64,000 nt of DNA. It comes from Liolophura sinensis. Its lineage: Eukaryota; Mollusca; Polyplacophora; Chitonida; Chitonidae. Below, in pieces: positions 1 to 64,000 of this stretch (positions within the stretch are counted from its first letter, which is position 1; every line of letters starts with the position of its first letter). The notes beneath the pieces are model-generated. The model ran no database searches. It had not been told where the DNA came from and saw only the letters and a program-made list of their open reading frames with translations. Location of the stretch: contig NC_088295.1 in NCBI RefSeq assembly GCF_032854445.1, positions 43,759,385 through 43,823,384 of the forward strand. The letters run 5' to 3'. Made by a program: the position numbers and the translations under genes.

Positions 1-77
1 ACAGTTTAGACAAACTAACAATAATCAATTATTATGGGTTAATGTGTAATTTTTATTTTATCGGTATATGGTTTCAG

Positions 78-3000
78 GTTGTATGGCTGACCATTGATGT
101 TGTCATCTTTACCTTGGCATTTATTCGGTTTGATAAAAACCCCGAGTTTGAACTGCTGCGCCTCTTCACTGGGGTAAGAATCATTAATAAGGCAAACCCT
201 TTATTCTTTTATCTTTTATTTTTTTTTATCCAGGATATCCTATTTCTTTTAGCTGTTAATCTAGATCATATTTGGCACAAATATTTTTCCAAGACCCCCC
301 AAAAAAATTTCCTACAAATTCTCCATGTATGGCAGCCTTGACTCAAGATTGGTTATCTCCAAGGTTAAATCATGACATGGTCAACAGGCTTTCTTTATGG
401 TGTATGAACCATGGCTATGGATGTTTAATTTTAATCGGTCTTTGGTCAAAAAGGAAGTATAAAGCTGTTAACAGGTTAATGTGGTCACATGCAAGTACAT
501 TAAATAAAACAGCTCCAAGTAGTACAGGGATCTACAGACTCTACCAATATATGCACTTAAAATTCTCTCGAGGCTCAAATTACACTTAAATATTTATTAG
601 GTATACAATGAAAACTTTATTCATGCCGTACAGGACCTACCGTATTTAATACGGCTATGTGGGCTAGCAGTTTGGTATTACCTTTTTATTTCAAACTTCC
701 TTGTTGCTATAAAAGACATGTAGCTACAGATCACAGCTGGATTCTCGTGGGCACTCTACGCATCCTGTACAATGTGTTCTGAAGGCATCCATATGTATTC
801 ATATTCTGGTTACATAAAGATGATGCAGTGGCATATGAAAGACCTGACAGCTGATTCTACAGGTGTCTGAATACTCTGGTTTTTTTATTGTGGCAGGTGT
901 TGCGTTGGTGTAAGATTTATGTATCTTTTTCTGAGCTGTGACACACATTCATCATCATGCACGTGGAACATAAAAAGACGTAACCATGTTTGTGGAACTG
1001 TTAACAATTTTCAAACTTTGTGGAAAAGGAAAGGGTGTTCCCCAGAGATGTTTGAGAAGCCTGATTCATGTCAACACAGTTTTGAAAGCACTTATTGTGT
1101 TTTGATATGACAGATAAATGCGACTCTCGGCTGTGAATAGTGAATAGCAGGAGCACAGTAAGCTGTGAATAACTAATAGCTCTTCACCTTTAGCAGACAG
1201 ATTCCATAACAGTTTTTGTTCTCTCCTTGTGTCATTTTAGTCACATATCACCAGTAATATATTTAATGGTTCCGTGAATCTATCAGAAATTTACTGTCTG
1301 CTGTAATTCTTCAACTGTTTTGCATGTTTGCAAGATGTTGACTTGAGCATATTCTGAAGGCATTATTCTGTGTAGACTGATAAAATTATACCTTGTTTGA
1401 AGCCGTGAGATTGGCCAATCCAACCAATGTAGTTTTGTCTCAAAAATATAAATATAAATTGGCATGAAGTGCACTGAAAGTTGCTCTTTCGCATGCGAAA
1501 TGGTTGAATTCAGGTATGCCTATTGAAATGAGTCTTAATATGTCATTAAAACCTGGGACTAATATAAAAGAATGTTAGTCCCATTTCAAAAATATTATAC
1601 TTTTAAAAGGAACTTTTTTTTCAAATTGAAATTCCTACAATATATTACTTTTTCTTTTGACATTATATTCAGAGTGCCTTGGCGTTTGCAAGAGCAAGTG
1701 CTGCCAGCCTGAATTACCAGTGTATGCTGATCTTATTGCCAGTCTGTCGGAATTTGATATCCTTTCTCCGTGGATCCTGTAAGGTATGAGAAATTCCAAA
1801 CATTAATATGTTATTTTGATGTGAGGTATAATTTATTGAAATGTATTGGAATTCTTAGTAATGTCTTGTATATACATTCACCAAAAAAGCTCAAAAACTC
1901 ACTGAAAAATCAAAGGATAAGTATATGAATAGTGTATAAAACATGAGATTTAGCAGATTTTTAATTTTTAGAGAGAGAGCTGTCATGATGTAAGCTATCA
2001 AACTACATTATGTTAGCACCTGGCTGTGGTTTTGGATCGTTACACTAGAGTTCCCTCATAATTGTAAGCGCCTAAGTTGCTCATTTAGCCTGATTCCAGA
2101 AGCTGTGATGATCTATCTTGGAAAGATGTTTTGAGGTTTCTGTGAACGTCCTGTGCCTGGTGATACTGATGATATCCTAATGGAAATTGTGATACTGATG
2201 ATATCCTAATGGAAATTGTGATACTGATGATATCCTAATGGAAATTGTTAGTTTCAGAAGCAAAAGCATTATTTTATGACATTTATTTGCCACTGAAAAT
2301 TGTTAGAGGATTGGCCGGATTATTGATGGAGGAAAGCAGACTGAGCAGCCAGGTGGTTATACACAATGTACCAGTCGTTGTCCTTGTGTCATGTAATTAT
2401 CTTGGAACTGCTCTGTTTTGGTAAAGTGAACCTGTTAGTGATTTAAAAAAATAAGGTCTGTTTTGTGAGTATGTGCATCTACAACAATTTAGAGTATTTT
2501 TAAATATGATCATTTGGCTCCATTCTTAACAGTGCTGCAAACGGAACGTGACCCGCCAGTTTGACAAGAACCTAACCTTTCATAAGTGTGTGGCGTATGC
2601 CATCTGTTTTCACACAGGTAAGATTTGTCCAGTTTTTTTATCACTAAGGGCTTATCTGGACATGTATGCTTGCATACTGATTAGCCATGGATTGTCTGAT
2701 TCGACAATTAATGTATACCATCTTATGTCATTAGGTCTGTGTAATACATTTTAATTGGTCAACAAATCTCTAATGAGGTGTTTTCATTGGACTGTATTAA
2801 TTCTGTTACAATTTGTAATATATAATTTCAGTCAATCATTGACAAGAAAAAAAGAGTTGATATGTTAGAAATTTTAGGTCTCTTTTGAAAGATTATAAAT
2901 ACATGCAAAGTATAATATGCAATATGCAAACAATGTGACAAATTTAACAAAGATATTGTGATAGAGACATAAAAGTAGTCTACAAAAGTGTAAATTATCC

Positions 3001-6000
3001 TGTAGCAAACTTAGATTCTCTCCTGTTGTTTCTGCAAACACAAAAGGGAGGCCAAAACACAAGGAATGTAAATTCATTGCTTTTACCATTTCAGTTGTCC
3101 ATGTTGCAGCTCATTGTTTTAACTTTGAGCTGTTTATTCTGGGCCATGACAGTCCCGATGTCAACAATACGGCACTGCTATCAGCACTCAGTAGCCTCAG
3201 GGACAGGACTTTGGAGGACGGAACAAAGAATGAGACATTCATTAATCCGATCATATCAGGCACTACAGTCAGTATTTCATTGACAGTACAATATCATGTG
3301 ATGTTTTGTGAAGATAAGTTTACCCAACTGTTTGTGGGGTTTTGGTGATAATTAGCGACCCCAGATTGCTCCATTTATAAAATCGCCACCCACCTATGGA
3401 TGGTCGTGGGTTTCCCCCAGGCTCTGCTTAGCAATCTCCCACCATAATGCTGGCTGCTGTCGTGTAAGTGAAATATTCTTCAGTACGGCATAAAGCATCA
3501 GTCAAATAAATAAATAAATAAATAGAGGTGTGTTCTTTGTAATCACCGTTATTCCGCAACTTTTTTGCAATCTGAGGGCAATAAAACTTACGAAGAAGTC
3601 AGGGCTGAATCCATGACAGGCAAATGGAAAGATTGAGGGTCATCCTGTTCCGGTAAGACACACATCGTGCACTGCAGGATGTCTGACAGGTGTAAACACC
3701 CATGTACCAAGAGATATAGTACAACAACACCATTGCCATGTGCTGGTGACTGTGTTTGGAAATAGATGACAAATGGGTGATCTGTAGCAGAATATGGAGA
3801 TTGGTGTGCTGATGGGTGATCTGTAGCAGAATATTGTAGCAAAATACGGGGATTGGTGTGCTGATAGGTGATCTGTAGCAGAATACGGGGATTGGTGTGC
3901 TGATGGGTGATGTGTAGTAGAATACGGGGATTGGTGTGCTGATGGGTGAAATGTAGCAGAATACTGTAGCAGAATACAGGGATTTTTGTGCTGATGGCTG
4001 ATCTGTAGCAGAATACGGGGATTAAGACAGACTTATTAATCAAAGATTAGATTAAACACTCATTTGTAATCTCTTAATCTGTATATAAGTAGTCCTGATG
4101 CACGCATTCACTTCTGACAGGACACTCTTCATTCTTGGACTTGTTCTTTTTTTTTCAGAAAATGGTTATAAGATGCATGTAGAAGGAAAATTTTTTGAAC
4201 TGTTAATCAAAGTACAGTGAACAACATTTGTCCCTTTCTAAAATATTGATATTTAAATATTAAATTTGTGATTTTTTTTAATGATCAATACATTGTTAAG
4301 CACAAGCCTCCACTTATCGAAATTTGGCTCAATTTTACATGTTTGTTCTCGTAAGAAAATTAATTTTCACCCAGTTTGTTAGCATTAGATTAGAACATAC
4401 CTGCACATATCTTCACACCATACTAATGTAGTCTCTGATGACCTAACAATAGGTTAACATTCTTTGCATGAAAATTTGGAGGAGGTTTCAATCTACTGTT
4501 AACCCAGTGTATTTAAATTAACAGTCAAGTGGTATTAATATGCAAATCACGACTTTGCTCAGTTCTAGCATAGTTTGTAGGACACTTAAAATCACAGCAA
4601 GAGACCCGATCGTGTTAAATGGATTAAACATTGTGAACATCATTATAATACACCAACCAGTACAGAATTTTATGATGTTTTTACTGAAATTGTTTGGCAT
4701 AAAGGCCAAACTCATAGTCCTTATTGAAAGTCATAATCGTCACTAGGTATGTGACGATATGTAAACTTTTGAACTCTCGTCATATTGTCTAGATTTGACG
4801 GGAGATTTCACAATCAGTCTTTTATCCAAAGGGTGAGTCAGTGAAATTAAGCTCATCTGATTGGCGAGTGTTAAATTCTGTGAGCTGTCAGTTATTTGTG
4901 AGACAATTTGTCACATTTTACGGAGTTCATTAAAAATTTGACGAGGAATGGCAATAACCTTTCACTAGTGTTTAAAATTGTTGTTAATATAAAGTTGTTA
5001 ATGGGCAACATATTTCACACCTGCGAACAAAATGTTCAGTCCATACACATTGAATTTATGATCGTGATTTTATGACATCTTCCCACCATAATGCTGGTCG
5101 TTGTATGAGTGCAATGTTCTTGAGTATTGCCTAAAATGACACCAATACGCTTCACACATCTGTACTAGACTATTTTAATTACGGTCGTCGGAGATAGGTG
5201 TAAGCCCAATTGCGTGGTAAAAAATATGCTCTTCATCAAGGGTTTAGCTGGTTTACCTCGTTTAGATGGTGTTGGCATAGAAAGTTTGACCTCGATTTCA
5301 CTGATATGGAATCTCTTTTCATATCGACTACTGATTAATTTACAGCACATCACGATGCGAATTTGGGTGAATTTGATGAAATTGTGTAATTGATTGGATA
5401 TCTGTAAGTTTAATCACACCGCTTGTAAGACATTAATTATATCTATAGGGGTCTATACTGCAAGTCTTGTAATCCTATGAGCATTATAGGGTGTATACCG
5501 GCACCACCCATCATGTATGTTGCAAAGTGATCAGTGGTATGAAAACAACGTAGTCCCCCTACTTGCGGCATGGGCTTTTATAATATAGGTTGGGGGAATC
5601 TTATAGAGTTGTGACATCATACAGCAAGATGAACTCGTCTTGCCTCCTTGCAAAATTTTTGCGGAAATACAGTAATAGCATGAGTTGAGGTTCAATTCTT
5701 GACAGTGTCGGGTTTGATTTTGAATTGTTTGGACAAGGTTTTCAGAAGAAAAAAATGTGAAATTAGCAGTAAGGGAAATGAATAGATATATTAGTTGATG
5801 CACATTATGTAGTTTTTTAATTTTGATAAATTTATGTGTTATGGTTGTTATTTTTGTTATATGCCTTTATTAATGGTTGTATTATGATACAGATTTCTGC
5901 CATTTGTATGTCAGTCTGTGTAAATTTTTTGTACTATTACTAGTTTGTCTTTATGACCACTTCACTTACGGGTTTTAAAATCTGCTCACTTTTTATCTCC

Positions 6001-9000
6001 ACCACCCGATCAGAAAGGTATTTAAAACAGGTTGCAACCCTTTTTGTGCTGTACATGTATTAGTTTTCATGTAAGCAATTTTTTTGAAGAACCTGTTTCA
6101 TCACTGATTTCGAATGATCAACACCAGGCCTTATGGCATTATCCATTTATACTCTGTCATAATGAACATATCTTGAAGTTCCAGTTGTTTTTTGGCACAC
6201 ATGAATAGATAAAATGCCAATGATTTCTACTCAGGAAGGTTCCCTTGAGCTGTGGAAGTTCATCTCTGGTGTGACTGGGGCTGTGATAACCCTCTGCCTC
6301 ATTGTCATGGTGTCTTCAGCAACAGAGGTTATCAGGTATGTAAACATGTAGAAAAGTACGTGTTTGAAGTTGTTTCAGGGGTGGTACAAGCTGAAGAGGT
6401 ACTAAGCTTGAGGGACATCAGTGTAATCATTTTCCCAAGCGAGTGATTTATCTTGACATCTTGCCCAAGGATCACAAAGCAATCTTAGACTGAAGTCAAA
6501 ATTTCAAAACACTTTCAACTTCATGCTTAACAACATGAATTTAGTTATTGCACAGCAAAATTCAGCTAAAATAATGGAAAGGAACATACCAGATTTAAGG
6601 ATTGAAATTTTGACTAAAGTATGTCTAAGATTACTTTATGATCCCCAGACCTTGATTGTAGTAAATAAACTTGACAAAGGTTATATAAAAGCAGCAACAA
6701 ATATTCTTTCAGTATGTTCTGTTACTGTAGTAATGACCTTTTTCTCAATGTCTTTTTTGTCAACAGGCGCTCCTACTTTGAAGTGTTCTGGTTTACTCAT
6801 CATTTGTTTGTCATCTTTTTCATTGGACTGGTGCTTCATGGTATTGAGTGAGTACAGTGTTTATTTGTAGTTTTAAAATTGTCATGTGATACCACTTATG
6901 AAGGACATGTAGTATCAAAGTTACTTAGTATTTGGCATTAAACGCCAAGCAAATGGATTAACCAAATGTCTGACTTACATGTACATGTCTAAATCAGTCA
7001 AAATTTGTATATTCATTTTTGTTCTAACTGACTGTATTTGGATTAAGATATGCATACTACGGTCAAAATTTGTATGTTCATTGTAATGTAAACCTATTCT
7101 TTTTGCCCTAGAATTCCCCCCAAAACAGTACAGTTTACGGGCAAATAAAGAGAATTAACTATCATTTTTGTTGCTGACACTTACATTTTAGCAGTAGGAT
7201 TTTGTGCTGCCTACAGAAGAATTTCTAAACTCAATAGAATTCTCAGAATCAAGCCAAATGAGTAATTTAATAAATCAATGAGTCAAGAAACAAATTTAGA
7301 TCAAATTCAGTATTCTTTCCTGTGTTCATTACTGTGGCCTGGTGGTTAGTGTACTAGCACTGCACTATACCCAGGAGCCTTGCACCATTGCAATCTCTGT
7401 GAGTTCAAGTGCGACTTATGCTGGTTTCCTCTCTGGTCTTGCATGGAGAGGTCTGCTTGCGGATGGTCATTGCTTTTTTGTGGTTTCTGCCTGGTTTCCT
7501 CCTGCCATAATGCTGGCTGCCGTCTTATAAGTGAAATATTCTTGAGTATGGTGTAAAACTCCAGTCTTATAAATAAATAAATTAATAAATACGTTGAGGT
7601 AATTAAGTTGTTGATTATTTCTGACCTGTCTGGTATTCACACCAAAATTTTCAGGTAGGAAATTAATTACATGTATACTTTCATTTTGTTGTAGAGGCAT
7701 TGTTCGCTCCCAAACCAATGAGCCTGTATGTAAAGAATTTAAAAAATGGGGACAGGCTAATTGTCCACAGCCACAGTTTGGTACCCTTGGTGCAAATGTA
7801 AGGTTACTTGTCCCTTAATGGGTGATTACGAAGACAAATTTAAAGTTTATTTATTTAATTAGTGTTTTACGCCATACTCAAGAATGTTAAATTTAAAGTA
7901 AACATTAGAACTTCAACCTCTGAAGATTCAAAAGAATATTATTAAAATGGTCATTGTTGTTTTTGAACACAGTAATTAATTGGAAATGTTTGATTTCAAA
8001 GGTAGATTTTAGAGGATACTGATAATTCTTTGCATTGTTCCTTTTTTTTAAGAAAAAAAAAGTATCCAAGACCTTGTTTAAATGTCAACTATTAATTTAA
8101 AGATAAACGTATATATATAAGTGAATTTATAAAGGAAATGTAAATAAAGAAACTTAGAAAGGAACATTGGGTAACATGACTTGTGATTATACAGTGATTT
8201 GTGTTGCAGACATGGAAATGGGTAGTGGGCCCAGTTGCTATATACATTATAGAACGATTGATCCGGATCATCAGGAACTTCCAGAAAGTCACCATTACTA
8301 AGGTTTGCTGCTCTAACAAATCTGTAGGGAAAGCTCTGGGTGGCCTCTTTCATAGAGATGAAAACATATAGGGCTGGAAGTATTTATGCTGTAATTGTCT
8401 GAAAACAGTTCAGACAATTACAGTTGCATAATTGCATAATTACATAATTGCCTTTGTTGAGGTTCGTATTGGAGTATAGTCATTATCTTGAAAGACTAAA
8501 TTTATTGTCCCTAGACCAAAATAATCTGGTGTTTAAAGTTCATTTAGTCTGTACTGTGGATTTGTTTTGAAGGTTGTTAAATGCCTGGTACGAAGATGAA
8601 AGTATTTTTCTTCAGACTGTCATAAATTGATTGAACCAAACATGCCAAACCAGCCAAAGTAGTTTAGGCATGCATCAGATCTAATGTTTTAATGGTCTTC
8701 TAAAAAGCTGATTAAATAACGAATTACTATATAATAAAATATGAATAGGTTAATATGCTTCATATTGGGGATTGTGTGCCAACTGAAAACCATAATTGTT
8801 GAACTTTATCAAAATATTTAAAAATATTTTAAAGGGAGATAATTCACTACACTTTTCATTAATTTACACTGTGTACAATCATCATGTTTTTGACCGGCCC
8901 AGACAGGATTTCTTTTAAATTTATATAGTAGCCAAAAAAGAAAATGTAAAAAAAGTGGAAAGAACTGTAATTCAGCTTTAGTGCATTTAATCGAGTGCTT

Positions 9001-12000
9001 CTGTTTTGTAGGTAATCAAGCGACCTTCAAATGTGATAGAACTTCAGATGAAGAAGGAAGGGTTCCGTTCGCAACCAGGACAGTATGTTTTCCTGAAATG
9101 TCCGCAGATATCCTGGCTGGAGTGGCATCCATTTACTCTGACTTCAGTATGTATAAATAACTTAAACTTAAATAAGCACAGATATTTATTGTTTGAATTT
9201 TGGACTGATCCATTAATGTGTGGGTTGAATTAATACATTTATTAAATTGCTTCAAGTGTCACGCTGGGGCCTCTATGGCCATGGGTGTTAGCATGCCGGC
9301 ATGGCGAGAAGACCCAGGAGCCTCTCACCAGTGTGGTTGCTGTGAGTTCAAGTCCACCTCTTGCTGGTTTCCTTTCCGGTCGCCATTTTATAAGTGAAAT
9401 ATTCTTGAGTACAGCATAAAACACCAATCAAAATAAATTAATAAATAAATCAACTGTTAGGCTCTTGACCAGTGAGACCACAAAGTGGAATCCAGCTGAC
9501 AGAGGGTTTGTCAGGTACATGTAAAGGGCAGAGAGCGGTGCTTTATATGGGGCACTCTGGTTTACTCCACCCATAAAGCCATCATCTAAATGAGTATGGC
9601 ACTGAACACCAATCCTATAGATAAATTTGGAAATTATGTTGTTAAAGTTGTGGTGGAAGACAGTAAATTCATGCCCTCTTGAGATATATGAATTCGATTC
9701 AACCTAAAAACCTTGTTGTAAGTACAGCATGAAAGCAAGTCTATTAGTTATTTGTCTGCTTATCACTGGGACACTTGAGGTGCGAGAACAATCCCTGCCT
9801 TAACTGGGGAATTTACGGGGATTCCCCCATATTCATTGGGCATTGATAACAGTAAGCTGTCAATGACACTGGTGTGGCTGTTCGCATAGTCTAACATTTG
9901 TTGAAGACCATTTAATCCTGGGCATGTTGGCTTCCCCTCCAGCCGTACTTGGGAAGGTCTGACAGCACCGTGGGTTTCCCCCGAGCTCTTCCCAGTTTCC
10001 CGCCATCATAATGCTGGTTGCGGGCGTATAAGTGAAATATTCTTGAGTATGGCGTAAAACACCAATCAGATAAATAAATAAATAAATAAAAATAATCCTG
10101 GGCACTTTGATTTGGAATGGCATGTCGATTTACCTTCAGAAAAATGTTGTTTAATATTAAATACATATTTGTAAATTTTAATTATTAATATATTAATACA
10201 TTACATTGAAATATATTACAATGCAGTGTTTTATTTAGGTGACTACTATTCATGATTAATATCTTGTAATTTGCTGTATTTCCCTATAGTCTCCAGATGA
10301 GGATCATGTGACAGTCCACATCCGCTGTGCGGGGGACTGGACCAGGGCTCTGGCTACTGCATGTACTGAAGGGGTTGGGGACGGAGTGCAACAAGCATCC
10401 AAACTACCCAGGTACTAGTTACTACATGTGGGAAATGGCGGGTTGTGGGCAGATATACTGTATTTCACCAAAAGCTCAACCTGAAATAATGCTGTTTTAG
10501 AACTTTTTTTTTAATTTTGATGCCAGCATTTAAGCTTTTTTAAATGCTTAATCAAACTTAAATCAGTCAGAATGTTGAAAGAAAAGAAAACTTGGCTCAG
10601 TGTGACTGTCATCCCATTGACGAGTTAGCTCACATGCTCAAATGACAATTGCGGTTTTAATTCAAGTTTGTCACATACCAGTAACTGGCAAAGGTGGGCT
10701 GGTCAAGGTGGGCCAGTCAGTTTCCTCCACCTGCAACTCTCACCATTATCCTTTATGTCAACAATTTATGATTAAGGCTTTGAACACCAATGCAATGAAT
10801 AAATAAAATAAATATAACAGCAACTCCACTTTGTATGAAGAAAATTCTTGTTTACATCTACATCACAGATGTTGACGAAAGTCTGTTTATAGATCTCCAA
10901 AATATATACACTGTATTCTACATACACAGATGTCATATTGAAGCATATTCTGAAGGCATTGTTCTGTGTAGACTGAATAAATTAAACTTTTTGTGAAGCC
11001 CTGAAACTGCCCAATCCAACCAGTTTTGTCTCCAAAATCAAATTAAAATGTGTTTAAATTGCCCTGAAAGTTACTCTTTCACATGCAGAAAGGTTGAGGA
11101 ATTAGGGTAAATGTGTATTTCCTGAATAAACTTAGAGAGGTAGTGTGTCATCTGTGCATATAGGCATGTAGCCCAATCTTTACTTTCAGTGCTTTCAAAA
11201 AGAATGTTTGGGACAAAGTATTATGAGCACATTATTTTCTTTTGCCTTGCAGTATTGCTATTGATGGGCCTTTTGGAACAGCCGCTGAGGTGAGATTTTT
11301 TTTTTTTTTTAAAGAAATTTAAAATTTTCCATTCAAACCTGAGACTGCTGTTCATAAAAATGAAGCATGTTTTATTTAAAGTACTTACTTTTGGGGATTA
11401 TGTTCTTAGGTTTGTGTCATTCTGATAAAGAAAAGTTTACATTTGCAGTTGTTTATCCAAAGAATCCAAGTTGTCCTATCTATCTAAAAAAATGACTTTT
11501 ATTCTGTGACTATATCTCAAGTTACCTGGACTAGTGTGTATGTGAAAGTAACTACATCTGGTGGACGTGCTTATTATTGGTCTTGTAGTAGGTTGATCCA
11601 TTTACGACTCTGTATTTTCCGCTGAATGAGACAACCAGTACGTTTGTCATGATTCTCATGTATAATATTCAAAAAGGCTAGCTTTGATTGTTTCTATCAG
11701 TTGGTTTACCAGTATTTGTATCATCAGATTTTTAACGTGTGGCAGAATTAAACAAAATTGCTGCTTTCTATGTGGCAGTGAACATTTTACTTTTCATTTT
11801 CTTGACTCTTGTGCTCATAATACTTTGTCTCTGTATTCCAGGATATATTCCGTTATCAGGTGGATGTGATGGTGGCAGCAGGTATTGGGGTCACGCCTTT
11901 TGCCTCAGTCCTGAAACATATCTGGTAAGCATTCTGCAGGGAAAAAGCTGTTACTGATGAATGCTAGTAATCTTTTGAGGTAGGGATTGTGCTCTGATGG

Positions 12001-15000
12001 CACAACAATGGATAGGAAGCCTTACACAATTATTAAAGCAACCTGAGGATGGTCGTGGGTTTTCGCCAGGCTCTGCCCGTGAAAAGTGAAATATTCTTGA
12101 GTATGGCATAAAACACCAATCAAGTAAATAAATGAATCAGTATTTGAAGAACATTATGATTTGTCATCGCAAGAGTACAGTACATTTTTACAGTAGCTGT
12201 GGAGAGCAGGCAGATCTTGATATTCCAATCTTCAGCTTGCAGCAGTTGTTTTATTGTACTATTTATGTGATTGGTGTTTTACGCCATACTCAAGAACATT
12301 TCACTTATACGATGCTGGCACTTCAAATCACAGCGGCCACATTGATGAGTGGCTCCTGGGTCATTGTGCCACACTGGCATGTAAACTACCTCAGCCATAA
12401 ATGTTCACGTTTTAGAGTGCTATATAATGGTCGTTTTACAGAAGAAATCGTTGGGTGCAACATTGCAAATTTCTGAACCCAATGTGGTGGGATAATTTTG
12501 TCATGTTGTGTTATTTTGTTGTAAATTCAGGTACAAATATTGTGATCCATCCCATGAGATGAAGCTGAGGAAGGTGTATTTCTACTGGATCTGTCCGGAC
12601 CCCATGGCATTTGAGTGGATACAGGATCTCCTGCAGTCACTGGAGGTGCAGATGGCAGAACAGGGGAAGACTGGCTTCCTTATCTACAACATCTACCTGA
12701 CCAGAGGCTGGGACAAGGACCAGGTAAGGATCAGAGCAAGGTGTAGTGCTTCCTTATCTACAACATCTACCTGACCAGAGGCTGGGACAAGGACCAGGTA
12801 AGGATCAAAGCAAGGTTTAATGCTTCCTTATCTACAACATGTACCTGACCAGAGGCTGGGACAAGGACCAGGTAAGGATCAAAGCAAGGTGTAATGCTTC
12901 CTTATCTACAACATCTACCTGACCAGAGGCTGGGACAAGGACCAGGTAAGGATCAAAGCAAGGTGTAGTGCTTCCTTATCTACAACATGTACATGACCAG
13001 AGGCTGGGACAAGGACCAGGTAAGGATCAGAGCAAGGTGTAGTGCTTCCTTATCTACAACATCTACCTGACCAGAGGCTGGGACAAGGACCAGGTAAGGA
13101 TCAAAGCAAGGTTTAATGCTTCCTTATCTACAACATGTACCTGACCAGAGGCTGGGACAAGGACCAGGTAAGGATCAAAGCAAGGTGTAGTGCTTCCTTA
13201 TCTACAACATGTACATGACCAGAGGCTGGGACAAGGACCGGGTAAGGATCAGAGCAAGGTGTAATGCTTTCTTATCTACAATATCTATCTGACCAGAGGC
13301 TGGGACAAGGACCAGGTAAGGATCAAAGCAAGGTGTAGTGCTTCCTTATCTACAACATCTATCTGACCAGAGGCTGGGACAAGGAAAAGGTAAGGATCAA
13401 AGCGAGGTGTAGTGCTTCCTTATCTACAAAATCTATCTGACCAGAGGCTGGGACAAGGACCAGGTAAGGATCAGAGCAAGGTGTAATGCTTCCTTATCTA
13501 CAACATCTATCTGACCAGAGGCTGGGACAAGGACCAGGTAAGGATCAAAGCAAGGTGTAGTGCTTCCTTATCTACAACATCTATCTGACCAGAGGCTGGG
13601 ACAAGGACCAGGTAAGGGTCAAAGCAAGGTGTAATGCTTCCTTATCTACAACATCTACCTGACCAGGGGCTGGGACAAGGACCAGGTAAGGATCAAAGCA
13701 AGGTGTAATGCTTCCTTATCTACAACATCTACCTGACCAGAGGCTGGGACAAGGACCAGGTAAGGATCAAAGCAAGGTGTAATGCTTCCTTATCTACAAC
13801 ATGTACATGAACAAAGGGTGGGACAAGGACCAGGTAAGGATCAGAGCAAGGTGTAATGCTTCCTTATCTACAACATCTACCTGACCAGAGGCTGGGACAA
13901 GGACCAGGTAAGGATCAGAGCAAGGTGTAATGCTTCCTTATCTACAACATGTACCTGACCAGAGGCTGGGACAAGGACCAGGTAAGGGTCAAAGCAAGGT
14001 GTAATGCTTCCTTATCTACAACATGTACCTGACCAGAGGCTGGGACAAGGACCAGGTAAGGATCAGAGCAAGGTTTAATGCTTCCTTATCTACAACATCT
14101 ACGTGACCAGAGGCTGGGACAAGGACCAGGTAAGGATCAAAGCAAGATTTAATGCTTCCTTATCTTCAACATGTACCTGCCCAGAGATTGGAACAAGGAC
14201 CAGGTAAGGGCCATAACGTGGGATAATGCATCTGTATGACCAGAAGCTGGAACAAAGACCAGATAAAGGCCAAAACACTTCCTTATCTCCAACATTTACC
14301 TGACCAAAGGCTGGAGCAAGAACTAGGAAGGGCCAAAGCAGGGTGTAACACTTCCTTATGAAGTCCAAATAAGACATATTCATCCATTCAAAGGAAAATG
14401 CTAAGTTATGTGTGCACAAAGATTGATTTAGATTTCATAGTTCATATTAATGAAGATTTCCTTGTGCGTTGCATGATTTTGAATAAGGTCTATAAACTAT
14501 GATCCATGTGTACTTGTGCGCATATAGCTTAACATCGTGTTCTTCCCTGAATAGATGAATAAATTTACACTGCACACATTTGAAGACAACTCTCCATGTT
14601 AAGTTGTAAAGCAGGAGATGAGGAAGATATGAAAATGGATGTGAAAAATAAGAGGGCTTATTTAACATGTAGTGGACATTTACAAGTGACGTGACACAGT
14701 TATAATTTTCTAAACTCTGACACCTGTGCCTTTGCTTCTGTTTGTCCAGGCTGCACATGTAGCACTCAGGCATGAGGAGGAACATGATCCTATCACAGGG
14801 CTTCAACAGAAAACTTACTTCGGGCGCCCAAACTGGGATCAGGTGTTTGCGTCATTAGCACAAGAGCACACTGGGTAAGAACGAAACTTTTTTGTGACAC
14901 GTTCCACACCAAAAATCTCAAACTTCAGTTGTAGATTTAAAACATTTAATTTCCAGGAAATATTCATTTATTGAATCACATTCTCATGTTGTTTGATTCT

Positions 15001-15369
15001 AGCAATAACTGCTCATTTGTACACAACACTATCAAACAAAATCAAAGCGTCTTTCCAAAAAAAAACTGAATAGTGGTTTACAATCAATTCATCTTGTGCA
15101 GGACAATCTACAAATTATACAAGATTTGGTTTTTGGATTGCCTGACAAAAATAAAAAAGAAACCCCAGAGAATTACTGTTGTGGGTTTGTGGCCCATGAT
15201 TATAAATTGCTCAAAGGTCACCATATTTTTTTACAGGACCAGTGTTGGAGTATTTTTCTGTGGCCCTAAAGTCCTGTCTAACACCTTACACACCATGTGT
15301 AACAAGTATTCATCTGCGGATCCCACAGGGGCGGCCACGCGCTTCTTTTACAACAAGGAAAACTTCTGA
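78..15369 (+). CDS. NOX2-like (CYBB family): NOX2-type NADPH oxidase (5' partial, 15 exons)
   Basis: Flavocytochrome that passes electrons from NADPH through FAD and two haems across the membrane to oxygen, giving superoxide. Exons read from frame, homology and GT-AG sites: 78-173, 1673-1783, 2533-2617, 3095-3267, 6235-6335, 6767-6847, 7695-7797, 8210-8302, 9012-9146, 10290-10411, 11253-11289, 11842-11924, 12531-12723, 14750-14874, 15237-15369. All phases close, giving 556 residues and a stop at 15367. Visible landmarks: the haem histidines of TM3 (TFHK plus a second His 14 residues on) and TM5 (THHLFVIFF plus LHG); the FAD motif HPFTLTS; the NADPH motifs GIGVTPFAS and FFCGP; and the NOX2-like C-terminus FFYNKENF. 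The extracellular loop carries likely N-glycosylation sites (NNT, NET). No EF-hands are seen in the window, so it is not NOX5-like. Only the short first coding exon (about 16 residues in the human protein) should lie upstream. Intron sizes are 37 to about 3000 bp. The assignment to the NOX1-4/NOX2 clade is firm; exact orthology is inferred. Confidence 0.93.
1319..1513. repeat. Dispersed repeat family D, copy 1 (NOX intron)
   Basis: About 190 bp sharing long near-identical blocks with 10931-11110 and 39493-39693, for example 'gcatattctgaaggcatt', a central block ending in 'aatccaacca', and a 3' block 'ctctttc.catgc'. It has no tRNA-like head, no ORF and no obvious terminal repeats. I do not recognise the family. 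Confidence 0.75.
2161..2247. repeat. Three perfect 29-bp tandem units
   Basis: Three identical head-to-tail copies of a 29-bp unit beginning tgatactgatgatatccta lie in the second NOX intron of the window. Identity between copies suggests a recent expansion. Confidence 0.95.
3385..3524 (+). mobile_element. SINE family A, 5'-truncated copy
   Basis: Contains the conserved core 'ggatggtcgtgggtttcccc', the block 'ccaccataatgctggctgct', the tail motif 'gtaagtgaaatattcttcag' and a terminal (aaat)n. The tRNA-derived head is missing. It lies in a NOX intron. Confidence 0.85.
3774..4022. repeat. 39-bp minisatellite
   Basis: About six imperfect units built on 'gggtgatctgtagcagaata' plus a segment ending 'ggggattggtgtgctgat'. 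One interval carries an extra partial unit. Because 39 is divisible by three, the minus strand stays open and gives a spurious repetitive reading frame (3588-4043). It lies in a NOX intron. Confidence 0.9.
5083..5150 (+). mobile_element. SINE family A, tail fragment
   Basis: A diverged fragment with 'cccaccataatgctggtcgt' and a decayed 'tgagtgcaatgttcttgagt' tail block. It lies in a NOX intron. Confidence 0.65.
7331..7590 (+). mobile_element. SINE family A, near full length
   Basis: It begins with a tRNA-like head ('tggcctggtggttagtg' as A box, 'tgagttcaagtgcg' as B box region). The family core, 'gccataatgctggctgccgt', the 'ataagtgaaatattcttgag' motif and an (aaat)n tail follow. It lies in a NOX intron about 100 bp upstream of exon 7695-7797. 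Confidence 0.88.
7846..7888 (-). mobile_element. SINE family A, tail fragment (inverted)
   Basis: The reverse complement shows the family tail: the 'attcttgagtatggcgtaaa' block followed by an A/T-rich end. It is the only part of the element present. Confidence 0.6.
9266..9450 (+). mobile_element. SINE family A, internally deleted copy
   Basis: The tRNA-like head ('gcctctatggccatgggtgtta', with B box 'gagttcaagtcc') is joined directly to 'ccattttataagtgaaatat' and the tail, so the central core is deleted. It lies in the NOX intron after exon 9012-9146. Confidence 0.85.
9460..9640 (+). mobile_element. SINE-like element, 'cccataaa' tail type (family E)
   Basis: Shares 'ggggcactctggtttactcc' and 'acccataaagccatcatcta' with related elements at 41303-41709 and 62005-62290, and ends in an A-rich stretch. 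The head is poorly preserved. Confidence 0.5.
9925..10092 (+). mobile_element. SINE family A, 5'-truncated, with 12-bp target duplication
   Basis: The core and tail of family A are flanked by perfect direct repeats 'taatcctgggca' at 9913-9924 and 10093-10104. These mark the exact insertion boundaries and show that the copy inserted already truncated at its 5' end, as expected for target-primed reverse transcription. Confidence 0.92.
10931..11110. repeat. Dispersed repeat family D, copy 2 (NOX intron)
   Basis: Matches 1319-1513 and 39493-39693 along most of its length, including 'agcatattctgaaggcattg', 'tttttgtgaagccctgaaac' and 'aaaggttgaggaattagggt'. Confidence 0.75.
12045..12134 (+). mobile_element. 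SINE family A, fragment
   Basis: A core fragment 'ggatggtcgtgggttttcgc' is joined by a deletion to 'aaaagtgaaatattcttgag' and the (aaat)n tail. It lies in the NOX intron after exon 11842-11924. Confidence 0.8.
12260..12371 (-). mobile_element. SINE family A, rearranged inverted copy
   Basis: The reverse complement carries the tail block ('aatgttcttgagtatggcgt') and then the tRNA-like head region ('gacccaggagccactcat'). The core between them is missing. It lies 125 bp downstream of the previous plus-strand fragment. Confidence 0.7.
12674..14227 (+). repeat. 74-bp tandem array carrying the NOX exon end and its splice donor (21 units)
   Basis: Unit starts ('gcttccttatctacaacat') recur at 12674, 12748, 12822 and so on to 14154. 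That is exactly 20 steps of 74 bp without indels, so 21 units. Each unit holds the 3'-terminal 50 bp of exon 12531-12723 (coding [15 protein letters not shown]), the donor 'caggtaagg' and about 24 bp of intron. The first unit is the real exon end; the other 20 are intronic. Degenerate remnants continue to about 14357. Splicing from the second donor would add 74 nt and hit a stop at 12772-12774, so only the first donor gives the family-conserved protein. Base variants (atca/g, gta/gtg, atc/atg) recur in blocks, suggesting multi-unit duplications. Confidence 0.97.
14228..14357 (+). repeat. Decayed edge of the 74-bp array
   Basis: Diverged, partly deleted versions of the unit ('gaccagaagctggaacaaag', 'gaccaaaggctggagcaaga', 'aacacttccttatg') follow the regular array before the unique intron resumes. 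Decayed edges with homogeneous interior units are typical of arrays kept similar by unequal exchange. Confidence 0.8.
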
Positions 15370-15409
15370 TTACCTCATAGATATGCCTGTTTTGGTTATA
15401 TTGGTTGTA

Positions 15410-15560
15410 TTGAAAAACATGTTTGTTATTTTGAAAAACTTCTATTAGGAGACTGTCTTCAAAAATAAACGTTTGTTATGTTGAAATTGAATTTCATTCT
15501 TTATTTGGAAACACATTTGTTGTATAGAAGAACGTTTTTATTATTTTGAAAAATATATTT
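15410..15560. repeat. Degenerate 'tttgttattttgaaaaa' repeats in the NOX 3' flank
   Basis: Several variants of 'tgtttgttattttgaaaaac' follow one another, spanning the likely NOX 3' UTR and its first AATAAA. Confidence 0.6.
15464..15469 (+). terminator. Candidate NOX polyadenylation signal
   Basis: An AATAAA hexamer lies 95 bp after the NOX stop codon, in an AT-rich flank with T-rich sequence downstream. Further AATAAA motifs (about 15680 and 18177) allow longer 3' UTRs. Cleavage sites cannot be seen in genomic sequence. Confidence 0.5.
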
Positions 15561-18500
15561 GTTACCCAACACTAAATGCATATTGCAGATGTGGGAACTG
15601 CATGTAGCAAGTGTTCTATGGGATTGTGATATAATCAGGCTTTTGTAATGAGACCCTAGAGAAGCTCCAAATCCAGACAATAAATCCCAGGTACATTTAT
15701 ACTACATTTACATACATCTTCTGAACATATTATTTTCCATTATATTATGACTGCCACACCTAATAGAGGGCAGTGGTTACTTTTCATTAACATCAGTGTG
15801 ACAGAGCAGATGCATATTAAACCTTGGTCTCAATGGAAAAGAGGACAAGCTAAAATTAACTCAATTTACACTAAGTGTACTGAATTCTCCTACAAGAATT
15901 CTGGTGCCAGTCATCCCAATAAATTAACAGAAATTGTTAGCAGGCCTAATTATGAGTTTTATTTGAAAAAGAAAGGCCATGCAGCAATCAAGTAATTTAT
16001 TTTATTGGTGTCTCAATCTTAAGATGTGTCTTATTTGTCTAGGTTATGATATATGACCCACCCTGAGAGATGTACACACTTGACACAAAGCTGGATTTCT
16101 AAATGATTATTAAATTATTATTATTAAAAATTAAATTATCATTAATTAAACCTTTTGGTAAGTTAGCGTATATTTCAGGCCTAACTGATGACTAAATCTA
16201 GCAGAGTTAAAATCAGCGGGATGATGTTGACATTAACTAAGCAATGTTTATTTTATAGTATATTTGTGTGCATTCTACTGGCAATACTTTTGCAATGAAA
16301 CAATGTGCCTTAATTTATCATTGTGCCATAACGTTGTGAATTTACCTACAAGCTGTGTTATATTTCCATGTGATCTTTGTATATAGAGTCTCTCATTAAC
16401 CACCAGCTGGAGATTAGAACATTATTTATACAGTCTTGTCTACAAAATGTAGATAAATACATGCGCAACTCACTATGTGTCTAAACATATTTAGATATGA
16501 AGAAGTTTTCTTTATGTTTTATGAGATGAGATTCTTGTGTTAATGGTACCAGTACTGAATGTTTTAAATGAATTGTGCTCCTTTGTTCATGCACATTAAC
16601 CATAGCTATTTTCACTTTTAGATTTAGCAGCAGAAGGATTTGTCAGTGATTGGCTGAGCTAGATAGGATATTGCCACTATGTGTCACAACTGAATGCACA
16701 CTTATAATATAATTTCTACCCTGCTGTAAGATACATCAGCTACTTGCTGTGGGTAGAAAAATCACAGATCTTGAGGTGCCAAAAAGGTGAATAACCTTCG
16801 TTCTCAGGCAGATGTGTCAGTTTTATTGGAAGGTTTTCACATCTTTTTTATGTAAAAGGTAACAGAGCACAATTTTTCAACCTTGTACAAAGAAATGTTG
16901 CATCACCAAAAGATCTGTACATTTAGAGACCTGCAGATGGAGGAATAGCTCAAGCCTTTGTGAATTGTCTCAGCACTGCAAGAAAGCTGCATTAAATGTA
17001 TACTGGTATTAGAATTCAATTCAGGAATTGCACTGAGTAGTTGGTATCCTATTTTTGAAATACCTGCAATTTTTTTTAGTTACAGCAAACTCTGTTGAGA
17101 TATAAAAAGAATTTAAAATGTGGTTTTCATAAAAAGTTAATTTTCCTAGAGCTCCTGTGTGAGATTTGTTTAGCATGGCTTGTATAAAAAAAAATCAAGG
17201 CACTTGATATTAATACATTATGTTGTATAATCATATACCTGAGATACTATTTATCATAAACATTCCTCCACTATAGAAAAGTCTACATACTGATGTGTTA
17301 TAAATGTTTGAATATGTTTAGGTAACATCAGCTTTATGTTAACATTTAGTTTATTTGTGCATGTATATGTTTACATATGAAGTTGAGATTTTTAGATGTC
17401 TACAAAACTACATTGTTTATCAAAGAACAGAAATAAAATGTTTATTCGTGATGTTTTAAAATGAATTTCCCATTATGTGACTGATAAAGTGTGATCAATT
17501 TTTGTGCAATGGGAAGTTTCCATTCAAATACTGAACCCAAGTTATGAAATACATTGTAGAACAAATTCTTATGTCCTGTGCCATGACACACCATATGTGC
17601 AACTCTGCTGCTCAGCAAAATCCAGGCACTGAGCATCAGTTCAGAAAATAATGTTTTTCCCCATATTTTGAGACTAGTTTGTGTAAAATACCAGGTCTTC
17701 AGTCCCAGAATACATGTTTGACTGAATAAATTTAGGGTTTAGAAAATGTAGGATTTCCCTTTTGAAGATTTTGAATTCCCTATGAATATATTTTTGACAT
17801 TCCTTGAATGTGTGATTTTCGTATGCTTTAATTGTGTGAAATTGATCTATTTACAATTTATATTTTATACTAAAAGTTTGAACAGACTTTCTTATGAAAT
17901 CTAGGTACAAAAACTGTATTTTTCATTAATAGCCGATTCTAAATTGCATGTTTTCAAGTGATTGCGGTGCTTTTGCAGCTAGTCTATTTTTCTTATTGTA
18001 AATCTTTCAAGGAAGAGTTCAATGAATCAAGCATATATGGATCTTGTACTTAGCAATATACCACCTCCTGTAACTCGGTGAAAACAGATTTTGAATTATA
18101 TATTAGCCTTCAAATGTGAGCTGAATGTTTATAGTTACTTCTTCAATTCTTCAAAATGTTCTATTTCTTTTGTGCAAATAAACCTTTCATTTTCATAAGA
18201 AGGAGTGTTAGTTATTTTTCTGTGCATAGTAAAATACCAATAGCATGGACCAAGTGGATGCTAAGTACTAGATGTGGATATAAACAAGCAGTTGCATTAA
18301 TTTGATGCACATTACCAGCAATTCAGATTACAGCTATACTGGTTACATGAACTCAATGTCAAACAGAAGTTTTTACCCTTCAGTTTTTGTCACAAAACCC
18401 TTGTGACATAGTGGCATGTTGGTTCAGTGACATTCTCTAGCTGATAATTTTCAAGATTTGTCTGCTTTTGTTGTTCATGGGGTCTTTTTGGCAATAAGTT

Positions 18501-18628
18501 GCAATAACATTGTTCTTGCATTGTCTTACATGAAGTTCTCCTCCTCCAGCCCACTCCCAGTATACATACACTTGTATATTACATGTGGAAGTGTTTGCAA
18601 ATTTATCAGTCTTGTCAAAGGTAAGTGG
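15561..18628. other. NOX to LSM10 intergenic region, AT-rich, no gene seen
   Basis: About 3 kb of unstructured AT-rich sequence. The longest plus-strand frame, at 15747-15995, has no recognisable domain and coding-unlike composition. Some of this may be an extended NOX 3' UTR, since AATAAA motifs occur as far as 18177. Confidence 0.6.
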
Positions 18629-18727
18629 TTTATTCCCGGCATTCCAGTTGACTCCGCCTATTATATACTGGCTGCCGTCGTTTTAGTGAAAAATTCTTGA
18701 GAATGGCATTCAACAACAATCAAAAAA
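18629..18727 (+). mobile_element. SINE family A-like tail, 'gaaaaattcttgag' subfamily
   Basis: Shows 'actggctgccgtcgttttag' followed by 'tgaaaaattcttgagaatgg' and 'cattcaacaacaatcaaaa'. The same variant tail is seen at 37437-37522 and 63834-63905, so it is a distinct subfamily. Confidence 0.65.
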
Positions 18728-18764
18728 AGATTGTATCCAGATCTTCCCCAAACACGACACACTG

Positions 18765-18860
18765 ATGATTCAGCCACTTGTGTAGCATCTCAGCGTTTGT
18801 GCTGCACACTGTAGGTCCAGGTTCAATCCTGAATAGCGTTAGGTGTAACATAAGAAATTG
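18765..18860 (+). mobile_element. tRNA-like SINE head
   Basis: A region with a consensus pol III B box (ggttcaatcc, about 18823-18832), preceded by an A-box-like stretch. There is no foldable mature tRNA with intact arms, so I call it a SINE head and not a tRNA gene. Confidence 0.45.
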
Positions 18861-19005
18861 TCTTCTTGTTATTTTCTTGCTTGGTACAGCACATTTAGGG
18901 ATAGCCTAAAAACTGGTTGAAATGGTGTTCAACATGGTGCCAACTTGGTGTGTTGTGTCTGTCATGGCGTTAGGTGAAGCTGACTTAGAAGATGAGTGAG
19001 GGAAT

Positions 19006-19317
19006 GAGTGCTTGGGGTTTATCATCATACTTTACAATTTTTCAGTCATATGATGACGAAGGAGTCCTTAGAGTGCATGTAATGTGCTTCCTTGTTGCAG
19101 GATGGATTTTCACCACTCTTTTATCTAGTGCTGCTTCACTGAGATGACTTACTGAAGGCAGGTAAACCGCCCAGCCTGAGCCATTATACTGATATGAATC
19201 AACCAGTCATTGCACTATCGTTATAAGTTACGTTTGACCAGACACAGGATTGACCCTGGATCTACCGCTCCCGACGTGGGCCCTCTACCAACCATGGTAT
19301 TGGGGCTGGTAAGAAGT
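19006..19317 (-). mobile_element. SINE family B, near full length (inverted)
   Basis: Matches the full-length family B copy at 38124-38490: tail 'cttggggtttatcatcatac', 'tttttcagtcatatgatgac', 'ctcttttatctagtgctgct', then a tRNA-like head near 19250-19317. It is oriented tail-left. Confidence 0.8.
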
Positions 19318-19399
19318 TAGAACAAAATTACAGGAAGCAGGGAAGTCCTGATGTGATGCCTTCAAATGTGTACATTTGTAATAAATGGAAGATTTACTA

Positions 19400-19475
19400 T
19401 GTCGGTCACACCAGAACTTGAACTCAGACCTTCATATCTGAAGTTCAGCACTGTAACTGAGCGAAAGGTTACACT
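19400..19475 (-). mobile_element. tRNA-like SINE head (inverted)
   Basis: The reverse complement reads 'ctttcgctcagttacagtgc' (A-box region) and 'tgagttcaagttctgg' (B-box region). A related fragment in the same orientation lies at 19935-20010. Confidence 0.5.
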
Positions 19476-19565
19476 TCTCCCCACTGAAATCCTTTCATCT
19501 CCTGAGACACACCAGTTTTCAGGCCCAGAGCCTGTAATTAAACATGATGTTTGTTCCCTTGGTAC

Positions 19566-19905
19566 CAAATGGCCCCCATAGCACAGCTGGTAAAACATTC
19601 GCTTCCGGAGCAATAGATCCAGGGTCAATCATGGGTCAGTTCACGCCTAAGACTTTAAAAAGAGGAAGTTAACTGTAGCTTCCTCACTTGGCATTCAGCA
19701 TTAAGGAGATAGTGCAATGACTGATTAACTCATATCAGTATAATGGCTCAGGTGGGGCGGCTTACTTGCCTTCGGAACTTGCAAGTTCTTGCGTTACTTG
19801 CAACAAGGAGGTACATTACACATACATGCATTCTAATGACTCCATCATCATATGACTGAAAAAGTGTTCAGTGACATGTTAAACCCCAAGTACTCACTAA
19901 CTCCC
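19566..19905 (+). mobile_element. SINE family B, near full length
   Basis: It starts with 'ggcccccatagcacagctgg', followed by a B-box-like 'gggtcaatcatggg', the family body ('ataatggctcaggtggggcg', 'gcttacttgccttcgg') and the tail 'aaaccccaagtactcac'. It lies head-to-head with the minus-strand copy at 19006-19317. Confidence 0.8.
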
Positions 19906-20132
19906 TCCCTTGGTACTAGTGCAATATTTGGAGAATTTTCTACCTGGGTCAACACCAGGATTTGAACTCAGACATGCATAGCTGAAGTTCAGTGCTACTC
20001 AATTTACACAAGTTCTTGCTAGTACCATCACTGGAAAGTTGTTCCCTGTGTCATCTGTCGGAAATGACAACCTACCCAGTTACTGTGTAGCCTACGCAAA
20101 CAACATGGTGACTAGTCCATGAGTTTGCAGTC

Positions 20133-20397
20133 AGAGGTCTCCGTAGCTCAGTTGGTTAGCGTGCTAGCACAGCATGATGACCCAGGAGCCTCTCACCAAT
20201 GCGGTTGCCGTGAGCTCAAGTCCAACTCATGCTGGCTTCGTCTCCGGCTGTATGTGGGAAGGTGTGGCAGCCACCTGTGGATGGTCAGGGGGTTATTCCG
20301 GGGCTCTGCCCAGTTTTCTTCCATCATAATGCTGGCCACCGTCATATAAGTGAAATTTTCTTGAGTGTGGCGTAAAACACCAATCAAATAAATAAAG
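20133..20397 (+). mobile_element. SINE family A, full length
   Basis: Complete layout: a tRNA-derived head ('ggtctccgtagctcagttgg' with an A box, and B-box region 'gagctcaagtcc'), core, 'ccatcataatgctggccacc', tail motif and (aaat)n. It is flanked by short direct repeats 'ttgcagtc' at 20125-20132 and 20398-20405, the likely target duplication. Confidence 0.92.
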
Positions 20398-20544
20398 TTG
20401 CAGTCTAGGCATGAAAAGTACCATCAGTGATGTGTTCTTTATGTTGTACATGCAGGTATAAATACATTTACAACATAACCCTCACTGCGACAGATAACAC
20501 TAAGAACAATTGTGTGACAAAATAAAACTTACCGAAACAAAAGA

Positions 20545-20550
20545 TTTATT
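20545..20550 (-). terminator. Candidate LSM10 polyadenylation signal
   Basis: TTTATT on the plus strand is AATAAA on the minus strand, about 320 nt beyond the LSM10 stop codon. It is the first such hexamer I see downstream of that gene. Confidence 0.45.
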
Positions 20551-20663
20551 TTGAGTGAAGACTTACGCCATGTTAATCATTAATGAGCTACAAATTTAAA
20601 ATCTCATAGTTCAGCATTTAGTTGGTAACAAGCACATCTTAGAAGATGAACTCCTTGTTAAAT

Positions 20664-20790
20664 TTCAGTCACATCCCAGGATTTTCTAGTGAACTGCTTG
20701 CCATAATTAGAAATAACCTGTTTTTGTCTATTCTCTACTTTTTTCTAGGCAGCTTAAGCTCTCAGATCAAGTTCTTTCTTGCTTTAAGAT
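20664..20790 (-). pseudogene. Decayed partial duplicate of the LSM10 3' coding end
   Basis: Read on the minus strand, this segment resembles LSM10 residues 116-149. KKELDLRA is followed by a stop, AA, another stop, then KKVENRQKQ, against KKEHDLRVAAAQKKIERRQKQ in the intact gene. Nucleotide similarity runs for about 110 bp (shared 'gaactgcttgcc/gactgcttagc', 'tctctacttttttct/tctctattttctttt', 'ctcagatcaagttctttctt/ctcagatcatgttctttctt'). It lies about 90 bp downstream of the LSM10 stop, so it may be transcribed as 3' UTR. Confidence 0.75.
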
Positions 20791-20866
20791 GTTTTGGATC
20801 AACACACAACAGAAAGGCAGCATATCAAAGAAGATGTCGCCAAACATGCCAAATTTCAACAGCAGT

Positions 20867-21316
20867 TCAGGTTTTACTGGTAGACTGCTTAGCTTCCTTC
20901 TGAGCCAGTTGCTTTTGTCTCCTCTCTATTTTCTTTTGGGCAGCTGCAACTCTCAGATCATGTTCTTTCTTCAGCTGTTCCATGGCTCGTTTTTCACGGT
21001 TACAGTTATACTCTATCGTCCGCCTGATGTTGATATGGTCTGGTATATGGATATATCTTACGTTAGATCCGTGAACAAAAAAGTCTGAGAATCTCATACA
21101 TCTGCCATCTGGCATTTTCAATGTCACATTTCTCATTGTCACACACATGAAGGCATCAACATGTTCCACTCTGCCTGTGACAGCATTCTCATTTCTCAAT
21201 TCCACAGTGGTCACTGTGTCATGTAAGCCCTGGAGAAGACAGATAAGACTTTGCTTTGACAAAGCCTTTTCTCTTGGGGCAATGATGGGCCTGTATACTG
21301 TGTCAGACTGGGACAT
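20867..21316 (-). CDS. LSM10: LSM10, U7 snRNP Sm-like protein
   Basis: Intact single-exon frame of 149 residues. In animals LSM10 and LSM11 replace SmD1 and SmD2 in the Sm ring of the U7 snRNP, which cleaves replication-dependent histone pre-mRNAs in the nucleus. The Sm fold is visible: Sm1 around residues 20-60 (LICLLQGLHDTVTTVELRNE, VDAFM) and Sm2 around 80-92 (FVHGSNVRYIHIP). The RYIHIPD stretch closely follows vertebrate LSM10 and differs from SmD1. Residues about 105-149 form a K/R/E/Q/A-rich tail, predicted helical, longer than in the human protein (123 aa total). The ATG at 21316 is preceded by a good acceptor ('cattttccttccag', ending at 21332), so the exon starts at 21331 with 15 nt of 5' UTR and a non-coding first exon lies upstream. 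It is convergent with NOX and divergent from FANCG. Confidence 0.92.
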   Translation of the reverse strand: MSQSDTVYRPIIAPREKALSKQSLICLLQGLHDTVTTVELRNENAVTGRVEHVDAFMCVTMRNVTLKMPDGRCMRFSDFFVHGSNVRYIHIPDHINIRRTIEYNCNREKRAMEQLKKEHDLRVAAAQKKIERRQKQLAQKEAKQSTSKT

Positions 21317-21714
21317 TTTGATACCTCTTCACTGGAAGGAAAATGAAAAGGGATTATCACTACAAAAGAAACATACACTAGACATATTAAGTGATTCAGC
21401 GCTTGATTTGCAAGATTTCAGAGTAAGTCTTTTGAATGATTTGCACGTTGTAACTTGGTTTGGCAAACTGCGTTCATAGCAAGATTTCACAACAAACATT
21501 CATTCAGCAGTTTACCCAATTGATCTTCATATCCATACTCCAGAATTTTACCCCAAAATTACCTTTCAATTGGAAAACAATATACATGGCAGAACACAGA
21601 CCTGTTTAAAAATCAGAATAAGTTAACAAATTAGATGGTATAGACCTTTCATGAGAAAAGTTAAGTTTATATGTGGAGAAAACCCTGTTACCATCCTATG
21701 AATTGAATATGTAT

Positions 21715-22048
21715 GTATGCTTGGAGTTTTATGTTATACTTAGCAATTTTCCAATCACACAACAACCAAGATTCATTAGGTGTGTGTAAATATACTGTGT
21801 CTTCTTGTGGCAGGGCAAGTTCTACCACCACTGAACTATCATGGCAAAGAAACCAGACATGACACCACACTCAGTCACATTATATTGACACCAGCCCAAC
21901 CAGTCCTGTTTCTTTGCTCTAGCCTGTTAATACTGAGCGCCACGTGAGGCAGCAACAAGTACGCTTTGTCTTTGGTATGACACCACCCGCGTCTGATCCC
22001 AGGTCTCCCAACTTTCAGATGGATGTTATAACCATTACAACACTGAAG
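21715..22048 (-). mobile_element. SINE-like family C
   Basis: Matches 41711-42001 over most of its length ('cttcttgtggcagggcaagt', 'gaaaccagacatgacaccac', 'cgtgaggcagcaacaagtac', 'ctttggtatgaca'). The right end, read on the minus strand, looks tRNA-derived, so the element is oriented right to left. Confidence 0.75.
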
Positions 22049-22717
22049 ACCAACATTTTAAATTGATCACGTTCCATTTGCCTATAATAAAAATAATGCT
22101 TGAACTGATTTATTCTGCACTGTCCCTGTGTGGTTCAAATAAGCTTTTTATTGCAAGCATATTCAATGGCTCCTAATTAAAAATGCATTAGTTGCCTGCA
22201 TATCAGTTTCAAACCTACCACTTGATCCATTTTGTGATTGGGGCAACTGCTGTGCTGATCATCGAGGCTATGCAAAAACAGGCTTAATGTTCTATCAACA
22301 CTTTCTGATATGATATTTATGGGTTACAACAGCGATCTGCACAAAGTGTGATTATGGAGCGGGCTTCTCCAGTTTTTCTGCTTCACATGGAACACAGTTG
22401 CAGGTGCAGATGTGAACTTCACCTCTAAAGTTTGAGGTAGCATTTGCAACAATGGTATGTTCGTTAGTTTAGTACTAACTGTTAGAGCATTCGTGGCTAT
22501 ATACTCTTTACCATAAACGTGAGGAGTAGTCCCCCGTGTTATTAATTAATGAAGGGAAAATAAATGGTTCACAGTTCGAATTCTTGCAATTGCAAGAAAA
22601 GAGATTCATCGAAACACTATTATGCTTTAAACTGAAGGAGCTAACCCATTAATCATTAACGCAAAGCACTGTGTATAAGGTCTACTGCAAAGTTACCAGC
22701 TCTCCAACATAGAACGG

Positions 22718-22851
22718 GTCTGGTTCGAGTACACTGACTGTTGGTTGAGGTATATTTGGATATGCCATATTCAGGTAGGTTGAGAAGCCATAAACGTGAC
22801 CTATCCAAATATTTCTTATTTACCGGAACAGTCGGTGTACTCGGACTATTC
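22718..22851. repeat. Short imperfect inverted repeat
   Basis: The left arm (22718-22763, 'tctggttcgagtacactgac' to 'atttggatatg') is the imperfect reverse complement of the right arm (22799-22851, 'cctatccaaatatttc' to 'cagtcggtgtactcggacta'), with a loop of about 35 bp. It could be a small foldback element or the stem of an unknown RNA. Confidence 0.65.
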
Positions 22852-23329
22852 GGGGCCCATATATCGTTGCAAAACAAACAACGTAAACCGTGGATTTCAT
22901 GAACAGAATCCAATAATCCAAGAAAAGTAAGTCATTTTTTATTCCCCTTAAAGAATGGCTCAATGTGCACGAAGAAAAATCAATTCACCGGAAAATTAAG
23001 TCAGAAACAGCTTACATTTCATGTGCAGTGTGTCCCTACATTTCATGTGCATTTGTGCATTGTATCCTTGCAACAACAACGTTACTACAACTGATTTATT
23101 AATGTCCCACAGAGTTGATTAACAGTCTCCAGCGTATTTTGGAGTGTGGAAAATAATAGCACTGATGGTATTTGATTTGCAATAACTAATTTTAACACTT
23201 ACACTTACAATAACACTTACAGACAGTTATACTTTCTTTGATAATGTTTTTATTAGCTGAGGGGGCCCAATAAGAGTGCGCCAAAAGTTGAAAGTCGGAA
23301 TGTCCATAAAAGCATGTTCTTCCACATTC

Positions 23330-23521
23330 CAACAGTGCTAAAGGTAGGTGTCCAGGGACAGAGTGCTAAGTTTCCAAAGACAGAATGCTGCATGTTTTGT
23401 AGGTGTTCAGAGTCAGACAGGTCTAGGTGTCCACTGACAGAATGCTCGGTGTCCAGAGACAGAGCGCTAGGTGTCAAGAGGCAGAGTGTTACAGTGTAGT
23501 GTCCAGTTACAGAGTGCTACG
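23330..23521. repeat. Degenerate minisatellite, 'ggtgtccagagacagagtgcta'
   Basis: Seven or so diverged units of about 22-26 bp built on 'aggtgtccagggacagagtg', just left of the foldback element. Confidence 0.7.
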
Positions 23522-23539
23522 TAAGCAGGGACAGTTTTA

Positions 23540-24140
23540 GTTGTAGCCCTAGGTGGCTATTTCAACTCCTCTCTTTTATACTAAGTTGGTCGCATGGTGT
23601 CACAGCCATGCACAAGGGCAAACCAGTGGTAAACCATAAACCATTTCACACCATGTCTGCTAAGTCCTTTCTAAACGATGTTTGCAGTCCAAAACAGGTG
23701 TCATCTGTGGCCCTTAACTTTAAATTTGCCCGCACAGGCAACATCCCAGGTATGTTCCGTTCAGTAATGGCACACCAGCTCCAAAATCACGAGATCGTCA
23801 CCGCTGAAGCAACAGCCATTTTGCCTTCACCACATTTATGGGTCTTAAAAAAGCATGTAAACCCTGAAAGGACAAGCTTTATGGCAAATTAATTTTCAAT
23901 GGGATGGAGTGTCATGAATACAGGGCAGGTGTCATTACTGAGTTGGATCGATACACCGTACCTGGGATGTTATGTGTGCAGGCGAGGTGAAAGGTAAGAG
24001 CCACAGATGACATTGTTTAGAAAGGACTTATCAGACCTGGGGTAAATTGGTGTATTGTTTACCATTTTTTGCCCCTGTGGCTATGATAATCCATAAGAGA
24101 GGAGTTGAAATAGCCACCTGGGACTATGCTAGTTGCAGGA
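23540..24140. mobile_element. Foldback / MITE-like element with long inverted arms
   Basis: The left arm starts with 'ccctaggtggctatttcaac' and 'tcctctcttttat'. The right arm ends with 'ataagagaggagttgaaata' and 'gccacctgggactat', its reverse complement. Pairing continues inward through 'aagtcctttctaaacgatg' against 'cattgtttagaaaggactt', and 'acatcccaggta' against 'tacctgggatgt', so each arm is about 210-240 bp around a roughly 150-bp centre. No transposase frame is present; the frame at 23608-23892 is not recognisable. It is non-autonomous if it is a transposon. Target duplications could not be fixed. Confidence 0.75.
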
Positions 24141-24644
24141 CAGAGAGCTAAGGGTCCCATACATAGTCCCAAGTGCCTGAGACAAATATGATATGGTATT
24201 AGGTTAGTCATATACAATATGACAAGTGTTTTTTAGTTCTGACTTGACATTTGAGTGGGGTCATATCATTGTGTTACATTTTTCCTGTTCAAAACCACCT
24301 ACACCTGTAACCCTCAACAGTAACAGCCCGCATTGAGTATATCACCCAAAACACCATATAAGTTTGGTTCCGGGATAGACCAAATTGCCAAGACATCGAT
24401 CCCACACTTTTCCAAAGTGGTGCAGCAAACTGATGCTCGCTGCCATTTTTATGGGTCAGAAGCATGGGGCGATCAGGTATATATTGCATCGGCTTGAAAC
24501 AACAGAGGTTTACCATGAGAGATGAAAAGGCTTTCTTTCATCAGTGCCTTGGCTATTTGGTTTCACCCCAGTACCAAATTCACAGTGTTTTGCTGGGCAC
24601 ATGCTGTTTTTGTTGACAGGTAGGCATTTCCCCCAGTTAGGCAT

Positions 24645-24820
24645 AAGCTTACTTGCCTTCGGTAAGGCGCCTCAGTGAAGCAGCACTAGATAAAAGAGCG
24701 TGGAAATCCGTCCTGCAACAAGGAGGCACATTAGATTCACTTCTACGGATTCCTTCGTCATCATATGACTGAAAAATTGTTAAGTATGACATTAAACCCC
24801 AGCAACTCAGTGAGTGAGTG
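24645..24820 (+). mobile_element. SINE family B, 5'-truncated
   Basis: Contains 'gcttacttgccttcggtaag', 'gcagcactagataaaagagc', 'catcatatgactgaaaaatt' and the tail 'cattaaaccccagcaactca'. It ends only about 50 bp upstream of the acceptor (24869) of the first FANCG coding exon, so it lies at the edge of the 5'-UTR intron. Confidence 0.82.
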
Positions 24821-24885
24821 TCTGACATAATTTATGGGTCTGGTTAATATGTAACCTTGATGTTTGCAGGTGTACCCAAATATAC

Positions 24886-25141
24886 ATGATGGAGACAAAC
24901 TACAAGAAGGTTGAGGAAGACTTGAACAGATTACAGGAGTCATTTTCAAGATTTCACGACAGGCTTTTTGTCCAATGCAAGTCCCTAGCCACTCAAGTCA
25001 TCTCCCAAGAGGAACTGTCTCCCCTGACTGAATGGGTTGCAGAAAACAACATTCTGTCATCAGAATTTCAGTTGGTATGTTTTCATAAAACTATTTTTAA
25101 AGTACACATGTATTGGCTTGCACAAACAGATACAGTCATAA

Positions 25142-25176
<35 letters not shown>

Positions 25177-28100
25177 CATTGATTGTAAACCTTCGATAGA
25201 TTAAAAGTTTTTTCAATTCATTTGATGTTTTTCAGATGAAGATTCAGAAGAAGCACAAAGAATGCAGAGAGCTACATTTGAAGTTTCACAAGCTGCTTAA
25301 GAAAGTTCAGAGTGAGTCAGGTAGTTTTATTAAGTGTGCAATCTCTCAACTCTAACAAATCCTTTAATTTTCTCTTCAAAGCAGTTTGAAAGCATATAAA
25401 TTTAGCAAAAATTTCTGTTGACTTCATATTTCCACCATTTTCCTTCAGCAAATTATGCTTATTAACAAAATCAAATTTTCTTTCCAATTTAGCTGTTCAT
25501 GTTAATACGCCGCTGCCATAAGGCAGAATGTATTATGTTACAGCAATTTTGTCCGTCTGTTCCATATTCGCGTCCGGGCTATATCTCAAGTTGTTTTTTT
25601 GCGTAGAGTTTTAATTTTTGGTGGATATATATATACACAGATAAGGATGGGTTGCAACTCACATTTGTCCATTTGTGCAGTTGTCATGATGACCAGGTAG
25701 CCATTTTCCTTACACATACTACATAAATAGATAATGAGTTCATGACCGGGCTCTAACTCCAACTTTTTTCCATGTAGAGTTTTAATTTTTGGTGGATACA
25801 TACATAAACAGATAAGGATGGGTTGCAACTCACATTGGTCCATTTGTGCGGTTGTCATGGGTACCAGATTGAAATTCCGCTTTGTATACTGTATAAATAG
25901 ATATGATTTCATGTTTGGGCTATAACTGATGATGTGTTGCAACTCACATTTGTTGATTTTCATAGTTGTCATGGTAACCAGATAGCCATTTTCCATATAT
26001 ATATACTATTTAAATAGAAATGATTTCATATCCGGGCTACAACTCCAACTGTTTTCCGCATAAAGTTTTCATTTTTGGTAGACACATTTGTCGCTGGTAT
26101 TCTTTTATACATTTCAAACAAATGCATTTGTTGTGGTGTATGTTGTGTTCGCCTGAACTTTTGTTTTTATTAGGTTAGACTTGGCAACTGTTACATCCTA
26201 CATCATGATATATGTAGATAGCCACATTTGTAAATAAACTATGGTTTTCCTGGCTGCTCCCTGAAATAGTCCTGTCTTCTTGTCTAAATGATTCTGTTCT
26301 TGAAATGAAAAGCTGCTCAGTTTTGGTTGAGATATCGTATATACGGTCACCAGGGTCACCATGAGAAAATGATAGTTGATTAATGTATTGTTGTAGGTTT
26401 GCTTGTATCAAAAGAGAGGGGCCGAATTAGAGCTGTGCGTTTTGTATAACTGTTTACAATCAGAGCAGGGATTGGACACAGCATCACATCACTGGCCTCC
26501 ACTCATCTTGGATTCCCTTGGAAGGATGCAGAGTAAGTTGGGTATCGGGGTTGGGGATTTTGTCAACTCATACATAAACCTCAGTATCGTCATATTATAA
26601 AAATATGGATATGCTATGAAACAGCAATTGAAATTAAGAACCACTACATATAATTTATTTATTTATTGATTGGTTTTATACGTCTTACTCAAGAATATTT
26701 CGGTTACATGATGACATTCAGCATTATGGTGGACGGAAACCCACAATCATCCACAGGTTGCTGGCAGAGCTCCCAACGTTACGCCAAGAGAAGAAGCATT
26801 GGTGATTGTAACAGTGAGATGCACCTGAGTCATTGTGCTAAGCTATCCCAGGCTCCATATATAATCTGAAAAAAAAAAAATGGTAGGATGGTATCCTACT
26901 GAAAAAAAATGGGTATAAAATTCCAAAAGTCATATAACCTCTAAAAATGGAATTTTTGAGGTGAATTTTTAGGGTAAGTACAAATATTGAACATAATGTT
27001 ATTAGTGGACATGTTTAAATTAAAGTGTTTGTCAGCGTTGTAAATCTGATCATATGATTTATTATTCACATTAGTGATATCACAATCATTTGTCATAGTT
27101 ATTATTTACTATTATTCTGTGAACAGCAGAGGAAAACCAAATAAAAAGTGTGCAGGGTTTCCCAGGTCTTGTACAGAAATTATCTTGGGATTCGAGCATA
27201 ACAGCTGGTAAGTTTAAATATTAAATAGATCTCGAACAGTTTGTTTATTGGGAATATGAAATCATCAAATTTGCTTTCAGCAGCACTTCTGAAATGGTGT
27301 GTACGTTAATAATGTTTGTCTGATGTATTTTGTAGGTGTGGTAGAATGAGAATTACATGTACATGTTTATTTTACGTGTAGAATTAAGAAATAATGACTT
27401 TAATGTTCGTCCACACAACATTCCTAAATAATTATTTGCATTGATCGCTTCATATTTTAGACGGACATTTTTTTTCTTTGGATTTCCATTTTTTCTTCTT
27501 GATGGGGGGGGGGAGAGGGAGCTACTTTCTGTCCTTATCCTCTCTTTCTTTTCCTTTTTTTGTCATATTTTTTTTGTCCTTGTTTCACCAACTGTGGGGT
27601 AAAAGTTTCAGTGATTGCCCAGGTTTCAACACCTGTAATTTTCCAGCACACTTCCTGCCTTCTCTCAGCACAGCATATCCATGCTATTTTCAGAGAGAGT
27701 TTGATCCAGATTATGGCAAATTTTACTTGTTAAAGTCATATTTTGTTGTCATTCAGAGGTGAATGATTTTTTCTGTTTAGAAAAGAGAGCTCGTGTTGCC
27801 TATATTGTAGGTGTGCGCAGTGTCTGTGTGTTGTGGGCTGCTGGGCTGATCAGGTCAGGGGATATAGAGACAGCTCAGCAAGTACTTACCTCTCTACTAA
27901 CACTGCCTGGTGGAACTTCAAGACTCACTGATAAGGTAAAAGGAAAACTTAAACCTTTATTTTTCATTATATGAGGCAATTTGACAATAATTATCTTAAA
28001 AATGGGACGTGTCAAAGGCACTTTGATGGCATACTCCGCATAAGTGAAGATCTGTTTCTGAGTGTGAAAATGCCTGAATTTAGCTAAGAATTAGGTATAA

Positions 28101-31100
28101 AATTGGTGACCTGAGTACTGTTAGGGCCTCATTGTGGTGGGTTTAACATGGCATTTCAGTGCGGCAGCGCTGTTTGTAAGCACTGGAGCATTCCTGCTTT
28201 AAGAACACACCATTGTGACATTAGAGGAACATTACTACATGGTATTACTAAATTTCTTCATTATATCATCGGTTAAGTAGCTGATTGCTTGTCTCCTTAC
28301 CTTCTTTGTAGACCCCCGTACAGTTTGCAGTGCGGTTACATCAGGGATCTCCCCCACTGACTGATGAAAACACTAAGGCCTTGGTGTATATCCTTCTGGC
28401 CTCCTGTTATCTTTCCAAGGATAAATTAGAAAACTGCAGGGAGATGATAGTGAAAGCAAACGTGACCAAATTTAAACCCCTCAGCATCTATATCAAAGGT
28501 ACCTATTACACCTGTTATGTTGTTTAAAATGAGGCAAATGTCGCAGAAGTCATGTTTTTATGCACATTTGTGTTCTGCATGTTGTAATTAAAAATATTCA
28601 CTCACCAAGGTAAACTCCAGCTTATGCTAGCTTAATTTCCAGTCATACTTGGGAGGGTCTAACAGCAACCTGCGGATGGTTGTGGGTTTCCCCAGGGCTC
28701 TGCCTAGTTTTGTTCCACTACAACATTAACGCTGGCTGCCGTCCTAAGTGAAATATTGTTTTGTTTTTTTTTCTTTGCATAAAACTTAAAGGAAATAAAT
28801 AAATAAATAGTAATTAAAAATATGTAGGTATTTATTGGGAGTGATGAAACTTCTGTGCATATGTATTCATATGATATTGAGAGACACATTTCATATAAAC
28901 CTGATACAGATATCAGGAATTAGGGCAGCTTCTATGAAACGCAAGTATCAGTGTGCCATAATATTACAACATTTGCTTCTGAGATTGTCATGATTATGAG
29001 AGCTGTGAAAATGAATTGATGAATATTTTAGCCATTTTGTGGAAAGTATTATGTTTAGTGAGCTCTTCGTCAGCTTTCACTTATTTATTATTTATTTGAT
29101 TGGAATTTTACACCATACTCAAGAATATTTCAGCTGTACAATGGCAGCCAGCATTGTAGTGGAAGGAAACCGGATAGAACACTGGGGAAACCCACAACCA
29201 TCCTTTTCACTCATTAATTTGTTGTATAATATGGTTAGAATGAACTGAAAAAAGGGTTAAAAGTGGTCTTATTTCCCTCTGTAAAATGAAGTCAATTACC
29301 ACATTGTCTTAGCCTGTAGGTATGAATTTGTAACTTGTCTTAGTCTGTAGTTACGAATTTGCTTTACATGTAATGTTATAGCTTGGAGCCTGTACAAAGA
29401 GCAGAGAGCTACAGATGGAGTAACAGCCCTGCAAGCCCTGACCCCAGCTGATTTGGAGAGCACAGAAGTCTGCCTGAGAGCCAGAATACATTGCCTGACA
29501 GGCTGCTTTCTGTCCAAACTGGTAATTCTGGCTTCACTAAAAGTTAAGATGTAAAAAAAAAAAAAAAAAGACCTAAAAACCTTCAAAACAGGACAGACAT
29601 TAGCAAAACTTTTTACTTTTTTTTTTCTTTAGAATTTTCTCAGTTATACTCATGTTGAAATGCATTTGAATGAATCACTGTAAAAACTTAACTCCACATC
29701 TGCGGAACTTTTGAAACACATTTGAAACAATATTTCAAGGTAGGTATCATTTAGAGGATAACTGAGTTCACATCAGGCAGATTAATTGTTACATTACTGT
29801 GGAGAAACCTGTCCTGTGACATATGGATCAACTCATAATTGGTCCGCATGGATCACTTTCAAGTTTACAAACTTGAATATTTACTATCATAAATGTCCTG
29901 TATATGTAAAACTTAGGTTTTCTAATGATTTTGTTATCCCATTCCCACTAGCCTATAGAAGAGGGATAGTATGCATGAACTTGACATGTCATCCATACCA
30001 GTGCTTTGTTTGCCCTATTTCTTCTAAAATTGTAGACAATCTGGTCTGCTCATTTTAGCAAACATATATATAATTCTAGCAGGAATACTGAATTTCTTTT
30101 TTTCTCTCATGGTTAGATCATCTAATGAACAACACACTCATATCTTTACTTTCCCAAAAGGCTGGTAAAGACATGTAATATTCTACTTTCAGCACTACTA
30201 GTATCTGTCCCAAATTTTAGAAGAATTCGGGTATGTTATGTGCCAATTTGACAATGACTGTTGCTGGAGTTTTTATACCAATTCCATGGGTTTCTGGAAT
30301 TTGTATGTTACAGGGAAAGCCTCATACTGCAGTCCATCACTTGAAGGCAGCACTAGAGGCAGACTTCAGGTACACAGTGGCACTGTACTACATAGCTGAG
30401 CAGTACAAACAGCTGTGCATGGAGAGTGCAGAACTCGAGGCTTTGAACCTACTTATTACGGTTTGTGGAGATTTTCTTCTTCATCGTTACGTTATCAAAA
30501 ATTGTGGAACAATGCAGTCAGCAGTGTATGGAAATCGCAGAACTGAAGGCTTTGAAACTACAATGTACTTCGTCTTGTTTTTGTAGATTTTGTCTTAAAT
30601 TTCTATACTGTGATGTGAAGTAGTTTAATAGCAGGAAGATTTAAGTCTTAAATTCCGTTTTTCTACAGATTTGCTGTTTGATAGATAACAAGAGCATTTT
30701 ATTTTTAAGCTTTTGTAATGTGGAATTTGTAGCATCGCTCCAACATTTGACTGATTACATCATGTCTCCATCAGTTGGTCGAAACAACTTTTTTAGCTAT
30801 TTTAGACTCATAGAATGTGTGGTTTCAGTAATGATAAGTTGAATGAATGAATGATTATGGCTTAACGCCACATCGGCAATTCTGCAGCCATATCGTAGCG
30901 AAATAATAAGGTGAAGCATGGAATCTAAACATCTAAGATTGTGTCAAGATACAAGACTTTTTTGTTTTGCTAAATTAAATTAAGCATTTTGTTTCATAAA
31001 TTGGGACAAAATTGAAGACTACATATTCTTTAAAATGAGTAATATACATAATATATATATACTAATATATTTGAGCTTTAAGCTAAAGATCTTTCAGAGT

Positions 31101-31198
31101 GATGACACGGCTAGTAAAAAAAAAGACTGCTTTTGGGAGGAGATGCATTCAGTTAAAGTAAAAAATAAATTTGACAAACACATGTGCCATGGTGTATA

Positions 31199-31259
<61 letters not shown>

Positions 31260-34200
31260 TTCTAGCCAGAGGGAGTTAAAATATGATGTTTATTAAATCG
31301 TAGCGTATTATCAACTCACTAGTTGTGTTGTTTTGTATTGTTTTAGACACTAGAGAACAGCTCAGGAACTCCCGCCCCATGTGATGTGACTTTGGATCAG
31401 CAGGTATCGTCAGCAGTCATCAGACTGTTAGATCTGCCCTATACTGTCAGTGTGGTACAGGTACAGTACTTGCTGGCTGTCAGGTGCCTAGAACTACACA
31501 GGTCAGAATGATTTACACAATACATGCACTGATATTCTACAGCCTTGCTGAGGCTTCTATATTTCTATATCTAGTACTTTATTTTATATCTAGGTCTCTT
31601 AGTCAGAGTTTGTTTTATCTAAAGATGTAATTTGACCATTGTGAACAAGATACACGTCATAAAAATTATAAAAAAAAGATTTCAGAATCATAAATACTAA
31701 ATTAAGCCCATTGTCTGATGTTGCTTTCAGTATTTACAGTGGTTCAGTTAATGTTCTATTGGAATTTTGAGCCATGCCCCTTTTTAAGGACCAATTAATG
31801 CTCCTTTGTACAGCTCAAATTAGAAACCTCTAAAACCAGTTCATGTTATAAATCTTTGATATGAAAAATCTCATGTGGATTGTTTTTTATTAAAGTCATT
31901 TAGTGGTTCAAAATCATGTTTCAAATTTTTCTACATATACTCTGGCAGATATAAGGCAGCTTACCAGAGGTACATGGACCTGATGGCTGTGATAATGAAA
32001 TCTGATGTGATACAGGTAACTGTTCAATGGGATGCACTAGTTTTTGATTTGACAAAGTGGTTCCCTGATTAAAATGGATCGCAATAGCTCCAGGTGAAGT
32101 TAGTAACTGCAGCATCATACTACAGACATTGTGTGACTTACAATAGCTTGAAACTGTTTTTACGCAAAATTCATCAAAAACTTCTTTAATGTCAGATCAC
32201 GTAATCAGGCAATTTCACTTCAAACCTCTCAGTGTTGTCGCTGGCTTCCCCTCCAGCCATACATGGGAAGATCTGTCAGCAAGCTGTGGGAGGTCATCAG
32301 TTTCCCCTGGGCTGGGTCAGGTTTCCTCCCACCATAATGCTGGCCGCCGTCGATGAAATGTTCTTGAGCCTGGCGTGAAACACCAATCAATTAATTAAAT
32401 AAATAAATAAATCTCAGAGTTGCCTTCACTGTACAGCAATGAGCAGTGCATGCATTTGAATTCATTTTGAAAATGATGTATTGTGGGGTGCAAAGAGTAC
32501 AGATATTGTGTTCTTTGTGATATTATAGAAAGGATACTTTAACATCTCCCACCTAGCCAAATCCATGTATATTACATAGTTCATGTGATTATTCTTACGT
32601 TCATGAAACCTTTGAGAGCTTCTTAAACTATTACATCCCAACAGTGTTTGAATGTAAGAAGTCGTGAATTATTTGAAACACATGAATTTACTTGTTAATT
32701 ATTCAGTTTAAAGAAAAAAGAAAAAAAAAGGAGGTCAGTGGCTTGAATTTTTCTTTGTTGATGTTGCAGTGTGACGGAAAGTTGATCAAAATACCTAGAT
32801 TACATCAGATTTTCCTGGAGACCATCCAGTCCAGCCTGAAGTGTAAGAAACTAGAGGAGTGTGTGACCCTCTGTGACCAGGCCTTGCTGTCTGGGCCAGT
32901 GGGTGTCACTTCTGAATGTATACCTCCTGCTGCTGATCCATACACCACCTTAACTGATCACACAGGTAGAATTTCTTCTTTCCTTCCCTGACCAACATAC
33001 CAAAAGGTCATTGTCAGTGCAGCCTATTTTCTTGACCATGAGATCTTCTCACTGGATTGTCAGCTACATTGTGTAACTGACGATTGGTGGTTTACCTCAG
33101 GCACACCGGTTTACCTTGGTCATGCTGTTGTAATCTTGGGCACACTGGTTTACCTTAGGCACGCTGTTATGATCTTGGGCACACTGGTTTACCTTGGGCA
33201 CACTGGTTTACCTTGGGCACGCTGTTTTGATCTTGGGGACAATGGTTTACCTTGGGCATGCTGCTTTGATCTCAGGCACGTAGGTTTACCTCTGGCACAC
33301 TGGTTTACCTTGGGCATGCTGTTTTGATCTTGGGCACACTGGTTTACCTTGGGCATGCTGTTTTGATCTCAGGCACGTAGGTTTACCTCTGGCACACTGG
33401 TTTCCTCCACCCATATTTTTTGTATACAGAGTTAAAACACCAATGAAATAAAGTAAATTCATTTTATATATATAGTATGATGCGATTTATTGAAAGAAGT
33501 CATTCAGGGAAAAGGAAAATAATGTAAATAAATGTATGGCTCTATTGCATTACTATTAAAGGTTTTCAGCAAAATTTAATGCCAATAAAACCATTCATTT
33601 CTGATTTCAAACTGTCATGTACTAAATACCCTGTATGAAAAGGTTTGACAATTCCTATGGCACAATACTGGACAAGAATGCTTTTGTTGAAGAGGGTTGT
33701 ATGTAGTCTAAAGACCTTAGTCTGTTGTCAAGGGTGGCACATACAATCTTTTTCTCAGTTTCAGTGTTTAGTGTTAATGGTGTAGGAGTTCCCAACTTTA
33801 ACCAATACACCCCAAAAATTTAACTGTACAGACTTTTTTTTATCTGCAATTTTTATTTTCTAACTCAACCTTTGAATTTGGAGAGCAAAGACATTAGTAA
33901 TCATTTATATCACCAATCCTTGAACATTATTAATTAAACAAGCAAATTGTAAATTCTCAAGTGCAGTTTGAATTTGTTAAGATTACTGGCCTGTTTCCTG
34001 TAGAAACTTTTCCCTGTGACAAATTATAGCTGGCAAGCGAAAGAGGGTGGCATCCAGCCAGCAGATGTGTGAAGAAGACTCATCAGCCAATCATATTACA
34101 GCATGTCTGTTTCACAAGGCAGAGGCTCTGCAGTTACTGGGGGAGCTGCAGGAAGCTGCTCACACACTGCATAGGTATTTAACCATTCTTGATTCCTCAG

Positions 34201-37200
34201 AGTTTTTATTTTATTTATTTATTTATTTTGATAGGTGCTTTACGCCGTACTCAAGAATATTTCATTTATACAACGGCGGCCAGCATTGTGGTGGGAGGAA
34301 ACCGGGCAGAGCCCAGGGGAACCCATGACCATCCGCAGGTTGGTGGCAGACCTTCCCGCGTACAGCCGGAGAGATTCCTCAGAGTGATCAGATATTTAGG
34401 CACAAATCTATGTAGCAAATCTGTGTTTATTTATTTATTTATCTATTTGATTGGTGTTTTACACCATAATCAGGAACATTTCACTTGTACAACGGGGGCT
34501 AAGATTATGTTTTTTAAGGAAACCGAGCAGAGCCCAGGGCAAACCCAGGACCACCCGCAGGTTGCTGACAGACCTTCCCACCTACGGTCTGAGAAGCAAA
34601 TCTATAAGACAAATGCGTATGTGGGAAGGTCTGCCAGCAACCTGCGGATGGTTGTGGGTTTCCCCCGGGCTCTGCCCGGTTTCCACCCACAATAATGCTG
34701 GCCGCCGTCGTATAAGTGAAATATTCTTGAGTACGGCATAAAACACCAATCAAATAAATAAAATAAATAAGACAAATCAGAGTCTCCTACTGCCCTGTCT
34801 GTCCCCTTATCTATTCTCCCTTGTATTAAGGAATTGTTAGCATTCATATTTCTGTGTAGTAAAAAAATCTTTATAACAGGAAATGGGACATGGTCCTACA
34901 TTTAGTTTTTCAGTATGACCTCCAGACCTTCTGCAACCAACACATACTTTGACAACAGACTCTTTTCAAAGCTTTAATCTGATAAAGGTCATTAAAACAA
35001 ACGCTTTGAAAAAAGAATTATTTTAAAGCTGTAGACCTACTTGGAGAAATTTCTTTGAAAGCCAAAATAGAGAAAGGTCATAAAAACACATCTTTTGAAA
35101 ACAGAATTAATTTAAAGCTGTAAAATTCATGAAAACATACTTTGAAAACACAATTGTTTAAGAGTTTTACTGATTTTCAATGATTACCATCCACATTGAG
35201 TTACACTGGTTAAAAGTGTCTCACAAGTTTAAAAAAGCAACAAAACTAGGTGATAGATAAATTCAACATGAGTTATTCTTTACGGCTTTAAGTGACATGG
35301 TCGCTCAAAATTTGGATTTTTAAACAAATTCTGATTGCGATGTCTTAACAAAGATTTAAGGTTCGTTATAAACTAAATCCCTCACGTTGAAATAAAAAAT
35401 ATTCATTGAGTCTGTAGCTTGTACGAGGCCAGAGAAATCCTGCTGTTATTCGAATTCAACACAAGGAGGGCAGTCCATTTTGTCTCATTAATATTCAAGC
35501 GGAAGGGCCCAAAGCATATGCGCAGAGTTCAGAAACTTCCCTAAGATACCAACTTTCGATCAGTTGATGTACACATTGATACATGCAGAGTACAGCAGCT
35601 TACACAGCATTGAGAAAAGGTTACGAATAATCTTCTCATTGAACTAAGTATCTGTTCGAAGTTTAACACCCCCTGCCCACAACAACAATATTTGCACCCA
35701 CCTATCAAGCAGTAGTTTTGCGTGAGACCCTTTTCTTTCTTCTGTGTACTCCACCATTCAAACTGACCACCAGTTACAATTTTAGACTTGCTTGTCAACC
35801 TGTCAAGCTCTTTTTTTTCTTCTCTTTTTGGCTGATCCTGTCACAGGCGAGGTGTGAGTCCTTCTTTTACGTGTGTAATCAGCAATGTTTGTTTACATAT
35901 GAAGTTTACAGAGCGCTGTGCGCATTTTCCGTTTCCACTGAATTGACAGCGCCTCATTTAAATTCATTTAAATTTAAATTCTGGCAGAATTCTTAGTTTT
36001 CAGTATTTTTGCTATTTTTGAATATTCACTTAACGTACTATGCTGGGGGTGGGATTAATGAAAAACTTGTAACTTTTAGTTCATAAGAAAAATACCCAGT
36101 ACTCATGTCAGTCTGTAATAACGCAAAAATACTTAATATCTGGGTGACCATGTCACTGTAAGATTGAAGTAATAATGTTTGACCATGAATTGAGTTTTGA
36201 ATGTCATCATATTCACAGTGCAGCAGATCAGTTGGAGAAGAGGTTAAGTGGAGTAACAGAGGAAAGAACACATGGGGATTCTGATCATAGACCACAAATG
36301 AAAAGAGCTAGACTCTCATCAGGTAATATTAAAGAGGAAAACAGCTCATATTTATAAAGCGAGCTACAGATGCTTTTGTAAATTTTTGTCTTCATTACTA
36401 AAACACTGTTTGATCAGTTTGATACATTTGCAGTCATATTTTGCTTTTTAGCTGTAACGAGCAGTTTTTTGGGTGGACAGCAATTCTCTTGTTGTTGGCA
36501 GGTTAGAGATATTGCTCTTACTCTTGACTACCGGATGCTCTATAGGCTTGTGACATTTTTTCTTGTTTCATCTTTGTTTCACCAGGCGCTATAAAGAAGA
36601 ATTGCATTGCTTTAATATAAAGGCATCCTTAGTTTAGATGACTTCATTTAAGCTTTCTTGAATTTTGATATCGGTGGCTTGACAGTAAGGTTATGCCAGG
36701 AAGTTTGTCAGGCACTTAACAATTCTTGCTTTCATCATCCTAAAAAACATAACTGTTGTAGTCATTCTTAAATATGTAGTTACTAACTTATGTTTCACTA
36801 GCAAACTACTTTACTGCTTTGTCCGTTGTAGAACTGGGAGAGCCAGTGCCTCCAGATCCACCGTATGTGACTTTATCTCAGATATATGAGCGATTGGGTA
36901 GAGTATCCTCCCAGCAAAACAAACACAGCAAGGCTGTGCATTACTATAGACTGTCTGTGCAGCTTCACAAAGGTAATGAAGGTCAACTACCTAAAATTTC
37001 GTCAATTACACATTTTGTCTTATTCTGATAGTTTATTAATCTAGATATTAATCATAGATAGTAATCTTTGAAAAAGGTTTTCAGGGTTGTTTGGAAGGCA
37101 GGGTGATGTCTTGCTGGAAAAATGTAAGTTTCAGAAAGTAATATTTTAAGATGTTTGTTGGCTTCTAAAATGCACTTTTGGGTATGAAATTTTGGTTATT

Positions 37201-39958
37201 TATCGTAGGTCAAATGAGACATGCGTTCAATACCTCTCACAGACAGGGAGTTTTCTAGATTCTCATGCATCCATCGTTTTCGAGGCCTTTGAAGCTGTCA
37301 CTGGTATTCTCATGTAGCCTTACATGAAGTTTATTGGAGGCCATTGGCTTTCGATCAGTGAGATGACATACATTGCGACTATCATGGGGGAAATGTTTGC
37401 CAGTATTGCTTGCCAGATGTTGATGGTTTACCTTAATCTCTCATTTTCTCCACCAATGATATACCGGTCGCCATCATATAAGTGAAAAATCCTTGAGTAT
37501 GGCATTAAACAACAATCAGAAAGCTAAAGTCTGAATCAGCACTTGCAAGGTATTGTCACCAAGGTGGAATTAATGTCTACATTGAATTTACTATGTCCCT
37601 TGCAATAATCTGGTAATTGTGTGTCAGCCCACTGATAGGTCTTCCGATGAGCCAGGTTTTTGGCTTGGACAAGTAGGCCTATTGTTCAGTAATCTCTCAG
37701 CTTGGGCCGGCAGACATTTTGATAACTAATCCCCTAACTTCCTTTTTCACCTTCCTGTCTAGCAAGTCAGAACGTGTCAGGTCAAGTCAAGTGAGTGAGA
37801 GAACAGGTTCTAATTAGATGTTTGATTTAGTATAAAAGGCCTATTCTTAACTTGGTAAGGCAGTTAGGAACTTTACTGTCACATTAGGGTTATGTACCCC
37901 TACACTGCAAAGAGTGTGTTCTAGTTGGCATTAGGGAGCCTATCTCATGTCATTTACTCAGTTGTAGTGGATGTTCCTACCATTAATAAATTGTACATAG
38001 TTGTTGTGTTACAACACTGTCTTCTGGATTTATTTATGTGCTCATTGAGCCACATCTCTGCTAGCCCCCGAAAGAAACAGCGATTTATGGATAATGGCTG
38101 GGTGATAATATCATGATCATTTTTGTGGAGTGAGTGCTTAGGGTTTAACATCGTACTTTATATATTTTTCAGTCATATGACAATGAAGGAGCCCTCAGAG
38201 TGGAATGTACGTGTAATGTGCCTCCTTTTTGCAGGACGGATTTCCACTGCTCTTTTATCTAGTGCTACTTTACTGAGACCACTTACCAAAGACAAGTAAG
38301 CCGCCCCACCCAAGCCATTATACTGATGTGGGTCAACCAGTCATTGCACTATCCTCTTAATGCTGAACGCCTATCGAGGAAGCTTCAACTCCCTCTTTGA
38401 AGGTCTTAGGTGTAACCCGACCCAGGATTAACCCTGAATCTACCACCCCCGAAGCGGACACACTACCAACTGAGCCATCGGTGCCGGTCATCATCTTTGT
38501 GGATATTAATCTACAAAGTTATCTGTTTGTCATGGGCAAAAACAAGCCTTTCTACCTTCATCTCCAGAGAGCTGGACTTCTTTGACCGTTATGGTGGTAT
38601 ATTTTATTTAATTTGCAGATAATCAGACAACAGTGTACTTTTTGACCAAGGAGTTATTGTTGCTGAATAGATCCCAGGAAGCTGTTAGCATTTGGTTAGA
38701 GAGTAGGAAGATCAGCTCAAAGATGGACAGTTTTCAGCTTGATAGAGAAATACAGACCAGGGAAACCAAGTTGAAGTGAGTAAACTGAGACATTTTATTT
38801 ACTGCATGAACTTTCTAACATGTGGAAAATGCTCATCAGTTGTAATCATTTGAGAATGTTCAGCTTTGCTTTGAATGGGTAAAGTACTGCACTATAAACT
38901 GCTAACCTTTAAATAATGAAGTTTGGGGTTTGGACCCAGCTCCTGTAAGATTTGCTGTGGAAGATTAACATGCACTTGACAAGGTGCAGCAGTTATCCTT
39001 GGATTTACTCTGGAGTCTTAAATCTGTGATTTTCCTCCACTCAGTCATGAAGAAATCATTAACCCGCTGTAAATCACCAAGCATATGAATAAATATATAG
39101 CTCTTGTGGCTTCGACTGTGACTGTATCTCAAATGGTTTGTCTCTCCTCTAGAAGGACCGTGGTTTTGGACATGATCTGCAGTTTACTGTTAACAATTGC
39201 ATATGTGAACCACTCTTTTGAGTGCATGGTTACACTCAGTAGATACATAAGGTTTATATTTCACTTATAGTTTAGCTTGTAAAAATGCACTTTCAGAAGC
39301 ACATAAAGGCCTTTATGATTCTTTAGACGCCAGTAATTACATTTTTCCTAAAGAAATTAATCACACTTCATAAAGAAAAACTTTTTAAATAGTGCTGTAT
39401 AATGTGGATGAATTGACCAGAATCAAGTAAAATGAGTCTGTTGAGAAAAGCCAATCGTGAGGTGAAACATAGTACCGCAATTCTACCTTGCCGCATGTTT
39501 GCAAGATGTTTATTTAAGCATATTCTGAATGCATTATTCTGTGCTGACTGATAAAATTAGACTTTTTGTGAAGCCCTGAGATTGAACAATCCACCCAATG
39601 CAGTTTTATCTCCAAAATCTAATTTATAAATGTGCATAAATCGCGCTAAAAGTTTCTCTTTCATATGCGAAAAGGTTGAGGAATTAGGGTAGGTCATGTC
39701 TTGAAAATGAATCAATAACATCAGCCATGACACATCTTTTTGCAATTAACTTCACTGGGTAGTACCAAGAGCCTGGCAACAAGACACCTCTCCCAATCAT
39801 GATAATTATCAAATGCTCTTTTCCTGTTGTTTTACAGAAACATGTCCAGTGACATCTCAGACAATCCTCCAAACAAACGTGAGCTTCTGGCCATGGATGT
39901 GAAAATCCTGAAGGCATTACTCCACCACAGACAGAATCATGTGTGGAGGGTCAGTTGA
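24886..39958 (+). CDS. FANCG: FANCG, Fanconi anaemia core complex TPR protein
   Basis: FANCG is a TPR scaffold that binds FANCA in the nuclear Fanconi core complex, which drives FANCD2/FANCI ubiquitination at DNA crosslinks. Exons: 24870-25074 (ATG at 24886), 25236-25311, 26397-26532, 27127-27207, 27781-27935, 28312-28498, 29382-29521, 30314-30460, 31347-31501, 31949-32015, 32770-32965, 34030-34174, 36219-36322, 36832-36972, 38619-38775, 39838-39958. They give about 730 residues (human 622). TPR-like helices match human FANCG: GKPHTAVHHLKAALEADF followed by AELEALNLL, AVRCLELHRYKAAYQRYMDL, LEECVTLCDQALLS, and KAVHYYRLSVQLHKDNQTTV with SQEAVSIW near the C-terminus. All phases close except exon 2 to exon 3. 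The stop TGA is at 39956. An acceptor directly before the ATG implies a non-coding first exon upstream. Identification rests on helix-by-helix similarity, since sequence identity is low. Confidence 0.83.
25144..25175. repeat. (GT)n microsatellite
   Basis: A run of about 16 GT dinucleotides in FANCG intron 1 of the coding-exon numbering. Confidence 0.97.
25576..26097. repeat. About 170-bp tandem repeat, 3.5 copies
   Basis: Units begin 'gggctataactccaact' at 25576, 25748, 25918 and 26034. The first two spacings are 172 and 170 bp; the third unit carries a deletion (116 bp) and the fourth is partial. Shared blocks include 'gagttttaatttttggtgga', 'ggatgggttgcaactcacat' and 'ccagatagccattttcc'. 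The array lies in the FANCG intron whose flanking exons do not join in phase. It creates a spurious minus-strand frame at 25586-25996. Confidence 0.9.
26652..26865 (-). mobile_element. SINE family A, diverged inverted copy
   Basis: On the minus strand the tail ('aatattcttgagtaagacgt'), then 'ccaccataatgctgaatgtc', the core and a decayed head can be followed. It lies in the FANCG intron after exon 26397-26532. Confidence 0.82.
28607..28808 (+). mobile_element. SINE family A, 5'-truncated
   Basis: Core 'caacctgcggatggttgtgg', 'acgctggctgccgtccta', 'agtgaaatattg' interrupted by T-rich sequence, and an (aaat)n end. It lies in the FANCG intron after exon 28312-28498. Confidence 0.82.
29079..29202 (-). 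mobile_element. SINE family A, 5'-truncated inverted copy
   Basis: The minus strand shows the core 'ggatggttgtgggtttcccc', the amplified 'aatgctggctgcc' region, the tail motif and an A-rich end. It lies about 180 bp upstream of FANCG exon 29382-29521. Confidence 0.82.
31195..31257. repeat. (TA)n microsatellite
   Basis: About 63 bp of near-pure TA dinucleotides in a FANCG intron, about 90 bp upstream of exon 31347-31501. Confidence 0.97.
32239..32412 (+). mobile_element. SINE family A, 5'-truncated
   Basis: Core beginning 'gctggcttcccctccagcca', the block 'cccaccataatgctggccgc', a shortened tail motif and (aaat)n. It lies in the FANCG intron after exon 31949-32015. Confidence 0.86.
33090..33402. 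repeat. Minisatellite, 'gcacactggtttaccttggg' units
   Basis: About eight units of roughly 40 bp alternate 'gcacactggtttaccttggg' with 'catgctgttttgatct'. The last unit continues into 'cctccacccat' and 'aacaccaatgaaataaa', which resembles a SINE tail, so the array may have grown from a retroposon end. It lies in a FANCG intron. Confidence 0.85.
34203..34372 (-). mobile_element. SINE family A, inverted, 12-bp target duplication
   Basis: The core and tail are complete from 'ctccggctgtacgcgggaag' to the (aaat)n end when read on the minus strand. Perfect direct repeats 'gattcctcagag' at 34191-34202 and 34373-34384 bound it. It starts 28 bp after FANCG exon 34030-34174. Confidence 0.94.
34423..34594 (-). 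mobile_element. SINE family A, inverted, 9-bp target duplication
   Basis: A minus-strand copy with the tail at the left. Direct repeats 'agcaaatct' at 34414-34422 and 34595-34603 flank it. It carries a divergent patch ('ttttttaaggaaaccg') in place of the usual 'gtgggtggaaaccg'. Confidence 0.9.
34615..34766 (+). mobile_element. SINE family A, plus orientation, 7-11-bp target duplication
   Basis: The core to tail of family A sits in the orientation opposite to the two preceding copies. Direct repeats 'ataagacaaat' at 34604-34614 and 34767-34777 flank it; the first four bases could belong to the tail. Only 20 bp separates it from the previous copy. Confidence 0.9.
37437..37522 (+). mobile_element. 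SINE family A-like tail, 'gaaaaattcttgag' subfamily
   Basis: 'ccggtcgccatcatataagt' followed by 'gaaaaatccttgagtatggc' and 'attaaacaacaatcag', the same variant tail as at 18629-18727 and 63834-63905. It lies in a FANCG intron. Confidence 0.7.
38124..38490 (-). mobile_element. SINE family B, full length (inverted)
   Basis: The best copy of family B in the window. On the minus strand it begins 'accggcaccgatggctcagt' with an A box ('tggctcagttggtag') and a B-box-like 'gggttaatcctggg'. The body includes 'ataatggcttgggtggggcg', and the tail 'gatgttaaaccctaagca'. It lies about 130 bp upstream of FANCG exon 38619-38775. Confidence 0.86.
38878..39090 (+). mobile_element. Probable diverged tRNA-derived SINE
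   Basis: A tRNA-like head is suggested by 'gtttggggtttggacccagc', with a SINE-like body ('ctccactcagtcatgaag') and an A-rich end 'catatgaataaata'. It is weak. Confidence 0.35.
39493..39693. repeat. Dispersed repeat family D, copy 3 (FANCG intron)
   Basis: Shares 'gcatgtttgcaagatgtt' and 'aagcatattctga' with copy 1, and 'actttttgtgaagccctgag' and 'aaaggttgaggaattagggt' with copy 2. It lies in the last FANCG intron, same strand sense as the other two. Confidence 0.78.
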
Positions 39959-40250
39959 GATGAGACTAAACTCACCTTAACCAGAGGATGTTATAAAGTG
40001 TTCAGCTCAGACCACCAAGATTCCAAGACAGATTTTGATTTGTCAAGTAACATTTCTCACCAGGTTTCTGGTCCAGACAGATGGCATAATCACTGAAGGC
40101 TGACAGCAGCTCAAATTGAGTTAGAGAACTGCTTGACAAGGACAGCTGTCAGGAGAGACACCTTGTCTGGTGTAGCTCTGTTGGCTTATTTAACAGCAGC
40201 CTTCATTCAGTCAATATTGCTGAAACTGTCCACATAACCAGAATATTAGG

Positions 40251-40256
40251 AATAAA
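40251..40256 (+). terminator. Candidate FANCG polyadenylation signal
   Basis: AATAAA lies 293 bp after the FANCG stop codon; I see no earlier one in the 3' flank. Confidence 0.5.
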
Positions 40257-40605
40257 TGGCATCCTATTGGGTGTCACATGTGTTGCTTTTGCGCATATTG
40301 GACATATATTTCCATTAATTTATCATAATTCCGTGAGGAAATGAAGAGGCAGATTTTGTGTCAAACTGTTAACACTAGTACAGTATGTGTCATGCTCGAA
40401 TCTATTTGTGAGAAGGATTGACCATGTTCTCAGTTTAAATTCGGCATTATCTGTCAGATAAGTTAAATATTCTTGAATACAGCGATAACCAAATCAGATA
40501 TAAACGTTAGTCAAATATATACATACAGTGTGGAGATTTCAGTAAAATGCTGTTGGGGGAGAGCCCCTGGACTGTTTAGCCTGATTTCAGTATATTATCA
40601 CTAGA

Positions 40606-40690
40606 AGAGATGGAGTTGAACTCACAGCGACCGCATTGGTTGGAGAATCCTGGGTCATTGGGCTGTGCTGACGTGCCACCCCCTCGGCCG
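40606..40690 (-). mobile_element. SINE family A, tRNA head fragment (inverted)
   Basis: The reverse complement gives 'caatgacccaggattctcca' and 'gcggtcgctgtgagttcaac', which match the head region of the full-length copies at 20133 and 54753. Core and tail are not attached; a short tail-like scrap lies at 40455-40500. Confidence 0.7.
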
Positions 40691-41302
40691 CGAAGGTCCC
40701 CGCTGAGAACTGAGGAAAAAAAAACCTAGATCTGATTGAACAAAACCAATGTGAAGGATTGCACTTTTCCAGAAATCGCAAGACTTGATGATCTCATCAA
40801 TAATTCAGTATTTGTACATTTATTTATCCTATTTGCACCCAGTCCTCATCGAAATCTTCCTTGCCACCATATGGCTGAAATATTGTGCCAAAGTGACGTT
40901 CATTTACTCATTTTAATTTTTCATTTATTCATATCTTCCCCTGTGGATTGAAACCTTGCATTCAAAACCAACATTGGAAATGTACCCTTCAGTATTCCCT
41001 TGACAAAATCCGCTTTTTCACTGTGAAAAAGGCCATTGGTTTCAGAATAACTACTTTATGTAATGAGAAAAAGATTACTTCAAAAAAGATCCCAAGGAGT
41101 GATGCGGAATACAAAACATAAGGCGGTGTGGGTTTTGTATGACAACACTGAAAATCAACGGCGAGAATTCTGCCCGAAGAGTCAGTCGATACTTACCAAT
41201 GTACATGCTTGTTCTCCTGACCATAAAAGACAAAATTACATTGTTTGATGTACGTCCTTGACGAGCCATAGTTTACCGGTTCAAACCTTGTGGTTATTTT
41301 AG
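40691..41302. other. Intergenic, nothing recognised
   Basis: A mixed-composition stretch 3' of FANCG. The short open frames on both strands show no known motifs. Confidence 0.55.
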
Positions 41303-41709
41303 GGGATTGGGTCGTGGTCAGATGGTTAAAGGCGCTTGTCTGTATTGTAATGACGCACGAGGTTTGTATGCTTCAATCAGCTCTTACTATTGTGGCCCTT
41401 GGAGGCTGGTTCTCAGAGAGGTAATATCACGCCATCCCAACACCATGACGTCGCATACTGACGGCATATGCCGACTTGGTATTTACGACCTGCATAACGT
41501 CACGACCCCTTTGAGGCAAACAACCCCGTTGTGACAACGTGCATGGTGTGCATATCTGTGCATCACACGTTGGAAAGTTCGTCAGTAATTAACCTACCAT
41601 GCAAAGGTCTGTAATTTACGCCTAGCATTATGGTTTCCACCACCCATAAAACTGACCGCCATGGTGTAAGGGAAATATTTTTTGAATGTGTCGTTAGAAT
41701 GAATGAATG
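41303..41709 (+). mobile_element. SINE family E, long copy
   Basis: The head 'gggtcgtggtcagatggtta' resembles a tRNA A-box region. The downstream blocks 'catggtgtgcatatctgtgc', 'atcacacgttggaaag', 'aggtctgtaatttacgc' and 'cacccataaaactgaccgcc' are shared with 62005-62290. It ends in (gaat)n. Confidence 0.7.
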
Positions 41710-41710
41710 A

Positions 41711-42001
41711 ATGCTTGGGTTTTATGTCGTACCTAACCACTTCTCAGTCATATGTCGACGGGAAGTCATTAGTTGTGTGTACATATACCGTGTTTTCTTG
41801 TGGCAGGGCGAGTCCATGCCGCCACTGAAGTATCATTCCGAAGACACCAGACATGACACCCACCCAGTCTCATTAAAACTGACACTTGGCCAACCAGTCA
41901 TGTGAGGCAGCAAGAAGTACAATATGTAAAGTCTTTGGTATGACCCCGGGTCCCCCAACTTCCGGACGAACACTCGAACCAGTATGCCACCGAAGCGGTC
42001 G
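41711..42001 (-). mobile_element. SINE-like family C
   Basis: Second copy of the element at 21715-22048 ('cttgtggcagggcgagtcca', 'accagacatgacacc', 'gtgaggcagcaagaagtaca'). Read on the minus strand, its right end looks like a tRNA-derived head ('cttcggtggcatactggttc'). It abuts family E tail-to-tail. Confidence 0.78.
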
Positions 42002-44807
42002 TGTGTGTCGTTTGCGATCAGTGAAATAAATAAATTTTGACTTATATAAAACTGCCTGAAATGTATCAAATATCTAACTAATATAATATAGACGACTATA
42101 AGCGGGATATGTAGGCTACGAATAGATAAGGCCTCGTCTAGATCACAGAGTAAAATAATGGAAGAGAGGAATAGTTTTGTGTAAGAACAGAAATGAACAC
42201 ATTGTTCATCCAAATAACCGAATGATTTCATCCATTACTGTTTTCGATAATGGCAATTCATTTCTGTTTTGCAAATATTATATCTCACGAAAAGCAAGTT
42301 TATTCATCTGACGAGGTGGAGTAAAGGTTGTTCACATGTAGGACAGGAGGAATTCTGAAGTTCCTCCATCGTAAAAGCGTTGTCTTTATTTGTTTTCAGA
42401 CGGTGTTAGAGTCTCCAGTTTTAAATGTGTAATATGTTTCTCCGTGCATGGCGGGGAATTTTCGTGTTAATACTATCAGTTCATGGCCCAAGCATTTGTC
42501 TGCGGTATACGAAGTCCAACTCTCTTCTTGACATACATGCATATGTAACCTTTCCACCTGTAAAGCCATATCCTTCTTATTTTTCCATTATTTACCTAGA
42601 ATTTTCTCTCGTGGCCTTTTTCTGCCCCAAGCTTTCAAAGGTAGTGTAAAAATTCGTGAATAATTTGTCGAAATCGATCACCGTAACTCACAAACTTACG
42701 AGCGAGAAACAAAAATAGCTCTTTGGTGGAGGCAACAAACACATAAATAGCACGCAGATTCTTTTGAAAGATTTATGATTCCAAACAGATGGAATACAAA
42801 ATAATAGTGAAAGATACATGGTCTTGGTCACTGGGAGCGTAGAATTCAACATATAACTGCAAAAATCGATGCAAAACCATTAACATTCGGACCCAAACAG
42901 TGCATTGTATATATTCTTCATTCGTAATTGGTAACCCTGCTTTTTCTACCGTGAAAACAAAAAACAACCACTAAAAATTGTTAAGTATTTATGGCGCTAA
43001 AGTGAAATAGGTACAAATCCATGAATATGGAATGTTTCTTGTTAACTTGCAGTAGAAATGTATTGCCAATAAGGAGTTGTAAGACGTGTGAAAGCCAATT
43101 AGGGCAGCGTGGGAGGTTACATAGTCCCTAAATATAGGTCGAATTCCCAGTATCGTACTGCCAGATATATCTATCAGATTCTTGCCAGAACCAGTGTGTT
43201 ATATATTTATACTGTATAAATATATCGGGGGCATCATGTTTCGCATGTTCACTCATGATCAGTACATTACAAATTCATCAATTTTCCAAACTGAAAACTA
43301 ACGGATTGTAGAAATGGGCCAGCCTTCATATGTTTAGATATATGTACCACGAAATCGAGTTTATTCAGTACCATATATAGACTGGAGATGTATACATGAC
43401 CCATAAAGAACACCGAAGCGAGTAGATAGTCCTGAATTTTAATAAAGGATATGTTTGCATATGATAATGCTGACCCATATGCCGGACGCTGCCGTGACCT
43501 ATTGTCTCTGGGATCAAACAATCTGTCCTGTGTCAAAAGGTTGTTTAGTAGGCCGCCACCCGCGTATGACAAGACCCTGACTAATAAATCATTATTGAAG
43601 TACAGGGTATATATCCTGAGTGGTAGTAAGGTTTTAATGATGACAATTCATTTAAATATGGTGTCAACAGGTAAATGGTGTAGTGTTTAACGTGTATTTC
43701 ATCTCCCTGGAAATTTAGCTGGAAAACTACTGCTTCTGAGTAATGATGGAGGCAGTGTTTCACATGATGTCTATACTGGCATACTCGTGATGGTATAGAC
43801 GTTCAGCTGAATATTACTCACATGACTATGGAAGCTGAAGAGGACATTTCGCTTCCTCGCTACGTCGGCCTTCCTAATACAGGGCGAGGTAGCGAAGCGA
43901 GTTAGCGATGCGAGTTATCTGCAGAGATAGTAGTGTAGGCTGTGTTATTGCATGGAGTTTGTTCAAACCACTTGTTGGTGCAGCTATTGTAAAACAAATT
44001 ACTCTCCACTCACATTGCCCAGCATGCAATTTCTTGTTGAATAATTATTACGTCACCCGAGGCAATGCGTTCTTGGTGTGGAAACTAAGCCTATGGACTT
44101 TAACATTATGAATAAGAAAAAGTATTCTAATTGCATTTTCTTTGCAACAACTTGGATGTCCAACGTATCAATGTGTAGAGCTTGGCTTGTTACGTGACAC
44201 TGGCTAAAGACAATTTTGGTAACGTATATGACTAATTTTACAGACAACTGAATGTAGGCGACTCTCCAAAAGAAATAAGACTATAGCCGACTATATCTTT
44301 GCTGCGTACGATTTCCATGTTTGGGTTACATAGATTGTGAGATGAGCGAATATTGTCACTATAAAGAAACAACAATATTTTGGCCGGTTGTTAGGGTTAC
44401 ATTACGGACATCATGTTCGTATCATGAGAGTGAGATGCAATTAATGTCAGGCAAAGCGTTAGGGAATAAAGGACATGGCTAAGCATCGTACAACGTTTGG
44501 GCGTATAGGCCATCATGCAACGTTTGCGTGTGTATAAAATACAACAAGACTGGGCACCATTGATGCAACGTTTGCGCCTACACGCCAAGGTTAGGCACCA
44601 TGTGCAACGTCATGGGGTTAATATGTCTGCAACATCTGAAAGGGTACATGACCCCAATTATGTCTATATTCTCAGGCATTGTTAGTGTGTGGGTATTTGT
44701 CAGCATCTCACATGACGCCATTTGGTTACCATATGTTGCTATATATATACTACTAAGTAATTTATTTGATAAAATGGCCGACCTATGCTAAACATAGACC
44801 TGTATGC
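42002..44807. other. Intergenic, no gene seen
   Basis: Only short, unrecognisable frames occur. A GC-richer patch near 43850-43915 contains partly self-complementary 'gctacgtcgg' and 'gaggtagcgaagcgagttag' sequence, and a few diverged 'gcaacgtttgcg' repeats occur at 44480-44610. Confidence 0.55.
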
Positions 44808-44901
44808 TCTGATTCCTCACACCGCCATGCTGGCCGCCCTCGTATGAGTGCAACATTCTTGAGTACGGCGTAAAACAGCAAATAAATAACAAATAAATAT
44901 A
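44808..44901 (+). mobile_element. SINE family A, tail fragment
   Basis: 'gccatgctggccgccctcgt', 'atgagtgcaacattcttgag' and 'tacggcgtaaaacagca' followed by (aaat)n. Confidence 0.8.
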
Positions 44902-47302
44902 TGCTCTGTTAGGTAAATGGACAGTGACTAATTCACGAAAACTGATCTGTAACGTCATTCTGAACTGTCGATTTCGGTAAAGCTTTCAGTCATGCATATA
45001 CACGGAAAGGAGTACGACCACAAATCATTTTTACATTCATTACAAAAACGGATCCAAATATTGATATTGATTAATGTTATAAAATTCATTTCCAAGGTCT
45101 ACACTAAAACAGACTATATTCTAAAAACGACAGCTAACATAAATGAACAAAAACACCACAAATCCAAGTGGCTTATAGAGCAATCTATTATTCTCGACGA
45201 ATTTATAATTAGATGTTTATTTCCTGCTACTTTGTTCTGTCTCCAGGCAACTTCCCGTGTATACGCACTGTCTATATACGTCTGTCATTATGTGATAATG
45301 AGTTAAATTCTCCTTAATATATAGCTATATGTTTGCTTGTCGGTAAAGATTCCTTCTGAATACCATTTATACTATAGCTTCAGTTGTTTATTCTTACCTG
45401 CAGAGGTTATCTTTGGGAACGCTTGTTACGAAGTGTAATACATGTAGAATATAATCCTTGATACTGTGAAGATGCCATCATTCTTGAATCACTTTGTATA
45501 CTTCCAAGGTTTAAAGAATCATTGATAACGGCTAAACAGTCTTGGAAACGGCTTGGTAGGCCTATGTGATTCCTTTATAACATTTAACCACCCCATGCAG
45601 TTGATACTGGAATTGCCAGTGAACCATACATGCACTGTGTGTTGCTCCAACTTAATAGGCCATATACATGTATGCGATATTTCGATTTTATATCTTAGTG
45701 GATTATTTGGTCTTCCAAATGTCGCTGGTTTTGTTTAATTTGTGTTAAGCGTGAGTAACCAACTTTAAAAGCGGTTGAAACATATACAAAATATCCAATA
45801 AAATACATGTATAGACTGCCTTAATTCACACATATCACGATGTATCACTTACACATGCATGCTGAGATATAGGCAATTAATAATTAATGTCCTGCACATG
45901 ATGTAAACCATATACTAGTCCATATTATTGGTATAGAGAGCAATGATATAAACGAGTACAAATTCATCTGCGACAGTCGAACTCGATCCATTTACATCTC
46001 CGAGACGTAACAAGCATACACACAGTACTCTCTAAAAAAAATACACAAGATGTGTACCACAGTCTCACATTAATTGTAACACATATGCAGGGGCATTAAT
46101 GTGTACCTTGCATACATTATCTGTAAGTACCTATAATGTGTACCTGTGATACACATCTTGTCACAGCTAGAAAGCAGCACAAAAACGTGTGCGCGAAACG
46201 GCACAGATTTCCTACAGATTGAGAGTATGTGAAATAGAAACATATATGTGACAACAGAAGTCACTGTACAGTCAGGGTATTGGCCACTATACATATGTAT
46301 GTGTATTTTGCTTGGGTTACTCGGGAAAGCTTACAAAACCACCTGTGTTGTTTAGTATTCCAAAAGAGTACTCATTCAAACACAGCCATGGTGCAACTAG
46401 AAAGCTATCAAAGTCGTTTTGTTGTTTTGTTCTATAGCCACCACAATAAAGGCTATACGTACTTATTTCAAACAATGGTTGACAACCCGTAATAACCTAT
46501 ATATACGTGTAGACCTATGTGCATGCCTTCCTTTTATACATGTATGTGCATGTGAGAGCACATAAGAGATACATTTCACTCTCATACATTTGTTTCCATG
46601 CACCCTTGCCTCGGTGAAGTGTTTGCTCTCATTTCCGCGGGCGAGTATAGACATGTGTGACTTAAACAAACTACTGTGAACTCTTTATCGTTCTTTGCAA
46701 ATATTTTCATTCACTTCGTCGACTTTTCCAAGTGTCTAGCATGTCTACCTGTATATTCAAGGCAGCACGAACACGCATGTATGGGCCCAAATGGTGGAGA
46801 AATATATGTTCAGAACTTCTTGCAGGCTAGGAAGGAATATTACAGACCAAAAGGTCACTCATTTTCTTCCAGGATTAAAAAGGCCAAAAACTTCAGATTC
46901 TTGTTCATTCTTGTTCCACACAGTCGCATATCAGAGAAACATTCAGCAATAGCATACACACTGAGTGTGTTTTTTACTCTTCTAATTCCCCATACATGTA
47001 TGTGCTAATATCTGCATGCTTCAATGTGCTTTACACCCAAGTGTAGGTTTGTGCATGTCAAAGTCCTTGTAACTCGATCATCTAGGCCATTATGGACTTG
47101 CACTTTCAGATGTTTAGAACGTGACACGCAGTTAGTATTGTTTCCTTTAGGTATACAATATTTGACTGTTTTTTTCTTTCATTTTTCATTTCAACCATTT
47201 ACACGGAATAAATGCCCCAATTCCTTTGACGTATACTACTGGATTACCTCATTAGGCCTATAGCTACGTGGAGATAAATATAGCCTATTAAATAAGCGAC
47301 AG
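44902..47302. other. Intergenic, no gene seen
   Basis: An AT-rich stretch. The longest frame, 46676-47008 on the plus strand (110 aa), shows no recognisable domain. One clear inverted repeat is listed separately at 46045-46161. Confidence 0.55.
46045..46161. repeat. Inverted repeat with 18-bp arms
   Basis: 'acaagatgtgtaccacag' at 46045-46062 pairs with 'ctgtgatacacatcttgt' at 46144-46161 with one mismatch. Shorter 'taatgtgtacc' repeats lie in the loop. Confidence 0.75.

Positions 47303-47354
<52 letters not shown>
47303..47354. repeat. (TA)n microsatellite
   Basis: About 50 bp of TA dinucleotides, followed by a short 'taata' imperfect run, about 700 bp upstream of the CLIC start. Confidence 0.97.
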
Positions 47355-47359
<5 letters not shown>

Positions 47360-47879
47360 ATATAATAAAAGACTTACAGCACAGAAAGTAAAATAACAGC
47401 AGCGACGAAATGTGGTAATTGGCTAATCGTCACACGTTACCAGTGAAATTACGACCTCTTGTCAATTTACATCAGTTTGTGTTTTACTGTAACAGTACAT
47501 GTAAACGCTTAAATAGAAGCAAATTGCACGCCCCTGCATCGTGTCTAATGCAGAATTAGGTTTAAGAGAATCCAAAGATTTTAACTGTAATTAATCAAAC
47601 GTCATTCGTCTAGAATTACTATGAACGCTGTGTTGTCATCACCTGAATAACATGAACAATAAGGGCTATAGTTTATTTTCTTACACAATGTTGACTGATT
47701 AAACCGGGCTCTTTCCTCGAGAAACCGTTAAATTTGACAAACAAAAAAGAGAAAATTGATTGTTTTGTAATACTTTTGGTACGTTACACGAAGTCTGTGT
47801 CGTTCCGTCAGCATAGCTCATTTCGTGTTGTACGTAGTGCAACATTATCCATATGTTGATGACGCATACTACTGCCAGG

Positions 47880-48057
47880 TGTTCGGTCCCGCGCAAACCA
47901 ACCACAACAGGCACAGATCTGCGAGAGAGTCTAGTGTTTCCGGTGGTTAAAGCGCATGTGCTCGTACAAAGGGCGAGGCCTCTGCGTCATTCAAAGAGAC
48001 GACCACTTCTAAAGTCGAAGTAAAAAAAGACTTGAAAACTAGAGATTTTAGTTCATC
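47880..48057 (+). promoter_or_regulatory. Presumed CLIC promoter / 5' UTR
   Basis: Sequence just upstream of the CLIC ATG is noticeably less AT-rich than its surroundings and carries a CRE/AP-1-like 'tgcgtcattc' around 47982. No TATA box stands out within 100 bp. The transcription start cannot be placed from sequence. Confidence 0.35.
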
Positions 48058-51000
48058 ATGAGTGACGAGAAGCCAGAGATTCAGCTCTTCATCAAGGTAA
48101 GAAGCTCAACAGTAAATTGTTGGAAGGGACAGCTGTCATTTGCAGAGGGTATTTGCCAGTTTGCTAGATGGTCGGACGACGTTAGGGTGTAGCCGAGTCG
48201 GAGGTTGTAAATTGTCGCTAAAATGTGTCCTCTGCAAAATTTAGGTCATGCTGGGAATGGGACCAGAGCTCAGATTCTGGGTTATGTGCGAAGTTAGATC
48301 ATTGAGACTTTTCTGGATCATTTGCCACATCTATAGCGCTGTGGATTCAGTGGATAGATCAACAGAAGAGCTGTAATGTGTTGAAAGTCGGCGATTAAAT
48401 TGTAATCTTTTGATGTCCCGAAAACTTTTCTGTAAATAAAGTTCATGTTTGTCAGGTGGCCGATAATATTTTAATGCTATGATTTAAATGGCAAAGGTCT
48501 TCCAGTGGTTAAAAAAATGAAACGGTTACAAATATTTTGAAAACCTACGCCTTAACCTACTACGTTTGTGTGAAATAACAAAAAAAATGGTCTTCATTAA
48601 AGTCTCTGACTCAACTGAAGGAGGGGCCATAGTAGGGACAAATGAAGGGGGCGGGGGGGTTAGGGGTATTGGAGGGAAAGTACAATCCTTTGTGGATGCT
48701 CCAAAGTCTAGTGGTGTGACTTAATGTGTGGCTTTGGCTTTGACTTTGACTAATTTCAAGTTCAAATTGGGTATTATAGATTGTTCCTGTCTGTGGCTAC
48801 TTACAATTTATAACATAGTGTATTATAGAACTAATAGTGCAATCAACCACAAAGCTGGTAGAAAGATAAGTAAATTGTAGAATTTGCCTTTTGTATTGTG
48901 TTGTGGCTGTGCCTTTGTTGTTCTTAGTTAAATGAATATAGTTGAATATCACTGTCAGGACTGAGAATCACATTATCCCATTTTGAAATCATCTGTGTTG
49001 GATTTTTCTCTTGCCTATAAGCGATGAACCTGATCTACATATCAGTGTGTCCTGAAAGTAGACTTGATAATGTAGGATGGATAAGGCTACCATAGGGAAA
49101 AATGATACATGCTAGGAGGAGTGCTAGGTGCGCTCTAATCTCTTAAACTCATTGTGAATAAGCTGGACCAGTCTCTGCTGCCACTCAGCACTGCTCTCCC
49201 AGTATAAAACCTCTTCCCAGGTTAAAAATGCAGGGCCGTAGGCTACAAAGCTATCCTAATTTCCTCCATCTACAGAAATCACCAGAGGGATAAATCTGGG
49301 TAATTTAACTCTGACGTTGATTGGAATAAATTCATTCATTTTGTTGATTTCTTTTTTTCTGAATTGAAATATCTTTATCAGATGGGTTTATTCTGATGAT
49401 TGAATTACCTGTAAAAAAATCAGAAACATATATGTGTTGCATTTTGTTTTGTTCACAAAATATCTTAATTTTATCTTTGCTGGCATTTATTACCTCTGTC
49501 ATTCCAAAAGAGTGTTTTTGATGTAATGTTCAGACAAAATAGTCTGAAAAATTAAACTGTTTGAAAGGTCGTGCATAACTGCTATGTAAAATTCAATTTC
49601 ATAAGCAGAGCTTAACCTATGTAAAGAACATTGCCTATTATGGCATTATAAGGTTGTGCCATTAATCTCGTAGTAGTACTTCTATAGCAGTATGTAAGTA
49701 AATAATGACTTACCATGTATTAACATGTGTTACCAAGCTGTCATACAACATGTCAAGTACATTACATACACAATATCTCTATGGTGACATATTTCTTACT
49801 GTACTTGCCTTATGTTGCTCTGGACATTAAGCGAAGCTCAAGTCATGGCTGCTGCTAACTAAAACGGGAACTTGAAAATTAAAAGTGTTGGGATATGCAG
49901 AGAAAACTGTCCATAGTGTAACCAATTTCTTGTGGTCATGATGTACACATATGAAAGTCAAACTCTGAATGATATAGGTGAATTAAATCACTGTTACTAG
50001 GACTAAAAGACTACCATGACTTGTACATGAACATTTATGCACATGTTAGTGTAGGTTTATTTTGGAATCTAGCTGTACGTGCCTTAATCTATGAAAATGA
50101 AGTGTGTTATCCAGCACTTTGAGTTGTGGGATTGGCAAGTCCCATACAAATATATGTACATGCATATCATGTGTTTATTTTTCACATCTGTTTTTAATAA
50201 TGCCTTCACAGAAAAGGATTCCACCAATATGTTCTCAATATTTTCTTCTGGGAACATTTGAAAATCACTGTGTAGTACATTTTTGTCGAGGGCAGCTGGG
50301 GATATGTAATGCCAGAAATCACATTTTTGGCATTGTTAATATAAGTAAAAGATTTGATCATAACACCTTATAAGTGTGAGGAGGTACAGGTGGACCTACA
50401 TGTATAAGGAATACCCAAAAAGGTAATCTGTTCAGCAATATGATACACCGTACATGTGTAGCTGGCTACTTTTCCAAGATAGCTTTCTACTCAAAACGAT
50501 TATGAAAGTCTTGCTCTGTTGTAAAATATATTGTGGCTTAGTGCCTATGTACAACTCTGCATTCTTACGACTGTGGCTCTGACCCCATCCCTCTTTCCCC
50601 CACTCTCCTATTATGATAAATAGCAGAACGTTTCAGCATGTGTAAATACTGTTTATGAAAATTGAAGTTTTCATACATGAAGGTCTGTTTCAATCACAGT
50701 TATCAAATTTTCAGCAGTTAACACTCTAAACATTTCTCGTTATATATACACATAAATTTACATAAGGAAGTTACTATGAAAGCCACAGTACTGTAAGTTC
50801 GGCAGTGGAAGAGAGATAGTCATTCCGGATGTCCTTGACATCGTAGTTTTGCAGCATGTACCAGTATGCAGTATCTCAAATTGTGATACAGGAATTACAT
50901 ACATGTGCATTGTTCCTACAGTGCATGTATTGTTTGCCCCACCACTTTGAATCACCAGACTACAGTGTTTTTTGTCCATCATTCAGAAAAATATTATATT

Positions 51001-54000
51001 TTGTGAATTGTATTTTGCTGCAAGGTAAATGTATTGTTTTGCTAGGTATCAATCAGGGTCATTATCTTCTCTTGACTCGTTATTTTTCTGCTATATTTTG
51101 CACTTACTCAACATCTTGTGCAAAGCAAAATGTTCAAAATATAAAATAAAATAAATTTCCCTTTTCTGGAAATGTCCCATCTAGTGTGGCATTACAAAGT
51201 AATCTTGTCAGACTCATCTTTCGGTGCTGATACCGGAAATAGCTCAAATGTCACAAAGTTACGAGACCTGTATAATAGTAGATAATGAAGTAAATTTTTC
51301 AGATTGATTTGAACACATAAATTTCATAAATTCATCATAAGTGTGGTTGATGGCTTGAAATTCATCTCTAAACATGTAGCTTTGCTCATCATGTATCTGC
51401 TGTTAAGAAAAAAGTGTATTTGCAATAGCAGTGTTGTCATAACCAGAAAAAAAGAGAAAAAGAATAGACACTGTGCCTCCTGTTTTAGTATTAAATTTTT
51501 TTGTTCACAGTTAGAAATTAGACTCATCATATTTGAAGCTCATGTTATATAATTCTCTGTTTTTGTTTCTTTTCCCCTGCAGTCCTCTACCATTGATAGA
51601 GAACAGAAGGGCTCGTGTCCATTATGTCAGCAATGGTTTATGGCTGCCTGCATCTTAACAGAGCAAGGTATCCTCAGCTTCCATGTCACCATCGTGGATG
51701 CAGAAAGTCCTCCCAAGGAATTCAAAGATTTATCACAAAGTAAAATCTTCCCAGTGGTCAAAGGAATACGAGGCCTTGACAAGAGGGGACAGGACATTGG
51801 TGATAAGTTGGCTGACGATCATGAGAGACTGGAGGAATTTTTCGAGTCATTCGGGTGCCCAGACTTGAAGAGAGATGGTGCAGTACAGAAACATTTTGAT
51901 GATTTGTACAAGGTCAGTGATTTTATTCCTATCCCCACCCCAAGTTATTTTTGCCATGTGTGTTTAAGCCTTATTCCCATGTAATGTCAGTATATTTATT
52001 GTGTGGTTTTCCAACTCTCCCTCATACCCTAGACTAATGAGTAATAATTTCATATGTATACATATATAGACACCAGTAGTAATTCCATACCATAAGCACA
52101 TTTTAATCATAACAGAGCACAGTTTAAATACCAACAGGGTTAATGAGATGTATTAGTATACACCTACAAGAAATGGACTCGCCATTATGAAAGTTATTGC
52201 ATCAAATTTCATGACATTGCTCTCTGGTTCGTGTAAAAAATAATATGCATACAGGCAAAATTGTTGATTACCCTAATTGACCTTTGTGTTGTCCTACTGA
52301 GACAAGGTCAGAGGTCATCAAATCCTGAAATACATGTATAATACATGTTATATCACCAGAAAAGTCAAGGTGAAAAGTAGTTAATTCTAGGGGATCACCA
52401 TAGGTACATTAAATGCAGCATTCTTTTGTAATCGTGTTATTTCATGCATCACCCCTTTAGAACAAAGCTCATATATTAAACCTTGGTCTATCGGATGTGT
52501 GTTGTTATATTTATATATATATGTATAATGTGGCTTTTATTTTACCTTGTAACCAGTTGTTGTCTGCTAGTTACAAACACAGCATATATATATGGTGAAA
52601 AACTGCATTTGATCTTCACACATATTTATGTATTTTTTCTGTTACTTGGCCTGTTCATCTTTTCAAACTTTTATTATTTCTGCATGCCCTGGTTATTCCC
52701 CTTGGTTGATAGTTGCACAGCATGAGTTTCAGTATGCTCTTTTATATTTTATGATTTCTTAAATAAGATAAATACAGGTGGATTCAGCAAATGTCTGTTT
52801 TTCCTTTGCAATGGCCACAGAGGCACCCACAGTGGCACAGTGAAAGTTGCACAGGTGTAAACAATTCTAATTTTAAAAGTCAAAAATATGAAGAAAAAAT
52901 GCTCATGGACCTCTCCAACTGTGCTAAAAAATATGTGCGGCAACACGAGCGACACCTTATTACATGAGGCGGATGCAATATTTAATGCTCTACCTGGATG
53001 TCACCCTGGATGGTCATTTGACTAACACCGCGTTTTGGTTGTAAGCGATGAACACTGACCATCATCCATCCCACTGAGTTTTATTTTTTTTTGTGTGGCT
53101 GCTGAATGCATTTCCTGTCAACCTACCCTCATCCTGCTACCATAAACAATTAAAGGGCTGATTTATGCCATGGTACTGGGCCCATTTGATAGTGATGAGG
53201 TTCGGATTGCGACATGGCAAACTCACCATCGTAGAGACGAAACATGCGACTCCAGGTGAGAACTCTAACCTTTAACTCTGCCACGTTGGCCTGTTGTGCG
53301 CGTGTCAGCCAGGCTCCATCTATGTGCAGTGCGCAAACAAATATAACCCCCGCTGTGCTGTGTGACTTTACTTGAGCTTTCCTGTGCGTCATTTCCAATT
53401 TTAACGGCTAACCGAATCACGCTAATCAGTACATCATGATGTCTGATATAATTTCCGAGACGGGAACTGTCAACTTTGGCCATATCTTGCATGGGAATGG
53501 CAGGCTTCTTATCTGCACTCTCCTTGTTGCGTCTTCAGCTTTTCTTTGTAGCTTTTAGAAAGCTTGTACAGATTTTTAAGAGCTTGATATGAAAAAATTA
53601 TCTTATCTGTCCTTGTCTTTCTCTTCCTCTGGGTTTCTGGGTATGGTTATCTGTTTGGGGGATGTTGCCAGTTTTGCATGTCTGGGAATGTTTTCAGTCT
53701 GCATGTCTGTTGAGTGTTACTGGTTTTGCATGTCTACGGAATGTTATGGGTTTTGCATGTCTAGAGAATGTTATCTGTTTGGGTGTTTGGGAAGTATTTT
53801 TAGTGTGTGTGTGTCTGTAAGTTTACATGTCTGGTGAATGATATGGTGTATTGTCTCTCCTGAACACCCTTAGTTGACATAGTTTAGTGCTGCATGATGT
53901 TACATGTACATGTTTTTTCCACGTCTTGTACGTTAGAAAACCGTCCTTAAGTACAGCTGATTCAGGAATCCCTGTCTTACTGTAGAATCTTAGAGCATGT

Positions 54001-57000
54001 AGCAGTATATTAGTGTAGAATTGACACATTCACCATTGTATTGCATCGTTTATTGATTTCAGTGTGTGTCAGAATATGTGGAATGTTATACGGTTTTAAG
54101 GGGAAACATACTATGAAATCATACAGCTCATGCTGGCTTCCTTTCCAATGGTATGTGGGGAGGTCTGTCAGCAACCTGCAGATGGTTGTGAGTTTCCCCC
54201 ATTCCCTGGCCAATTTCCTCCCACCATAATGCTGGCAGACATCGTATAAGTAAAATATACTTGAGTAAGACACAAATCAAATAAATAAATCTGTACATGT
54301 ATTTGCTCTAATCTAATGTAGATGTTTTGTTATTTCTCAGCCTACACACACATGTAGCTATTTTAAAAAGTGAATTTAAATTCAACTCGTACTGTCAGCT
54401 GAAAATGCTTTCACCTTGTGGCCAATTTGTGTAAACTTTGAAGAAATGCCGTATATTTGCTATGGTTTGTAGCACTGTAGGTTACAATAGATCTGCGAGC
54501 AACATGTGGATGATAGTGGGTTTTCCCTGGGCTCTGCCTGGTTTCCTCCCACCATAACGCTGGCCGCCGTTGTATACATGTAAGTGAAATATTCTTGAGT
54601 ATGTCGTAAAACACCAATGAAATAAGTAAATAAATACAATAGATATGACATAGCTCTCACGTCAGATTATAGATAATGATTGTGTCTTAATATTAGAGCT
54701 AAAATGCGATAAAAAGCCCATGCATCTGATGATCATCTTCTTGTACTCATGGGGGGCCTCCGTGGCTCAGGCGGTTAAAGCGCTAGCGCAGCGTAATGAC
54801 CCAGGAGTCTCTCACCAATGCGGTCGCTGTGAGTTCAAGTCCAGCTCATGCTGGCTTCCACACCGGCCGTACGTGAGAAGGTCTGTCAGCAACCTGCGGA
54901 TGGTCGTGGGTTTCCCCAGGCTCTTCCCGGTTTCCACCCACCATAATGCTGGCCGCCGTCGTATAAGTGAAATATTCTTCAGTACGGCGTAAAACACCAA
55001 TCAAAAAAAAAAAAAAAATCTTGTACTCATGGTGGTATGGTATTACTTACATATATTCAGCAGGCGTCTGTTAACAGTGATAGTTTCAGTAACAGTTGCT
55101 ACTAGTGTGTAGTAAGAAAGTTGAAAGCAGAGCTTAATAGAGCTTTTACTTGAAATCATAATTTGCAAACATTGTGTTCTCATTTTGCTTGGCAGCCATG
55201 ATTGTAGCCACACATATGGGATGTCAGTTTTGAAACTGTCTTGGTCAAATGCTCAGTATGCTGCACATTAACTCAGGGCCTCGTGGTAAAACTTGATCGC
55301 ATGTGTTATCACCACTGATTAAAATATTACTGTGATTTCCCAGTACAATGAAGTTTTCATGGATTTGCATGCTTGGGAATTCAGAGTCTGTTTATGATCT
55401 CATTTGACTGCACCTGACTTCAATAGTGTGGGAGTAGAAGCACCTTCTGATGAAGAAATATAGTGCAGTGAATCACTTGTAATTTCATGAAGTTTTTCAC
55501 TCTGCTGTACTAAGTTGATGAAAAATGGCATAAATTAAAGTGTGATTTACAGTAAATCACATATAGCTTCACATGAACTCCTAGTTCATATAGCAGGGTG
55601 GTTAGCAGGTGAGATATTGCCGATAAGTATAGTTGATGCACTTCAGGTAATAGGCTCCGCCTGGTCTTGCGGATTTGCACAGCCCCACCCATATTAGTTA
55701 TCACTTAGGGAAGATAAAGAATATATGACTTTATACTGGGAGCACACAACTTTACAGTGTGTAAACAACATACTACATGTTTATCACTCAGTTAAAGGGG
55801 TGTGGGAGCTGGGTATAAGATGTTTAGATGTGAAGGAATGTGTAAAAGGAATGTAACGGTTTAGCGTGAGGCTAACTGACGTGGATATATACCTGGTAGT
55901 GTCAGATCACTGTAGTGGCTTAGGTAGCTGACAGCACAGGTGAGAATTGTGTACGCAGAGAAGTAATAGTGGGAGTTGTATCTTTATGCAGATCTAAGTG
56001 GTGTACACCCTTGTCATTGTGGCTATCTTGCCAATCATTACCCACATACTTGGTAACACTGACTATGCTTGCAAATCACTGGCATAGAATTATTCACCAA
56101 ACTGGTTCAGGTCTTCATACATATTCATGAGCTTCTAAGGGACAGCGCGATCTGAGAAGACTTACTTAATTGAGTGGCTTTTGTAGACAGACTATTACAA
56201 TTAGCTAAGTATACTGGGCATAACATAGGGCTTCGGTAATTCAGTAATTCTGTTCTTTTGGTGGTATACTCCAGTGGAAGGATGAAAGAAAATCCCCAGA
56301 CAGGTGACAATACATGTATTCCATGGATGCTTCACAATGTTACACAAGCCAATTGGGCACTATGTCCCTACATCTGTTTAAATTTCTCTTCTGTCCTTCA
56401 ATTAAGTCATAAATTACAATCTGTTTATAGGCCATTCTCTTTGCTTTTGAGCAGCTGTGTGATTATGACACCTTTTGCAAAAGACAAAAATTTGATTAAG
56501 CACACCAAAATTCATTCTCCCCAGACTTTTGATTTGTGTCTTGCAAGAACACCTAGATTTTGTCTCAAGAGTGTGGTACATCTAGGTGTGTGATTGTGAT
56601 AATAGACCTCAATTTGGAAGGATTGTACTTAGTTATTCCTGTATCAACAGTATCTGAAATCTTACTTATTCCTTTGACTGGAGTATCTGAAATTCTTCTG
56701 TCTACTATATCTGCAATGCTCAAATCTCTCCTAATTTGTTTACTAATAAATAGAGAGATCTTCAGTGAAATAGGGAAAATTATGATAGCCTGAATCCTTG
56801 AACAAATAATGCCAAAGTAATATCTGGCTTGGATGGAGAGGGAGTGGACATATTGCCCGCGGGATGTGAGTAGTACGCTAAATTGTATCCTGGCAAAGAT
56901 ATTTAGCAAACTGTTAGTAACTGGAGTCCCATACTTGATGTAAGCCTCAGGTTCAGTATACAACACTGTCACTAATAGCAATGTTTTGTTATTAATATCA

Positions 57001-60000
57001 GTAGCTTTAAGACATGATTACAAATCTATATTAGTCTATCCAGAAAACAGATGGGTTTTAAAACAGATTAGAAGCCTGTTTGTATACATTAGGGCTCTGT
57101 GTGTGTTGATTATTCGCTGACCTTGTGTCATGCTCTGCTGAATGTTAGAGCCACTGTGGAGAAGGAATGATATTCGCCAAGTCATACACCTATGTCTCCT
57201 TAGGATGCATATATGAGCGAGATTCCATTTACATTTAGCCCCGAGCTTCGGGCATCCCATGCCTACGTGTATGCGTGGTGATGTAGTTTTAAATCTAGAG
57301 ACTACAAGCACATTTCTGTCTGATGACATGTATAGTGATGCTGTGGGTTGAGGACATTTCTCAGTATGCTTTACACACGTATGCAATAATTTGTGCTAGA
57401 TATTTAGCTGCAAGAACAGTGCGCCACAGTTAATGAACTGAAGTGTGCTTGTACGGTTCACTTAGCAGGACAGAACAGAGACTACATATATCATACATGT
57501 GTACAGATATGAACAAGCCTTCTGATGAATGATGGACCCTATTAAGTATATCATGAGAATAGGCTGGTGCATCATGCATAAGCACATATATATCTTTACG
57601 TATATATCAGTTACGTAACATCTGATTATATGAATGCTGAAGTGTTGATAATGATAAGGCTGTAATGGGCTGTATTTGCAGATTACATAATGGCCTGTGC
57701 ATGTAGCTGAAAATGAAATGGATTTCATACTAATTAACGTTGAAAGTATTGTTAATTGTGCATGCCTTCTTTGAAACAGGTGTTTACTTTGGTGTTCTGA
57801 ACAGAGATGCCAAGTGAATTTATAGTAAAATTGTAAGTGTAATGTCTTCATAATAGTGTAACTTGAAGTCTTGACGTTCTCACTGTTTCTCAGTTAAAAA
57901 GCAGTGAGAGACCTTTTAAAACAACATATTTTTTTCTGTCATCAATTCACATATTTGTTTTGTGAATCTAAGGTCATCTTTTTATCTATAGCAAAAGTAA
58001 AAGAAAAAGTAAACACATTGCATTTACGCTCAATCTTTGAATATGCACATAAAATAGGTAGAGGTTATAGGTCAGTGCTGGCCCAGAAATAGCTTTATAA
58101 GGCGTGAAGAATGCTAATGTGAATTGTATGCTTTATCTACATGTACAGTAGGTGTCTTGTGGACTGCACTATTACCTTAATCACATGTCTTAATGGGCCT
58201 AGACCATAATGATCTGTGGACTGTGCCAGACAGTGGAGTCTATAGAGTGTTAGGTCAGCCTGTTAGTTTTAGCAGGGTGCACCCATTGTAAAGTATGCAC
58301 AGATAGAATTACTACGATATACATTACTTGGACCTCTACAGCCTGCTTAAGATTGCTCAGGCCTTAGAGGTACACATAAAGAGGAATAATACATGAATCA
58401 CATGACCAGTGTTACCCAATGGCTTGTAAACACTCGGTTACACTGCTGAAACTGGCTTAAACAGCAAATAAAATATGACAGTGTTTGCACTACAGATTGT
58501 CTAGTATTACAAGCTAGTGAACTATAAACCTTATATGTGCATCTGTTGAGATGTGACTTTCCATTCAACACTGGTATTATATGGAATGACGGCTTATGGC
58601 AGCTGAGAAAAAATTTTGTGACCCACTTGGACTGATACTGAAATACATACTGTTGGATCACACTTTTCTCCTGAGCTTGCTGGAATAGTTATGAGAAAAT
58701 TATAATGTTATAGTCTGTTATCTATTCATTAATATTCTGAATTCAGTTTTGTCCTGAATTTCTGGTAGTATTCTTGTAAATGTTTCCCTATTATCAGGAA
58801 TATCAATCCACTTTTGTGACTTCCAATTCAGATGGCTTTCACCATCTGAGGTCATTTAACTGACAAGAAACCTTTTGCAAATCATGTCACAGCTAAGTAC
58901 CAGTTAATTACCAAAATCCTCAGCAAATATGACCACTTACATAATACATGGACTAAGGGCAAGTTATTGGATGATTTCTGTGATCACTCTTAATTGCCCC
59001 GACTTTACCAATATATTGTAATTTTTCTTCTGCTTTAATCTCAAGTTATACTATACTGTTCTAATTATTCTAGGATTTGTTATATGTACATTTGCATAAA
59101 GGCGAAGTTTCATGTAAGTGATATGCTAGATGTCAAAAAATGATATAATTTTCTACATTAAGACTGGTGACAAACATGGTTTGAGTAAGACTTAGATTCA
59201 CAACTTTGTTGTCTAACCTTGTGGCTCCACCAACTGAGCAGTCCACTCATATGGGAACAGCTCTCTTACTGGATAGCTCATTTGGTCGAGCAATGGGACT
59301 TTTTTTCACTTTCCTCTTTATGCCTAAGTAAACCACTCAAATTTATCTCCTAATGCAGTTTAATATTTTTTTCTTGCCACCATATTTGGACACATGCATA
59401 TTTGTTAAATCGTAACAAACCACACATTGCTATACTCCCCAATGCACTCAGTTGATAACATCTGTTGATTATTTCTTTGATAATAATGGAATAATGATGT
59501 TATTTGTGGTATTCTTGGATGTGGAAAATCCTCCGTGTTTAAAAGAATGTCCATTTAATTTTTTTGTTTAATATATTAACCATACATGTGGATAACTTTG
59601 AAATCTGTCAATAACTCTGTTTTGTCATGTAGTTATGATAATTCATAACCCACGTCTAAGATACTAGCAACATCCATCAACTAGCACTGTAACTACATGT
59701 AGCTTTCTCTGTTGGGATTGGGTGGCCTGTGGATTGCTGGTAATTTCCCTTATCAGACTCACAGGCTACCCTAACAAAACAGTACTTTTCTCTGAGTTAC
59801 AACTATACTGAGTACTTCAGGTTTTCCTCAGAGTTGACCAAGACCAGTAGTCTACGATAAATACTGTACTTGCCCTAAAAAATTTGTCTCCAAAAACGTC
59901 CTTTTTAATGACAAATGAAGGTCATAAAATATTGCTTTGGTGCTAAAAATATTACTTTTGGCATTTTTCCAGTAGGATAACATCCTACATTCCAAACAAA

Positions 60001-63000
60001 ACTTCACTATATCTTTCTAAGAGCAATAAAACGCCCAGAATTTGGTAAAATGTATAACTTATTTATTGATGAAAATTTTAGGTCAAATACAGTGTTTTAT
60101 TAGAGAATTTATTACATGTACTTGAATGTTAATGCACTGAGAAACCTTAAGTGTTTCATGGTATGAAATTCAACACAACTGATTTGTGATGGAGAAGTAT
60201 GGATAAGTTTAGTTGGCATTCATTTCTCATCTATAGCAGCTTTCACAGCTGGTTTTGATTACACTTGTTTTAGCTTGTGGACTGTATCCACCACACAGGC
60301 CAGACTGGCAGAAGAAAAAAGGGGTTTAGCCAAAAAACTGGAGTGATCTCATAGTTGTCACTCATGTGCACTGCCCAAATGCCCTTATATGGACAAATGG
60401 GTGACTGTAGCATGTTTCCATGGAAACATGACGTTTAATAACCATGTGGGTGATAAAGGATCTGGAAATGATTAGAAGAAAAAGAATGCAGGAAATCTGA
60501 ATCAGTTGTGTTGAAGATTTATTGAGCAAGTTTTTCATTCATACTGAATAGAGTAATATGCTAGAGTAACATTTGTCATTGCCTTTTACAAACAAAAACT
60601 CGGCACAAGTTAAAGAAAAACAGTGGATTAATTGCATGATTTCGTACAAGAATAGCCATTAATGCCGTTTGTTTAAGTATGTTTACAAGTGATATAATTT
60701 CCTGTACTTTTCACTTTTATTTATTCATTTTGATATATCCCAACAGTTTGCAGGCATTTTATTGTTGAGATGACAGCATATTGACAGTTTGGAAGAATTT
60801 ATGACTATAAAATTTGCTCTATATACTCACTGACATTTTTGAGGTTGTGAGACCTGAAGATGGTTGGTTTGTACTTTAAAAATTTTATGGGCTTTAAACA
60901 TCTGCCTAATATGCATTCTGTTTTGTTCTCAATTTCAGTTTTTCAACCTGTACCTGCAGAACCCAAATGACAACGGTGAAAAGTTGACTCAGAAATTGGA
61001 GAAGTTGAATGCCTTCTTGGAATCAGAAGATGAACGTTATGTCATCAAGGAGTACCTAACTTATGGAGACTGTTACTTAATGCCCAGGCTACAGCATATC
61101 AAAGTAGGAGCCAGGGTAAGTCCTTTGCATTTTTACTAATTTAGGTAGTTCAAAACAATCCTGAAGATTAAGTCTGGCCAAAGTTTTACGTTGATTTTAT
61201 GTGACAAATTTGTTATATTAAATGAGGAGTAGCAATTCAGCAATGCATAATAGGAACAAATACAGCTGTCATATTTGGGTACCAGTAAGTACTGGAATGA
61301 AAATTAAAATTATACACCATAGAACTGGCAGAATGGCCAGAAATGAACAAGGAATACTTTCATTAAAATCACTGAGAGACTTCCGGTCTAGACAGTGAAA
61401 CCATAAAAGATTTGACAATGTTAACCTTGCACTAAACTAGAATTCAGGCAGGTTTTATCAGTTGTTGAGAATTTGAGGAGGAGTAAACAGAAAACATGAA
61501 TTTGGGCTTGTATTTGTTGCTGCAGATGATAAAACAGTGGTGTGACAATGATCACTCTTGCGGCAGGTGTTCCAATGCAAAGACTAACTTACTAATTCTT
61601 TGTTGAAATGAATACTTTTGAAAGCGTGCAGATAAACAAAACTGATCGATTCAGAACAGTTTTTGAAGGCTATAATTTTTAAAAGCTTTTATGAACAAGA
61701 CAGTGTTTTAACAAGAAGATTGTCATGTGTACCCTGTGTTTATGTTATGGGTTAGCTGTAATGTTTATGCAGAAACAATAGACAACTGGAATGTGCATTT
61801 ACTGAAGTGGTTGACTTGATTACTCCTAGGCCTTTTCTTGTCCATTAGTGATTTTTTATTCTGACTACAGTTTGTATCCCTATTGTTTAAATCTCACAAA
61901 ATGCGCAGTATCACATATAACAGTTAAATAACAGTTAAACTTGTGTTTGTAACAGTGTCGAGGAGTATGTGTTATTTTAGCACTTTTAGTTAGAATGGCT
62001 GAAGGCCAAGTGAATAAAGGCGCATATCTTTTCATTGCAAGGGGACAAGAAGTGTGGGTTCAACCCCATCCATAGACAGGGAATTAGTACATTTCCCTAC
62101 TCTCACTTTCCTTAAAACCTTGGTGACAGTGTGCAACTAACATTCGTTGAAAGACCACTTGTCTCCCACCAGTATGGTGTACATATCTGTGCATCACATG
62201 TGGAAAAGTGTCAAAGGTCTGTGATTTATGCAGGGCACTCCAATTTCGTCCACACATAAAACTGACTGCCATCATCTACATGTTAATGAAAAATTAGACA
62301 CGTGTCAAATAAAATCAGATTGGCAGGCTAGACAAAAATGCTGCTCACTAGTGGTTTATCTTGCCAGGCTAGACACTAGCGACATCTGTTGCCAGGCTAG
62401 ACACTAGTGAATTCGGTTGCCAGGCTAGACACTAGTGAATTCGGTTGCCAGACTAGACACTTGTGGTCTCTTCCAGCAGACTAGACACTAGTGGCCTTTT
62501 CTTAGTAGGCTAGACACAACTGGCTTTTTGGCAGGATAGACACTAATGGCCTTTTTGGGTACACTAAACATTACTGGCGAATTTGGTAGGTTAGACACCA
62601 GTGGCCTTTTTGGCAGTCTAGACAGGCCAGACACTAGTGGCTTTTTGGTGACCTTTGGAATATCTCCAGGGAAATAATTTTGAGGAAGTTTAATCAGCGT
62701 TAGGGGCAGAATTTGGCTCAGTGGAGAATGAGACATACAAGATGTAGATTGCATCCTGGACTTGGACAGAGGATTTTCAGATTTATTCGCTCTTATTGTT
62801 CTGTGTAGCCCACGTGACTGTAAATTTTCAGTGGTGCTCTCAGGGCCATTTTTGCACTCTTACATTCACTGCATCAATATGGCATTCCAGCGTGTACCAC
62901 AACTTCGTCAGTAACTTGGCAAAGGCCTGTGTTTTATCCTTGGTCTGACAAGCAATGTGCTGTTCGAAAATTTTTTATACATCTCACCACCAGGATTAGT

Positions 63001-64000
63001 GATGTATCTGTTCACGTTCTTCTGTTTATTTTCAACAAATTTGAGGCCACTGTTGGATCAGGAAAGTCTAAGGCATGAACTTTTCCAGCATAGAGTTTGA
63101 TGGGAACCAATCAACCTTTTGTAGTGGATGGGTGAAGTTGAAAATTAGTGTCATTTGAAACTTTCAAAATGAGGTAGCAAGAACTGAAATATTGACACCT
63201 TGCTGAAATATGACATCAAAAAGCTGTTAGGAGAGCCTCTTACAGATTTCTGACCATATCACCTGTTCTATGGACACCTTTTTCTTAAAGCTTAAATGAA
63301 TTGAAGTTCACTATGACAACTTACAGAGCAAGGTTAAGAAGATGTTCTGTTCATGTCTAACTAAATCATGGAAAGATTGGACCTGCTCAACTTGCCAGTA
63401 GACTGGAAAGGGACACCTATTCTATGCAATACATGCACATACTCAATGTTACTACCTAGTTTCTATCATCTAGAAAACTGACCACTGTTATACATGGACA
63501 GAGGAAACCCTCCTCAATCTTTTTATGGTGGTCTGTTGGTTGTGGCATTAATGCCCAACAAAAATTACATTAAGACCTTTCATTCATTGCATTCTCATGT
63601 AAGAGTTTGAAATTTTAACCATCAATAATGCATTCATCTGTCTCGGTTGCACGTGTTCAATCCCTGGCAGTATCAATTTGTAGATTCACCTGAACTTGCT
63701 GTTATGGCTTTTATGACAACAAGTGGTCGTCATTGCTTTTGAGAGTAGGCTTTGTCTAATGCGGCAAAGAAGTCTAAATGTCACAGAAATACCGGTGATT
63801 TACAACAATCACTCTGATTACCTCTGTGTGCAAACCTGTCATCGTATAAGTGAAAAATTCTTGCGAATGGCATTAAACAACAATCGATCAAACAATTAAT
63901 TAATCAGTCAGTGGCATGTGTGGTATGCAACTTCAGCGTTCACATTAATCTATTGCAGTCAGTGTAAAATTCTTTGCTCATCTCTTTCATAGGAATACAA
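48058..64000 (+). CDS. CLIC: Chloride intracellular channel (CLIC/EXC-4) protein, 3' partial
   Basis: CLIC proteins are GST-fold proteins that exist in soluble and membrane-inserted forms and act in tubulogenesis, trafficking and redox chemistry. Exons: 48058-48096 (MSDEKPEIQLFIK), 51583-51912, 60939-61115, and the first 8 bases of a fourth at 63993 (after 'ctctttcatag'). All junctions are phase 0, giving 182 residues before the last visible exon; family members have about 240-260, so about 70 residues lie to the right. The thioredoxin-like domain carries CPLC at residues 25-28, a full CxxC where vertebrate CLICs usually have CxxS; FHVTIVDAE and FPVV follow the expected beta strands. The C-terminal all-alpha domain shows YGDCYLMPRLQHIKV, very close to the fly Clic protein. 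The ATG is favoured because the short acidic leader plus E-I-Q-L-F-I-K matches invertebrate CLIC N-termini. The introns are long and repeat-bearing. Confidence 0.92.
48097..51582 (+). other. CLIC intron 1
   Basis: About 3.5 kb of AT-rich intron; no SINE family A copy and no gene recognised. A G-rich run near 48645-48660 (ggggcgggggggttagggg) is the only compositional landmark. Confidence 0.8.
53672..53845. repeat. Degenerate minisatellite, 'ttttgcatgtctagagaatg'
   Basis: Five to six units of about 32-36 bp based on 'ggttttgcatgtctacggaa' plus 'tgttatctgtttggg', in CLIC intron 2. Confidence 0.75.
54123..54290 (+). mobile_element. SINE family A, 5'-truncated
   Basis: 'gctcatgctggcttcctttc', 'gtctgtcagcaacctgcaga', 'cccaccataatgctggcaga' and a diverged tail. 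It lies in CLIC intron 2. Confidence 0.86.
54488..54635 (+). mobile_element. SINE family A, 5'-truncated
   Basis: Core and tail of family A with a small duplication, 'gtatacatgtaagtgaaata', inside the tail motif, ending in (aaat)n. It lies in CLIC intron 2. Confidence 0.86.
54753..55018 (+). mobile_element. SINE family A, full length with perfect 14-bp target duplication
   Basis: The reference copy in this window, 266 bp. It has a tRNA-derived head ('cctccgtggctcaggcggtt' with an A box; B box 'gagttcaagtcc'), the central core from 'aaggtctgtcagcaacctgc', the block 'ccaccataatgctggccgcc', the tail 'ataagtgaaatattcttcag' and a pure A16 tail. Target duplications 'tcttgtactcatgg' at 54739-54752 and 55019-55032 are identical. 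The clean ends and intact tail point to a recent insertion. Confidence 0.97.
60411..60430. promoter_or_regulatory. Perfect 20-bp palindrome containing an RFX X-box-like site
   Basis: catgtttccatggaaacatg is a perfect palindrome. Its core gtttccatggaaac (60414-60427) fits the RFX X-box form GTTNCCATGGNAAC with both half-sites. It lies in CLIC intron 2, about 510 bp upstream of exon 60939-61115. Function is inferred from the motif only. Confidence 0.5.
62005..62290 (+). mobile_element. SINE family E
   Basis: A B-box-like 'gtgggttcaaccccatc' in the head, then 'tatggtgtacatatctgtgc', 'atcacatgtggaaaag', 'aaggtctgtgatttatgcag', 'ggcactccaatttcgtcc' and 'cacataaaactgactgcc', all shared with 41303-41709. 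Confidence 0.72.
62320..62650. repeat. Minisatellite, 'ccaggctagacactagtg'
   Basis: Ten or more units of about 28-32 bp built on 'gccaggctagacactagtga' or 'aggctagacactagtggcct'. Two central units are identical ('gaattcggttgccaggctag'), while the right part is diverged ('tggcctttttggcag'). Confidence 0.88.
63834..63905 (+). mobile_element. SINE family A-like tail, 'gaaaaattcttg' subfamily
   Basis: 'ctgtcatcgtataagtgaaa' followed by 'aattcttgcgaatggcatta' and 'aacaacaatcgatc', then a (aatt)-rich end. A B-box-like 'gttcaatccctgg' near 63653 may be its head. Confidence 0.68.

Follow-up and report, generated by a model that had tools for sequence, protein, structure and literature searches.

The window, the whole 64,000-nucleotide stretch of DNA analysed here, contains the terminal exons of a NOX2-type gene, a Pfam FAD_binding_8 match at 9015-9158 and a tandem array that crosses the 3′ edge of one NOX exon. 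The features most relevant to the analysis are the following:

12531..12723, + strand: NOX2-type coding exon of 193 bp (Pfam NAD_binding_6, E 3.7e-7), with the true donor at 12723/12724
12674..14227, + strand: 74-bp array of 21 in-register units, unit 1 being the coding copy (TRF, unit table)
12772..12774, + strand: TGA met in frame from any of decoy donors 2-21 when spliced to the acceptor at 14750
14204..14361, + strand: array tail of two decayed units with indels (limits approximate, by eye)
14750..14874, + strand: next NOX exon after the array, with acceptor TTTGTCCAG/GCTGCACAT (NOX2 alignment)
15238..15369, + strand: last NOX coding exon, ending NKENF-stop (sequence, NOX2 alignment)

An earlier note, made from the letters of this DNA, had assigned the exon at 12531-12723 to NOX, and both the Pfam match and homology support that assignment. 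The 149 C-terminal residues obtained by joining the three last exons match human NOX2 (cytochrome b-245 heavy chain, PDB 3a1f; E 6.7e-52) from end to end, and NOX5 and DUOX1 more poorly; the middle exon, 14750..14874, has a Pfam NAD_binding_6 match at E 5.9e-4, below the curated cut-off. The junction 12723/14750 falls without a gap in the human NOX2 alignment, so the first donor would be the one that makes NOX, and the NOX2 reading frame, as translated from the sequence, is compatible with that donor alone. The note had also predicted that the second donor would bring in a stop at 12772 and truncate the C-terminus of NOX. This is correct and extends to every decoy: the same TGA is reached from each of decoys 2-21, and use of any of the 20 gives an identical truncated frame in which the last 85 of the 149 aligned residues are lost.

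TRF reports the array at 12674-14209 with a period of 74, 20.8 copies, 94% matches, 0% indels and a score of 2694, and the unit table places 21 units in register from 12674 to 14227, as expected from the earlier claim of 21 units without length change. That description of the extent is accurate for the 21 units and overlooked the two decayed units that continue to ~14361, both of which lack the donor GT and read ATAAAG and GAAGGG instead. Each unit consists, as had been claimed, of the last 50 bp of the NOX exon followed by 24 intronic bp that begin with the exact GTAAGG donor. Units 1-20 share 68-74 of their 74 positions with the consensus and unit 21 shares 60; unit 1 equals the consensus across all 50 exonic bp. 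The succession of a true donor and 20 near-identical decoys is likewise real, with GGTAAGG present in 21/21 units and the exact donor 9-mer CAGGTAAGG in 18 of the 20 decoys. From 12724 onward the array makes up 1638 bp of the 2026-bp intron. Donor positions carry 2 changes in 171 site-units and other positions 44 in 1235 (24/893 exonic and 20/342 intronic), counts that are not enough for a claim of selection and that give no clear sign of decoy donors having been kept or purged. Two suggestions of further order within the array were rejected. A higher-order period of four units, prompted by the 99% identity of units 5-7 to units 1-3, disappears under permutation (lag 4, P 0.93; best lag, P 0.53). 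Coding constraint on the decoys is suggested by third codon positions holding 18 of the 26 exonic differences in units 2-20, many of which are one change present in several units; per distinct variable column the hand count is 7/12, which is not taken as evidence. The array is genuine. Its host is the chiton Liolophura sinensis, whose assembly was published under the name L. japonica, since corrected (PMC12441733). The array is unlikely to be an assembly artefact because the HiFi reads of the published assembly, given in the accessible part of its description as having a mean length of 8,347 bp at 14x (PMC11068029), are on average longer than the array. A search with 12531-12900 of the host genome DNA (609,464,459 bases in 632 contigs) returned 10 matches, which among the best-scoring candidates lie at the NOX locus only.

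Several other features were observed in the window and the assembly. On the minus strand, 33088-33403 holds a 39/97-bp array with AAG/GTAAAC, beside which no adjoining coding exon was seen, and 20867-21316 holds an LSM-domain gene (Pfam LSM, E 5.6e-9) that is LSM10-like by eye. Similar peptide-like stretches at 9860-10129 (−), 12221-12400 (+) and 20193-20423 (−), among others, represent a dispersed repeat in many ORF fragments. Contig C99 carries seven COX1 copies ~15.5 kb apart and is a mitochondrial concatemer in the assembly, the single-copy contig being C632. The mitochondrial contig has COX1, COX2, ATP6, COX3, ND3 and ND2 on one strand and ND5, ND4, ND4L, CYTB, ND6, ND1 and the large rRNA on the other (all named by eye), which we take to be a chiton-like mollusc order.

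Arrays across exon edges recur elsewhere in this genome. An exon-first sample, chosen regardless of repeats, took exons with short matches to four families together with 400 bp of flank in either direction; the rows were hand-picked as short matches (kinase 46/135, ABC 18/19, p450 40/99, Ras 40/132), and some represent adjacent paralogues or several exons from a single gene. These 144 exons contain 42 arrays with a period of at least 20 (TRF), 12 of which touch the family match. Boundary-spanning arrays, accepted by eye, occur at nine exons (6.3%, exact 95% interval 2.9-11.5%), a count from which some may be missing where the end of a family match is not the exon end. By family they are found at 5/46 kinase, 0/18 ABC, 1/40 p450 and 3/40 Ras exons, and seven lie on the donor side versus two on the acceptor side (P 0.18). 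The nine include L137, a mere two-copy 28-bp duplication that failed the first automatic rule, yet was counted. Three further arrays were rejected: L097 begins ~12 bp within the intron, L129 sits around a stop codon and L146 stops at the acceptor and includes no exon. An array-first sample consisted of 20 arrays with repeated AGGTAAG (9 + 11 among the matches listed), of which 3/20 could be placed at exon ends (SORD-like, RIC1-like and TMF1-like), the piece read stopping short of the array edge for several of the large ones. The arrays are:

L054, L063, L077, L137, L147, L173, L181: donor-side boundary arrays of the exon-first sample (by eye)
L042, L044: acceptor-side boundary arrays of the exon-first sample (by eye)
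L008:1446-1876 (C1 near 596,000): SORD-like donor array, 68 bp x 6.3 (ADH_zinc_N, E 4.3e-9)
L008:18-183: SORD-like acceptor array at the upstream exon, 41 bp x 4.1 (same gene by eye)
RIC1-like exon array, 35 bp x 5.9 (Pfam RIC1, E 1.8e-10)
TMF1-like exon array, 89 bp x 3.8 (putative name; no Pfam match)

Below the level of the Pfam family, the names SORD, TMF1, GRK, Aurora, Ral, Rab, PASK, PKN and receptor tyrosine kinase are putative, assigned by reading the translations. Pattern searches of the genome found 1905 + 2391 matches to three copies of AGGTAAG at 60-90 bp, versus 1074 + 709 for the reversed motif, and 59 + 51 matches to three copies of CAGGTAAGT at 66-69 bp, versus 3 + 20. These motif counts are weak evidence of recurrence because they are driven mainly by large arrays, and words resembling a donor are frequent in genes. 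Because similar arrays lie in several other genes of the genome, splice-edge arrays look like a general habit of the chiton genome rather than a switch specific to NOX.

Three other repeats were noted among the pieces read. An array of more than 10 kb extends from C1:1027538 to beyond 1037600 (L023, L084); its 68-bp unit contains AGGTAAGG and has a protein-like frame (GETLVIAIKILLYDRETVIEE), with no exon edge within the pieces read. L031 (C5 near 18,022,500-18,027,200) has 67-bp units in which an acceptor-like and a donor-like site surround ~31 bp, like a repeated tiny exon. At L025:1-902, a 54-bp x 16.7 array carries TTTTTGCAG/GTATGT, an adjoining acceptor and donor after a T-rich tract.

The arrays present the splicing machinery with a choice among nearly equal sites. 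The exon runs on without a break into the first copy in 11/11 donor arrays read, and the last copy holds this place in the acceptor arrays L042 and L044. Across the 11 donor arrays, the U1-pairing energy of 49 of the 55 GT decoys is at least as favourable as that of the true site; 11 decoys are stronger, including 5/5 in the RIC1-like and 5/5 in the GRK-like array. Strength therefore cannot explain donor choice. A stop precedes the first decoy donor in 9/11 donor arrays, and in the RIC1-like and p450 arrays the first decoy produces a frame shift. Exon definition is an established concept in which the donor nearest an exon's own acceptor is paired with it across the exon. The NOX exon is 193 nt long via the first donor, versus 267 nt and more via the decoys, and the true sites across arrays share this shortest-exon outcome, as expected under exon definition. 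Position is probably the best explanation of donor choice, and the first NOX donor is, on the predicted frame, likely to be the only one used. The L077 intron measures only ~220 bp, and intron definition might apply there.

The most probable interpretation, to which we assign a probability of about three in four, is that a minisatellite was born across the NOX exon edge, grew into the intron and has been tolerated, and that the same has happened at many exon edges. Birth would have taken place across the 3′ edge of the NOX2-type exon with subsequent growth into the intron; copy 1 would still be coding and the other copies intronic because growth ran away from the exon body. Exon definition would pair the first donor with the exon's acceptor while the remaining donors are removed with the intron, and splicing would tolerate 20 decoys because the first donor yields the shortest exon. 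An identical process of birth and tolerance would act at many exon edges of the chiton genome, at donors and acceptors alike, and the NOX array itself would be close to neutral.

Random birth plus tolerance may be nearly sufficient for the boundary arrays, with a preference for edges being possible. The array density of the 400-bp flanks predicts 3.6 boundary arrays for boundary periods (P 0.011) or 1.7 for intronic periods (P 7e-5), and that of the nearest 200 bp predicts 5.7 (P 0.12) or 2.7 (P 0.002). The nine observed, which were accepted by eye, thus represent an estimated excess of 1.6- to 5-fold, one of the four estimates being non-significant. It can be proposed tentatively that exon edges are preferred birthplaces through a process coupled to transcription or splicing. 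Arrays of CAGGTAAGT with a 66-69 bp period also point in this direction, with at least 10 versus 3 for the reversed motif among the matches listed (P 0.046), although genes are rich in donor words in any case. The bolder proposition that edges of chiton exons breed minisatellites non-randomly, that several percent of exons carry such arrays and that position alone picks the splice site is similarly a speculative one.

Intron or exon remodelling under way, with certain copies used already, or to be used later, as new exon ends or introns, is unlikely here. It has been suggested for amphioxus globin arrays in the accessible part of PMC3087553, and new introns can arise from tandem repeats of human exon-intron boundaries according to that of PMC2812944. 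In the chiton, however, no copy is known to be used, every NOX decoy would bring in a stop, and by inspection the NOX units read GGCTGGGACAAGGACCAG/GTAAGG, with a purine-rich stretch and no pyrimidine tract before AG/GT.

The earlier note had proposed that the array tunes NOX output. In such a splicing rheostat, decoys would capture U1 and some transcripts, nonsense-mediated decay would remove the products and copy number would set the NOX level. The stop common to all 20 decoys and the retention of the donor 9-mer in most of them are compatible with this idea, and exons lie downstream of the array, so that decay is possible. Nevertheless, we consider it highly improbable. Equivalent arrays occupy exon edges of unrelated genes, the low rate of donor change is insufficient for a selection claim and an early stop after the donor is the chance expectation for intron sequence. 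The regulatory idea is unproven and is made less likely by recurrence in other genes. It is hardly credible that RNA structure masks the decoys while the first donor stays accessible. Every NOX donor is able to base-pair with the beginning of the following unit, and in short folding windows only one of the 21 donors is more open than the true one. At a 300-nt window, however, the true donor ranks 10 of 21, a three-unit fold gains no stability over shuffled sequences (z −0.63), the array reduces the true donor's own openness relative to a single-copy control and the most open donor is not the true one in the SORD, RIC1 and Rab arrays; in these folding models, structure appears to be no general alternative as an explanation of donor choice.

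At about one in sixteen sampled exons of this mollusc, the arrays are natural constructs that repeat a single donor or acceptor as many as 20 times and have the true copy at the edge of the exon. With the published RNA-seq of this species they bring a long-standing question, how the spliceosome decides between equivalent sites (exon definition, proximity), within reach of a test. They are also raw material for changing exon ends and introns. If exon edges were preferred birthplaces, the genome would amount to a natural experiment on choice among equal sites, decided by position alone and not by sequence.

The closest known counterparts are the mirages of amphioxus, described in the accessible portions of PMC3087553 and PMC3902484 as minisatellite-like arrays that repeat an exon/intron boundary together with its splice site, at either the donor or the acceptor, in which many units retain splice signals and splicing is reported as undisturbed and apparently regular. 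Mirage genes include Adh3 and the globins BflGb6 and BflGb9; the BflGb6 mirage has 6 and 3 units of 150-160 bp in two haplotypes, and the Adh3 mirage, as cited there, has units of 10-72 bp and somatic instability (PMC3087553). TnC has been added as a mirage and PGBD5 likened to mirages (PMC3902484). Like mirages, the NOX array spans an exon-intron boundary, and its unit combines part of an exon, the splice site and part of an intron. Unlike mirages, which were named from cephalochordates, it is hosted by a mollusc; it has 21 units rather than the 3-6 reported for BflGb6, and chiton boundary arrays occur at several percent of sampled exons. Instability and normal splicing are reported for amphioxus, whereas the chiton arrays are known here from genome sequence alone. 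Internal tandem repeats of duplicated human genes are also minisatellites at a boundary that alter gene structure, but, as far as the available text of PMC2812944 goes, they show mostly exonic growth in recent paralogues with possible new introns, whereas the NOX array has grown intronically in a conserved gene. The dual-specific AGGT sites of polyubiquitin-type repeat genes resemble the NOX array in having AG/GT in each unit; in the accessible part of PMC10809524 those repeats are coding and their AGGT doubles as a 3′ site, whereas the NOX array is intronic after unit 1 and its unit is not a multiple of 3. Within the open-licence literature, mirages are described in amphioxus only and no molluscan or chiton boundary array was found, although earlier reports elsewhere are possible. 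The mirage-type arrangement is already known, and what is new here is its host, a mollusc, and its frequency.
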